Source: Nitrospirota bacterium (GTDB lineage: Bacteria > Nitrospirota > Nitrospiria > Nitrospirales > Nitrospiraceae). Taken from it: a stretch of 44,152 nucleotides of DNA. Location of the stretch: the NCBI GenBank assembly GCA_016207025.1, contig JACQQM010000070.1, positions 1 to 44,152 of the forward strand, read 5' to 3'. The position numbers and the translations under genes are program-made. The notes under the pieces were generated by a model. It did no database searches. It was given only the letters and a program-made list of their open reading frames with translations, and was not told the origin of the DNA. Shown here piece after piece: positions 1 to 44,152 of the stretch (its first letter is position 1; every line of letters begins with the position of its first letter).

Positions 1-137
1 AGCAGGACGCCGGGAAGGGAACCGACGCCAACGCATCATGGCAAGGCCCGGAGACGCCCGCCCTTCGTCAGCCGAGGCTGCTTTTCCCCGAAGTCTTTCC
101 CCACACGAAAGTCGGAAGAGCCAGAAGGATAAACCGG

Positions 138-740
138 TTACTTCCAGGTTCCCCGCTTCAGCCTCCAAGCCACCTCCGCGACCCGCCGACCCAGTTCCTG
201 AGCTGCAGCCAACTCTTTGGCATCAATCCCGGGGCTCTCCCCTTCGGTCGTCGCCGAGGCCCCGAAGGCGCCTCCTCCGCTCACGACAATCATCTGGTTC
301 CCCAGCATCGCGGACAGGATCGAGAGCATCGTTAACTCCTTACCGCCGGCCATCTGTCCGCCGGTGACAAATGCCGCCCCCACCTTGTCCCGCATTTTAA
401 ACTCCGGAAAGACTCCGAACTTGAGCTGCCAGTTGTCGAAGAAGGTCTTGACCTCACCGGCCATGTTGGACCAGTAGACTGGTGAACCGATGACCAGCGC
501 ATCAGCTGAAAACAGATCCTCCGCCGTGACCTGTCCGACGCGTTTGAGCGCGACCACCGTCCCCGACACATCCCTCGCTCCATCCACAATGCCCTGGGCC
601 ATCTTCTCCGTATTCCCGGTCATGGAATGATACGCCACCAGAACCTTGATCGAGAGCGACGGGTCGCCCGCTCCTGCCGCAGCCGGCAGTGTGAGAATCA
701 ACCACGTGAGAACGACAGCAAGGCGAGACATCCTGCGCAT
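138..740 (-). CDS. Flavodoxin-like / WrbA-type protein with a signal peptide
   Basis: Predicted FMN-binding flavodoxin-fold protein of 200 residues. The phosphate-binding loop SMTGNTEKM lies at about residues 39-47, and SPVYWSNMAGEVKTFFD follows as in WrbA-type NAD(P)H:quinone oxidoreductases. The ATG at 740 was chosen because AGGGG precedes it and because it yields a tidy signal peptide: MRRMSR, a hydrophobic stretch, then an AAAGAG cleavage region. A longer reading from 848 adds 36 residues without family similarity. Export is odd, since WrbA proteins are normally cytoplasmic and acquire FMN there. No partner gene overlaps it; the zinc-ribbon gene is about 117 bases upstream. Family assignment is firm; substrate and location are inferred. 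Confidence 0.85.
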   Translation of the reverse strand: MRRMSRLAVVLTWLILTLPAAAGAGDPSLSIKVLVAYHSMTGNTEKMAQGIVDGARDVSGTVVALKRVGQVTAEDLFSADALVIGSPVYWSNMAGEVKTFFDNWQLKFGVFPEFKMRDKVGAAFVTGGQMAGGKELTMLSILSAMLGNQMIVVSGGGAFGASATTEGESPGIDAKELAAAQELGRRVAEVAWRLKRGTWK

Positions 741-857
741 AAGACCCCTATGGTGTATGTTGGAAGAGACTCCTGAAAAGAACGGCAGCGGCGAGACGAG
801 CACTGTGCGTGTGGACGCGCCTTGGACGCAGTGCACGAGAAGGAGCATCGCCCAGGC

Positions 858-1043
858 TCAGCGTCGGAAGGTTTCCTCGTCCATGCGTTCCTCCACGGAC
901 ACCTCGGTCAACGAGCCTCGGTAATCGCACTTGTGACAGCGGATCCGCCATTCTTCAATCCACTTCTCCTGGACGTAAGACTGGCGGCACTTCGGGCACA
1001 CAAAGACACCCTTCTTGTAGTACACCATGCGCTTTTCTTTCAT
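858..1043 (-). CDS. Small zinc-ribbon protein
   Basis: A 61-residue basic protein with two Cys pairs, CPKC at 16-19 and CHKC at 36-39, forming a likely single zinc ribbon. The start at 1043 is preceded by GAGGAA at good spacing; a longer frame to 1112 adds nothing recognisable. It lies 89 bases downstream of the acyl-CoA ligase on the same strand and may be co-transcribed with it. Nothing in the sequence indicates whether it binds nucleic acid or protein. Hypothetical, but the ribbon and ribosome-binding site make it a credible gene. Confidence 0.65.
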   Translation of the reverse strand: MKEKRMVYYKKGVFVCPKCRQSYVQEKWIEEWRIRCHKCDYRGSLTEVSVEERMDEETFRR

Positions 1044-1132
1044 CGCTTCCTCGCCCTTTGGAAGAATTTCATGGCAGGATGGCACAGGAAATCGCCCGAT
1101 TGCAAGCCGCACAGTCTTCTTCGCCGTTCTTC

Positions 1133-2848
1133 TTACTCATCCTCGCGCCCGTTCTCGGTCGTTCCTTGTGGGTCCGCCCGTCTCTTCAGTTCTTCCTCCA
1201 CCAGCACACGCCGGAGGACTTTCCCCACCAGCGTCTTCGGAAGTTCGGCCCTGAACTCGACTCGTTTCGGGACCTTGAACCGCGCCAAGTCTTTGCGGCA
1301 GTGTTCCAAAATTTCCGCCGCGGTGGCTCGCTCCCCCTCCTTTAACACGACATACGCCTTGATGAGCTCTCCACGCAAGTCCTGCGGGAGTCCGACCACC
1401 ACCGCCTCTTTGACCTTCGGATGCCGGAGGAGCACTTCCTCGACTTCTCGGGGATACACGTTCTCGCCCCCTGACTTGATCATGTCCTTCTTGCGGCCCT
1501 CGATATAGAAGAAGCCGTCCGCATCCATCCGGGCCAAGTCGCCCGTGAAGAGCCACTCCTTTCTCAGAACGTGTCGAGTCTCCTCATCCCGTTTCCAATA
1601 GCGGCGCATGACTTGGGGACCGCTGACCACTAATTCTCCAGTCTCGCCGACCGGCATTTCACGTTCAGCGGTCTCCATGTCCACGATTTTTGCGTCGGTG
1701 TCCGGCAAGGGCAGGCCGACACTTCGACGCCGCCGCTGGCCCGACTCCGGATGAATCGGGTTGACGTGGGTCACTGGCCCCGCCTCCGTCAACCCATATC
1801 CTTCCACCAGCCGAGCCCCCGTCAATGCTTCGAATCGGTCCTGCACCGACGGATGCAGCGGGCCGGCGCCGCTGATGCACAGACGAATGGACCGAAGATC
1901 ATAGCGCTCGAGATGTTGATGGCTATTGATGGCCGAATACATCGCCGGAATACCCGGAAATACCGTGACCCTCTCTCGCGTGATCGTCTCCAGCACTTCC
2001 GCGACGTGAAACCGTGGGAGCAACGCCAGCGAGCCTCCCACGCCGATCGCCAAATTCTGGCACGCGCTCATGCCGTACACGTGAAAAAACGGCAACACCC
2101 CGAGGAACACTTCCTCCCCTTCGCGAAGAGTCGCCATCCAGTGCCGGCACTGCCACGTGTTGCAGACCAGGTTCCGGTGGGTCAGCACCACGCCTTTGGG
2201 GATTCCGGTCGTTCCCCCCGTGTACTGAAGCAGGGCAATGTCGTTCTGACTCACCTTGACGGAAGGAGGGCTCGCGGAGCCATCCATGAGCTGCCGCATG
2301 GTAGAGGTTGCCGGGCCGAACGTCTCACGGCGTGGGCGCCCCTGTTTCCTCGCTTTGATCGGGTGCAAGAGGCGTTTCAGCCAGGGCAGATAGTCTTCGA
2401 CCCCGGTCAGGATCACGCGCTTGAGGCAAGTCCGGCCGAGCAGCGGCTCGATCCGAGGGTACAACTGATCCAGGGCGAGAATCGTTTCGCATCCGGAGTC
2501 CATAATCTGATGTTCAATCTCGCTTTCGACGTAGAGGGGGTTGATTGGAGTGACCATCGCTCCGGCACGCATGCTTCCGTAGTAGCCGATGACGGTTTGC
2601 GGCAGATTCGGCAGCATGAGTCCCACGACACCGCCCGCTCGGACTCCCAGGCGGAGCAGGGCCTGGGCGAATTGATTCACGAGGGCATCCAGTTCGCGGT
2701 ATCGGATTACACGACCATAGAAGCGGATCGCCGGGCGATCGGGATACCGAATGGTGGAACGGGACAGCAGATCAGGCAGGACGATGTCGGGATAGGACAG
2801 CGTGCGAGGAATCCCGGGATCATACTGTGCTGTCCATATCCGGTCCAT
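1133..2848 (-). CDS. fadD: Long-chain fatty acid-CoA ligase (AMP-forming)
   Basis: Activates a carboxylic acid, probably a long-chain fatty acid, with ATP to the acyl-AMP and then to acyl-CoA. The 571 residues match the usual length. Motifs in order: the P-loop TGGTTGIPKG at about 210-219, YGLTEAGP at 351-358, TGD at 435-437, the hinge region GRKKDMIKSGGENVYP at 451-466, and the catalytic lysine near 543 in LPKTLVGK. A sigma-70-like promoter (TTGACA, 17 bases, TAGGGT) sits just upstream, giving a leader of under 20 bases. The adenylating superfamily is certain. Chain length cannot be read from sequence, so the symbol is provisional. Confidence 0.85.
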   Translation of the reverse strand: MDRIWTAQYDPGIPRTLSYPDIVLPDLLSRSTIRYPDRPAIRFYGRVIRYRELDALVNQFAQALLRLGVRAGGVVGLMLPNLPQTVIGYYGSMRAGAMVTPINPLYVESEIEHQIMDSGCETILALDQLYPRIEPLLGRTCLKRVILTGVEDYLPWLKRLLHPIKARKQGRPRRETFGPATSTMRQLMDGSASPPSVKVSQNDIALLQYTGGTTGIPKGVVLTHRNLVCNTWQCRHWMATLREGEEVFLGVLPFFHVYGMSACQNLAIGVGGSLALLPRFHVAEVLETITRERVTVFPGIPAMYSAINSHQHLERYDLRSIRLCISGAGPLHPSVQDRFEALTGARLVEGYGLTEAGPVTHVNPIHPESGQRRRRSVGLPLPDTDAKIVDMETAEREMPVGETGELVVSGPQVMRRYWKRDEETRHVLRKEWLFTGDLARMDADGFFYIEGRKKDMIKSGGENVYPREVEEVLLRHPKVKEAVVVGLPQDLRGELIKAYVVLKEGERATAAEILEHCRKDLARFKVPKRVEFRAELPKTLVGKVLRRVLVEEELKRRADPQGTTENGREDE

Positions 2849-2871
2849 CTGGTTCCAGCGAGCTCGGCGTT

Positions 2872-2900
2872 ACCCTACCGTGCCCCCCTGTGATTGTCAA
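2872..2900 (-). promoter_or_regulatory. Sigma-70-like promoter of the acyl-CoA ligase gene
   Basis: On the minus strand TTGACA (2895-2900) and TAGGGT (2872-2877) are separated by 17 bases. The predicted transcript would start near 2865, about 17 bases before the ATG at 2848. Confidence 0.6.
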
Positions 2901-2982
2901 CGGCGGGAATCGCGCGGCTCCGTCCTATCAACACTTCGGAAATAACAACGGGAGAGTGTATATGTTCGGCCGGGCAACGACC

Positions 2983-3011
2983 TTGACACACGTCAGGCGG
3001 CTCTTTAGGAT
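2983..3011 (+). promoter_or_regulatory. Sigma-70-like promoter directly abutting the DUF192 start codon
   Basis: TTGACA (2983-2988) is followed after 17 bases by TAGGAT (3006-3011). The -10 element ends only six bases before the ATG at 3018, so transcription would begin at or near the A of the start codon. The AGGA inside the -10 hexamer could also be read as a Shine-Dalgarno sequence if a more distant promoter is used. Confidence 0.5.
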
Positions 3012-3017
3012 TCGTGC

Positions 3018-3569
3018 ATGCTTGATGTCCCGTTCCAGCTATCTTGGAAACGGCTCTGGGGGACGGCCCTAGGGACTGGTCTCCTGACTCTCATGATGTT
3101 ATCGGGGCTCTCCGTTGAAGGAGGAGCGGGATCGGAGGGGAAGCCATCAGAGGAGAAACTGGTACCTGTCACCACTCCGCTTGGGGTCAGAATCCTCACC
3201 GAACTGGCCGATACCACCGAGAAACGAGCCCGAGGACTGATGTTTCGCGAGTCGCTGGCCAAGGGTCGCGGTATGCTGTTCACCTTCCCGGAGCCGCAGC
3301 ACTGGACCTTCTGGATGAAGAACACCCGGATTGCGCTGGACATTATCTGGCTGGATCGGCACAAGAAGATTGTGCACGTGGAACGGAATGTGCCGGGCTG
3401 CAGCCGGACCGACGATGGATGCCCCCAGTACCAGCCGAACGAGGAAGCCTTATACGTCCTGGAACTGGCAGCCGGGATGGCGGATTCCTTGAGGCTGGAA
3501 CGGGGGGTGAAGCTTCAGTTCCAAGTCCCCTCGCCCGTGACCGAGCCACGCTCGCCTCCGGCCCCATAG
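3018..3569 (+). CDS. Exported DUF192 family protein
   Basis: DUF192 (COG1430) protein of 183 residues with no established biochemical function. A signal peptide or anchor covers about residues 12-38. The family signature lies between about 75 and 120: RARGLMFRESL, then GRGMLFTFP and WTFWMKNTRIALDIIWLD. It is one of only three clear plus-strand genes in the window. It is divergent from the acyl-CoA ligase and convergent with rel, 24 bases apart with no evident terminator. The promoter hexamers almost touch its ATG, suggesting a leaderless or nearly leaderless message. Confidence 0.85.
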   Translation: MLDVPFQLSWKRLWGTALGTGLLTLMMLSGLSVEGGAGSEGKPSEEKLVPVTTPLGVRILTELADTTEKRARGLMFRESLAKGRGMLFTFPEPQHWTFWMKNTRIALDIIWLDRHKKIVHVERNVPGCSRTDDGCPQYQPNEEALYVLELAAGMADSLRLERGVKLQFQVPSPVTEPRSPPAP

Positions 3570-3593
3570 TTCGCGCGCGAGCGGGAAGACCTC

Positions 3594-5774
3594 CTAGCGT
3601 TCCTGCCACGAGCGGATACGTCGAGCCGTGATGACCCCAACCACGCGCTCAATTGCTTTCAGGACCCGGTCAAGGTGCACGGTGTCAGTGACTTCGATCA
3701 CAAAGTCCAGCACCGCCTTGCGGTCCTCTCGCGTCGTGATTTCGGCCCGGCTGATGTTCGCGTCGCACGCAGAGATGGCCGACGACACATTGGCCAACAC
3801 TCCCGTTTTGTCCACAGCGAGCACCGAGAGTTTCACGGCATGCGTGCTCTGAGCCGTTGTGTCCCAGTCCACCTCCACCAGCCGATCCTTGTCATAGTCA
3901 AGCGCGTCAAGATTGGGACAGCCCACGGAATGGATCGTGAGGCCTCGCCCGCGGGTGATATAGCCCATAATCCGATCCCCGGGAACTGGATTGCAGCACC
4001 GGGAAAGCTGCATGAGGAGATCGCGGCCCCCTTTGACCTTGACCCCCTTCTCCTCGTGTTTCCCTCCCGCCGGACGGACTGCGGGAACTTCTTCCGGGAC
4101 GCTCGGCCGCCCTTCGCCAGGACGCGGAGGAAGCAATCGGTTGATCACCTGGGCGGTCGATAGATGACCGTAGCCGATCGCCGCAACCATTTCATCCGTC
4201 GTCTCGAAGCCAGACTCACGTGCGACCTGCAGGAGCTTATCCGACTTCAACAACTGGGCGGGCGGCATGTCGTGGCGCCGGAACTCGCGTTCTAACAGGC
4301 GTCGGCCGATCTCGACGCTGCGTTTCTGCTCTTCCACCTTCAGCCAATGCTTGATTTTTGTCTTCGCCCGTGGCGTCCGGACGAATTTCAGCCAGTCTTT
4401 GTGGGGCACCTGCGTGGGTGACGTGAGAATTTCTACCGTATCGCCGCTGGCAAGCTGATGCTTGAGAGGCACGATCTTGCCATTCACCTTCGCGCCGACA
4501 CAATGATTGCCGATCTCCGTGTGAATGGCGTACGCGAAGTCGACGGGGGTTGACCCAAGCGGCATCTCCTTGACCATTCCCTTCGGCGTGAACACGTAGA
4601 CCACATCGTGAAACAAATCCAGCTTGACCGAATCCATGAACTGGCGGTTGTCGGTCAGATCCTGGTTCCACTCCACAAACTGCCGCAGCCAGCTAAACAC
4701 CTTTTTGTCCTTGTCATCAATCTGCCCGCGTTCCTTGTACTTCCAGTGCGCGGCGATGCCGTATTCTGCAACCCGATGCATCTCCTCGGTGCGAATCTGG
4801 AACTCCACGTGTTCGCCCTTGGGCCCCACGACCGTGGTATGGAGCGACTGGTACAGATTCGACTTCGGGATCGCGATGTAATCCTTGAACCGTCCGGGCA
4901 CAGGGCGCCAGAGTGAATGAATGAGGCCCAAGATTCCATAACAGTTCATCTTGGTGTCCGTGATGATGCGGATCGCCGTCAGGTCATACACCTCTTCGAA
5001 CGAAATGGATTGTCGCTCCATCTTCTGATAAACGCCGTAGAGGTGCTTGGGCCGCCCCTGCACCTCGCCCTTGAGGCCCGCCTCAGCCAACGCCTGCTTC
5101 ACGAGCCGGATGACCTCCTCGAGGTACTGCTGACGCTCTTCGTCCCGTTTGGCCACCCGCAATTTCAACGCGGCGAACACGTCCGGCTTCAGGTGTTTGA
5201 GGCACAAGTCCTCCAGCTCGTTCTTCATCCAGCCGATGCCCAGGCGATTAGCAAGCGGCGCATAGATTTCCAGCGTTTCCTGGGCGATCTGCTGTTGCTT
5301 GACCGCATGGAGATGCTCTAACGTCCGCATGTTATGGAGGCGATCGGCGAGCTTGATGAGGACGACCCGGATGTCATCCGCCATCGAGAGCACCATCTTC
5401 CGAAAGTTTTCGGCCTGCTTCTCCTCGTAGTTTCTGAACTGGATCTTTCCGATCTTGGTGACGCCGTCCACGAGACGCGCGATGTCCTTGCCGAACTCCC
5501 GCTCCAACTCCTCCGAGGTCGCGAGAGTGTCTTCCAAGGTGTCGTGCAGCAATCCGGCGACAATGGCGGTCACGTCCGATCGGAGCGAGGTCAGGACGCC
5601 TGCGACGGCCAGTGGATGCCGGAGGTACGGCTCACCCGACTTCCTGGTCTGCCCCTCGTGCGCCTTCGCCGAAAAGGCATAGGCCCGTTGTACCAGATCG
5701 ACATCCGCCTCCGGATTGTAGCTCTGGACCCGCTTCATCAATTGGTCGATGTCGGTAATCGTCTCGTACGGCAT
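3594..5774 (-). CDS. rel: Bifunctional (p)ppGpp synthetase/hydrolase
   Basis: Stringent-response enzyme of 726 residues. The N-terminal HD hydrolase carries GLLHDTLEDT, with the HD pair at 77-78, and RLHNM at about 145. The synthetase domain has RFKDYIAIPKSN at 295-306 and QIRTEEMHRVAEYGIAAHWKY-type sequence further on. A TGS domain and a C-terminal ACT domain follow. The RxKD form of the synthetase motif, rather than ExDD, and the intact HD pair mark the bifunctional Rel/SpoT class, not monofunctional RelA. It starts eight bases after the recJ stop, so recJ and rel very likely share a transcript. Confidence 0.95.
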   Translation of the reverse strand: MPYETITDIDQLMKRVQSYNPEADVDLVQRAYAFSAKAHEGQTRKSGEPYLRHPLAVAGVLTSLRSDVTAIVAGLLHDTLEDTLATSEELEREFGKDIARLVDGVTKIGKIQFRNYEEKQAENFRKMVLSMADDIRVVLIKLADRLHNMRTLEHLHAVKQQQIAQETLEIYAPLANRLGIGWMKNELEDLCLKHLKPDVFAALKLRVAKRDEERQQYLEEVIRLVKQALAEAGLKGEVQGRPKHLYGVYQKMERQSISFEEVYDLTAIRIITDTKMNCYGILGLIHSLWRPVPGRFKDYIAIPKSNLYQSLHTTVVGPKGEHVEFQIRTEEMHRVAEYGIAAHWKYKERGQIDDKDKKVFSWLRQFVEWNQDLTDNRQFMDSVKLDLFHDVVYVFTPKGMVKEMPLGSTPVDFAYAIHTEIGNHCVGAKVNGKIVPLKHQLASGDTVEILTSPTQVPHKDWLKFVRTPRAKTKIKHWLKVEEQKRSVEIGRRLLEREFRRHDMPPAQLLKSDKLLQVARESGFETTDEMVAAIGYGHLSTAQVINRLLPPRPGEGRPSVPEEVPAVRPAGGKHEEKGVKVKGGRDLLMQLSRCCNPVPGDRIMGYITRGRGLTIHSVGCPNLDALDYDKDRLVEVDWDTTAQSTHAVKLSVLAVDKTGVLANVSSAISACDANISRAEITTREDRKAVLDFVIEVTDTVHLDRVLKAIERVVGVITARRIRSWQER

Positions 5775-5782
5775 ACGGCGTC

Positions 5783-7486
5783 TTACAAATCAGGACTCGC
5801 CTTCACATCTCTGATGCGCAATTGGATCCGATCAAGCCCGTTCCAACGATTCAACTCGGGCACGAACGCCACATCCAAGGTCCGCTCGATCGAAAGCCCT
5901 CGATCGGCCAAGGAGCCCATGCGAAATCCGATCCCATCGAAGGGGGGTGAATCCCCATGCCGGACCGACAACTTCAGATGACCATCGCCCACAACCCGCG
6001 TGGCTACGATGGACAAATTTCTGGCCGCGAGCGTCGGTTCAGGATTCCCTGCGCCAAATGGGCGTAGCATAGCCAGCTCGCGGACAAGCTGCTGGTTGAC
6101 GTCTCGCAAGCTGACCTCCGCATCCACATGAAGGAGCGGAACCCGGGGCCGATCCCCCGCCCACGCCGACGCGATGCCCGCGAATCTGTCCCGGAACTCC
6201 GGGAGACGGGACTCAAGGACCGTGAGGCCGGCTGCACAGGGATGCCCCCCAAACCCCTCCAAGAGATCGCGGCAGGCGAAGAGGGCTTGATAGAGATCAA
6301 AGCCCGGCACGCTCCGGGCCGAGCCCTTTCCGACCCCATGCTCGTTCACGGCCACGACCACGGCAGGCCGATGATACCGATCCACTAACCTGGCAGCCAC
6401 GATCCCGACCACACCGAGGTGCCAGTGTCGCGCTCCGAGCACCAGTGCCGGGGGCGCCTCCCTGTTTCCCGCCAGCGCCAGCGCTTCCGTCGTCGTCTTC
6501 TCTTCGATTCGCTGCCGCTCCCGGTTCAATTGCTCAAGCTGCTCGGCGAGATCCCTGGCCTCCAAATCTAACTCGGTGGTGAGCAGCCGCACGCCAGTCT
6601 CGGCATGCGCCACTCGTCCAGCGGCATTAATCCGGGGGGCCAACCGGAAGGCCACGGTGTCGGTCGTGCACTCGCGGTCAACGCCCGCCACCTGTTTGAG
6701 CGCGCGCAAGCCGCAACGAGCGCCTCGCGACATGAGCGCGAGCCCCTCTCGGACGAAATACCGATTCTCGTCCTGCAACGGCACCACGTCCGCAACTGTG
6801 GCCAAGGCCACTAAGTCCAGCAGCGATTCCGGATCGAGCGAATCGGCACCATACTTTTCCGCATAAGCCTGCACCACCTTGAAGGCCAGCCCACCGGAAC
6901 AGAGCCCGTCGAACGGGTACACCGAATCCGCCCGATGGGGGTTCAGAACCGCCAATGCCGGGGGCAAACGGGCTTCGGCCTGGTGATGGTCCGTGATAAT
7001 GACGTCAAGCCCGAGCCTGCCGGCCACTTCGACTTCGCGATGGGCCGTCGTCCCGCAATCCGACGTCACCAGCAACATCACCCCTTCCTGTCGGAGTCGA
7101 CGAAGCGCCTGTTCGTTGAGCCCATACCCTTCCCGCACCCGGTGCGGAATATAGGCGGTCACGTCGGCTCCGAGACTGCGGAAAAACGTCAGAAAGAGGC
7201 TGGTCGCCGAAATCCCGTCTACATCATAATCGCCGTAAAAACAGACCCGCTCGCCAGCAGCGACCGCCCGGTGGAGGCGATCGACCGCCTTTTCCATATC
7301 GGGAATCAAGAAAGGATCGTGCAAGGCGACCTGTTTCGGCGACATCCAGCAGCGCGCCTGTTCCATGGACACGACCCCGCGCGCGAGCAAAACTGATGCC
7401 GTAATCGGGGAAATCGAGAGCGCATGGGCGAGCATTCTTTGCTCTTCATGGTTCACTGCATGAACAACCCATTGTTTCTCGACCAT
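5783..7486 (-). CDS. recJ: Single-stranded-DNA-specific 5'-3' exonuclease RecJ
   Basis: DHH-family nuclease that degrades single-stranded DNA from the 5' end in recombination and mismatch repair. It has 567 residues, the normal core length. Metal-binding motifs: YGDYDVDG at 84-91, SDCGTT at 142-147 and DHH at 166-168. The DHHA1 part includes GVVGIVAARL near 358 and GFGGH at 411-415, and an OB-fold region follows. It is the first gene of a two-gene unit with rel. A promoter with a consensus TTGACA lies about 60-90 bases upstream. Confidence 0.95.
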   Translation of the reverse strand: MVEKQWVVHAVNHEEQRMLAHALSISPITASVLLARGVVSMEQARCWMSPKQVALHDPFLIPDMEKAVDRLHRAVAAGERVCFYGDYDVDGISATSLFLTFFRSLGADVTAYIPHRVREGYGLNEQALRRLRQEGVMLLVTSDCGTTAHREVEVAGRLGLDVIITDHHQAEARLPPALAVLNPHRADSVYPFDGLCSGGLAFKVVQAYAEKYGADSLDPESLLDLVALATVADVVPLQDENRYFVREGLALMSRGARCGLRALKQVAGVDRECTTDTVAFRLAPRINAAGRVAHAETGVRLLTTELDLEARDLAEQLEQLNRERQRIEEKTTTEALALAGNREAPPALVLGARHWHLGVVGIVAARLVDRYHRPAVVVAVNEHGVGKGSARSVPGFDLYQALFACRDLLEGFGGHPCAAGLTVLESRLPEFRDRFAGIASAWAGDRPRVPLLHVDAEVSLRDVNQQLVRELAMLRPFGAGNPEPTLAARNLSIVATRVVGDGHLKLSVRHGDSPPFDGIGFRMGSLADRGLSIERTLDVAFVPELNRWNGLDRIQLRIRDVKASPDL

Positions 7487-7807
7487 CAGCCTCCTTCCTG
7501 TGCCCGATCGGACGGCTGAACGCGCACAACCTGCTGAGATTTAAGGAGAATGTAATCCTTCGCAAAGGCTTTTGTCAAACTCGCCTGCTCACCGGCCGGA
7601 CTCGCGCGTAAAGAAGCAGAAGCCTCGCAAGACACAGTCCGGTCATGATACCCCAGACTAATCGCGCAGTTGTGGATTAAATGGACGAAGAGGACGGAGA
7701 GGATGGCTCAAAACAAAGGATGGCGATCGCACCAACCGGAAAGGGCCGCTCTTCGCCGGAACCCGTGCAGAAGGAGACGAGTCTTGCCACGATGGATCCG
7801 GCCATAC
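7487..7807. other. 321-base intergenic region between recJ and pup
   Basis: The recJ-proximal third holds a promoter (7549-7578). The rest shows no credible gene on either strand: plus-strand frames here are antisense to pup or lack a ribosome-binding site. CCGGACT and AGTCCGG form a distant seven-base inverted repeat near 7594-7642 with no T-run. No clear terminator for pup was found. Confidence 0.5.
7549..7578 (-). promoter_or_regulatory. Sigma-70-like promoter of recJ-rel
   Basis: On the minus strand a consensus TTGACA (7573-7578) is followed after 18 bases by TACATT (7549-7554). The predicted leader before the recJ ATG is about 55 bases. Confidence 0.55.
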
Positions 7808-8005
7808 CTACTGGCCTCCCTTCTGCACGTAATTTTTCACGAATTCTTCCGCATTCTTTTCCAGAACGTCGTCAATCTCATCGACAAGTTTATCGATATC
7901 TTCCTTTATTTTTTTGCCGGCTTCGACAACTTTTGGATTGGGCTTCGCCTCCTCCTTCGCCTGTGTATCCCTCTTGGACTCCGGTCTCCTCTCCTGTTTC
8001 TCCAT
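7808..8005 (-). CDS. pup: Prokaryotic ubiquitin-like protein Pup
   Basis: A 65-residue, highly charged protein that is covalently attached to lysines of target proteins for degradation by a bacterial proteasome. The N-terminal half (1-25) is rich in K, E, R and Q. The C-terminal half carries the family core, KEDIDKLVDEIDDVLEKN at about 34-51, then EEFVKNYVQKGGQ to the end. The terminal GGQ form needs deamidation to GGE by Dop before PafA can ligate it (known for the family). GGAGGTG precedes the ATG at 8005, and a good promoter lies upstream. The gene stands alone: dop, pafA, mpa/arc and proteasome subunits are not in this window. Easily missed because of its size. Confidence 0.93.
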   Translation of the reverse strand: MEKQERRPESKRDTQAKEEAKPNPKVVEAGKKIKEDIDKLVDEIDDVLEKNAEEFVKNYVQKGGQ

Positions 8006-8072
8006 AGGAGCACCTCCATACGTCGGAATCTAGTTTTGCATGATGCTTGTCGGAATGCGATGACTCGTAGCC

Positions 8073-8101
8073 AGGATACCCCACGTCCCTGGCCCCGTCA
8101 A
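8073..8101 (-). promoter_or_regulatory. Sigma-70-like promoter of pup
   Basis: On the minus strand TTGACG (8096-8101) is followed after 17 bases by TATCCT (8073-8078). It lies between the hppA stop and the pup ATG and leaves a leader of about 60 bases, so pup can be expressed independently of hppA. Confidence 0.65.
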
Positions 8102-8127
8102 GCAAGCTTGAGTTTCCCCGGGGCGGC

Positions 8128-10188
8128 TTAATGCACGATCAGGGACACGATGAGGAGCGCGACGATGTTGATCACCTTGATCATCGGATTGATGGCGGGA
8201 CCCGCCGTGTCCTTGCAGGGATCCCCGACGGTATCCCCGGTCACCGCCGCCTTGTGCGTCTCACTGCCTTTCTTTCCCTGCTCCTCAATGTACTTTTTGG
8301 CGTTATCCCATGCGCCCCCGCCGCTGGTCATCGAAATTGCGACGAACAGGCCCGTAACAATGCTGCCGACGAGCACGCCGCCCAGTGCTTGCGGCCCTAA
8401 GATCACGCCGACCAGAATGGGAGAGATGACCGGGATCAGGCCGGGGACCATCATCTTTTTAATGGCAGCCTGCGTGACAATATCCACGCACGTGCCGTAT
8501 TCCGGTTTCGCGGTGCCCTCCATGATGCCCTTGATCGTCCGGAACTGCCGCCGCACTTCTTCCACAATCAGGCCGCCGGCCTGCCCGACCGCCTTCATGC
8601 ACAGCGACCCGAACAGGAACGGGAGCATGCCCCCCAGAAACAGCCCGACCAGGACATACGGGTTCGAGAGATCGAACCCGCTGGTGGTATTTTTCGCTTC
8701 CTCCACCTTTCGTGCGTATTCCGCAAACAACACGATCGCGGCCAACCCGGCCGACCCGATCGCATAGCCTTTCGTCACAGCTTTGGTGGTATTGCCGACC
8801 GCATCGAGCGGATCGGTGATATTGCGGACTTCTTTCCCGAGGCGAGCCATCTCCGCGATGCCGCCGGCATTGTCCGTAATGGGCCCGAACGCGTCGATCG
8901 CCACCACGATGCCGGCCATCGACAGCATGGACACCGCCGCAACCGCCACGCCGTACAGACCTCCCATTCCGGCGCCTCCGCAAATCAAGAAACTGGCCAG
9001 GATGGCCGCTCCGATCACCACCACCGGCCAGGCGGTCGCCTGCATGCCAACGGCCAGCCCCGCGATGATGTTCGTCGCGTGGCCGGTCTCACTGGCCTTT
9101 GCAATCTCGCGCACCGGCGCATAGCTCTTGGACGTGTAATAATCGGTGATAAAGACCAAGGCCAGCGTCACGGCGAGGCCCAGCAGCGCGGCGACGTAAT
9201 AGCTGGTCCCGCTGACTCCCCCGACGCCGTCCATCATGCGGCTGGTGATCGGATAGAACGCGACCGCCGCGATCCCGCCGGCTACAAAGAGTCCCTTGTA
9301 CAGCGCCAGCATGATGCCACCGCCCGGTCCGACTTTCACAAAAAAGATGCCAATGATGGTCGCCAAGATGGTCATGCCTCCCAGCGCAAGGGGATAGAGA
9401 ATCGGCTCGACTTGTCCTTTGAACATCGTGAAAGCCAACACCATGGCCGCCACGGTTGTTACCGCATAGGTTTCGAACAAGTCCGCGGCCATGCCCGCGC
9501 AGTCGCCGACATTGTCGCCGACGTTATCGGCGATCACCGCCGGATTGCGGGGATCGTCCTCCGGAATGCCTGCTTCCACCTTCCCCACCAAGTCGGCCCC
9601 CACATCGGCCGCTTTCGTATAGATGCCTCCCCCGACGCGCGCAAACACGGAAATCAAGCTGCCGCCGAATCCCAGGCTCAACAGAGCATGCACGGCCTTT
9701 TCCTGCCCCGCGATCGCCGACGCAATGGCATAGAAGCCGGTCAGCGCCAATAACCCCAATCCGATCAGTAGAAGCCCGGTGACCGCCCCACCCCGGAACG
9801 CAACCGTCAGCGCGGCATTCAGTCCTTTGTGCGCCGACTGGGCGGTCCGCACGTTGGCTCGAACGGCGATGTTCATTCCCACGTATCCCGCCGTAGCCGA
9901 AGCGGCCGCCCCGACCAAAAACCCGATGGCGGTGAGCAGGCCGAACTGATCGGACCACATCCCGGCCATCAACAGAATAAGAAATAACCCGGCCGCGACC
10001 ACCCCAACGGTTCGGTATTGACGGTTCAGGTATGCGGCGGCACCCTCTTGGATGGCCTGTGCAATCCGCTGCATCTCCTTATTTCCAGCGTCGAGCTTGA
10101 TCACCCAGAAGGTCAGATACAGCCCATACCCAACCCCAGCGGCCGCGCACACTATGGCAAAGACGATGACTGCCGTTGAGACATCCAC
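8128..10188 (-). CDS. hppA: Membrane-bound proton-translocating pyrophosphatase, K+-independent type
   Basis: Integral membrane pyrophosphatase of 686 residues with about 16 membrane helices; it couples PPi hydrolysis to ion pumping. The substrate site shows [20 protein letters not shown] at about 187-206 and DNVGDNVGD at 221-229. The specificity segment reads [19 protein letters not shown] near 465-483. Lysine at 469, where K+-dependent enzymes have alanine, marks the K+-independent H+-pumping class (family knowledge). Its own promoter lies about 130 bases upstream. In a slow-growing chemolithotroph it could recover energy from biosynthetic PPi (inference). Confidence 0.95.
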
Positions 10189-10322
10189 AGAATTATCCTC
10201 CCCTCCCTAGGCGTGATCTCGCCTGACCAGCAGCTCCAACGACACGGTCTTAGCCCCAGAGACAACGGCATGAACCGCGTGCGATCAGGTCATGTGAGCC
10301 GTGAAGGCCAAAAAGCCGGCAC

Positions 10323-10351
10323 ATTGTATACAGACAGGGGGGAATGATCAA
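10323..10351 (-). promoter_or_regulatory. Sigma-70-like promoter of hppA
   Basis: On the minus strand TTGATC (10346-10351) and TACAAT (10323-10328) are separated by 17 bases. The implied leader is about 125 bases. The remaining bases of the 10189-10487 intergenic region show nothing else recognisable apart from the divergent promoter at 10438. Confidence 0.55.
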
Positions 10352-10437
10352 GGCGAAACCCTCTAGGTCGATGTTCCAACGAAAGCTCCTCAGGTCTCTT
10401 ACTGGCGTCGCGCCCGACTAAGGAGCCGACCCTTGGT

Positions 10438-10466
10438 TTGCGGGGTCCCGAAGGAATCTGTTATAG
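10438..10466 (+). promoter_or_regulatory. Sigma-70-like promoter of the 84-residue orphan gene
   Basis: TTGCGG (10438-10443) is followed after 17 bases by TTATAG (10461-10466). A strong GGGAGGAG ribosome-binding site lies at 10477-10484, before the ATG at 10488. Confidence 0.5.
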
Positions 10467-10487
10467 TGTGCGCCGAGGGAGGAGCCG

Positions 10488-10742
10488 ATGGGAGTGGGAC
10501 CCGACTATATTCTGGTGGAAGGAAAGACCTTTAAGGCGGAGCAACTGACGCTGGACAACCACGTGTTTAAGAATTGCTCGATGGACGAATGCCAGATCTA
10601 CTACAGCGGCGGCCCCTTTGAGTTGATCGATACGCACATCACGAACTCGGAACTCGTTCTGAATCAACCCGCCAAGAACATTTATTCCGCCATCCAGATT
10701 TTTAAAATGAAGTCCCCCGGTTCAACGATCGTGACCGACTAG
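10488..10742 (+). CDS. Conserved-looking small protein of unknown function
   Basis: An 84-residue protein with no recognised domain. It is preceded by a promoter and a strong ribosome-binding site, which supports expression. The sequence alternates short polar and hydrophobic beta-like segments (for example FKNCSMDECQIYY at about 28-40), reminiscent of one or two turns of a right-handed beta-helix. There is no signal peptide or membrane helix. It is the only plus-strand gene between 3.6 and 24.8 kb and converges on the pentaheme cytochrome operon, 40 bases from its end. Function unknown. Confidence 0.7.
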   Translation: MGVGPDYILVEGKTFKAEQLTLDNHVFKNCSMDECQIYYSGGPFELIDTHITNSELVLNQPAKNIYSAIQIFKMKSPGSTIVTD

Positions 10743-10782
10743 CTCTTCTTGCCCCCTTCCCGAGCACTCTGGCAAACCGACG

Positions 10783-12018
10783 TTATTGCAGCGGGATATT
10801 CACGACCCGCTGCGCGATGGGGATGGGCTGGAAGACCGGATCTTGCGAGCCCTTTGAGGATTCGGCTTCAATTCTCTGGAGAAACGGCGTCGGTCCCGCG
10901 ACCGATGCATAGCTCAGGAACGCTTCGACGTCGAAGGATCGGGTATCCTTGGGCGTCGGAAAGGTGAAGGTCTCCAACCTGGTTTCTTCTGGCTTGAGCA
11001 CGGTGTCTTCCAAGACTTTGACCGCTTTGAAGTCGAAAACCGTTTTCTCCCCTTTCGTATCTGCATAGACTCGCCCATAGACCCGCTGCTCACCAAACAC
11101 CTTTTTGAGATTCTTGCCTTTGATCGTGAGATCCAGCACCACTCTGGCCCAGCCCGGATGCGTCGTGGGAAGGTTGTGCGGAACCAAACTCTGGACCTTC
11201 ACCGTCACCTTCGTCTGGTTGCCCTTCACCTCGGTGTCCACGTCCAGCCTGGCCGCCTCCTGTCTAAGCTTGCCGATTCTGCCGGGGAACGTGTGGTTGG
11301 CCACCTTTCGCTTGTTCTCGCCATTGGCCGACTCCCCGACCTGTTCGGGCATGTGGCAGGTCTGACATTCTCTGCCGGATTTCACCGCCTTGCTGTTTTC
11401 CCATTCCCCCAGCAGATCATTGCTTTTGCCTAAAATGGCCGCGGCCGGTACCGCCAGATGACAGTTTAAACAGAGCTCGGACTTCCTGTACAGGTCCAAG
11501 TCCATGGATTCATGCGCCTTATTTTGCACAAAGTCTTTGTACGGCCCGAAGAGCGTTCTGCCCGGCTCATATTTGGGGACCGGCATATAGCTGGTCCGAT
11601 CCACCTTCTTGATCAAATGGCACTGGGCACATCCTACCCCGTCGATCGCGGGATCTCCTGACTGCACCTGCTCAACGAACGTCTGGATCTGATCCTGGAA
11701 TAGGTTGATGTGAGGAGCATGGCATCGTAAGCAGAGGGCCTTGTCCTTCCCTCCGGAGAATGCGAGGTATTCCTCCAGCGAGACTCGGAACGCGGGGGAA
11801 TGAATAGATCGGGAAAGTGGAGAGGCTTCCCATTCTTCGAATACCCGCTCATGGCACCGCTTGCACTTGTTCGAACTGGGGAAAACCTTTTCCAGAGAGC
11901 CCTTCGGTTTCACGTTATCCTGGGCGAGGCCTAGGTGAACAAGGCCCCATGCAGCAAGGAGACCCAGCGCCAGCAAGGCAGCCGCTCCCCCCTTCCTCTG
12001 CCAGTTTAGTCGCGCCAC
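10783..12018 (-). CDS. Pentaheme c-type cytochrome (second tandem copy)
   Basis: Periplasmic or membrane-anchored multiheme cytochrome of 411 residues. An N-terminal hydrophobic segment (about 12-32) serves as signal or anchor. Five CXXCH heme sites follow: CKRCH 52-56, CLRCH 96-100, CAQCH 130-134, CLNCH 183-187 and CQTCH 218-222. The C-terminal half (about 250-411) has no heme motif and looks beta-rich. It begins with GTG at 12018. It is clearly paralogous to the next gene upstream: both have GxGCAxCHLI, then Px(Y) and FGPY/YGPY, with hemes in the same order. Last gene of the operon read from about 18.55 kb. Role in electron transfer is inferred. Confidence 0.88.
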   Translation of the reverse strand: MARLNWQRKGGAAALLALGLLAAWGLVHLGLAQDNVKPKGSLEKVFPSSNKCKRCHERVFEEWEASPLSRSIHSPAFRVSLEEYLAFSGGKDKALCLRCHAPHINLFQDQIQTFVEQVQSGDPAIDGVGCAQCHLIKKVDRTSYMPVPKYEPGRTLFGPYKDFVQNKAHESMDLDLYRKSELCLNCHLAVPAAAILGKSNDLLGEWENSKAVKSGRECQTCHMPEQVGESANGENKRKVANHTFPGRIGKLRQEAARLDVDTEVKGNQTKVTVKVQSLVPHNLPTTHPGWARVVLDLTIKGKNLKKVFGEQRVYGRVYADTKGEKTVFDFKAVKVLEDTVLKPEETRLETFTFPTPKDTRSFDVEAFLSYASVAGPTPFLQRIEAESSKGSQDPVFQPIPIAQRVVNIPLQ

Positions 12019-12082
12019 CGCTCCAAAGTCCCTCCCGTGGTCGCGAGAGGCGGCCAGAACACAAGCCCCTCGGTGTCGTGAT

Positions 12083-13378
12083 TCACAATGATTTCGTCCG
12101 GAACGTCAGCACACGCGGCTGAGCGTATTCCTGAATCAGCTTCACCGCGGCAGCGCGCTCCTGCTCGGTGGACAGCGTCGTCAAATATCCCTCCTTGAGC
12201 TTGGGTTCCGGCTCCGGGATAAGCGCATAGGTCAGGAGCGCTTCGATCGTCGCCGGTGTTGCTCCTGCCGGCATCGAAAGGGCGAAAGGAATGCGCCTTG
12301 TGGTGCCCCCCCTCACCAGTGGTTCCGGAATAGGCCCTCGAAGAATCTGGTCGAAGGGAAGGCCGAACTGTTTGAGTTCGGTGGCGAGGACCTGCCCTTG
12401 TGCATCCTTTGCCATGATCGTGACAAAGAACTGCTTCAGCACCGGGTCTCCATCCGGAAAACTATGCGGGAGGCTGCCCGTTCGGACCAGCACCGTGCCG
12501 TTTACCGCAGTCGGGGATTTGTTGACTTCGATATCGACCCGCGGCATCCATTCAGCCTGCAGGTTCCGATTTTTAATCAAGAGGCCTGGAATCACGACTC
12601 CCCGAAACCAGTGACGTCCGATTGAACGCGTCAGGGCCCCCCGCTTGGAGGTCGAACTTCCGGTCGAAGGTTCCATGTGGCAGTCCTGGCAGACCGTGCC
12701 CTGGAGAATCTCTCCGGGCAGGTCACGGCGCGTGACATCCTTGACCTTGTCAAAGTGGCACGACGTGCAGTAGTTGGCGCCGCGGTACAGATCGGATTGG
12801 CTGGCAGGGTGAACCAGATTTTCTTCGGGATCGGCGTAGGGCCCATACATCACTTTGCCTGGGTTGAGCTTGTACGTCGGAGGCGGGGCTTCCTTGTCAG
12901 ACACCGCATTGATCAGATGGCAAGACGCGCACCCGATCCCTTCAATCTCCACCTTCCCGGACAAGACCTGACGATTGATCTTGTCCACGTGTTGTGGGAA
13001 CACCGTCGCGGCCGGCACGTGGCACGACAAGCACTGTATCCGTTGCTGGGGAGTCGGATTCGTCTGAAGCCAGAGGCCCAGAACGATCTTGAAGACCGGC
13101 GATTCTAATGACGTGCCGTGAAGCAGGGCGGCATCGACGCGGCCGAAGGTTTTGAGATCCGGGGTCTGCTCACGCATCCCCTTCCATTCTTCATAGTGCC
13201 GGTCATGGCATTGCTTGCAGTCTTCTGATCGGATGAAAATCTTTTCAATTTCTTCGACCCATTGGCTCGACGCTTGGCCTTCTACCTTCTGGGCGACCGC
13301 TCGGCCATGGTGCACGGCGTTCACCCCGACCAAGAGCGCAAAAAGAGCCGCAACTGCCAGTATTTTCAACCTCCCCAT
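12083..13378 (-). CDS. Pentaheme c-type cytochrome (first tandem copy)
   Basis: Multiheme cytochrome of 431 residues with a signal peptide at about 1-30. Heme sites: CKQCH 54-58, CLSCH 116-120, CASCH 150-154, CTSCH 204-208 and CQDCH 230-234, then a heme-free C-terminal half. The ATG at 13378 is preferred because GGGAG lies six bases before it. The frame also opens at a TTG (13417) overlapping the PDZ gene stop, but that adds 13 charged residues ahead of the signal peptide. It shares the five-heme layout and C-terminal domain with the downstream cytochrome, indicating tandem duplication. No exact enzymatic family is recognised beyond the broad cytochrome c554/multiheme group. Confidence 0.88.
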   Translation of the reverse strand: MGRLKILAVAALFALLVGVNAVHHGRAVAQKVEGQASSQWVEEIEKIFIRSEDCKQCHDRHYEEWKGMREQTPDLKTFGRVDAALLHGTSLESPVFKIVLGLWLQTNPTPQQRIQCLSCHVPAATVFPQHVDKINRQVLSGKVEIEGIGCASCHLINAVSDKEAPPPTYKLNPGKVMYGPYADPEENLVHPASQSDLYRGANYCTSCHFDKVKDVTRRDLPGEILQGTVCQDCHMEPSTGSSTSKRGALTRSIGRHWFRGVVIPGLLIKNRNLQAEWMPRVDIEVNKSPTAVNGTVLVRTGSLPHSFPDGDPVLKQFFVTIMAKDAQGQVLATELKQFGLPFDQILRGPIPEPLVRGGTTRRIPFALSMPAGATPATIEALLTYALIPEPEPKLKEGYLTTLSTEQERAAAVKLIQEYAQPRVLTFRTKSL

Positions 13379-13413
13379 GCCATGCTCCCAGAAGGCCAGC
13401 CTAGGATTCCGGA

Positions 13414-13878
13414 TCAATCCTTCACGCAGGGAACGAAATGGAAATTCACCACTCCCGCAACTCCCTGGGTTTCTGGATCCGCGGCTTCGAAGGTGCCCAC
13501 CGTAAAGTTACATGACAGCACTACGCGCTTCAACGCTCGGCCGAAGTCGATCAAGTTCCTGACTTCTTCTTTGTCAATCTCCTTGATCACCGCCCTGACT
13601 TTGATGCCGGCGAAATCAGCGGGGGTTCCTCCAATCACCTCGAAGACAACCACCCCTTCCGGCTTCTGCAGCTTGAGTTCTTTCCGAATTTCCTCGTCAA
13701 CCGAATCAACTACGATGCCGAATTGTTCGCCGAGGCGCTTCGCCTCGGCTTCGGTCATCTGGTCGTCTGTCCCTGCGAAGAGCGGATTTGCAAGACACAC
13801 CACGCACCCCGCCACAATGAGATACATAAAAAAAGCCCTACCCGCACCCGCTGGGAGGGCTTTTATTGCCCCTCGCAT
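13414..13878 (-). CDS. Exported PDZ-domain protein
   Basis: A 154-residue protein with an N-terminal hydrophobic segment (VAGCVVCLANPLFAG-type end at about residue 35) and a single PDZ-like domain. The domain is visible as GVVVFEVIGGTPADFAGIKVR (about 74-94), then KEIDKEEVRNLIDFGRAL. The ATG at 13878 has an AGGTGGG site and places a terminator-like hairpin inside the signal-peptide coding sequence. The ATG at 13827 would start right after the hairpin and give a shorter signal peptide. It sits between an NxrC-like gene and the two cytochromes, so a role in protein quality control or assembly of those proteins is possible but unproven. Confidence 0.72.
   Translation of the reverse strand: MRGAIKALPAGAGRAFFMYLIVAGCVVCLANPLFAGTDDQMTEAEAKRLGEQFGIVVDSVDEEIRKELKLQKPEGVVVFEVIGGTPADFAGIKVRAVIKEIDKEEVRNLIDFGRALKRVVLSCNFTVGTFEAADPETQGVAGVVNFHFVPCVKD
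13828..13864 (-). terminator. Terminator-like hairpin inside the PDZ gene leader or signal-peptide region
   Basis: On the minus strand AAAAGCCCT pairs with AGGGCTTTT, the stem extends through CCC/GGG across one bulge, and seven T residues follow before ATG at 13827. By form it is an intrinsic terminator. It lies downstream of the NxrC-like gene yet within the open frame of the PDZ gene, so it may partially terminate or attenuate transcription into the cytochrome genes. Confidence 0.6.
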
Positions 13879-13965
13879 GTAATCGACCCACCTACATCTC
13901 TTCACGCCCCGACACCGCTCAACCTGCCGCCCGGAAACCTGTCTCGTACGGCCGCGCAAGGATGA

Positions 13966-14805
13966 TCACAGCCTTACAACCGGATCAATTAAAAGCTGGT
14001 ACCACGGAGCCACCGCTTTCTGGCCGTTGCGCTCCTTGTTCTCGCCATTCCAGACTGCGAAGGCAATGGACTGGAGCCGGCCCGGTTCCAGCCTGGCTTC
14101 ATTTTCTGGGTCCGTGCTAGTCAGCGGCCTTCGCATGATCACGCGCCAAACCCCATCCTTCCAGGTCGCCTTCCCTTGAATCCTCCCTTGAGCCTGTTTG
14201 CTGGTCAGTGTGCTGAAGCCCCCACCGACCAAATCCTCCACGGACGAGGCGCGCCGGGGGATAACCTCGAATCGGCGGACCTCTCCACTCTCGCCTTTTT
14301 TCTCCATGGCTCTGGCCGCTCGTCGGTCAATGTCGCTTTGCCAGTCGGCTTTCCAGTGCCAAATGTTGATGTAGTGGTCCAGTTGGCCCATGCAGAAAAA
14401 GGCAGGGGCATCTCCTAGTGGGAGTCCGATTGCGATGCCGTCTCGGAACGTGCCGGGCGTCAGCCGGTCATTCTTGGTATTGTCCTGCCACTCGAGCAGG
14501 AACGCGATTTCCTTGCCATTATGGACCGAGCTCACGCTCAACGCCCGCGCCGTCGGCTCGGGCCACACGGGTCGCGTGATCACCTGCCCGCTCAGCGGCA
14601 GTATCATGGGTGGGACTTTTGCCCAGGCGGGGTCGTCTGGCGCGGAGGGGACGTCGCCATCGATCAGATGGGACCGGATGATCATTCCCTCAGAGCTGAC
14701 AACCGGAATGCCCAACCAGCCAAGAACTAACGCGCCGAACAGTAAGCCCGATATCAGAGGGATAATGGAATGAGACCGCACACCCAACCGCTCCAATGGC
14801 GCCAT
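13966..14805 (-). CDS. NxrC-like heme-b protein (ethylbenzene dehydrogenase gamma family)
   Basis: Protein of 279 residues related to the gamma subunits of type II DMSO reductase-family enzymes (ethylbenzene dehydrogenase, nitrite oxidoreductase), which hold one heme b. A hydrophobic N-terminal segment at about 13-36 exports or anchors it. FFCMGQ at 136-141 supplies a candidate Met ligand (M139), followed by IWHWKADW. Near the C-terminus NGQKAV provides a candidate Lys ligand (K263). In ethylbenzene dehydrogenase the heme is held by Met and Lys; assigning these two residues is inference. GAGG precedes the ATG. It is in the operon with TatA, the NHL protein and the pentaheme cytochromes. Confidence 0.82.
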   Translation of the reverse strand: MAPLERLGVRSHSIIPLISGLLFGALVLGWLGIPVVSSEGMIIRSHLIDGDVPSAPDDPAWAKVPPMILPLSGQVITRPVWPEPTARALSVSSVHNGKEIAFLLEWQDNTKNDRLTPGTFRDGIAIGLPLGDAPAFFCMGQLDHYINIWHWKADWQSDIDRRAARAMEKKGESGEVRRFEVIPRRASSVEDLVGGGFSTLTSKQAQGRIQGKATWKDGVWRVIMRRPLTSTDPENEARLEPGRLQSIAFAVWNGENKERNGQKAVAPWYQLLIDPVVRL

Positions 14806-14887
14806 ACGTAAGCCTCATATGATCCGCCCATCAATCCGCGTCGTCGGTGCACACTCCCTTCGACCGCGGTCCTGCCGCCCGAAAGGA

Positions 14888-16141
14888 TTACCAGAGTTTG
14901 GCACGTCTGATCTTATTTTCACCGCGTTCGCAGATATACAGGTATCCGTGAGAATCAAGAGCGAGCCCCACGGGCGAATTCGCCACTGCCTCGACCGCCA
15001 GATGGCCGTCGCCGTGCTTGATCAAGCCTGCATCTTCCTTCGCGACAAACCTGGCCATGCCGCACCCGCCCATATTCTTATCCTCGTACCCGCTGTCACC
15101 GTTGCCGGCTACGGTGGTGATGATGCCCGTCTTGGCATCAACTTTTCTGACTCGATGATTCATCGTATCGGAGATATACATGTTGTCTGCAGGATCGAAC
15201 ACGATCGCTTCGGGGGCATGCAGCATCGACTTCACGGCCAGTTTCCCGTCCCCGTCAAACCCGTACCGGCACGCTCCGGCGACCGTCGAGATGATCCCGG
15301 TGTTCCGATCGATTTTCCGGACACGGTTGCTCCCCTTATCCACGACATAGATGTGCCCGTGGCTGTCAAGCGCAATCCCGACCAGATCGTACAGCCTTGC
15401 CTCCAACGCAGGTCGGCCGTCATCGAGGTAGAAGGATAGATCCAGCCCGTCGGAGCATTCAGGCCTCAGCCATCCGTGGTCATCACTGAAATCGATCCCG
15501 ATGGAATCGCCCGAGAGAACCACCAGATTCCTCGCCACCAGAGGTTGCTCGCGCGCATCATCTTCGGCCGACCACATCCCGGCGATCGTGGTCACACGGC
15601 CGGTCCTGCGATCGTATCGGCGGACCCGATGGGCTTGAGTGTCCGCGATATACAGGACATCGTCCGGGTCGAACGCGATGGCGGCCGGCCACGTCAGATT
15701 CACCTCCAAGGCCGGCCCGTCCCCATGAAACCCAAACTGCCCCGTTCCGACCACGGTGGTAATGATGCCGGTCTCGCGATCGACTCGACGAATCCGGTTA
15801 CTGCCCGAGTCGCAGATGTAGAGGTTATTGTGAGAGTCAAAGGCGACGCCCAGGGGAAGGTACAACCCGGCTTCGCTGCATGGGCCCGAATCGCCGCTGT
15901 AACAGGTCTCGCCGATTCCGGCGAAATTGTGGAGCGTGCCTTCTTTCAAATCCACTCGCCGGACGCGGTCCGACCCGGATTCGGCGACATACAGGTAGCG
16001 CTCCTCCTTGTCCAGAGCGACGTGGTGGGGAAGCGGAATTCCGGCCTTGACAGCCAGCTTGCCGTCTCCAGTGCTCCGGGCCTTTCCGTTACCGGCGAAC
16101 GTCTCGATGTACCCGACACCAAGTTCGACTCCGGTACCCAT
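14888..16141 (-). CDS. NHL-repeat beta-propeller protein
   Basis: A 417-residue protein built of about six NHL blades. Each blade repeats the pattern of a TVAG or FAG strand, a GDG turn, a GLA/GVAFD strand and a YICDSGSNRIRRV-like strand. Clear repeat starts are near residues 14, 72, 130, 186, 280 and 334. No signal peptide or membrane helix is visible, so a cytoplasmic scaffold or binding role is likely unless export is by another route. It lies directly downstream of tatA. NHL propellers bind protein, RNA or small ligands; nothing here distinguishes these. Confidence 0.85.
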   Translation of the reverse strand: MGTGVELGVGYIETFAGNGKARSTGDGKLAVKAGIPLPHHVALDKEERYLYVAESGSDRVRRVDLKEGTLHNFAGIGETCYSGDSGPCSEAGLYLPLGVAFDSHNNLYICDSGSNRIRRVDRETGIITTVVGTGQFGFHGDGPALEVNLTWPAAIAFDPDDVLYIADTQAHRVRRYDRRTGRVTTIAGMWSAEDDAREQPLVARNLVVLSGDSIGIDFSDDHGWLRPECSDGLDLSFYLDDGRPALEARLYDLVGIALDSHGHIYVVDKGSNRVRKIDRNTGIISTVAGACRYGFDGDGKLAVKSMLHAPEAIVFDPADNMYISDTMNHRVRKVDAKTGIITTVAGNGDSGYEDKNMGGCGMARFVAKEDAGLIKHGDGHLAVEAVANSPVGLALDSHGYLYICERGENKIRRAKLW

Positions 16142-16219
16142 AGCGCGTTCTCACTTCCTGCGAACAGAACGGACGGTGCTCAGACTGCGTGCACGCTACC
16201 GAGATGAAGGAGCAAGCCG

Positions 16220-16531
16220 TTACGCCTTAGACGGAGGCGCCACCGACGCCGCCTGCTGTGCAGGGACAGGAGCCTCGGCCGGCGGAGGATCGGCCGCGCT
16301 CGGCGCCGGAACCTGCGTCGGCTGTCCCTGGGCAGCGGCCACTTGAGCTTGGGCTTGGGCCTGGGCCTGCGCTTCCGCCTCGATCGCGTCCGCCTCATGG
16401 ACGGACTTCTTGAAACCTTTGATGGCCTTTCCAAGCCCCTCTCCAAGCTGGGGGAGCTTGCCCGCCCCAAAAATGATCAGCACAATGACCAGAATCAGAA
16501 TCAGTTCGGTAAATCCAAGGCTCCCAAACAT
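16220..16531 (-). CDS. tatA: Twin-arginine translocase subunit TatA/TatE
   Basis: Pore-forming subunit of the Tat pathway, which exports folded cofactor-containing proteins. The 103 residues begin with the typical [20 protein letters not shown] membrane helix, then [22 protein letters not shown], the conserved amphipathic helix with its FGxxKLPxLG hinge (about 21-42). The tail (about 52-103) is unusual: an alternating Ala-Gln run followed by a Pro/Ala-rich stretch. AAGGAG precedes the ATG. No tatC or tatB is next to it. Its place in an operon with an NxrC-like protein suggests use in exporting a molybdoenzyme complex (inference). Confidence 0.93.
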
Positions 16532-16560
16532 GGTGGCATGACTCCTTCGTCCGAAACCGT

Positions 16561-17373
16561 TTAAGTTTTGCCAGCTTCCCGCGTTCGTTTGGCGAAGCGG
16601 TCTTTCAGTTTTTGCCTGGTCTGCTCTGCCTGCTCAAACATCTTGCACTTCTCATAGGCATTGATCAAGTTGTAATAGACAAGCGGCTCGTCCGGATTGT
16701 GTTCCACGGCATCTTCCATGACCTTAATGGCGAGCTCCGTTTTCTTGTGGTTCAGGGCAAGATCCATCAGCTTGAAGCTGGCATCCAGATGCTTGGGATC
16801 TAATTCGAGGGTACGGAGGTAGCACTGCATGGCCATCTCCATCGTGTTGTAGTCGGACACCGCGGGGTTATCCAGCTCCACATAGACCCCGGCGAGGTTG
16901 TACCACGCAATGGGATCCTCCGGCGTGACTTCCACAAGTTTCTCGTAATAATCCTTCGCTTCCATGAATTGACGTTTTTCGGAATGGACCCGCCCCAGGT
17001 TAAAGAGCGCAAGCACATCATGGGGATTGAGTTCGAGCGCCTTTTTGAACTGTGCCTCGGCCTCGTCCACCATGCTCTTGGTGGCGTAAATCGTCCCGAG
17101 ATTGGAATAGTACATGGCCAGCGAGCAGTTCATTGCAGACCGCAGGCTTTCCGCCATCTCGATCGACTTTTTGACTTCGGTCAGCGCGTCATCCAGCCGC
17201 CCTTTGCTGAAGTAAAGTTCACCCAAACGACAGCGAGCCTGAAAATCGTCCGGCTCGGTTCCAAGGAACTTTTCAAGCTCAGCAATCTCTTCGTCAGGCG
17301 TCAGTTGCTGTTCCGGCTGTTCAACAGCAGCCCCACCCGGCTCGGTCTGCTTTGCGATGTCTTGTTCACTCAT
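16561..17373 (-). CDS. Tetratricopeptide-repeat protein
   Basis: A 270-residue soluble protein with about five to six TPR units from residue 45 to 255. The clearest is [20 protein letters not shown] at about 121-140, followed by [11 protein letters not shown]-type helices. The N-terminus (1-35) is acidic and Gln-rich. No signal peptide is present. TPR proteins are protein-binding scaffolds. It is followed after 29 bases by tatA, and the membrane-protein gene upstream ends 21 bases before its ATG, so all three are likely on one message. Partner unknown. Confidence 0.85.
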
Positions 17374-17394
17374 AACGTCTGCCCGCCATTCATG

Positions 17395-18510
17395 TTAGGC
17401 CCGCTCAGCCAGCAGAGATGCAGTAGGACGGGTGAGTAGCGGCTCTTCGGCCTGTTCGCTCGTTGCGGCGACCGCTCGTCGCCTATCCAAGTTCAGCAGC
17501 ATCACCCCGAGGACGACCATCAGCGTCAGATGGGAAAGCTGGAGCGCATATCCGGCCATAAACATGAGCCCCAAGCCAAAACCCGCCATGCGTCCGATGA
17601 TGAGCAACTTCACGATGGTGTATGACCAACAGAGTAACCCAGCAACATAGAAGGCAAACGGCAGGTAGAAGCTATATCCCATGCCCATCTGAAAGATCCA
17701 GCCGATGCCCTCCCCAGCTTTTCGAACGGTCTCAGCCAAGGCCTTGTCATAGAGAACCAGAAAATAGTCCAGAAAGAGGAGCGCCACGAACGCACATCCA
17801 CTAACAAGCGCAAACGTCGCCGCGCGGCGGCGCTGCCGCTTGTTTTTGGTCCACAGCGGAGTGCTCCCATAGGCCCAAAACACCAGTATGCTCGCCAAGA
17901 CCATCATGGCTTCGCCTGCCCGATTGACTTCGTGTACGAGAGGTGGCGCTGTGACTAGCCCGAGGAGGCCATAGGAGGTCGACACAGTCTGGTAATAGAG
18001 CCACCCGGTGATGCCGAGGAGGTAACACGTCATCATCGCGCGCTGCGACCGCTTGTGATGCGTCAGGAAGTACTCGACCGCAAGAATCGCCAGAACCGTG
18101 AATGAAATGACGTTATATACCACGGACCCCAGCATCGCGGGAGGATAGACCAGAAACACAATCGTCAAGAGCACGAGCAGGGACGCCGAAGGAACCAGCA
18201 GCGCGTTGGATCGCCCGCTACCCACGGTTCTCACATTACTGAGCAGCAGAAGGAACAGAGCGAGGAAAACAAGGAGCGAGACAAGGTTCAGCAGCGTGAA
18301 CCCGATGGACGACAAGGCTTTGAAGGTGATCCGTACTGACTCGTATTGCTGTGCAACCTTACCGAGGTGCATGCCGAGACGCGAGACGAGGCGATAGAGG
18401 ACAAGCTCGAGAAAACCAGCTAGGAGCAAGAGCTTAATTGTATATTCGAAGAGCAACTCTTGCTCTTCAACTCTCCCACCCCCCTTCTCCAAGACCTCCG
18501 AGCCTGCCAT
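17395..18510 (-). CDS. Polytopic membrane protein of unknown function
   Basis: A 371-residue protein with about nine or ten hydrophobic segments, for example near 25-42, 70-95, 108-125, 130-148, 160-178, 205-222, 235-255, 280-305 and 318-345. A basic cytoplasmic loop (KNKRQRRR) occurs near 225 and an acidic/polar tail at the C-terminus. No CXXCH, no recognised transporter signature and no clear family. It is the first gene after the TATAAT promoter at 18558-18587 and leads the TPR-TatA-NHL-NxrC-like operon. Function not assigned. Confidence 0.8.
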   Translation of the reverse strand: MAGSEVLEKGGGRVEEQELLFEYTIKLLLLAGFLELVLYRLVSRLGMHLGKVAQQYESVRITFKALSSIGFTLLNLVSLLVFLALFLLLLSNVRTVGSGRSNALLVPSASLLVLLTIVFLVYPPAMLGSVVYNVISFTVLAILAVEYFLTHHKRSQRAMMTCYLLGITGWLYYQTVSTSYGLLGLVTAPPLVHEVNRAGEAMMVLASILVFWAYGSTPLWTKNKRQRRRAATFALVSGCAFVALLFLDYFLVLYDKALAETVRKAGEGIGWIFQMGMGYSFYLPFAFYVAGLLCWSYTIVKLLIIGRMAGFGLGLMFMAGYALQLSHLTLMVVLGVMLLNLDRRRAVAATSEQAEEPLLTRPTASLLAERA

Positions 18511-18557
18511 GGCCCTGCACAGCCCCTTTCTCCATGATCGATGCGCTTGAGTGTCGG

Positions 18558-18587
18558 ATTATATCCAGAAGAATCCAACACCGTCAA
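18558..18587 (-). promoter_or_regulatory. Sigma-70-like promoter of the membrane protein-TPR-TatA-NxrC-like-cytochrome operon
   Basis: On the minus strand TTGACG (18582-18587) is followed after 18 bases by a perfect TATAAT (18558-18563). Transcription would start about 40 bases before the ATG at 18510. It is the best -10 element seen in the window. Confidence 0.7.
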
Positions 18588-18642
18588 CCCACGCGAAGGC
18601 GCCGAGCCCCCTGCTCAGAGCACCGAACGGCCCTTCTCCACC

Positions 18643-20424
18643 TCAAGTACCGGTAGGCTGCGGCACGCGTTGCGCCTGTGCCTTTGCCCGTGCGATGTAG
18701 AGAAGGCCGTCCGCCATCGAGTAGTTGAAGGGCAGCTCACAGACGACCTCGCTGATCTTCTCATAGATGTGCTGGTACACCTTCTCCGCCTGCTCCGGGG
18801 TCATCCCTTCCTGGACCTCGTAGAAGAAGCCCAAGCTCAGATCCTCTGAGGCAGGCCTCATGATGCGCCGGATCCCGTAGCTGCCAGGATCACTCATGAT
18901 GGGCGCTTCCTTTTCGAGGTCAAAGAGGCACGGCTGGCAGGAGAACCCATACGATGAATTCAGACGTGTGTTGTTGACGATGAAGTTCATCGTCTCGCGC
19001 GCTTCTTCCTCCGTTTCGGTGGGGAATCCCGCAATAATGTAACAGTGGATCGCGATGCCGAGAGCCAGACAGTCCTCCGTCACACGCAGGACACTCGCCT
19101 GGGTAATGCCCTTCTTCATGAAGTCCATCACCCGCTGATTGAACGACTCGAGACCGAAGACAATTTTGAGGCAACCGGCATCCCGCATCAGCGTCAGCAA
19201 CTCGCGTGACAAATTCTTTTCAAACCGCATCTCGGCGGTCCACTGAATATTGAGGTTCCGGTCAAGAATCCGCTGACACAATCGCTTCGTCGGAGATAAC
19301 GCCAAGCATTCGTCCGTGAAGAAGAAGTACGGAGTCCGATATTTTTCCGACAGCATTCGCAGATCATCGACCGTCTTGGCCGGATCCTTCTGTCTGAAGT
19401 TTTGGTGGTCGAGGGTCAATGCGCAAAAGGCGCAATCCTTGTAATAGCATCCCCTGGAAAACTGAACCGGCAACACGGTGCTGGGCGCCAGGTACCGTCC
19501 GAGCGGGAATCCGTCATAGTTCGGCGCCGGCAGCTCGTTGATATTCTCGGAATAGAATGGCTGATTGACCGCAACCTTGCCATTTTGGCGGTAGATCAGG
19601 TTGGGTACCTTGCTGAAGTCTCTCTTGCCCTCAAGCTGATTGATGAGTTCCAGCAGCGCGGTCTCTCCCTCAAACACGATAAAGTCGTCGGTCAGTTCAA
19701 ACAGGCTGGGGCAGCGGCGGAGGTTATCAACCAAGCGGGTAAAAATACTTCCGCCGATCGTCAGATGGAGATCAGGGTTGGCCTCTTTGAGCAGCCGACA
19801 GAGGGTCAGACCGGGGATGATCTGGGACGTAGCGGTAATGGACACCCCGACGAAATCAGGCCGGTCCGCCAAGATCGAGGAGAGAAACTGTTCACGGAAC
19901 AGTTCAATGTAGGGGTTCTGCTCTTCATCACAAATCGCTTTCAGGATCTCTTTCGACGCGTAAATCGAATAGCTACCGAACTGATTGTCCACCACGGTCA
20001 TGCGAGTGGGGAAATAGAGCGACGACACCAGTTCCAGCCATTTGTCGATCAGAAAGAGACATTCGCGATACCGGTCGAGCTCATAAAAATCTTCTCCGCG
20101 CAAGGACTCCTTGGCAGGCTCGATCCGATCAATCAGATAGGGAAACCGGTCGAGCGATTCGACCACGCGCATATAGTGTTCATCACTGGATGGACCGGTT
20201 TCTCCTGTCCGCGCCCGCTCAAGTTTCTTTCTCTTTTCCTCGAGACGCGCGTAGACTTGCTCCCCGTACTGCTGGGTGAGAATATTGTCCAGGAGTTCGA
20301 TGCCCAAGTCACGCTGGGCGACGTTCTTGACACCGGCCTTCTCGAGAAAACCGGTGAGAGAAGGAAGGCTCAGATACGGCTGGGAAGGGTGCCAGGTTGG
20401 TGGAAATAACAGAGCTATATTCAT
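18643..20424 (-). CDS. Radical SAM protein with N-terminal B12-binding-like domain
   Basis: A 593-residue protein of the B12-binding-type radical SAM superfamily. The N-terminal region begins MNIALLFPPTW and has the Rossmann-like segments ITATSQIIPGL and LTIGGS (about 196-226), but no DxHxxG base-off cobalamin motif. The [4Fe-4S] motif is C326, C331 and C334: CX4CX2C, not the canonical CX3CX2C. Downstream segments FFFTDECLAL, KIVFGLESFNQRVMDFMKKG and IAGFPTETEEEA are typical of this group. The ATG at 20424 was preferred over an upstream GTG at 20454. Reaction and substrate unknown; it is a separate unit just upstream of the Tat/NxrC-like operon. Confidence 0.85.
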   Translation of the reverse strand: MNIALLFPPTWHPSQPYLSLPSLTGFLEKAGVKNVAQRDLGIELLDNILTQQYGEQVYARLEEKRKKLERARTGETGPSSDEHYMRVVESLDRFPYLIDRIEPAKESLRGEDFYELDRYRECLFLIDKWLELVSSLYFPTRMTVVDNQFGSYSIYASKEILKAICDEEQNPYIELFREQFLSSILADRPDFVGVSITATSQIIPGLTLCRLLKEANPDLHLTIGGSIFTRLVDNLRRCPSLFELTDDFIVFEGETALLELINQLEGKRDFSKVPNLIYRQNGKVAVNQPFYSENINELPAPNYDGFPLGRYLAPSTVLPVQFSRGCYYKDCAFCALTLDHQNFRQKDPAKTVDDLRMLSEKYRTPYFFFTDECLALSPTKRLCQRILDRNLNIQWTAEMRFEKNLSRELLTLMRDAGCLKIVFGLESFNQRVMDFMKKGITQASVLRVTEDCLALGIAIHCYIIAGFPTETEEEARETMNFIVNNTRLNSSYGFSCQPCLFDLEKEAPIMSDPGSYGIRRIMRPASEDLSLGFFYEVQEGMTPEQAEKVYQHIYEKISEVVCELPFNYSMADGLLYIARAKAQAQRVPQPTGT

Positions 20425-20485
20425 GGAGCCTTTGGCAAAACAACCTTCGATCACGGAACGATTCTAACGCCGCAATTTATATCCA

Positions 20486-20515
20486 TTTATACACCCGCCA
20501 CTCTTCCAAATGCAA
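20486..20515 (-). promoter_or_regulatory. Sigma-70-like promoter of the radical SAM gene
   Basis: On the minus strand TTGCAT (20510-20515) and TATAAA (20486-20491) are separated by 18 bases. A second AT-rich TATAAA-like stretch follows. Two GTTTGAAC direct repeats lie immediately upstream of the -35. Confidence 0.5.
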
Positions 20516-20522
20516 CCATCTC

Positions 20523-20548
20523 GTTTGAACAAATTCGCTTGTTTGAAC
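20523..20548. repeat. Two GTTTGAAC direct repeats upstream of the radical SAM promoter
   Basis: The eight-base word GTTTGAAC occurs at 20523-20530 and again at 20541-20548, 18 bases apart start to start. The pair sits about 45 to 70 bases upstream of the predicted transcription start, the usual place for an activator site. Confidence 0.45.
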
Positions 20549-20609
20549 GGGGCTTACGAACGATGACCATGCCCAAAGATCGGCTCCGTGCGCCAAGGCG
20601 AGGCGGCAT

Positions 20610-20664
20610 AAAAAAGCCCCGAGTCAACTTCCCCGCCATGCCGGCGGCTGACTCGGGGCTTTTT
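20610..20664 (-). terminator. Intrinsic terminator after the second NxrC-like gene
   Basis: AAAAAAGCCCCGAGTCA (20610-20626) is the reverse complement of TGACTCGGGGCTTTTT (20649-20664) except at the end, with an inner GC-rich stem (CCGCC/GGCGG) in the loop. On the minus strand the stem ends in a T-run, so it terminates transcripts from the gene at 20730-21683. The plus strand also ends in five T, so it may work both ways. Confidence 0.85.
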
Positions 20665-20729
20665 ATCAGACAACCTGTCCCCGAGGAGCATGCCTCCTCA
20701 GGTCTCGACCCATACCCTGGATGATTCTA

Positions 20730-21683
20730 TTAGGGCAGCTTCAACGTAAACCAGGTTGAAATGCCCTTCATCCCATTTCGTTCGACGTTGGCCCCATCCC
20801 ACACTGCAAACGCCACAGGTACCGACATTCCAGGCTTGAACTGAACATCGTTCGGGTCGCTGGTGGTCAACGTGCGCTTGACCACGATCCGCCACGTCGG
20901 TCCGACGCAGCAGCCTCCCTTGATCGAGCCGGCCGGCTCCCACAGGCCGTTCCCGATCACGTCCTGATGCGACTGCGTGGTCAGCGTGCTGAAGCCGTTA
21001 GCGTTGAGGTCTTCAACCGAGCTCACGCGCAGGGTCGGATCCGACAGGATGTTCCCGGACCAAATGCCAGGATTAAAAGGCCCCAGGCTCCGGCCGATTC
21101 TGTCAGGATACGTCACGCCGCCGGCAGGCTCTTCAAAGTAATAATCCCAGAAGATGCCCGGGTACTGATCGTCGACATCCCAAATGCCAGCACTGTCTTT
21201 CCCAATATCCTTCTGCCATTCCGCATTCCAACGCCAAATGTTGACCGTTCCGCCGGACTGCCCCATGCACTGGAACGGCGGCGCACCGGATGTGCTGACC
21301 GGGAACTGGAGTGCGGCCTGATCGCGAAAGTCCTGCGGCCCAATGGTGGTGTTGTTCAACGTCTGATCAGGCCAATCCAACCGGAAACCAAGTTCTTTCC
21401 CGTTCGTGACAGCCTTCACGAACACGGATTTCACCGAGATATTTGGATGCATCGGCGTGGTGATCGTTTGCCCGCTCAGCGGCACGACCACGCCCGGCAC
21501 ACCCTCCCAGATGGGATTCGCCCCGTCCATCGGGATCGGCCCCTTGATTGCCTTGACCGGGATGGTCACCGGTTGGCTGACGGCAAGAGGCACCTGCCCG
21601 ATCGTCAACATGAAGCCGACGACCAGCACAGAGAGAAGCATGCCAAACACCAACCCCTTGTTTCGTGTCTGCACCACTCTCAT
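20730..21683 (-). CDS. NxrC-like heme-b protein (nitrite oxidoreductase gamma subunit candidate)
   Basis: A 317-residue exported protein of the type II DMSO reductase gamma-subunit family. A signal or anchor segment spans about residues 8-36. PPFQCMGQ gives a candidate heme-b Met ligand (about M140), followed by VNIWRWNAEW; ERNGMKGIS near the C-terminus gives a candidate Lys ligand (about K306). It is longer than the first copy through a Tyr/Trp/Pro-rich insertion (about 165-215). The ATG at 21683 has a GGAGG site; an earlier Met at 21731 lacks one. The TorD-like chaperone gene ends 114 bases upstream of it. No nxrA or nxrB neighbours it here, so calling it NxrC rather than a paralogue is inference. 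Confidence 0.85.
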   Translation of the reverse strand: MRVVQTRNKGLVFGMLLSVLVVGFMLTIGQVPLAVSQPVTIPVKAIKGPIPMDGANPIWEGVPGVVVPLSGQTITTPMHPNISVKSVFVKAVTNGKELGFRLDWPDQTLNNTTIGPQDFRDQAALQFPVSTSGAPPFQCMGQSGGTVNIWRWNAEWQKDIGKDSAGIWDVDDQYPGIFWDYYFEEPAGGVTYPDRIGRSLGPFNPGIWSGNILSDPTLRVSSVEDLNANGFSTLTTQSHQDVIGNGLWEPAGSIKGGCCVGPTWRIVVKRTLTTSDPNDVQFKPGMSVPVAFAVWDGANVERNGMKGISTWFTLKLP

Positions 21684-21797
21684 ATGAATATGCCCTCCTC
21701 TTAAGTAAGGATTAAGTGCTGCTCGCATCACCGTCGACTATCGATCAATTCCTGCAGCCACTGCAGATGCAGATAAAATTCCGGGCGCGTCCTCCCG

Positions 21798-22757
21798 CTA
21801 CGCCGTGCCCACCGGTCCCGAATCGTCTTTCTCCTTCTCCTTATCCAAGAACGACTGCGCCCCCACTTCACTGAGCAGCATGCTCAACTCGCTCCCCTGA
21901 TCCTGCGCGCCGCATTCGTAGGTTTGCCCTTCCGGAGCATTGAATGTCGCCGGGCGGTATTCGGTTTCCGAATACGGTTGAGGGTTGACGCCCAAATAGG
22001 CGGCGTCTAAATCGACCCAATCCGATGAAAAGTCCGCCATGTCTTTGAAAAAGCCGGTGTCCGCTTTTTTCGCCAGCATCCTGGAGAAAAGCGGCACCCA
22101 CCGGCCGATATGATCTTTGACGAATTTTTTCTGGGCATCCACAACGATCTGCGTCTTGTCGGCCCCGTCATGGCAACGGGCGTAAGACTCCTTGTACGCG
22201 AGGAAATGCATGAACTCAAGCTCCACGCTCAAATGATCCATGCGCTCGTGAACATCTCGCGACAGTTCGACACCGAAAGCCCTGTAGAAACCGGCGATGT
22301 CGCCCATGACATGCGCTTGGCCAAAGACGTGATCGTTGCCGAAAAGGGTTTCGTAGGGGGGACAGTCCAAGGTGATCACATTGCTGAACACCCGCCGATG
22401 TTCAGCCTGAAGATCCGCTAACTGCCAATTGACACACTCGGAAGAGACCCAACGCTCGATCTGATCCAGATGCTTCGACAGCGCAGCAAGTTTCTGCTTC
22501 GCGCGCTCGCCACCGATTCCATCGAGCGCCCCGCGGAGGCTCTCGATGGCCGAACGCCCATCTTCCACGAACTCGCCGCTCTGCAGATAATCCAAAAACT
22601 CGTCATCTTCCGGATACAGCAAGCTCCATGAGAGAAGCAGATAAATCTTGCTTCGTCCTAATGCGCGCTCCACCGCCGGCGAATCTTTCAGGCCCCCGGC
22701 TTGAGGAGTCGCGGCGACGGGAGCCATCTGGCGCCTTTCACTTTCTTTCGTGTTCAT
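21798..22757 (-). CDS. TorD/DmsD-family molybdoenzyme chaperone
   Basis: Cytoplasmic chaperone of 319 residues that, in this family, binds the Tat leader and the apo-form of a DMSO reductase-family catalytic subunit until molybdenum cofactor is inserted. The family signature ERMDHLSVELEFMHFLA is at 171-187, preceded by CPPYETLFG near 132-140. It is longer than a typical TorD because of a C-terminal extension (about 230-319) with no recognised domain. GGAGGG precedes the ATG. It has its own strong promoter and lies upstream of an NxrC-like gene, so its client is likely an NXR-type alpha subunit encoded elsewhere (inference). Confidence 0.88.
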   Translation of the reverse strand: MNTKESERRQMAPVAATPQAGGLKDSPAVERALGRSKIYLLLSWSLLYPEDDEFLDYLQSGEFVEDGRSAIESLRGALDGIGGERAKQKLAALSKHLDQIERWVSSECVNWQLADLQAEHRRVFSNVITLDCPPYETLFGNDHVFGQAHVMGDIAGFYRAFGVELSRDVHERMDHLSVELEFMHFLAYKESYARCHDGADKTQIVVDAQKKFVKDHIGRWVPLFSRMLAKKADTGFFKDMADFSSDWVDLDAAYLGVNPQPYSETEYRPATFNAPEGQTYECGAQDQGSELSMLLSEVGAQSFLDKEKEKDDSGPVGTA

Positions 22758-22857
22758 TTCCTACCCTCCATCAGTTCGACGCTCGCAACCCGTCGGACAC
22801 CTCCTCGGCTCATTGCCTCCCGATTCCAAACCTCGAACTTTCGGTGCAGGTTTGCGT

Positions 22858-22886
22858 ATGATAGGCAATGCGAAATGGGAAGTCAA
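22858..22886 (-). promoter_or_regulatory. Sigma-70-like promoter of the TorD-like chaperone gene
   Basis: On the minus strand TTGACT (22881-22886) is followed after 17 bases by TATCAT (22858-22863). The leader to the ATG at 22757 would be about 95 bases. It separates the chaperone transcript from the ferredoxin gene that ends at 22999. Confidence 0.65.
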
Positions 22887-22998
22887 GCCCGAACTACCCA
22901 TCCCTGAACTATCTGATTTTACAGGCCATCCAGACCGGTTTCCTCTGGCTTCCCGGCTGAGATTTTGAGCTACGAGAAGCTGGCTCCAAGAGCCAGAA

Positions 22999-23592
22999 CT
23001 AGCCAGCAATGAAGAGCCGAACCGGAGTGACCTTGATCGCAATGGTATCGTTCACGGTCTTACAAACCTGCTCGCAAATCCCGCAGCCCACACAGCGATC
23101 CGCGGCCACCTCAAGTCGGAACGCCTCGAAATCCATCTGCAAGGCTTGGGTCGGACACCGAGACACGCATGCGTGACAGCCCTGCCCGGCAGTGCAATCA
23201 CGATGCGACACCACGGCAAGGCCCATCTTGACCTCTTCTCGGCCAAAGACAGGAAGCAGCGCTTCGGTGCCGCAGGCCGCGATGCAGGGGAAATCTTCGC
23301 ACAGTTGGCAGGGGACTTCCTCCGGGAAAATGACCGGCGTGCCGGACCGCCGATCCACTTTGATACTTCCGTACGGGCAGGCTTTGAGGCAGTCTCCGCA
23401 CTGGGTGCACCGTTCCAGGAACAGAGTCTCCGTCACCGCACCCGGCGGGCGCAGCCAACCATCTCGGGGCGCCGGCTCAGCCTTCTCTGGCGGGGCATCC
23501 CTATGCTTGACGAACTCATGGGCCGTCTTCGCCAGCGAAAGAACGGATTCCTTAAGAAACCGCCGCCGCCCGTATTCCGGCTCAGTGCCCAT
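22999..23592 (-). CDS. NapG-like ferredoxin with four [4Fe-4S] clusters
   Basis: A 197-residue iron-sulfur protein with sixteen cysteines in four groups: 62/65/68/72, 95/98/103/107, 133/139/142/146 and 167/170/173/177. The spacing matches the NapG/DmsB-like ferredoxin fold. The N-terminus has GRRRFLKES at about 8-16, resembling a twin-arginine motif, but the segment after it is only weakly hydrophobic, so export is doubtful. A GGGAGGT site precedes the ATG. It starts 12 bases after the HExxH gene stop and is very likely co-transcribed with it. Probable electron carrier; its partner is unknown. Confidence 0.88.
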   Translation of the reverse strand: MGTEPEYGRRRFLKESVLSLAKTAHEFVKHRDAPPEKAEPAPRDGWLRPPGAVTETLFLERCTQCGDCLKACPYGSIKVDRRSGTPVIFPEEVPCQLCEDFPCIAACGTEALLPVFGREEVKMGLAVVSHRDCTAGQGCHACVSRCPTQALQMDFEAFRLEVAADRCVGCGICEQVCKTVNDTIAIKVTPVRLFIAG

Positions 23593-23604
23593 ACACCTCC
23601 CCGA

Positions 23605-24603
23605 CTACATGACCCCATCCGCCCGTAGTTTGTACACTTCGATGCAACGGTCACAAGCGCCAAATTCCGTATCCCATCCCGGATGATTTTCCCGAATAAA
23701 CTCGAGCACGTGCTTCTCCAACTTATGCTCCAGATCTTCCACCCAGTCGTAGGTAGGGAACCGGCAGAGCGGACAGGGGAACCCCGGCATCAGCATAATC
23801 TTGTTCTGGGTCGCCGGGACCTCCCCGCCTTCGACGTACAGCGCCCGGTCCATCACATGCAGCGTATCGCTGGCCATTTCCACCAACTCGGAATGCGTCA
23901 ACGACTCCGTTTGCCACAAGCCTTCGAAGACGGATTTGAGCTGCGCGGGGGGAATTTTTCGATACCACGATCGGAACTCCTTGAACCGATCCTCCTTCGT
24001 CAACATCGCTTCCTTGCCGGCCCGCATCAATCGACTGTCGATGTTCATGCACCATAGCACACGATAGCGCTGCAGGATGAGCGTTTCCTCGCCGGGATTC
24101 TGCCCGACTTTGGTATCCGGATCATAGTTGAAGTTTTCGTCCAGGATATCTGCGATGTGGGTGAGTTCGTGGCGGCAGTATCGGGTGAGAGCTGGATCAT
24201 AGAAGCGCCGGGGAATCAACTTGATGCCCACCCCTTTGAGACCCTTTTCCTCGAACTGCTTGGCCAGTTCATGCTCGACCGACCCCCACCTTCGAAGAAT
24301 ATCGACACCTTCCTGGTCCTCCTTCAAGACCCCCTTGATCAAGACGATGCCGATTTTCCCCTTGACCGTCGGGAATTCATCGAACGCGTCCCGGATGATG
24401 TCCGAAAATCCCCAAATCCCAAACAGGTACTGGTACAGTTTCTTGAACTCCCCCTCGCGGTCGTCCAACGAAAACCGCTCGTAGATCGGGTCGGCCAGCT
24501 CATGAAATTCTTTATAATAGGTCGGGTCGCCTTCCCGTTCGGTTTTCTCCACGAAGGAGTCGATGACTTCCTGAAGGAGGGCGGGCTGAAACCTGATCTC
24601 CAT
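23605..24603 (-). CDS. Uncharacterised protein with HExxH and C-terminal CxxC pairs
   Basis: A 332-residue soluble protein that I do not recognise. Residues 145-149 read HELTH, the zinc-metallopeptidase HExxH pattern, in the context RYCRHELTHIADIL, with E172 and E173 downstream as possible third ligands. The C-terminus holds two Cys pairs, CPLC at 277-280 and CDRC at 317-320, that could form a zinc site. There is no signal peptide or membrane helix. It is just upstream of the four-cluster ferredoxin (12 bases). A peptidase role, for instance in maturation, is possible but unproven; the motif may be structural. Confidence 0.75.
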   Translation of the reverse strand: MEIRFQPALLQEVIDSFVEKTEREGDPTYYKEFHELADPIYERFSLDDREGEFKKLYQYLFGIWGFSDIIRDAFDEFPTVKGKIGIVLIKGVLKEDQEGVDILRRWGSVEHELAKQFEEKGLKGVGIKLIPRRFYDPALTRYCRHELTHIADILDENFNYDPDTKVGQNPGEETLILQRYRVLWCMNIDSRLMRAGKEAMLTKEDRFKEFRSWYRKIPPAQLKSVFEGLWQTESLTHSELVEMASDTLHVMDRALYVEGGEVPATQNKIMLMPGFPCPLCRFPTYDWVEDLEHKLEKHVLEFIRENHPGWDTEFGACDRCIEVYKLRADGVM

Positions 24604-24701
24604 TATGCGTGTCTCCTGCTTGCTCTAGAGCAGTAACCAGTTGATCCGGAGAGTGGATGGCATTGCAGGGAACCCAGCGGGCAACCGCGGTCAGCGGCGG
24701 C

Positions 24702-24731
24702 TTGACTTACTCCCTCGGCTTCTCTTAACAT
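24702..24731 (+). promoter_or_regulatory. Possible sigma-70-like promoter of the WD40 gene
   Basis: TTGACT (24702-24707) is followed after 18 bases by TAACAT (24726-24731). It would give a leader of about 100 bases to the ATG at 24837. Confidence 0.4.
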
Positions 24732-24836
24732 TCAGCAGAGTTACGAGTTTGATTATAGCGATCGACACCTCGATTTGCAAATGCCGTGGGAGTTCAGAGC
24801 GAGTATCGCCCCTCCCTGGAAAAGAGGAATGCGTGT

Positions 24837-25946
24837 ATGGCTGAGCCGTTTACTCCTGAAGCTTCTGCAGGCGTCCCTTGCGGTCCGGTCCCCGGGGATG
24901 CGACGCAACCGAGACAGGTCGACTTTCTTGAATATTGGAAGGCCGGAAGCCGAGAGGTCAAGACCTTCAGAGGCCACACGCACGGGGTCTGGACCGTCGC
25001 CTATGCCCCGGATGGGCTCACCCTGGCGAGCGGCGGCGTCGATCGACTCGTGCGGATCTGGGATATTGAGACGGGGCGGTTGCTCAAATCGTTGCGCGGC
25101 CACACGCACGACATCCGTGCAGCGGTGTTCACGCCCGACTGCCAGTCCCTCGCCACAGGAAGCGAGGACCGCACGATTCGGCTCTGGAATCCCAAAACCG
25201 GCGAGCCGACAAAATTATTGTATACTCGCTATGACCACAACATCACCAGCCTCTCACTGTCGCCGGATGGGCTCATGCTAGCTCGCGGGAGCCACAACAA
25301 GGACATCAAGATTTGGGAGGTCACCACCGGCACCGAATTGATGACGTTGCTCGGCAAAGATCAGTACGATCATTTTTGGACGCCCTGTGTCGTCTTTTCA
25401 CCGGACGGCATCCATCTGGCGAGCGGCAGCGATATAGGCAAGATCAAAATCTGGGAAGTGCTCCCCAGCGGTGATGAGAAAGTTGTCGCCGACGGACACT
25501 GGCGGGAGGTGATAGAAGACGACACCACCGAGTATCGCGGGTTCTTTGTGGAGGACGAGGCTAGCGCGTTTCAGACGCCGATGGAGTCTTGGATCGGCGC
25601 GATGACATTTACGCCCGATGGAAAGATTCTGATCACGGGCAGCCGCGACTGCACGATCAAATTCTTCGAGATGCCCCTGGCGAATGAGATCCGCACGCTG
25701 AAAGGGCACGCCGGTTGGGTGCGTTCCCTGGCCATGTCCCCTGACGGCAAAGTCCTGGCAAGCGCCAGCGACGACCAGACGATCAAGCTCTGGGATATCG
25801 CCGCGGGGCGCCACTTTAGTACGCTGAAGGGACACGCCGGCGCGGTACGATGCGTGGCGTTTTCTCCAGACGGCCTGCGGCTTGCCAGCGCCTCGTGGGA
25901 CCGGACCGTCAAGCTCTGGGAGGGTGGATCAGAGCCTCCGGAGTGA
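24837..25946 (+). CDS. WD40-repeat beta-propeller protein
   Basis: A 369-residue protein made of seven WD40 units from about residue 35 to the end, recognisable by GH near each start, FSPDG or TPDG turns and endings such as VRIWD, IRLWN, IKIWE and VKLWE. Repeats four and five are divergent, with an acidic insertion between them at about 215-250. No signal peptide, membrane helix or enzymatic domain. The ATG at 24837 has a GAGGA site; a GTG at 24786 is possible. It is divergent from the HExxH gene and converges on the sigma-54 activator, only two bases between stops. Likely a scaffold; partner unknown. Confidence 0.85.
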   Translation: MAEPFTPEASAGVPCGPVPGDATQPRQVDFLEYWKAGSREVKTFRGHTHGVWTVAYAPDGLTLASGGVDRLVRIWDIETGRLLKSLRGHTHDIRAAVFTPDCQSLATGSEDRTIRLWNPKTGEPTKLLYTRYDHNITSLSLSPDGLMLARGSHNKDIKIWEVTTGTELMTLLGKDQYDHFWTPCVVFSPDGIHLASGSDIGKIKIWEVLPSGDEKVVADGHWREVIEDDTTEYRGFFVEDEASAFQTPMESWIGAMTFTPDGKILITGSRDCTIKFFEMPLANEIRTLKGHAGWVRSLAMSPDGKVLASASDDQTIKLWDIAAGRHFSTLKGHAGAVRCVAFSPDGLRLASASWDRTVKLWEGGSEPPE

Positions 25947-25948
25947 CG

Positions 25949-27391
25949 CTATTCCTCGTCGTGTCCGTATTTCCCGGTCGCAATTCCGTAGCGCTTGCAT
26001 TTCTCCCACAACGACTTTCTGGATAAGCCAAGAATCTTCGAGGCCTCGGTCCTGCTTCCCTGAACACGATCGAGCACGGACAGGATATACTGCCGTTCAA
26101 ACTGTTCCCGCGCGGCAGATAGGGAATCAACCTTCGCCACGTGATGGCCCTTGCCGGTGAGGCCTTCGCTGCAAAACCCGCAGGTGTCCTGTGGCGTCCC
26201 ACCAAGATACGGGCAGGAGGGGAATCCGCAGAGATCCCACGCCTGAATCTCTTCGCTCGGCCGACCCAGCGCCACGGCACGCTCCACCATGTTCTCCAGT
26301 TCTCGGACGTTGCCGGGGAACGAGTAGCGCAAGAGTAACTCCTGCGCGCTCTGCGAAAATCCTTTTAATGGCTTGCTCGTGCGAGACGACCGAGTCTTGA
26401 GCATGTATTCGGCGATCACCATAATATCTTCCCGCCGCTCCCGCAGTGGCGGGAGCAGTACGGGCACCACGTTCAGTCGATAGTATAAATCCTCTCGGAA
26501 CCGTCCTTGCTGGACCTCCTTTTTCAGGTCCTTCTGCGTCGCGCAGACCAGGCGGACATCCACTTCGACCGTCTCGTTTCCTCCAACACGTTCAAACTGT
26601 CGTTCTTGGATGACCCGGAGCAGTTTGACCTGCACAACCGGGGAGATCTCGCCGATCTCGTCCAAAAACAGCGTGCCTTTGTGGGCCAGTTCAAAGCGGC
26701 CCCGCCGCTGCCGGAGCGCGCCGGTGAACGCCCCCTTTTCATGCCCGAAGAGCTCCGCCTCAAGCAACGTTTCCGGAAGGGCCGCGCAACTGACCTTGAT
26801 CAGTGCGTGGTCCCGACGCGGGCTGTTGCGGTGAATGGCATTGGCCACCAACTCCTTGCCCGTTCCGCTCTCTCCGATAATCAACACAGTCGAGTCCGTT
26901 CCGGAGACCAACTTGATTTTTTCCAGGACCTCCCGCATGCGGTGGTTCTTGCCGTGGATCCCTTCGCAACTGAATTTTCCCTCTAATTCTTCCCGTAACT
27001 GAATATTTTCTTGGCGAAGCGCCGTGACCTTCGACACACGGTCCACAATCAACAGGAGTTCTTCCATCGAGAACGGCTTCGTGATGTAGTCGTAGGCCCC
27101 CCGTTTCATCGCCTCCACAGCGGTCTCGACCGACCCGTGAGCGGTGATCACGATGACCTCCGTCCGCGGGGAGTACTGCTTACACACCTGCAAGATCTCG
27201 AGACCATCGGAACCCGGTAGGCGGAGATCGGTAATGACGATGTCGAATGAATCTTGATTATTGAGGATCTGAAGACCTTCCTGTCCCGACGCCGCAGCGC
27301 GCACCTCGTAGCCGACCGCTTTGAGGGCATCTATCATGGAGAGGCGCATCAATGGTTCGTCATCGATGATCAAGACCGACGGAGGCTTCAT
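25949..27391 (-). CDS. NtrC-family sigma-54-dependent response regulator
   Basis: A 480-residue activator of sigma-54 promoters. The receiver domain has the acidic pair near D10/D11, phospho-acceptor D55 and K105. The AAA+ domain carries Walker A GESGTGKE at 173-180 and the sigma-54 contact loop GAFTGA at 220-225. A Fis-type helix-turn-helix (about 448-470) ends the protein. Between the AAA+ and DNA-binding parts is an unusual Cys-rich segment with C388, C393, C404 and C407, which might bind a metal or sense redox state. Its ATG overlaps the kinase stop (ATGA), so the two are translationally coupled. Target promoters are unknown. Confidence 0.93.
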   Translation of the reverse strand: MKPPSVLIIDDEPLMRLSMIDALKAVGYEVRAAASGQEGLQILNNQDSFDIVITDLRLPGSDGLEILQVCKQYSPRTEVIVITAHGSVETAVEAMKRGAYDYITKPFSMEELLLIVDRVSKVTALRQENIQLREELEGKFSCEGIHGKNHRMREVLEKIKLVSGTDSTVLIIGESGTGKELVANAIHRNSPRRDHALIKVSCAALPETLLEAELFGHEKGAFTGALRQRRGRFELAHKGTLFLDEIGEISPVVQVKLLRVIQERQFERVGGNETVEVDVRLVCATQKDLKKEVQQGRFREDLYYRLNVVPVLLPPLRERREDIMVIAEYMLKTRSSRTSKPLKGFSQSAQELLLRYSFPGNVRELENMVERAVALGRPSEEIQAWDLCGFPSCPYLGGTPQDTCGFCSEGLTGKGHHVAKVDSLSAAREQFERQYILSVLDRVQGSRTEASKILGLSRKSLWEKCKRYGIATGKYGHDEE

Positions 27392-30300
27392 GGCATCCTC
27401 CCGACCGCGACCCGTTCCCGCGTCAACGGCAGGCAGACGGTGAAGACCGTCCCCTTCCCTACCTCACTGTCAACAAGGATCCGCCCTCCATGCCGTTCGA
27501 CGATCCCAAGGCTCACGGACAACCCAAGCCCGGTCCCTTCCCCGGTGCTTTTTGTCGTAAAGAAGGGGTCAAAGATGCGGGGCAAAATGTTGGGAGGGAT
27601 GCCGCAGCCCGTATCTTCGACATCGATCGCGCAAGTGTCGTTTGCGACCCGTGTCCGAATCGTGACCACTCCCCCGCCCCTGATCGCCTGGACAGCATTG
27701 AGAACCAGATTCATCAGCACCTGCTCCATCATATGCCGATCCACCAGCAACATTGGCAGATTCGGCTGGAGTTGCTTTTCCAGCCGGATGTGATTCGCGA
27801 CAAAGGCGTGATTCGTCAGGACCAGCACCCGCTCGACAATCGTGTTGATATCGGTTGAGGTGAGTTCGGGTTCGTGTTGCTGTGAAAAGTCCAACAACTG
27901 GCGAACAATCCTCTGGACACGCCTCAGCCCATCCTCCATGGAGAGGAGGTACTCCTCTTGCCTCGCGAGCGGCAAGGTTCCTTTACGGAGGTTGTACAGA
28001 CAATTCAGGATACCTCCTAACGGGTTGTTGATCTCGTGTGCGACGCCAGCCGCCAGCTTCCCGACCGAGACCAGTTTCTCGGAATTCCTGATCTGCTGTT
28101 CCAGCTTCTTCGTCTCCGTGATGTCGCGGGCGATGCCCAACACGCCCAGAATCCCTCCCTCCGGATCGAAGAGCGGCGACACGCTGACCATGACAGCTCT
28201 GGCCTCTCCGTTTCGACAGATGACTTCGACTTCGTAGACCTGCTTGGCGCCGATATCCAAGGTGCTCTTCAGGCGACGCCCGCGGTGCCGCTTCGAGAGC
28301 AAGGACAGATACGGCCGACCGATGAGATCTTGCTTGCGGTACCCCCAGGCTTCAACCTTGCTGTTGACATAGGTGAAGCGTTGGTCCGTATCCAGCGTGT
28401 AGATGACATCATTGGCGTTCTCTAACAGATTTTCGAGGTACTGCTTCGTCTCCTCGATCTGGCGAGTCCGCTCCCGGACTTTGGCCTCCAGCTCCTCGCT
28501 GTATTCCTGCAGCTGTTGCTCCAAGCGTTTGCGTTCCGTAATATCGCGGAGTTGCACCATCACGGACACCGTGGGCCTGTCTTCGATTCGTATCAGATCC
28601 ATCTCGACGGGAGTGGGTCTCCCGTATCGATTCAACACCTCGATTTCCTGGGTGGGCACCTGGCTCTCGCCCCGCACAATTTTTTCGATCAACCCGCTCG
28701 TCACGTCATGGTGTTTGGGGAGGACGTGATCGAGAAAAGGCCTTCCCACAACCTGAGCCTCGGAATATCCGAGCGCCTGCTCTTCGCGTTTATTGACCGC
28801 GGCGATACGACCGTCCGGATCGACCATAAACACCGAGTCGGCCGCCAGATCAAACAGCGTCTTGTAACGCTCCTGGGACTCAAACAGTTGTTGCGTCTGG
28901 GCGGCCACCTCCTGCTCCAATTGCGTCGTGTATCGCTGAATTTTCTGCTCCAGAAGCTTGCGCTGACTGATATCGCGCACGAAGGCCCGGGAGTGAACCA
29001 GTCCTCCTCCTTCGGGATCCAACAGAGCGGTCGAGTGGATCTCCACATCAATAGGTTTGCCGTCTCGGGTGAGAAAGACCGTCTCGATCGTGGTGCGTTC
29101 TTGCGACACAAGACGCTCCAGATAGGCCAGGATTTCTGGTTCCCGCCCCTTGGGAACGATGTCCCAGAGGTGCATCTTCAGCATCTCTTCACTCGAGTAC
29201 CCCAGCTTTTCCAGCTCAGTCTTGTTCACGTGCACGAATTGCCCGGCTTTATCCAGTTGGTGGATCATTTCCGGCGAGTTTTCGATCAGATCTCGATAGC
29301 GCTCCTCCAGCCTACGAATGTCGGTCATCCGCTGCTCAAGCTGACCGAACGACTGCTTCAGATTGACAGCCATCTTGTTGAAGGCTTCGGCCAGATGTTC
29401 GATCTCATCCCCGGTCCTGAGCGTCAACTGGTGATCCAACCTGCCGGCCCCAATGCGTTGCGCACCTTCCTGGAGAACTCGAATCGGACGGGCAATCCGC
29501 CGGGCCACCACCACGCCGGTTCCCCAGAGCACGGCAAGAACCACGACCCCATACATCGCTACTTTGACCAGCAATTGGCTGAGAGGCGCGTAGGTCTCGC
29601 TCGGGTTCTGCCGGACGAAGGTCAGCCATCGCTTCCCTCCCAGACTGTCCGCCGAAAGCTTACCGCCTAAGCGCACAGGCGCGAAGCCCACAATCGCATC
29701 GCGGCCCCCGTGCGTATCGTCGGCGGCCACGACCCATCCCGCTTGAGGGCGTGTGATCTCGCTCACAAGGGCCTGAGTCACGGAATGCTCCTCGGGAGCG
29801 AGAATGGGACAGATCAGAGGAGTGCCGTCCGAGCTCATCAGCATGGCATGACCGGTGGCGCCGATCGTGACTTCCGAGATCGAGTGAAACAACGAGTCAC
29901 GCCTCAGCAGCACGCTGACGGCTCCGATGGCGGTCTGTTGGTCATCGTCCAGGATCGGGACGGATACGTTGACGACGTGGGTGCCGAAGGAGGGATCGAA
30001 GTAGATATCGCTCACGTAGATTTGGCCGCGTCCTCCGCTGGACACCGCCTGCCACCAGGCGCTCTTTCCATAGTAATACTCCACCTGCGGAATCGAGCTG
30101 ATCACGAGCGCACCCTGATTATCCGTCACGAGGATCCCGATATAATCGGACTTCCGGATGTCGTGCCATCGAATCAGGTTATTGGTGACCAGGCGATTGA
30201 TGAACAACGGAAACTCATCCTGCCGTTCCCTCGTTCTCCATCGCCCTTGCCAGTCCAGGATCATCGCCTGGATGCTTCGATCATTTTTCCCCACATAGCT

Positions 30301-30567
30301 GCGATTCGCCTCCGCCACGGCCGTTCGGAGAAACGGCGTGGTGGCCAGCTGCTGGGCCTCATTGATCCCACGGGTGATCTGCATTTCAACCCCGCGGGCC
30401 GCATCAACTGCAATTTCTTTGAAATTGGCCCCGACGGTCTCGCGGAGGGCGCGGCGTTCTTCAACGTAGGTGAGAATCAAGGACAGCGTGAGAGGCAGGA
30501 GGCCGACCATCACGATGGCCGTGATGATCTTCCGCTGGAGACTGTGTGACCGACTCCAGAGTTTCAT
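27388..30567 (-). CDS. Membrane histidine kinase with Cache, HAMP and three PAS domains
   Basis: A 1059-residue sensor kinase, partner of the overlapping NtrC-family regulator. Order: membrane helix about 13-34, a periplasmic Cache-type sensor domain about 40-325, membrane helix about 332-355, HAMP about 356-410, PAS domains at about 420-535, 565-680 and 710-820, and then the kinase core. The phospho-acceptor is H844 in GVAHEINNP. The ATPase has N953/N957, DTGCGIP at 985-991 and GEGTGLGL at 1009-1016. The large external domain implies a small-molecule ligand outside the cytoplasm. No heme or Cys motif is visible in the PAS domains. The signal is unknown. Confidence 0.93.
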   Translation of the reverse strand: MKLWSRSHSLQRKIITAIVMVGLLPLTLSLILTYVEERRALRETVGANFKEIAVDAARGVEMQITRGINEAQQLATTPFLRTAVAEANRSYVGKNDRSIQAMILDWQGRWRTRERQDEFPLFINRLVTNNLIRWHDIRKSDYIGILVTDNQGALVISSIPQVEYYYGKSAWWQAVSSGGRGQIYVSDIYFDPSFGTHVVNVSVPILDDDQQTAIGAVSVLLRRDSLFHSISEVTIGATGHAMLMSSDGTPLICPILAPEEHSVTQALVSEITRPQAGWVVAADDTHGGRDAIVGFAPVRLGGKLSADSLGGKRWLTFVRQNPSETYAPLSQLLVKVAMYGVVVLAVLWGTGVVVARRIARPIRVLQEGAQRIGAGRLDHQLTLRTGDEIEHLAEAFNKMAVNLKQSFGQLEQRMTDIRRLEERYRDLIENSPEMIHQLDKAGQFVHVNKTELEKLGYSSEEMLKMHLWDIVPKGREPEILAYLERLVSQERTTIETVFLTRDGKPIDVEIHSTALLDPEGGGLVHSRAFVRDISQRKLLEQKIQRYTTQLEQEVAAQTQQLFESQERYKTLFDLAADSVFMVDPDGRIAAVNKREEQALGYSEAQVVGRPFLDHVLPKHHDVTSGLIEKIVRGESQVPTQEIEVLNRYGRPTPVEMDLIRIEDRPTVSVMVQLRDITERKRLEQQLQEYSEELEAKVRERTRQIEETKQYLENLLENANDVIYTLDTDQRFTYVNSKVEAWGYRKQDLIGRPYLSLLSKRHRGRRLKSTLDIGAKQVYEVEVICRNGEARAVMVSVSPLFDPEGGILGVLGIARDITETKKLEQQIRNSEKLVSVGKLAAGVAHEINNPLGGILNCLYNLRKGTLPLARQEEYLLSMEDGLRRVQRIVRQLLDFSQQHEPELTSTDINTIVERVLVLTNHAFVANHIRLEKQLQPNLPMLLVDRHMMEQVLMNLVLNAVQAIRGGGVVTIRTRVANDTCAIDVEDTGCGIPPNILPRIFDPFFTTKSTGEGTGLGLSVSLGIVERHGGRILVDSEVGKGTVFTVCLPLTRERVAVGRMP

Positions 30568-30599
30568 TTTGGTAACAAATGAGAGCTCTCTAAGTGTTC

Positions 30600-30628
30600 A
30601 TTTTCATTCAGTTTCTAAAGAATGTCAA
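30600..30628 (-). promoter_or_regulatory. Possible promoter of the kinase-regulator pair
   Basis: On the minus strand a consensus TTGACA (30623-30628) is followed after 17 bases by GAAAAT (30600-30605), a weak -10. No ribosome-binding site is evident before the kinase ATG. Confidence 0.4.
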
Positions 30629-30657
30629 GGATGCGTAACGCAATAGAGGCGCAAGGC

Positions 30658-31575
30658 TTAGCCGCGTTTTAAGAGTCGCCCCTCGCCACCCGGCCAAATC
30701 ACCAACAGCGGACTGGCAACAAAGATCGATGAGTACGTGCCGACAAGGACCCCCCACAGCAGCGCCAGTGAAAAATCATGCAGCACTTCCCCCCCGGCCA
30801 GCGTCAAAGGAATCAGCACCAGCACAACGGTGAGGCTTGTCACGATTGTGCGGCTCAAAACTTGGTTGATGCCGCTGTTGATGATCGTTTCGATGTTATC
30901 CCGACGCCGAACGCGCAGGTTTTCCCGAATGCGGTCGAAGACCACCACCGTATCGGTCAGGGAATATCCAGCCAGCGTCAGCAAGGCCGTGACGACCAGA
31001 AGCGTGATCTCCTTGTCCAAGATGTAAAATCCCCCTAACACCGCCAGCACGTCATGGAACGTCGAGACCGCGGCCGCCACGCCGAACCGGAACTCGAACC
31101 GCGCCGCGATGTAGAAGATTATGCCGGCGAAGGAGATCAGAATGGCGATCAAGGCGTCCTCCTGCAGCTTCTGTCCGATGGTGGGTCCGATCTCGGTGGA
31201 GGACTCCACCACAAACCGATTGCCGGGGAATTCTTTGCTGAAGACGGCCACAACCCGGTCGGCGATCTTTTCCTCGATGGTGGTGGCGGCCTTGACTCTG
31301 ACCAGAATCTTGTTCGCTTCCACAAACTCCTGCAGTTCGGCATTGGCCAGCCCGTGGGTTTCCAGCGCCTTCCGTGCTTCGTCGATTCGAATCAACTGTT
31401 CAAACTTCAACAGCACCGCCGTGCCGCCTGCGAAATCAATGCCGAGGTTCGCCGTTCCCCGACTGATCTGGATAACGGCCAGGATCCCCAGCAGCACCAG
31501 GACGCCGGAAAAGACAAACGCAATGTTGCGTTTTCCCATGAAATCAATGTTGGTTTTCCCTAAGATCTCGAGCAT
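30658..31575 (-). CDS. secF: Protein translocase subunit SecF
   Basis: A 305-residue RND-type membrane subunit that, with SecD, uses the proton gradient to help pull proteins through SecYEG. A first helix near 18-38 is followed by the FGIDFAGGT-like signature (here LGIDFAGGTAV at about 44-54), a periplasmic domain and five further helices. The ATG at 31575 has an AAAGGAGA site; the frame upstream has no family similarity. It starts 41 bases after the secD stop and closes the argS-tgt-yajC-secD-secF run of genes. Confidence 0.95.
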   Translation of the reverse strand: MLEILGKTNIDFMGKRNIAFVFSGVLVLLGILAVIQISRGTANLGIDFAGGTAVLLKFEQLIRIDEARKALETHGLANAELQEFVEANKILVRVKAATTIEEKIADRVVAVFSKEFPGNRFVVESSTEIGPTIGQKLQEDALIAILISFAGIIFYIAARFEFRFGVAAAVSTFHDVLAVLGGFYILDKEITLLVVTALLTLAGYSLTDTVVVFDRIRENLRVRRRDNIETIINSGINQVLSRTIVTSLTVVLVLIPLTLAGGEVLHDFSLALLWGVLVGTYSSIFVASPLLVIWPGGEGRLLKRG

Positions 31576-31616
31576 GCGTTCTCCTTTACACAGGCGATTC
31601 ACGCGAGCCGCTTCGG

Positions 31617-33260
31617 CTAGATGCTGAGTCGCTCGACCTTCCACCGCTGGTTGACCGTATCGAAGATCACCTTCGTGCCGACCAGAGCGGTGAACAGGTT
31701 GATGGCAATCCCCAGGCACAGCGTGACCGCAAACCCCTTTATCGGTCCCGTCCCGAACAGAAAGAGGGCAAGACCGGTGATCAAGGTGGTCACGTGCGAG
31801 TCAATGATCGTCAGCAGCGCCTTATCGTACCCTCCATCCACCGCCAGACGAACCGGCTTCCCCTGCCTGAGTTCTTCTCGGATACGTTCGAAAATGAGCA
31901 CGTTGGAGTCCACCCCCATGCCGATCGTGAGGATGATCCCGGCGATGCCCGGCAGAGTCAGGGTCGCGTTCAGCCCAGCCAGTGCGCCAATGAGACAGAC
32001 CAGATTCAGCGCCAACGCAAAATCAGCAATGACACCGGAGAGCCGGTAATAGATCACCATGAACACCACGACCATCGCGCCGGCGACGAGGGTGGACCGG
32101 ATCCCCTTCTCGATCGAGTCCCGCCCCAGCGAAGGGCCGACCGTGAGGTCCTGAATGATCTTCAGCGGCGCTGGCAGCGCGCCGGCCCGAAGCACGATCG
32201 CAAGATCGTTGGCCTCTTGCATCGTGAACGTCCCGCTGATCTGGGCCCGACCGCCGCTGATACGTTCCTGGATGACAGGGGCGGAATAGATGGTGTTGTC
32301 CAGCACGATGGCCATGCGTTTCTTGACATTCTCGGCCGTAACCCGGTCGAACTCGCGGGCGCCCTTGGCGTCAAACGTCACCGAGACGTACGGCTCATTG
32401 AACTGCCCGATCGAGACACGGGCATCGCTCAAGACGTCGCCGGCCAGCATCACGCGTTTTTTCACCAGATAGGGAATGCGGTACTCCCGGCCGCTGTCCT
32501 TTTCCAGTATCCGCTCGAACAGAATCTCGTCGCCTTCCGGCAGCCGACCGTTGAACTGCTTCAGGACCTCCTCTTCTTTTCCCCTCGGCACTCGCTGTGG
32601 GAGATCCAAGGCCACTTTGCTCGATTCATCGAGCAGTTTAAATTCCAACAGCGCCGTTTCCTTGATCAGGTCCTTCGCCCGTTTCGGCTCTTTGATGCCC
32701 GGCAACTGCACGACCATCTGCTTCAATCCCTGCCGCTGGATCAACGGTTCGGCTACCCCGAACTGGTCGATCCGGTTGCGGATCGTTTCCAAGGCCTGGT
32801 TGATCGCGGAGTCTTTGATGCGCTTGATCTCCCCTTCGCGCAGCTCGTAGACCAGGCTGTTCGCGGCCCCGGCTTGTTCCACCTCAAAGAACGAGGGAAA
32901 TTCCTCGAGCACCTTTTGGATCTGCGACTTCAATTCCTCATTCTGGAACCCCAGCGTCACCTGGGCCGGCCCCGTGCGCTTGACGGATTCGACCGGGATT
33001 TTTTTATCCACGAGGAAATCCTGGATCGCGTTGACGGACCGGTCCACCGAAATTTCGACGGCTCGATCCTCTTCCACTTCCAGCACAAGGTGAATGCCGC
33101 CCTGCAGGTCTAGGCCCAGCGCGATCCCCTTCGACGGCAGGACTTTTTTCATCCAGCCAGGGAGCGACTGGTACAACGCCGGGTAAGACGGCAGGAAAAA
33201 CGCGATCGAGAGCACCACCACCAGGCCGAGCAATGCGAACCGTCCACCAACTTTCTTCAT
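31617..33260 (-). CDS. secD: Protein translocase subunit SecD
   Basis: A 547-residue partner of SecF. An N-terminal helix (about 8-28) precedes LGLDLQGGIHLVLEV at about 48-62, the SecD signature. A large periplasmic domain (about 70-375) follows, then five membrane helices ending near 530. GAGGGAGG precedes the ATG. YajC is encoded 26 bases upstream, as in most bacteria, so the three accessory Sec proteins are made together. Confidence 0.96.
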   Translation of the reverse strand: MKKVGGRFALLGLVVVLSIAFFLPSYPALYQSLPGWMKKVLPSKGIALGLDLQGGIHLVLEVEEDRAVEISVDRSVNAIQDFLVDKKIPVESVKRTGPAQVTLGFQNEELKSQIQKVLEEFPSFFEVEQAGAANSLVYELREGEIKRIKDSAINQALETIRNRIDQFGVAEPLIQRQGLKQMVVQLPGIKEPKRAKDLIKETALLEFKLLDESSKVALDLPQRVPRGKEEEVLKQFNGRLPEGDEILFERILEKDSGREYRIPYLVKKRVMLAGDVLSDARVSIGQFNEPYVSVTFDAKGAREFDRVTAENVKKRMAIVLDNTIYSAPVIQERISGGRAQISGTFTMQEANDLAIVLRAGALPAPLKIIQDLTVGPSLGRDSIEKGIRSTLVAGAMVVVFMVIYYRLSGVIADFALALNLVCLIGALAGLNATLTLPGIAGIILTIGMGVDSNVLIFERIREELRQGKPVRLAVDGGYDKALLTIIDSHVTTLITGLALFLFGTGPIKGFAVTLCLGIAINLFTALVGTKVIFDTVNQRWKVERLSI

Positions 33261-33286
33261 GCCTCCCTCAACGCCTCCTCCAGCCG

Positions 33287-33613
33287 CTAGTCCTCATCGT
33301 CGGTCCGGAGCCGTGCGATGTGATCGCGCTGAATTTTGACCTTCGTGTTGTCGGCAATCTGAATCGTCACCGTGTCTTTGCCCATGTTGGTGATCGTGCC
33401 CCAAATCCCGGAGGAGGTGACCACCTTGTCGCCTTTTTTCAACGCCTCCAGCATCGTCCGAAGCTTCTTCTGGCGCTTTTGCTGGGGCAGGATCAGCAGA
33501 AAATAAAAGATGACGAGGATTAGCACAAGCGGGACCAGGGAAAGCAGCGTTCCTCCCGCCCCGCCTCCTCCGGTAGCGCCCTGCGCCCATGCGAGTGAGG
33601 CCATGACCGTCAC
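33287..33613 (-). CDS. yajC: Sec translocase accessory protein YajC
   Basis: A 108-residue inner-membrane protein of the SecDF-YajC complex. One membrane helix at about 22-40 (LVPLVLILVIFYFLLILP) is followed by QQKRQKK and the conserved KKGDKVVTSSGIWGTI segment. The start was set at GTG (33613): a GGAGGAGGG site precedes it, and its G-T-G overlaps the tgt stop as GTGA, implying coupled translation. The ATG at 33604, three codons later, is the alternative. An Ala/Gly-rich stretch precedes the helix. Confidence 0.92.
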   Translation of the reverse strand: MTVMASLAWAQGATGGGGAGGTLLSLVPLVLILVIFYFLLILPQQKRQKKLRTMLEALKKGDKVVTSSGIWGTITNMGKDTVTIQIADNTKVKIQRDHIARLRTDDED

Positions 33614-34797
33614 ACCCGTCCCTCCTCCCCGGGCATCCATCCTCGGAGCCCATTGATCTTCATCGTCGAACCATCCCCGCACTCCACGCCGCATTGCTCC
33701 TGCTGCGCATGGAACTGAGTCCGAAGCTCGGCGAACACTCCGCCCTGGATCGCCTGGCGAATGCGCCGCATCAGGTCCGCGAAATAGTGCAGATTGTGCA
33801 GGGTGTTCAAACGCACTCCCAGCATTTCCTTGACCGTGAACAGGTGGTGCAGATAGGCGCGAGAGTGCCGGGTGCACACCGGACATTGGCAGTCGGGATC
33901 AATCGGCCGCTCATCCCGCGCGTAGCGAGCATTCTTGATAAGGACCCGCCCGAAAGAGGTAAACAGCCAGCCGGTGCGCCCGTGCCGGGTCGGCACCACG
34001 CAGTCAAACAGGTCAACACCTCTCGCCACGCCCTCCACGAGGTCTTCCGGCATCCCGGCCCCCATCAGGTAGCGCGGGCGGCCTGCGGGAAGCTCCGGAA
34101 CGGTCGCCTCCAGCATCCGGAGCATCACCGACTTCTCCTCTCCCACAGACAACCCGCCCACGGCATAGCCGTCAAAACCCATAGAGACGATGTCTCTTGC
34201 GGCCTGGGCTCGGAGCTCCGCATCCTGCCCGCCCTGCACGATCCCGAACAAGGCCTGATCCGTTCGACGTCGGGCGTCCTGACAGCGGCGAGCCCATCGG
34301 TTCGTTCGGAGCAGCGCCTCCTTCACCCGGTCGAGAGAAGCAGGCAGCGCCACGCATTCATCAAACGCCATGATGATGTCCGCTCCCAGCGCTTCCTGAA
34401 TCTCGATCGCCCGCTCCGGCGTGACGTGATGCAACGAGCCGTCCAAGTGCGATTGAAACGTGACCCCGTCATCCGTCACCTTGCACAACTTCGCCAGACT
34501 GAAGACCTGAAACCCCCCGCTGTCGGTCAGGATCGCCCCGGGCCAGGACGCAAAGGCGTGAAGCCCACCCAGCTCGGCCACCACTTCGTGCCCCGGGCGG
34601 AGGTAGAGATGATAGGCATTGTTCAGGATGAGCCGGAAGCCGAGCGCCTGGAGGTCAACCGGATCAATCCCCTTCACCGCCCCAAGCGAGCCCACCGGCA
34701 TGAAGGCCGGCGTATCAACGTCCCCGTGCGCGGTCGACAGCGTCCCGAGACGCGCCTGAGTGCCTGAATCCGTCCGACGTACCCAAAAATCCAGCAT
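33610..34797 (-). CDS. tgt: tRNA-guanine transglycosylase
   Basis: Exchanges guanine 34 for preQ1 in tRNAs for Asp, Asn, His and Tyr during queuosine formation. 395 residues. The catalytic aspartates are visible as D92 in DSGGFQ and D265 in VDLFDCVVPTR. The zinc site is C303, C305, C308 (CxCxxC) with H334. Substrate loop GGLSVGE is near 214-220. The gene is 27 bases downstream of argS and overlaps yajC; a tgt-yajC-secDF order is common across bacteria. Confidence 0.97.
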   Translation of the reverse strand: MLDFWVRRTDSGTQARLGTLSTAHGDVDTPAFMPVGSLGAVKGIDPVDLQALGFRLILNNAYHLYLRPGHEVVAELGGLHAFASWPGAILTDSGGFQVFSLAKLCKVTDDGVTFQSHLDGSLHHVTPERAIEIQEALGADIIMAFDECVALPASLDRVKEALLRTNRWARRCQDARRRTDQALFGIVQGGQDAELRAQAARDIVSMGFDGYAVGGLSVGEEKSVMLRMLEATVPELPAGRPRYLMGAGMPEDLVEGVARGVDLFDCVVPTRHGRTGWLFTSFGRVLIKNARYARDERPIDPDCQCPVCTRHSRAYLHHLFTVKEMLGVRLNTLHNLHYFADLMRRIRQAIQGGVFAELRTQFHAQQEQCGVECGDGSTMKINGLRGWMPGEEGRV

Positions 34798-34824
34798 TAG
34801 GCTCTCGTTATCCGAACGCCGCCC

Positions 34825-36582
34825 CTACATCCGATCCGGCGCGGACACCCCCAAAAGACCGAGGCCGTTCCGGATAACTCTCTGAACCTGACGCATCAGG
34901 GTCAACCGCGCAGCCGTGAGGCCCGGGGTGACCTGCTCACGCTGTCGGGTGGACGCATCCGCATCCTTGACGAAGCGTTCGGCGTCGGGCGCTTCAAGAT
35001 CGGCAGCCGGCGGCATGATCCGATGCTTAAAGTAGAACGTGTGAAGCAAGCCTGCCAGCTCTTGGAGGTAGAAGGTGATGCGATGCGGCTCCAGCGCCGC
35101 CGCGCTTGCATGGACGACCGAGGGATAGGCCGACAGCTTCCGGATCAGACCAAACTCATCGGGGTGCGTCAACACGTCCAGATCGGTCTCGCGCGGCTTC
35201 GGGACCGGAATCCCCCGCTCCTCGGCCACCCGAAAGAGACTTGAGATTCGCGCATGCGCATACTGCACGTAATAAACCGGGTTTTCGGCCGATTGCTGCT
35301 TCGCCAGCTCCAGATCAAAGTCCAAATGCGTGTCCGATCGTCGCATCAGAAAGAAGAATTTTGTGGCATCAGCTCCCACCTCATCGATCAGCTCGCGCAT
35401 CGTGATAAATTCGCCAGCGCGCTTCGACATTTCAACTTTCCGCCCCCCCCTCATCAGGTTCACCATCTGAACCAGGACGACCCGCAGGCGATCCTTGGGA
35501 TACCCGTAGGCCTGGACCACGGCTTCCATTCTGGGAATATAGCCGTGATGGTCCGCCCCCCAGACGTCGATGAGCAGGTCATAGCCGCGCCGCAGCTTGT
35601 CGCGATGGTACGCGATATCGGAAGCCAGATAGGTGTACTCTCCTTCCTGTTTGCGCACCACGCGATCTTTCTCATCTCCGAACGCGGAAGAACGGAACCA
35701 GAGGGCGCCATCCTGCTCGAACAGCAAGTCCCGTTTCCTGAGCTCCTCCAAGACCTGCTCCACCCCCCCGGACGACGCCAGGGAGGCCTCGCTGAACCAG
35801 GAGTCGAACTCGATTCCGAACAACCGAAGGTCCTGGCGGATCAAGCCCAGCAGCTCCTCGTACGCCTGATCCCTGCACCGTTGCTCGGCCTGGTCGGCTG
35901 GACTGTCCAGCAGCGTCGTGCCGACGCGATCCCGCACATGGCCGGCCACCGTTTCAATGTAGGCGCCGCGATACCCCTCCTCCGGAAAGGAGGCCGGGCG
36001 GCCGCACAATTCCTGGTAACGGGCATACACCGAGGCGCCCAGCAGTTTCATCTGCCTCCCGGCGTCGTTGATGTAATATTCCTTCAACACGTCGTAGCCG
36101 GCCGCTGCCAAGAGATTCGAGATCGCTTGCCCGACCGCGGCGCCACGCCCGTGACCGACATGCAACGGACCGGTGGGGTTGGCGCTGACGTATTCCACCA
36201 ACACCCTGCGGCCTTTGCCGAAATCGGCCCTGCCGTATGCCTCGCCTTGCTCTTCAATCTGGGGGAGCACCTCCAGCCAGAGGGCTCGTTTGACCGTCAT
36301 ATTCAAAAAACCAGGATGGGCGATCTCGACTCGGTCGAAGAGCACTTCACGCTGGTCCACGTTTTCAAGGATGATCCGCGCCACGTCCTGCGGAGAGCGT
36401 TGTTCGGAGGAGGCTAAACTCATGGCCACGGTGGAAGCCAGATCCCCCCACTCAGGCCGTTTGGGTAGATCGAGGGTGACGGCCGGCAAAGAGTCGGTCC
36501 TCAACTGTCCCTTTTGCCTGGCTTGCTTCAGAGCGCTCTGGAGCGCATCAATAATCTTCTCCCGCACGATGTCCCCGGACAC
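34825..36582 (-). CDS. argS: Arginyl-tRNA synthetase
   Basis: Class I aminoacyl-tRNA synthetase of 585 residues. The HIGH motif appears as HVGH at about 141-144 inside NPTGPLHVGHGRG, and the KMSK loop as EMSKR further on. The C-terminal helical anticodon domain ends with the expected LGLLGVSAPDRM. The start is a GTG at 36582 with AGGAGA six bases upstream; the ORF extends to an ATG at 36720, but the extra 46 residues show no similarity to the family and would span the promoter. It has its own promoter with a palindrome at the predicted start site. Confidence 0.96.
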   Translation of the reverse strand: MSGDIVREKIIDALQSALKQARQKGQLRTDSLPAVTLDLPKRPEWGDLASTVAMSLASSEQRSPQDVARIILENVDQREVLFDRVEIAHPGFLNMTVKRALWLEVLPQIEEQGEAYGRADFGKGRRVLVEYVSANPTGPLHVGHGRGAAVGQAISNLLAAAGYDVLKEYYINDAGRQMKLLGASVYARYQELCGRPASFPEEGYRGAYIETVAGHVRDRVGTTLLDSPADQAEQRCRDQAYEELLGLIRQDLRLFGIEFDSWFSEASLASSGGVEQVLEELRKRDLLFEQDGALWFRSSAFGDEKDRVVRKQEGEYTYLASDIAYHRDKLRRGYDLLIDVWGADHHGYIPRMEAVVQAYGYPKDRLRVVLVQMVNLMRGGRKVEMSKRAGEFITMRELIDEVGADATKFFFLMRRSDTHLDFDLELAKQQSAENPVYYVQYAHARISSLFRVAEERGIPVPKPRETDLDVLTHPDEFGLIRKLSAYPSVVHASAAALEPHRITFYLQELAGLLHTFYFKHRIMPPAADLEAPDAERFVKDADASTRQREQVTPGLTAARLTLMRQVQRVIRNGLGLLGVSAPDRM

Positions 36583-36619
36583 CCGAACTCTCCTAAGTCT
36601 TTTTCCTGGCAACGAAAAA

Positions 36620-36660
36620 TGCCAAGTTGGCAATCTAGCACAACGTACTAAACATGACAA
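36620..36660 (-). promoter_or_regulatory. argS promoter with overlapping palindrome
   Basis: On the minus strand TTGTCA (36655-36660) is followed after 17 bases by TAGATT (36632-36637). A perfect interrupted palindrome, TGCCAA-G-TTGGCA (36620-36632), covers the region from the -10 to the predicted transcription start. It could be an operator or a short hairpin. The start codon of argS is about 40 bases further on. Confidence 0.5.
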
Positions 36661-36686
36661 GGCAAGTTCCTGACCTCTAAAGTGTT

Positions 36687-37688
36687 CTACACCGCTTGCG
36701 GCTGAAGACTGCGCCGACATGCCCCGGTCAGCCGTTCGATCGGCACCTGGAGGCAGGGTTTCTCAGTGCAGGCCTGCACGGCCCGCCATCCCTGGCCCTG
36801 ACATCGGCACGGATCCCCCGTCAAGATCGTGACGTGGGGGCCGCGTGGGGCCCACCGTCGGCTCTCCGTCGGTCCGAACAGCGCCACCGTCGGTCGCAGG
36901 AGCGCCGCAGCCAGATGGGTCAGGCCCGAGTCATGGCCGACAAAAAGATCCGCCCATGCTAGCCCACCGGCGATCGAGTGCAGGTCCAACCGTTGGAGGA
37001 TCAGAGGCTGCGGCTTGCATAACTCGGACACTCGCGCGATCATCTCGTCGTCCGCCGGTCCGCCCAACAACAGGGGAAGCAGGTCGTTGGCCCGGCACCA
37101 TTCAGCGAGGGCGGCGAATAGGGCCGGCTCGCAACACTTGTGCCGACTCCCGCTGCCAGGATGGATGGCAACCAATGATTGATTCCTGAAAACTCCAAGG
37201 CCCGCCAAGCGCGACTTTCCGCCGGCCAGTATCGAATGCGGCAGGCGAAGCCCTCTTTCGAACGCTCTGACCGGCACCACATCGCTGACCGTTTCCAGAA
37301 AACGGTCCACCTGATGGACTGCCTCGCAATCCGACGAGACAGGAGAACGGACGATCACGCGGCCGGCCCCCAGCTCGCGCAGTGCAGCATGAAGCTTGCC
37401 GTCGGAATCCTTCATCCAGCAGACAGCCAGATCGCACCGACGGAGCCATCCGCGCAGGACCGGCTCCACCGACTCGGGACCGGCCAAGAGCTCCGCCAAG
37501 GCACCGGTCTCAAGCGGAAATACCGTGTCTATCTCAGCACATGCGTGCAAGAGACTCCCCACCTCCGTACCGGCGACCAGTCCGAGTGCGTGCGTAGGGA
37601 AGCCCGCCTGAACGGCTCGGATGGACGGGAGCGCGAGAAGCACGTCCCCAAGGGCGCCAGGATGGACGATCAGAATTGTGCGCGCCAT
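36687..37688 (-). CDS. Glycosyltransferase family 9 (heptosyltransferase-like)
   Basis: Likely transfers heptose or a related sugar to the lipopolysaccharide core. 333 residues. The N-terminal fold starts RTILIVHPGALGDVLLALPS, the usual GT9 opening with GALGD. The donor-binding region has FVGHDSGLTHLAAAL and then VALFGPT, both typical. The C-terminal 40 residues are Cys-rich (four Cys in about 25). The ATG at 37688 was chosen by comparison with the family; one at 37718 would overlap the mobA stop. It follows mobA closely on the same strand, with no obvious functional link. Confidence 0.86.
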   Translation of the reverse strand: MARTILIVHPGALGDVLLALPSIRAVQAGFPTHALGLVAGTEVGSLLHACAEIDTVFPLETGALAELLAGPESVEPVLRGWLRRCDLAVCWMKDSDGKLHAALRELGAGRVIVRSPVSSDCEAVHQVDRFLETVSDVVPVRAFERGLRLPHSILAGGKSRLAGLGVFRNQSLVAIHPGSGSRHKCCEPALFAALAEWCRANDLLPLLLGGPADDEMIARVSELCKPQPLILQRLDLHSIAGGLAWADLFVGHDSGLTHLAAALLRPTVALFGPTESRRWAPRGPHVTILTGDPCRCQGQGWRAVQACTEKPCLQVPIERLTGACRRSLQPQAV

Positions 37689-37707
37689 GGTGTGGGTAGG
37701 TTTGGGC

Positions 37708-38346
37708 TCAGGCCTCATCACCGTGATTCGCAGGCCGCCCGGCAAGCAGTTTCCGCGCGAATTCCAGGTCGGCGAGCGTATTCACGTTCAGAAAAGACAG
37801 AAATTGAGGATCCACCGCTCGCAGCTCGTCCTCCGACACCAGCCTGACTGAGAGTCCCGGAGCTTGACAGAGGTCCTGGACTTTCAAATTGTGAGCCTTG
37901 GCCATCCGTTCGAGGTGGGGCAGGCAGCCTTTGGCGTAAACGGCATGCATGGGTTGGAGGCCGATAGACAGTTGCGCCATCACCACGTCAGAATGCCGGT
38001 CCAGCCCGGCCATCCACTCGATCGTTGTGGGGTTAAGAAACGGCATGTCGCAGGCTGCCGCGAAAATTCTGGGATGAGTCGCGTACGCCAGGCCGGTATA
38101 CAGCCCTCCCAGTGTCGCACAATCGGGGATCAGATCGGTTACCACCCGATGGCGCAGACCGGCCAACTGGGGAGTCGGCTCGGCGACAACCACGATAAGT
38201 TCAGGAAACAGCGACTCTAAGGCCGAGACCGCCCGGTCCAGCAAGGTGCGGCCGCCCAGTTCGAGGAACCGCTTGTCGCGCCCCATCCGGCGGCTCTTCC
38301 CGCCGGCCAGCAATACCCCCGTCATGCCCGTCGTCACGGTCTTCAT
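37708..38346 (-). CDS. mobA: Molybdenum cofactor guanylyltransferase
   Basis: Adds GMP to molybdopterin to make the guanine dinucleotide cofactor used by DMSO reductase-family enzymes, including NXR. 212 residues. The nucleotide-binding signature LLAGGKSRRMGRDK is at about 12-25, followed by FLELGG; the metal-binding CDMPFL is near 99-104. The start at 38346 was selected by family alignment; the ribosome-binding site is weak, and an upstream ATG-equivalent would run through the terminator hairpin. The gene is immediately downstream of the respiratory operon's terminator on the same strand. Confidence 0.92.
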   Translation of the reverse strand: MKTVTTGMTGVLLAGGKSRRMGRDKRFLELGGRTLLDRAVSALESLFPELIVVVAEPTPQLAGLRHRVVTDLIPDCATLGGLYTGLAYATHPRIFAAACDMPFLNPTTIEWMAGLDRHSDVVMAQLSIGLQPMHAVYAKGCLPHLERMAKAHNLKVQDLCQAPGLSVRLVSEDELRAVDPQFLSFLNVNTLADLEFARKLLAGRPANHGDEA

Positions 38347-38374
38347 CGCCTTTGCTCGAACGCGTTGCTCAGAT

Positions 38375-38407
38375 AAAAAAAGGGGGTGGGCCACCCCCAC
38401 CCCCTTT
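38375..38407 (-). terminator. Strong intrinsic terminator of the bd-like oxidase/cytochrome operon
   Basis: GGGGGTGGG (38382-38390) and CCCACCCCC (38396-38404) form a nine-pair stem with a five-base loop. On the minus strand seven T follow. It lies 26 bases after the stop of the diheme NxrC-like fusion gene and just before mobA. Confidence 0.88.
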
Positions 38408-38432
38408 CTTCTACCGATCGTACCGCGAAGGG

Positions 38433-40190
38433 TTAAATCTTGCCCTTCTTTTTATTCTTTCGCCGAGTCAGCACCCACCCTTCCAAGATCACAACGCCGA
38501 CTGCGATCAAGGTCGGATAGATGTACGTTTCCTTCGGAATGGGTGGCTCCAGGATGGTGTAGTAGAACGCCGAGACCGCGTTTTTACGACCGACGTCGCC
38601 GTTATGGCCATCCCACGCAAAGAAGACGGTCGGGATGTACTTCCCCGCCTCGAAGTACGTGTCTTCGTCGTAATCTCCCTTCCGGGGCCGCTGGATGATC
38701 AGCGTCCACAGGCCGTCTTTCCATTCGGCCTTGAGGAGCTTCATCTTCTCCTCGAAGTCATCACGCTCTTCAAAGTCCTGATCCCAGCCGGTCCCGGTAA
38801 ACGCCTTCAGGGAACCATCGGCCTCCCATTTCATGATATCCACGGGATACTTCTGGTCGCCCCAGAAAAAGCGTGGCTTCTCGGGTGGCGGGAGCTCCTG
38901 CCACTTGACCGGGAACTCGATGGCAAACGCGTCGTTGTAAATGGTGTACTTGTTCTGGTTGGCTGCAATGGAGTCGGGCTCTCCCGTCTTCGGAGGCTGC
39001 TCCTTGATCCCGTAATCCTCGAGGTTGACCTCGGTCGGCTGGAACGGCAGTTTCCCCTCCGCTACGCTCTTCGACCGATCCTCCCACTGAAACAGAAAGG
39101 CGATTTTTTTATCGTTGTAAATCGACTTCACCCAGACATCGTCGATACGGTTGACGAAGTTCCGTGGCTTGTGCGTGATCTGCCCGCCGAAGAGCACGAT
39201 GCGACGCTCGCGCTTCTGCCACAGCTCATTCTCCGGATCGTCAGGGATCTCCCCTTCAATGGGGCCCGACCGGATCACAAAGTTGATTTTCGGCTTGTCG
39301 GTTAACGGATCAATCGCGAGCGGATCACCATTCGGACCCCGCTCGCAGAGCGACTGCACGAAGTTCGCGATGTGCCACCGCTCCTCGATCGTGGTGTTAT
39401 CCGCAAAGGACGGCATGGGTGTGCCGTTGACCCCGGTGGAGAACGTTCGGAAAATGTTCTTCACATCGTACGGATCCTGGCGGCTCCCCCGGAAGTTCCA
39501 GCACTTGTGCCAGCTCGCTGGCTGGATCGGGAAGCCCCAGTCGTCTTTCAGGTTGAACGCATTCCCGTCTCCCCGTCCATTCACCCCGTGGCACTCGATG
39601 CACTTCTTGTCCACGACCAGTTGGGCGCCCTTCTCAAGGCTTTCCTTCGAGGGCGAGATCGGCTTGATGTTGTCCAACTGGAGAATTGTGAATGTTTCGG
39701 TCTCCTTGTCGTCGAACTTCCGATCCTTCACCAGTTGCGTCGTCACAAACGCGATGACCTGACGGCGTTGGTCCTCCGTGAGGATCCCCTCCCACGACGG
39801 CATGGCCGAGCCCGGGAGCCCATGCGTCACCGTCTGGAACAGGTCCAATTGCGGAAGCGGCAACTCCCCGCTCGCCGTGTGCCGAATCTTAAAGGTCCCC
39901 TGGTTGAAATTCCTTGGCCTCGGCCAGAGTCGGTCAGCGGACGGGCCGTCCCCCGCCCCGTCCACCCCGTGGCACCAGACGCACTTGGTAAAATAGACTC
40001 GCTTGCCGGCCTCAATATCCTCCGCCTTGGGCATCGGCGGCAGATCGGACTTCTTAAATCCCTCAGGGACTCCGCTCCCGCCGCCCTCCTCGGCATAGGT
40101 CCAGACCGCGGCACTGCCGGAGATCATGGCAATCCCTATGGCGGCGACCAGAAGCAGAAGCCGTACGCTTTTAAACCGAAGGTCCTTCAT
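38433..40190 (-). CDS. Diheme cytochrome c fused to an NxrC-like (EBDH gamma) domain, membrane anchored
   Basis: A 585-residue fusion. A signal or anchor helix (about 10-30) is followed by two class I cytochrome c domains, with CVWCH at 70-74 (Met from AMPSW near 130) and CIECH at 197-201 (Met from PMPSF near 259). Residues about 300-550 match the ethylbenzene dehydrogenase-type heme-b domain, and one helix (about 558-575) plus a Lys-rich tail anchors the C-terminus. Where the two stand-alone NxrC-like proteins have CMGQ, this one reads FFWGDQ, so the candidate Met ligand is missing. The ATG at 40190 has AAGGGG upstream. Last gene of the bd-like oxidase operon. Confidence 0.88.
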   Translation of the reverse strand: MKDLRFKSVRLLLLVAAIGIAMISGSAAVWTYAEEGGGSGVPEGFKKSDLPPMPKAEDIEAGKRVYFTKCVWCHGVDGAGDGPSADRLWPRPRNFNQGTFKIRHTASGELPLPQLDLFQTVTHGLPGSAMPSWEGILTEDQRRQVIAFVTTQLVKDRKFDDKETETFTILQLDNIKPISPSKESLEKGAQLVVDKKCIECHGVNGRGDGNAFNLKDDWGFPIQPASWHKCWNFRGSRQDPYDVKNIFRTFSTGVNGTPMPSFADNTTIEERWHIANFVQSLCERGPNGDPLAIDPLTDKPKINFVIRSGPIEGEIPDDPENELWQKRERRIVLFGGQITHKPRNFVNRIDDVWVKSIYNDKKIAFLFQWEDRSKSVAEGKLPFQPTEVNLEDYGIKEQPPKTGEPDSIAANQNKYTIYNDAFAIEFPVKWQELPPPEKPRFFWGDQKYPVDIMKWEADGSLKAFTGTGWDQDFEERDDFEEKMKLLKAEWKDGLWTLIIQRPRKGDYDEDTYFEAGKYIPTVFFAWDGHNGDVGRKNAVSAFYYTILEPPIPKETYIYPTLIAVGVVILEGWVLTRRKNKKKGKI

Positions 40191-40227
40191 AGTGTACCCC
40201 TTCACTTTTCACTGATTAGAGATCGGA

Positions 40228-41181
40228 TTAATCCCAGGTCCTCGGATAATAGCCGGTGTGCCAGTATTCGAACAGGACCACTTTCCAGATTTCGTCGGTC
40301 GTGAGATGCTGCTCCCAGGGTGGCATCACGGACGCCCATGGGAACGACTCACGCGGCAGACCGATCCCGCCCTTCGCGACCCGCCAGAAGATGAACGTCT
40401 CCTGCAACTGGGCGATGGTCCCGGGGTCCGTGAAATTAGCCGGAATCGGGTTAAAGGCGAACGCGTGCAGCCCTCTGCCGTTGAGATTATCCCCGTGACA
40501 GAAATGGCAATTCTGGAAGAAGACCTCGCCGCCCTCTCTGACATACTTCAAGTAGCCTTCCGCCTTGGGATCCCAGGGATTGGCATCGGGTTTCAGAAGC
40601 CGCCCCATGCTCTGCTCGGTGATGAGTCTGTTGGTATACTCTTGGTCGTATTTCCCTTCAGCATTCACCCGGTACGGATTCGCTGCGGTCTGGAGCACGA
40701 AGGTCTTCCCGTGCACTTTCGTGCTGGCCGGCGGAGCCGGATGCACCGTCCTTAACTCAATCGGCTCGTCCAGACTGGGAAGGAAGGAGGTGTACGAAAA
40801 CCCCCAGAGGATCACCGGAAGCGCAATCAGGTAGAAGGTCCTGAGCGCTTTGTGGAACGGCGTCACGGCATCCAGCACATTGAGGATCGGCTGCTTGAAC
40901 TTCTTCCAATCCTCCTCGTTGCTGGACATCCACATGAAGACGGCGACCAATGACACCGTGCCGTACATCGCGCGCACGCTGAAGGGGATCGGCGGATAGA
41001 TCCGGTACTTCAGGTAGAGGAGGATGAAGACCCAGAACAGGATCCCCTGCCAAAAACGCGGAATGGCCATCCCGCTCTTTGTGAGCAAATAGCTCATGAG
41101 GGCAAACACGCCCACGCAGAAGGCCAGCTCGAACAGCATCTGCATCGGCATATAGCCTTCGACTAATTTAAGCCATGTCAT
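40228..41181 (-). CDS. Membrane-anchored monoheme cytochrome c
   Basis: A 317-residue protein with about four membrane helices in the N-terminal half (near 14-34, 41-58, 68-85 and 115-133) and one C-terminal cytochrome c domain. The heme site is CHFCH at 225-229, and a likely Met ligand is M286 in VMPPW. GGAGA precedes the ATG. It lies between the di-domain cytochrome (stop 54 bases upstream of its ATG) and the diheme fusion gene, 37 bases downstream. Such an anchored cytochrome would hand electrons to or from the bd-like subunit (inference). Confidence 0.88.
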   Translation of the reverse strand: MTWLKLVEGYMPMQMLFELAFCVGVFALMSYLLTKSGMAIPRFWQGILFWVFILLYLKYRIYPPIPFSVRAMYGTVSLVAVFMWMSSNEEDWKKFKQPILNVLDAVTPFHKALRTFYLIALPVILWGFSYTSFLPSLDEPIELRTVHPAPPASTKVHGKTFVLQTAANPYRVNAEGKYDQEYTNRLITEQSMGRLLKPDANPWDPKAEGYLKYVREGGEVFFQNCHFCHGDNLNGRGLHAFAFNPIPANFTDPGTIAQLQETFIFWRVAKGGIGLPRESFPWASVMPPWEQHLTTDEIWKVVLFEYWHTGYYPRTWD

Positions 41182-41235
41182 CTTACGACTCTCCTTCTTA
41201 GGCTCTGACCATCCATATTAATTAGACCGCCATTA

Positions 41236-42543
41236 TCAGATCTTCGGGGGTGCTTTCCCCTCCTCAAGCTGAGAGAGGTAATCCACGATCTTGTTGAGAG
41301 CGCCCGCGCTCAGCTTTTGTCCGAACACCTTCGGCATCACGTTATCCGGGAAAGGCTTGACCACGTAGGTGCCCGGGGAGATGACCGACTCCGTGATGTA
41401 CTCGCGGACCGTTTTCGCGCCGCCCTTGTAAGCTTGGTCCTTCAGACGAGTCGGCGCATTGGTCTTCTCGACCAACTTGGGACCCACCGTGCCCATTGCC
41501 CCCGGAATACCGGGAATGGTATGGCAGACCACACACTGGGCCTTTGCAAAAATCTGGTCCACCGGTTCCGAGCCGTCCGCCAACAGTCCGCCGCCGCCCG
41601 CTGCCGGCTTATCTTCCTGCGGCTTGGGCCGATCAGCCTCCGGAATAAACTTCTCGTAGGCCTTGATGATCTCCTCGTAGGGAGGCGCCTCTTTCCCCTC
41701 ACGAATGTACAGCCAGGTATCCACCGCCGCAAGTTCTCCTAGCGTGAGCGAAATAGGCGGCTTATGGATCGAGGGCATCGGGCTTTCCTTGTCATTGGTG
41801 CCCTTCACACCGAAGCCCGCCACCACATAGCAACTCGGACAGGCATGAGACTCGGAAATATATTCCTGCCCACTCTCCGCGGTCCCAGCTCCCGGGAAGG
41901 ATTCCTTCTGAACGGTATCTCGCTCTCCAGGTTTGCCCTTATGGTACCGGGGATCCTCGAGTTGCTTCTTGGCCCGATCCGGGATACCAAAGAGGTTAGG
42001 TGCCCGTTCGCTCAGGAACCCCTCATTGAATCCATGACAGAGAGGACATTGTCCCTTGCCGATGGCACCCTGAACCTTGCTTTGCCCGATGCCTCCGAAG
42101 ATGATCTTCTCCCCTTCGTCCGCCAATTGCTGGGCCGACATGCTCCCGAAGTCCAATTTGACCTCGGGGGGCGGAAACCCGCCTTCTACCTGAGGCAGCC
42201 AGTTCCCATAGCCCGAGAGCGCTGCCGCTACAAGGAACATGGTGCCGCCAATCTTGAACAGTGCGCTGACCTTGTAGAAGTACAAGGCCATCATGAACGA
42301 GAGGGCGGTGATCATGGCGAGGGAAACCGGCAGGAGACGCGATTCGCCGAAGAAGTTGATCTTGTAATTGGCGATCGCAATGAATGCCATGACGGCAGCG
42401 AGCATTCCGATGAAAGTCTTGAAACTCGCCCGCCGCTTCTTCTCGGAGTCCTTAATGGCCACCTGAAAATAAACGATCAAGCCGGCCAGAAGAGCCAGTA
42501 CCGGCCAGCTCAAACTAAACGCCGTCGCTAGTAACTCCGCCAC
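41236..42543 (-). CDS. Membrane-anchored di-domain cytochrome c
   Basis: A 435-residue protein with four hydrophobic segments near the N-terminus (about 10-30, 42-60, 70-90 and 96-112) and two cytochrome c domains. Heme sites are CPLCH at 166-170 and CVVCH at 337-341; likely Met ligands are M256 (SPMPSI) and M403 (NVMPKV). A CPSCY at 235-239 resembles a damaged heme site but aligns with ISPGTY of the second domain, so it is not one. The start is GTG at 42543 with GGAGG eight bases before it. Second gene of the operon, preceded by a 16-pair hairpin. Confidence 0.88.
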   Translation of the reverse strand: MAELLATAFSLSWPVLALLAGLIVYFQVAIKDSEKKRRASFKTFIGMLAAVMAFIAIANYKINFFGESRLLPVSLAMITALSFMMALYFYKVSALFKIGGTMFLVAAALSGYGNWLPQVEGGFPPPEVKLDFGSMSAQQLADEGEKIIFGGIGQSKVQGAIGKGQCPLCHGFNEGFLSERAPNLFGIPDRAKKQLEDPRYHKGKPGERDTVQKESFPGAGTAESGQEYISESHACPSCYVVAGFGVKGTNDKESPMPSIHKPPISLTLGELAAVDTWLYIREGKEAPPYEEIIKAYEKFIPEADRPKPQEDKPAAGGGGLLADGSEPVDQIFAKAQCVVCHTIPGIPGAMGTVGPKLVEKTNAPTRLKDQAYKGGAKTVREYITESVISPGTYVVKPFPDNVMPKVFGQKLSAGALNKIVDYLSQLEEGKAPPKI

Positions 42544-42558
42544 GTGACGAACCTCCTT

Positions 42559-42593
42559 GGTCTCATCCTCGGCGTGACGCCGAGGATGAGACC
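42559..42593 (-). repeat. Perfect 16-pair intergenic hairpin before the di-domain cytochrome gene
   Basis: The 16 bases at 42559-42574 are the exact reverse complement of those at 42578-42593, leaving a three-base loop. On the minus strand the hairpin ends directly before AAGGAGG, the ribosome-binding site of the next gene. There is no T-run, so it is not a normal terminator. It may stabilise or process the message between the oxidase and cytochrome genes. Confidence 0.85.
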
Positions 42594-42627
42594 GTGCAAG
42601 CCTTGATAGCTGTAATAATTTAGTGTC

Positions 42628-44152
42628 CTACGCAGGCTCTGGCACCCTTCCGGGGACCGCCACCTTCGCCTCCACCGGCGCCTTCTTCGCGCCCAGCGTC
42701 CCGAGCCAGAAGACGAACAGGATGGTCAGCCAGAAGAACAGCACGTTGAACGAAATCATATTTGCCGCGAACCCGGTCGTGTGGGTATAGGCCCACGGGG
42801 AGTTGTCCCGCATGATCTCGTTCACGTGCCAGAACAGGCGGACCGAGGAGCGGATGTACCCCATCAACCCCATCATCCAGGTAAAGGCCGTCGCCAGCAT
42901 GATCAGCGCGTATTGCGACCGGACCGAAATCTTCCCCCACTCAATCGGCCCGCTCAGCTTCGCCCCCTTCAGCATCACGAGGTTCAGGGCCGTCATGAAG
43001 AACAAGCAGGAGAGCGTTGACGCCACTTGCGGCACCGACAGTCCCACTCGGACGTTCGCCGGGATGTAATAGCCGTAAATGGCCAGCCAGATGATGTTCA
43101 CGTAGGCCAACGCGAAGAAACACCCCATGAAGATATTCCCGAACTTGGCCCACTTCACCGTCGGCACCTTGTTCCCCCGCTGATACCAGATGAAGGTCAG
43201 CACGGTCGTGGTAATAATGACGTTGATGCCGCCGTTCTTGGCCGACATCACGCCATAGTTGCCCAGTACGGGATGCTGCTGGCCGCCCATCGCCTTCAAC
43301 TCGGCCGGCGTCATCACCATGGTGTGCGGCGTAATGAAGATCAGGAAGCCGACCACCAGCACGAACACCATGTACTTGATGTAGCGCTGATACTTTTCGG
43401 CGCCCCTCATCCGCCCTAACGCCTGCCACAGGTAGTAGTTAGAGCTCAGGAAGAGGATACCGATCATGGTGGCTTGGATGATGAACAGCCAGGCCAGCAG
43501 CCCGCCCATCAGGGTAATCCCCATCTGCTGCCGGTAGGCATAGACTTCCCGCATGAGCCAGTAGCCGGCGAACGGCAGCGGGATCAGGAACGCCACCCCG
43601 ATCGCCATCGCGATATAGCCCATCCAGTCGTAATGGGCCCGCTCCTCATCGGTCTTGGCGGCCAGGAATCGATAGGCCGCGTACGCTGCGACCACGCCAC
43701 CGCCGAAGGCCATATTGCCGAGGAGCCGGTGGACATTGAGCGGATTCCACAGCGCGGTATGGATCACGTGCCAGATGTTCCCTAGAAAGCGGCCCTGCTC
43801 ATCCACGCCGGCCGGCGACATCATGAATCCGATCCAGGAGTTCGCCAGGAACATCAAGACTGTGCCGATCACGTTCAGAACGACCGACATGCTTACGTGC
43901 AACCACTTGAGCAGCCCCTCCTTCATCTTGTCCCATCCATAGTAGTAGATATAGATGGTGCCGCTCTCCGCCACGAACAGCAGCGCATAGATGTGCATCA
44001 CCGGGCGGAAAATGCTGGAGAGATAGCCGAAAAACGCGGGGTAGAGCGTCAGGAACGTGAAGATCAAGATCCCGCCCAGAATGGCGGTCAACGAGTAGGC
44101 GGTCAGGCTGATCTTGATGAAGTCGTAGGCGAGCTGATCATACTTCTTGGCC
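42628..44152 (-). CDS. Cytochrome bd-like oxidase subunit (partial, 5' end outside window)
   Basis: The frame stays open to the right edge, so the N-terminus is missing; about 507 residues are visible, with roughly 13 membrane helices. Similarity to CydA-type subunits is seen in a helix with VAESGTIY (glutamate), the LANSW segment followed by SPAG, and NVHRLLGN. The GRQPW signature of ordinary CydA Q-loops is absent from the visible part. No CXXCH. A TTG at 44091 is not the start. Nitrospira genomes are known to encode an unusual bd-like oxidase of this sort, thought to be a candidate terminal oxidase; the exact acceptor is not shown by sequence. First visible gene of the operon. Confidence 0.82.
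   Translation of the reverse strand, partial: AKKYDQLAYDFIKISLTAYSLTAILGGILIFTFLTLYPAFFGYLSSIFRPVMHIYALLFVAESGTIYIYYYGWDKMKEGLLKWLHVSMSVVLNVIGTVLMFLANSWIGFMMSPAGVDEQGRFLGNIWHVIHTALWNPLNVHRLLGNMAFGGGVVAAYAAYRFLAAKTDEERAHYDWMGYIAMAIGVAFLIPLPFAGYWLMREVYAYRQQMGITLMGGLLAWLFIIQATMIGILFLSSNYYLWQALGRMRGAEKYQRYIKYMVFVLVVGFLIFITPHTMVMTPAELKAMGGQQHPVLGNYGVMSAKNGGINVIITTTVLTFIWYQRGNKVPTVKWAKFGNIFMGCFFALAYVNIIWLAIYGYYIPANVRVGLSVPQVASTLSCLFFMTALNLVMLKGAKLSGPIEWGKISVRSQYALIMLATAFTWMMGLMGYIRSSVRLFWHVNEIMRDNSPWAYTHTTGFAANMISFNVLFFWLTILFVFWLGTLGAKKAPVEAKVAVPGRVPEPA

Follow-up and report, generated by a model that had tools for sequence, protein, structure and literature searches.

The question raised by this locus is what a 332-residue protein with a HELTH motif and two C-terminal cysteine pairs does in a Nitrospirota gene cluster linked to nitrite oxidoreductase (NXR). 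NXR catalyses the step of nitrification in which nitrate is formed, and to our knowledge no accessory factor of this enzyme beyond TorD has been named. The window analysed here comprises positions 1 to 44,152 of contig JACQQM010000070.1 (assembly GCA_016207025.1), and the protein is referred to as HYP. Its open reading frame starts with ATG, comprises 332 codons and carries AGGAG a few bases 5′ of the start. The HELTH motif lies within RHELTHIAD (residues 144–152). This motif, the CPLC and CDRC pairs, the reading frame itself and the 12 bp gap to the gene of a four-cluster NapG-like ferredoxin had all been described in the original prediction, and each is confirmed in the sequence. HYP is kept in 43 of 45 good-quality genomes of relatives at 70–89% identity; it is a real, conserved gene.

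The earlier statement that no family is recognisable holds across the databases searched. The Pfam search returned no families at E values up to 1, and PHROGs gave no match. The single NCBIfam line, EutH (E 0.048; cut-off 575 bits), is a chance match, and nothing was found among PDB sequences by either sequence or profile search. Profile searches, proposed as a check together with structure prediction, did recover homologues in several phyla, but no Pfam, NCBIfam or PDB family. A sigma-54 promoter 5′ of HYP, an idea suggested by the NtrC-type neighbour, scored no better than shuffled sequence.

The surroundings of the gene are informative (Table 1). The window carries an NXR accessory cluster of the Nitrospirales, comprising HYP, the ferredoxin, a TorD-type chaperone and NxrC, and the same four genes with the NtrC-type regulator and the sensor kinase are also found in N. 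defluvii, N. moscoviensis and deeper Nitrospirales. In N. moscoviensis, HYP is probably NITMOv2_3627, since HYP adjoins the NapG-like gene, which there is NITMOv2_3626, a periplasmic nitrate reductase marker gene annotated as NapG (PMC6131200). The cluster NITMOv2_3614–3631 has been listed as diagnostic of nitrite oxidation; the 2025 paper that does so speaks of no more than "several proteins of unknown function", and its available text does not give the motif, function or wider spread of HYP (PMC12342949).

Table 1. Genes of the cluster and candidate functional residues of HYP (window positions; residue counts over 95 distinct HYP-homologous domains, cysteines over 93).
Feature	Position	Strand	Evidence or conservation
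HYP (HExxH protein, 332 aa)	23605..24603	(-)	Heads minus-strand block; no family match
NapG-like ferredoxin, four [4Fe-4S] motifs	22999..23592	(-)	Pfam/NCBIfam searches; adjoins HYP in tabulated Nitrospirales loci
TorD/NarJ-type chaperone of type II DMSO-reductase family enzymes	21798..22757	(-)	PF02613 3.4e-21; TIGR03482 9.6e-26
NxrC, heme b-type gamma subunit	20730..21731	(-)	PF09459 3.5e-28; TIGR03477 2.6e-40
NtrC-type response regulator	25949..27391	(-)	66-73% identical neighbours in N. defluvii, N. moscoviensis and f2/f3 loci
Sensor histidine kinase, partner of NtrC-type regulator	27388..30567	(-)	Conserved cluster comparison
HELTH, residues 145-149	24157..24171	(-)	H145 84/95, E146 95/95, H149 92/95
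Asp152 of HExxHxxD	24148..24150	(-)	95/95, invariant
Asp189 of W-x4-D-x-R, candidate third metal ligand	24037..24039	(-)	91/95
His237	23893..23895	(-)	95/95, invariant
CPLC, residues 277-280, first half of C-terminal ribbon	23764..23775	(-)	Both Cys 93/93
CDRC, residues 317-320, second half of C-terminal ribbon	23644..23655	(-)	Both Cys 93/93

Several further features of the window were recorded. Near the start of the ferredoxin, an RRRFLK stretch resembles a Tat motif. A WD40-repeat protein (24786–25946) lies upstream of HYP and is divergently transcribed. Just downstream of NxrC is a B12-binding/radical SAM protein (18643–20454), which falls below all NCBIfam cut-offs and is about 70–77% identical in other Nitrospirales clusters. 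The conserved cluster also includes a 371-residue protein without a Pfam match (17395–18510; 56–60% identical in other Nitrospirales). A cytochrome c/EB_dh fusion at 38433–40205 resembles the alternative NxrC of Nitrospira.

The association of HYP with NXR can be followed through the distribution of NxrB. With a full-length NxrB query, the NXR type was defined at an identity of at least 65%, and a sister group of NxrB-like proteins lies at 53–59%. The counts cover Nitrospirota and Methylomirabilota. Within this scope, HYP shows the distribution of an NXR-operon accessory. It is present in 69 of the 70 Nitrospirota genomes with NXR-type NxrB (of 296; exception G296) and in 20 of the 21 such Methylomirabilota genomes (of 95), and it is absent from all 18 genomes that have the sister protein only (11 Nitrospirota, 7 Methylomirabilota). 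In the Methylomirabilota exception, G333, the sequence breaks off within torD, the gene after which HYP would be expected. The reverse situation, HYP without an NXR-type NxrB match, occurs in five Methylomirabilota genomes, most of them contig-end cases, and in 29 Nitrospirota genomes, that of the window included. The latter are put down to poor assembly of multi-copy nxr genes; the 2025 paper notes poor assembly wherever nxr is present in several near-identical copies (PMC12342949). The window's own assembly (G000, 85% complete) has no NxrB match at E 1e-100, and nxrAB are probably missing from this bin.

Two further comparisons concern the same association. Pairwise distances of HYP and NxrB over 27 loci give a Mantel r of 0.83, against a maximum of 0.29 in 2000 permutations, a result that reports shared inheritance and not interaction. 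In the first search of relatives, none of the four genomes of the Nitrospirales family f4 had HYP. The 2025 paper describes UBA2166 as the one Nitrospirales family without NXR (PMC12342949), and the HYP-less f4 would match it.

Beyond the Nitrospirales, a single genome-wide pattern search, together with profile searches of five phyla, recovered homologues of 25–45% identity in Methylomirabilota, Acidobacteriota, a Poribacteria group and one Tectomicrobia genome. Others are encoded in a MAG labelled "Nitrospinae" that belongs to a small, separate phylum, and in a Nitrospirota genome outside the Nitrospirales (G091). The great majority of full-length HYP loci adjoin NXR-type nxrA, nxrB, torD or nxrC, and the loci without such neighbours (L164, L185, L187, L205) lie on short contigs or near contig ends. 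The gene order differs between lineages: HYP-nxrA-nxrB-torD-nxrC, nxrC-nxrA-nxrB-torD-HYP and nxrB-torD-nxrC-HYP-ferredoxin all occur, next to HYP-ferredoxin-torD-nxrC in the Nitrospirales, so the link has survived rearrangement. HYP is encoded and inherited with NXR in at least five bacterial groups. Two loci are not counted for this spread, both being probable bin contamination: a Nitrospirales-type cluster in a MAG named Methylomirabilota (L140, G325:C71), which is kept in alignment A5 as a Nitrospirales-type row, and an 87% identical copy in a MAG named Acidobacteria (L082).

The conserved residues of HYP describe what the protein may bind. The residues E146, D152, F158, W184, R191 and H237 are each present in 95 of 95 domains, and both histidines together with E146, D152, D189 and H237 occur in 83 of them. 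Such conservation gives good support to the two metal sites of the original prediction, one presumably formed by the HExxH motif and the other by the four cysteines of the C-terminal ribbon. The third ligand has to be revised. A downstream glutamate, as in a gluzincin, had been expected, but E172 and E173 are conserved in only 63 and 67 of the 95 domains and were rejected, and Asp189 is the better candidate. Modest evidence from related rows suggests that H145, H149 and D189 form one site, because all three sequences without H149 have also altered D189 (to S, E and E), as opposed to a single, conservative change among the other 50 rows of the tree.

The structure of HYP was predicted twice. 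A first AlphaFold model, built with 17 close sequences, reached a pLDDT of 78 and had no fold match, and a second (AlphaFold2, 36 diverse sequences) reached a pLDDT of 91 and a pTM of 0.81. The latter consists of a helical N-terminal part, strands at 84–91, 99–102 and 123–129, the HExxH helix at 139–154, a long helix at 170–194 which bears D189, and the C-terminal ribbon. A strand directly precedes the HExxH helix, as in zincins. The second model is confident, but Foldseek gave no significant match in the PDB or the viral library. The best PDB match is 4l7a, a putative zinc metallopeptidase (E 0.45, probability 0.14). Among the weak matches in the viral library are peptidases, SprT-like and IrrE-like ones included. 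Together, these features hint at a zincin-like core and do not establish it.

Both parts of HYP also occur on their own. Stand-alone proteins of about 200–216 residues without a Pfam family (L172:6507–7106, L211:3843–4490, L212:1083–1730) lie outside NXR clusters and carry the HExxHxxD...W...D-x-R arrangement; because these three share it, it is the core of a wider, undescribed metalloprotein family. The ribbon (CPxC...HPEW...GxCxxC) is found as separate small open reading frames at L165–L171 beside unrelated genes, and its use as a specific NXR marker was rejected on these grounds. Since core and ribbon each occur alone, HYP can be regarded as a combination of two modules.

On one rival reading, HYP is an active zinc metallopeptidase, in which HExxH, with Asp189 as third ligand, would serve in the cytoplasm to trim or quality-control a subunit of NXR, be it NxrA or another. 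HExxH is intact in all Nitrospirales examined and in most homologues outside this order, the stand-alone relatives keep HExxHxxD and D-x-R, D189 changes together with H149, the strand before the HExxH helix is placed as in zincins, and the weak Foldseek matches include several metallopeptidases. Against this stands the fate of the histidines. On the tree, their loss takes five changes, of which well-supported branches force at least four, and the genes with a degenerate pair still lie beside NXR genes. Because of these repeated losses, peptidase activity cannot, as judged from the alignment, be the universal function of HYP. Moreover, E146 is invariant even where the histidine ligands are gone, so its role would not be only catalytic. 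The putative substrate offers no counterpart either: the Tat leader and the C-terminus of NxrA are alike in lineages with intact and degenerate HYP, no terminal extension is specific to the intact lineages, and an NxrA tail missing from the degenerate ones, with a candidate cleavage segment, was looked for and not seen. With no significant peptidase family or fold match in addition, the metallopeptidase explanation is unlikely as a whole, though HYP may act as a peptidase in lineages with an intact site, among them all Nitrospirales examined. Loss of the motif in orthologues, which the original prediction had named as evidence against itself, does occur, but outside the Nitrospirales only.

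The linkage to NXR is also consistent with a regulatory role or with an unusual role in subunit interaction. In the regulatory scenario, HYP would be a metal- or redox-sensing partner of the NXR cluster, for example together with the NtrC/kinase pair, and would act on nxr expression instead of on assembly. Its two candidate metal sites and the adjoining two-component and ferredoxin genes of the tabulated Nitrospirales loci could be taken as support. The two-component genes and the ferredoxin are nevertheless absent beside HYP in most other phyla, where NxrA, NxrB and TorD remain, and neither Pfam nor NCBIfam finds a DNA-binding or signalling domain in HYP, which makes such a role very unlikely. 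The ferredoxin link noted at the outset holds within the Nitrospirales but not in most other phyla, and the NXR operon is the constant partner. That HYP is a dispensable passenger of the operon or a structural subunit of the final complex would explain the strict linkage but is highly improbable, given 70–89% identity across the Nitrospirales with invariant motifs, retention through several operon rearrangements, and no visible signal peptide in a protein that would belong to a periplasmic enzyme.

The explanation towards which we lean, by a narrow preference, is that HYP is a cytoplasmic maturation factor dedicated to NXR. All NxrA N-termini that were read begin with a twin-arginine leader (RRxFL-like), and because HYP itself lacks a visible signal peptide, it would act in the cytoplasm before export. 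Its client would be NxrA, as apoprotein or partly assembled, or perhaps NxrAB. TorD would be its partner in this step, ahead of Tat export of the folded complex. Contact with the client would fall to the N-terminal body, and its stabilisation or recognition to the Cys4 ribbon with Zn or Fe; where the HExxH/Asp189 site is present, it would bind a metal. In the alternative originally offered, a maturation peptidase or an assembly factor, it is the assembly factor that fits the NXR linkage; the case for the peptidase is weaker, with the glutamate unconserved and the histidines lost at least four times. Other periplasmic type II enzymes, such as ethylbenzene dehydrogenase and selenate reductase, are not known to require a HYP-like protein, and this is counted against a maturation role.

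A more far-reaching version of the maturation role can be proposed tentatively, although we consider it doubtful. HYP would then be a zincin-type protein, with a HExxH...Asp core and a Cys4 ribbon, required for all NXR of the clade, and would represent a new class of molybdoenzyme maturation factors with its origin in a family of stand-alone metalloproteins. Its enzymatic activity would persist in nitrite oxidisers and would have been lost secondarily in several other lineages. Being present in essentially every NXR-type genome tested, HYP is a direct candidate for a missing co-expression partner, and it offers defined residues to mutate. One "protein of unknown function" of the nitrite-oxidation cluster, as the 2025 paper words it, thereby becomes testable (PMC12342949).

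Three known systems can be compared with HYP. Zincins, including the HExxH...Asp types FtsH and deuterolysin, share the HExxH helix after a strand and a conserved downstream aspartate; unlike them, HYP has no family or significant fold match and a site that is degenerate in several lineages. The TorD/NarJ chaperones belong to the same operon and presumably serve the same client, but are a different family: the PF02613/TIGR03482 match falls on the neighbouring true TorD and not on HYP, which has the extra ribbon. FdhE (PF04216; E. coli, P. aeruginosa 2FIY) is a CxxC metal-binding accessory protein tied to operons of Tat-exported molybdoenzymes (PMC10609526), and HYP is likewise a CxxC protein of such operons. 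Membership of HYP in this family was rejected, as there is no PF04216 match; FdhE, with four CxxC motifs, is an accessory of formate dehydrogenases, whereas HYP has two together with HExxHxxD and goes with NXR. FdhE may still be the closest functional parallel, in role and not in homology, and HYP would be a second dedicated chaperone or proofreading factor for NXR, much as FdhE is for Tat-exported formate dehydrogenases.
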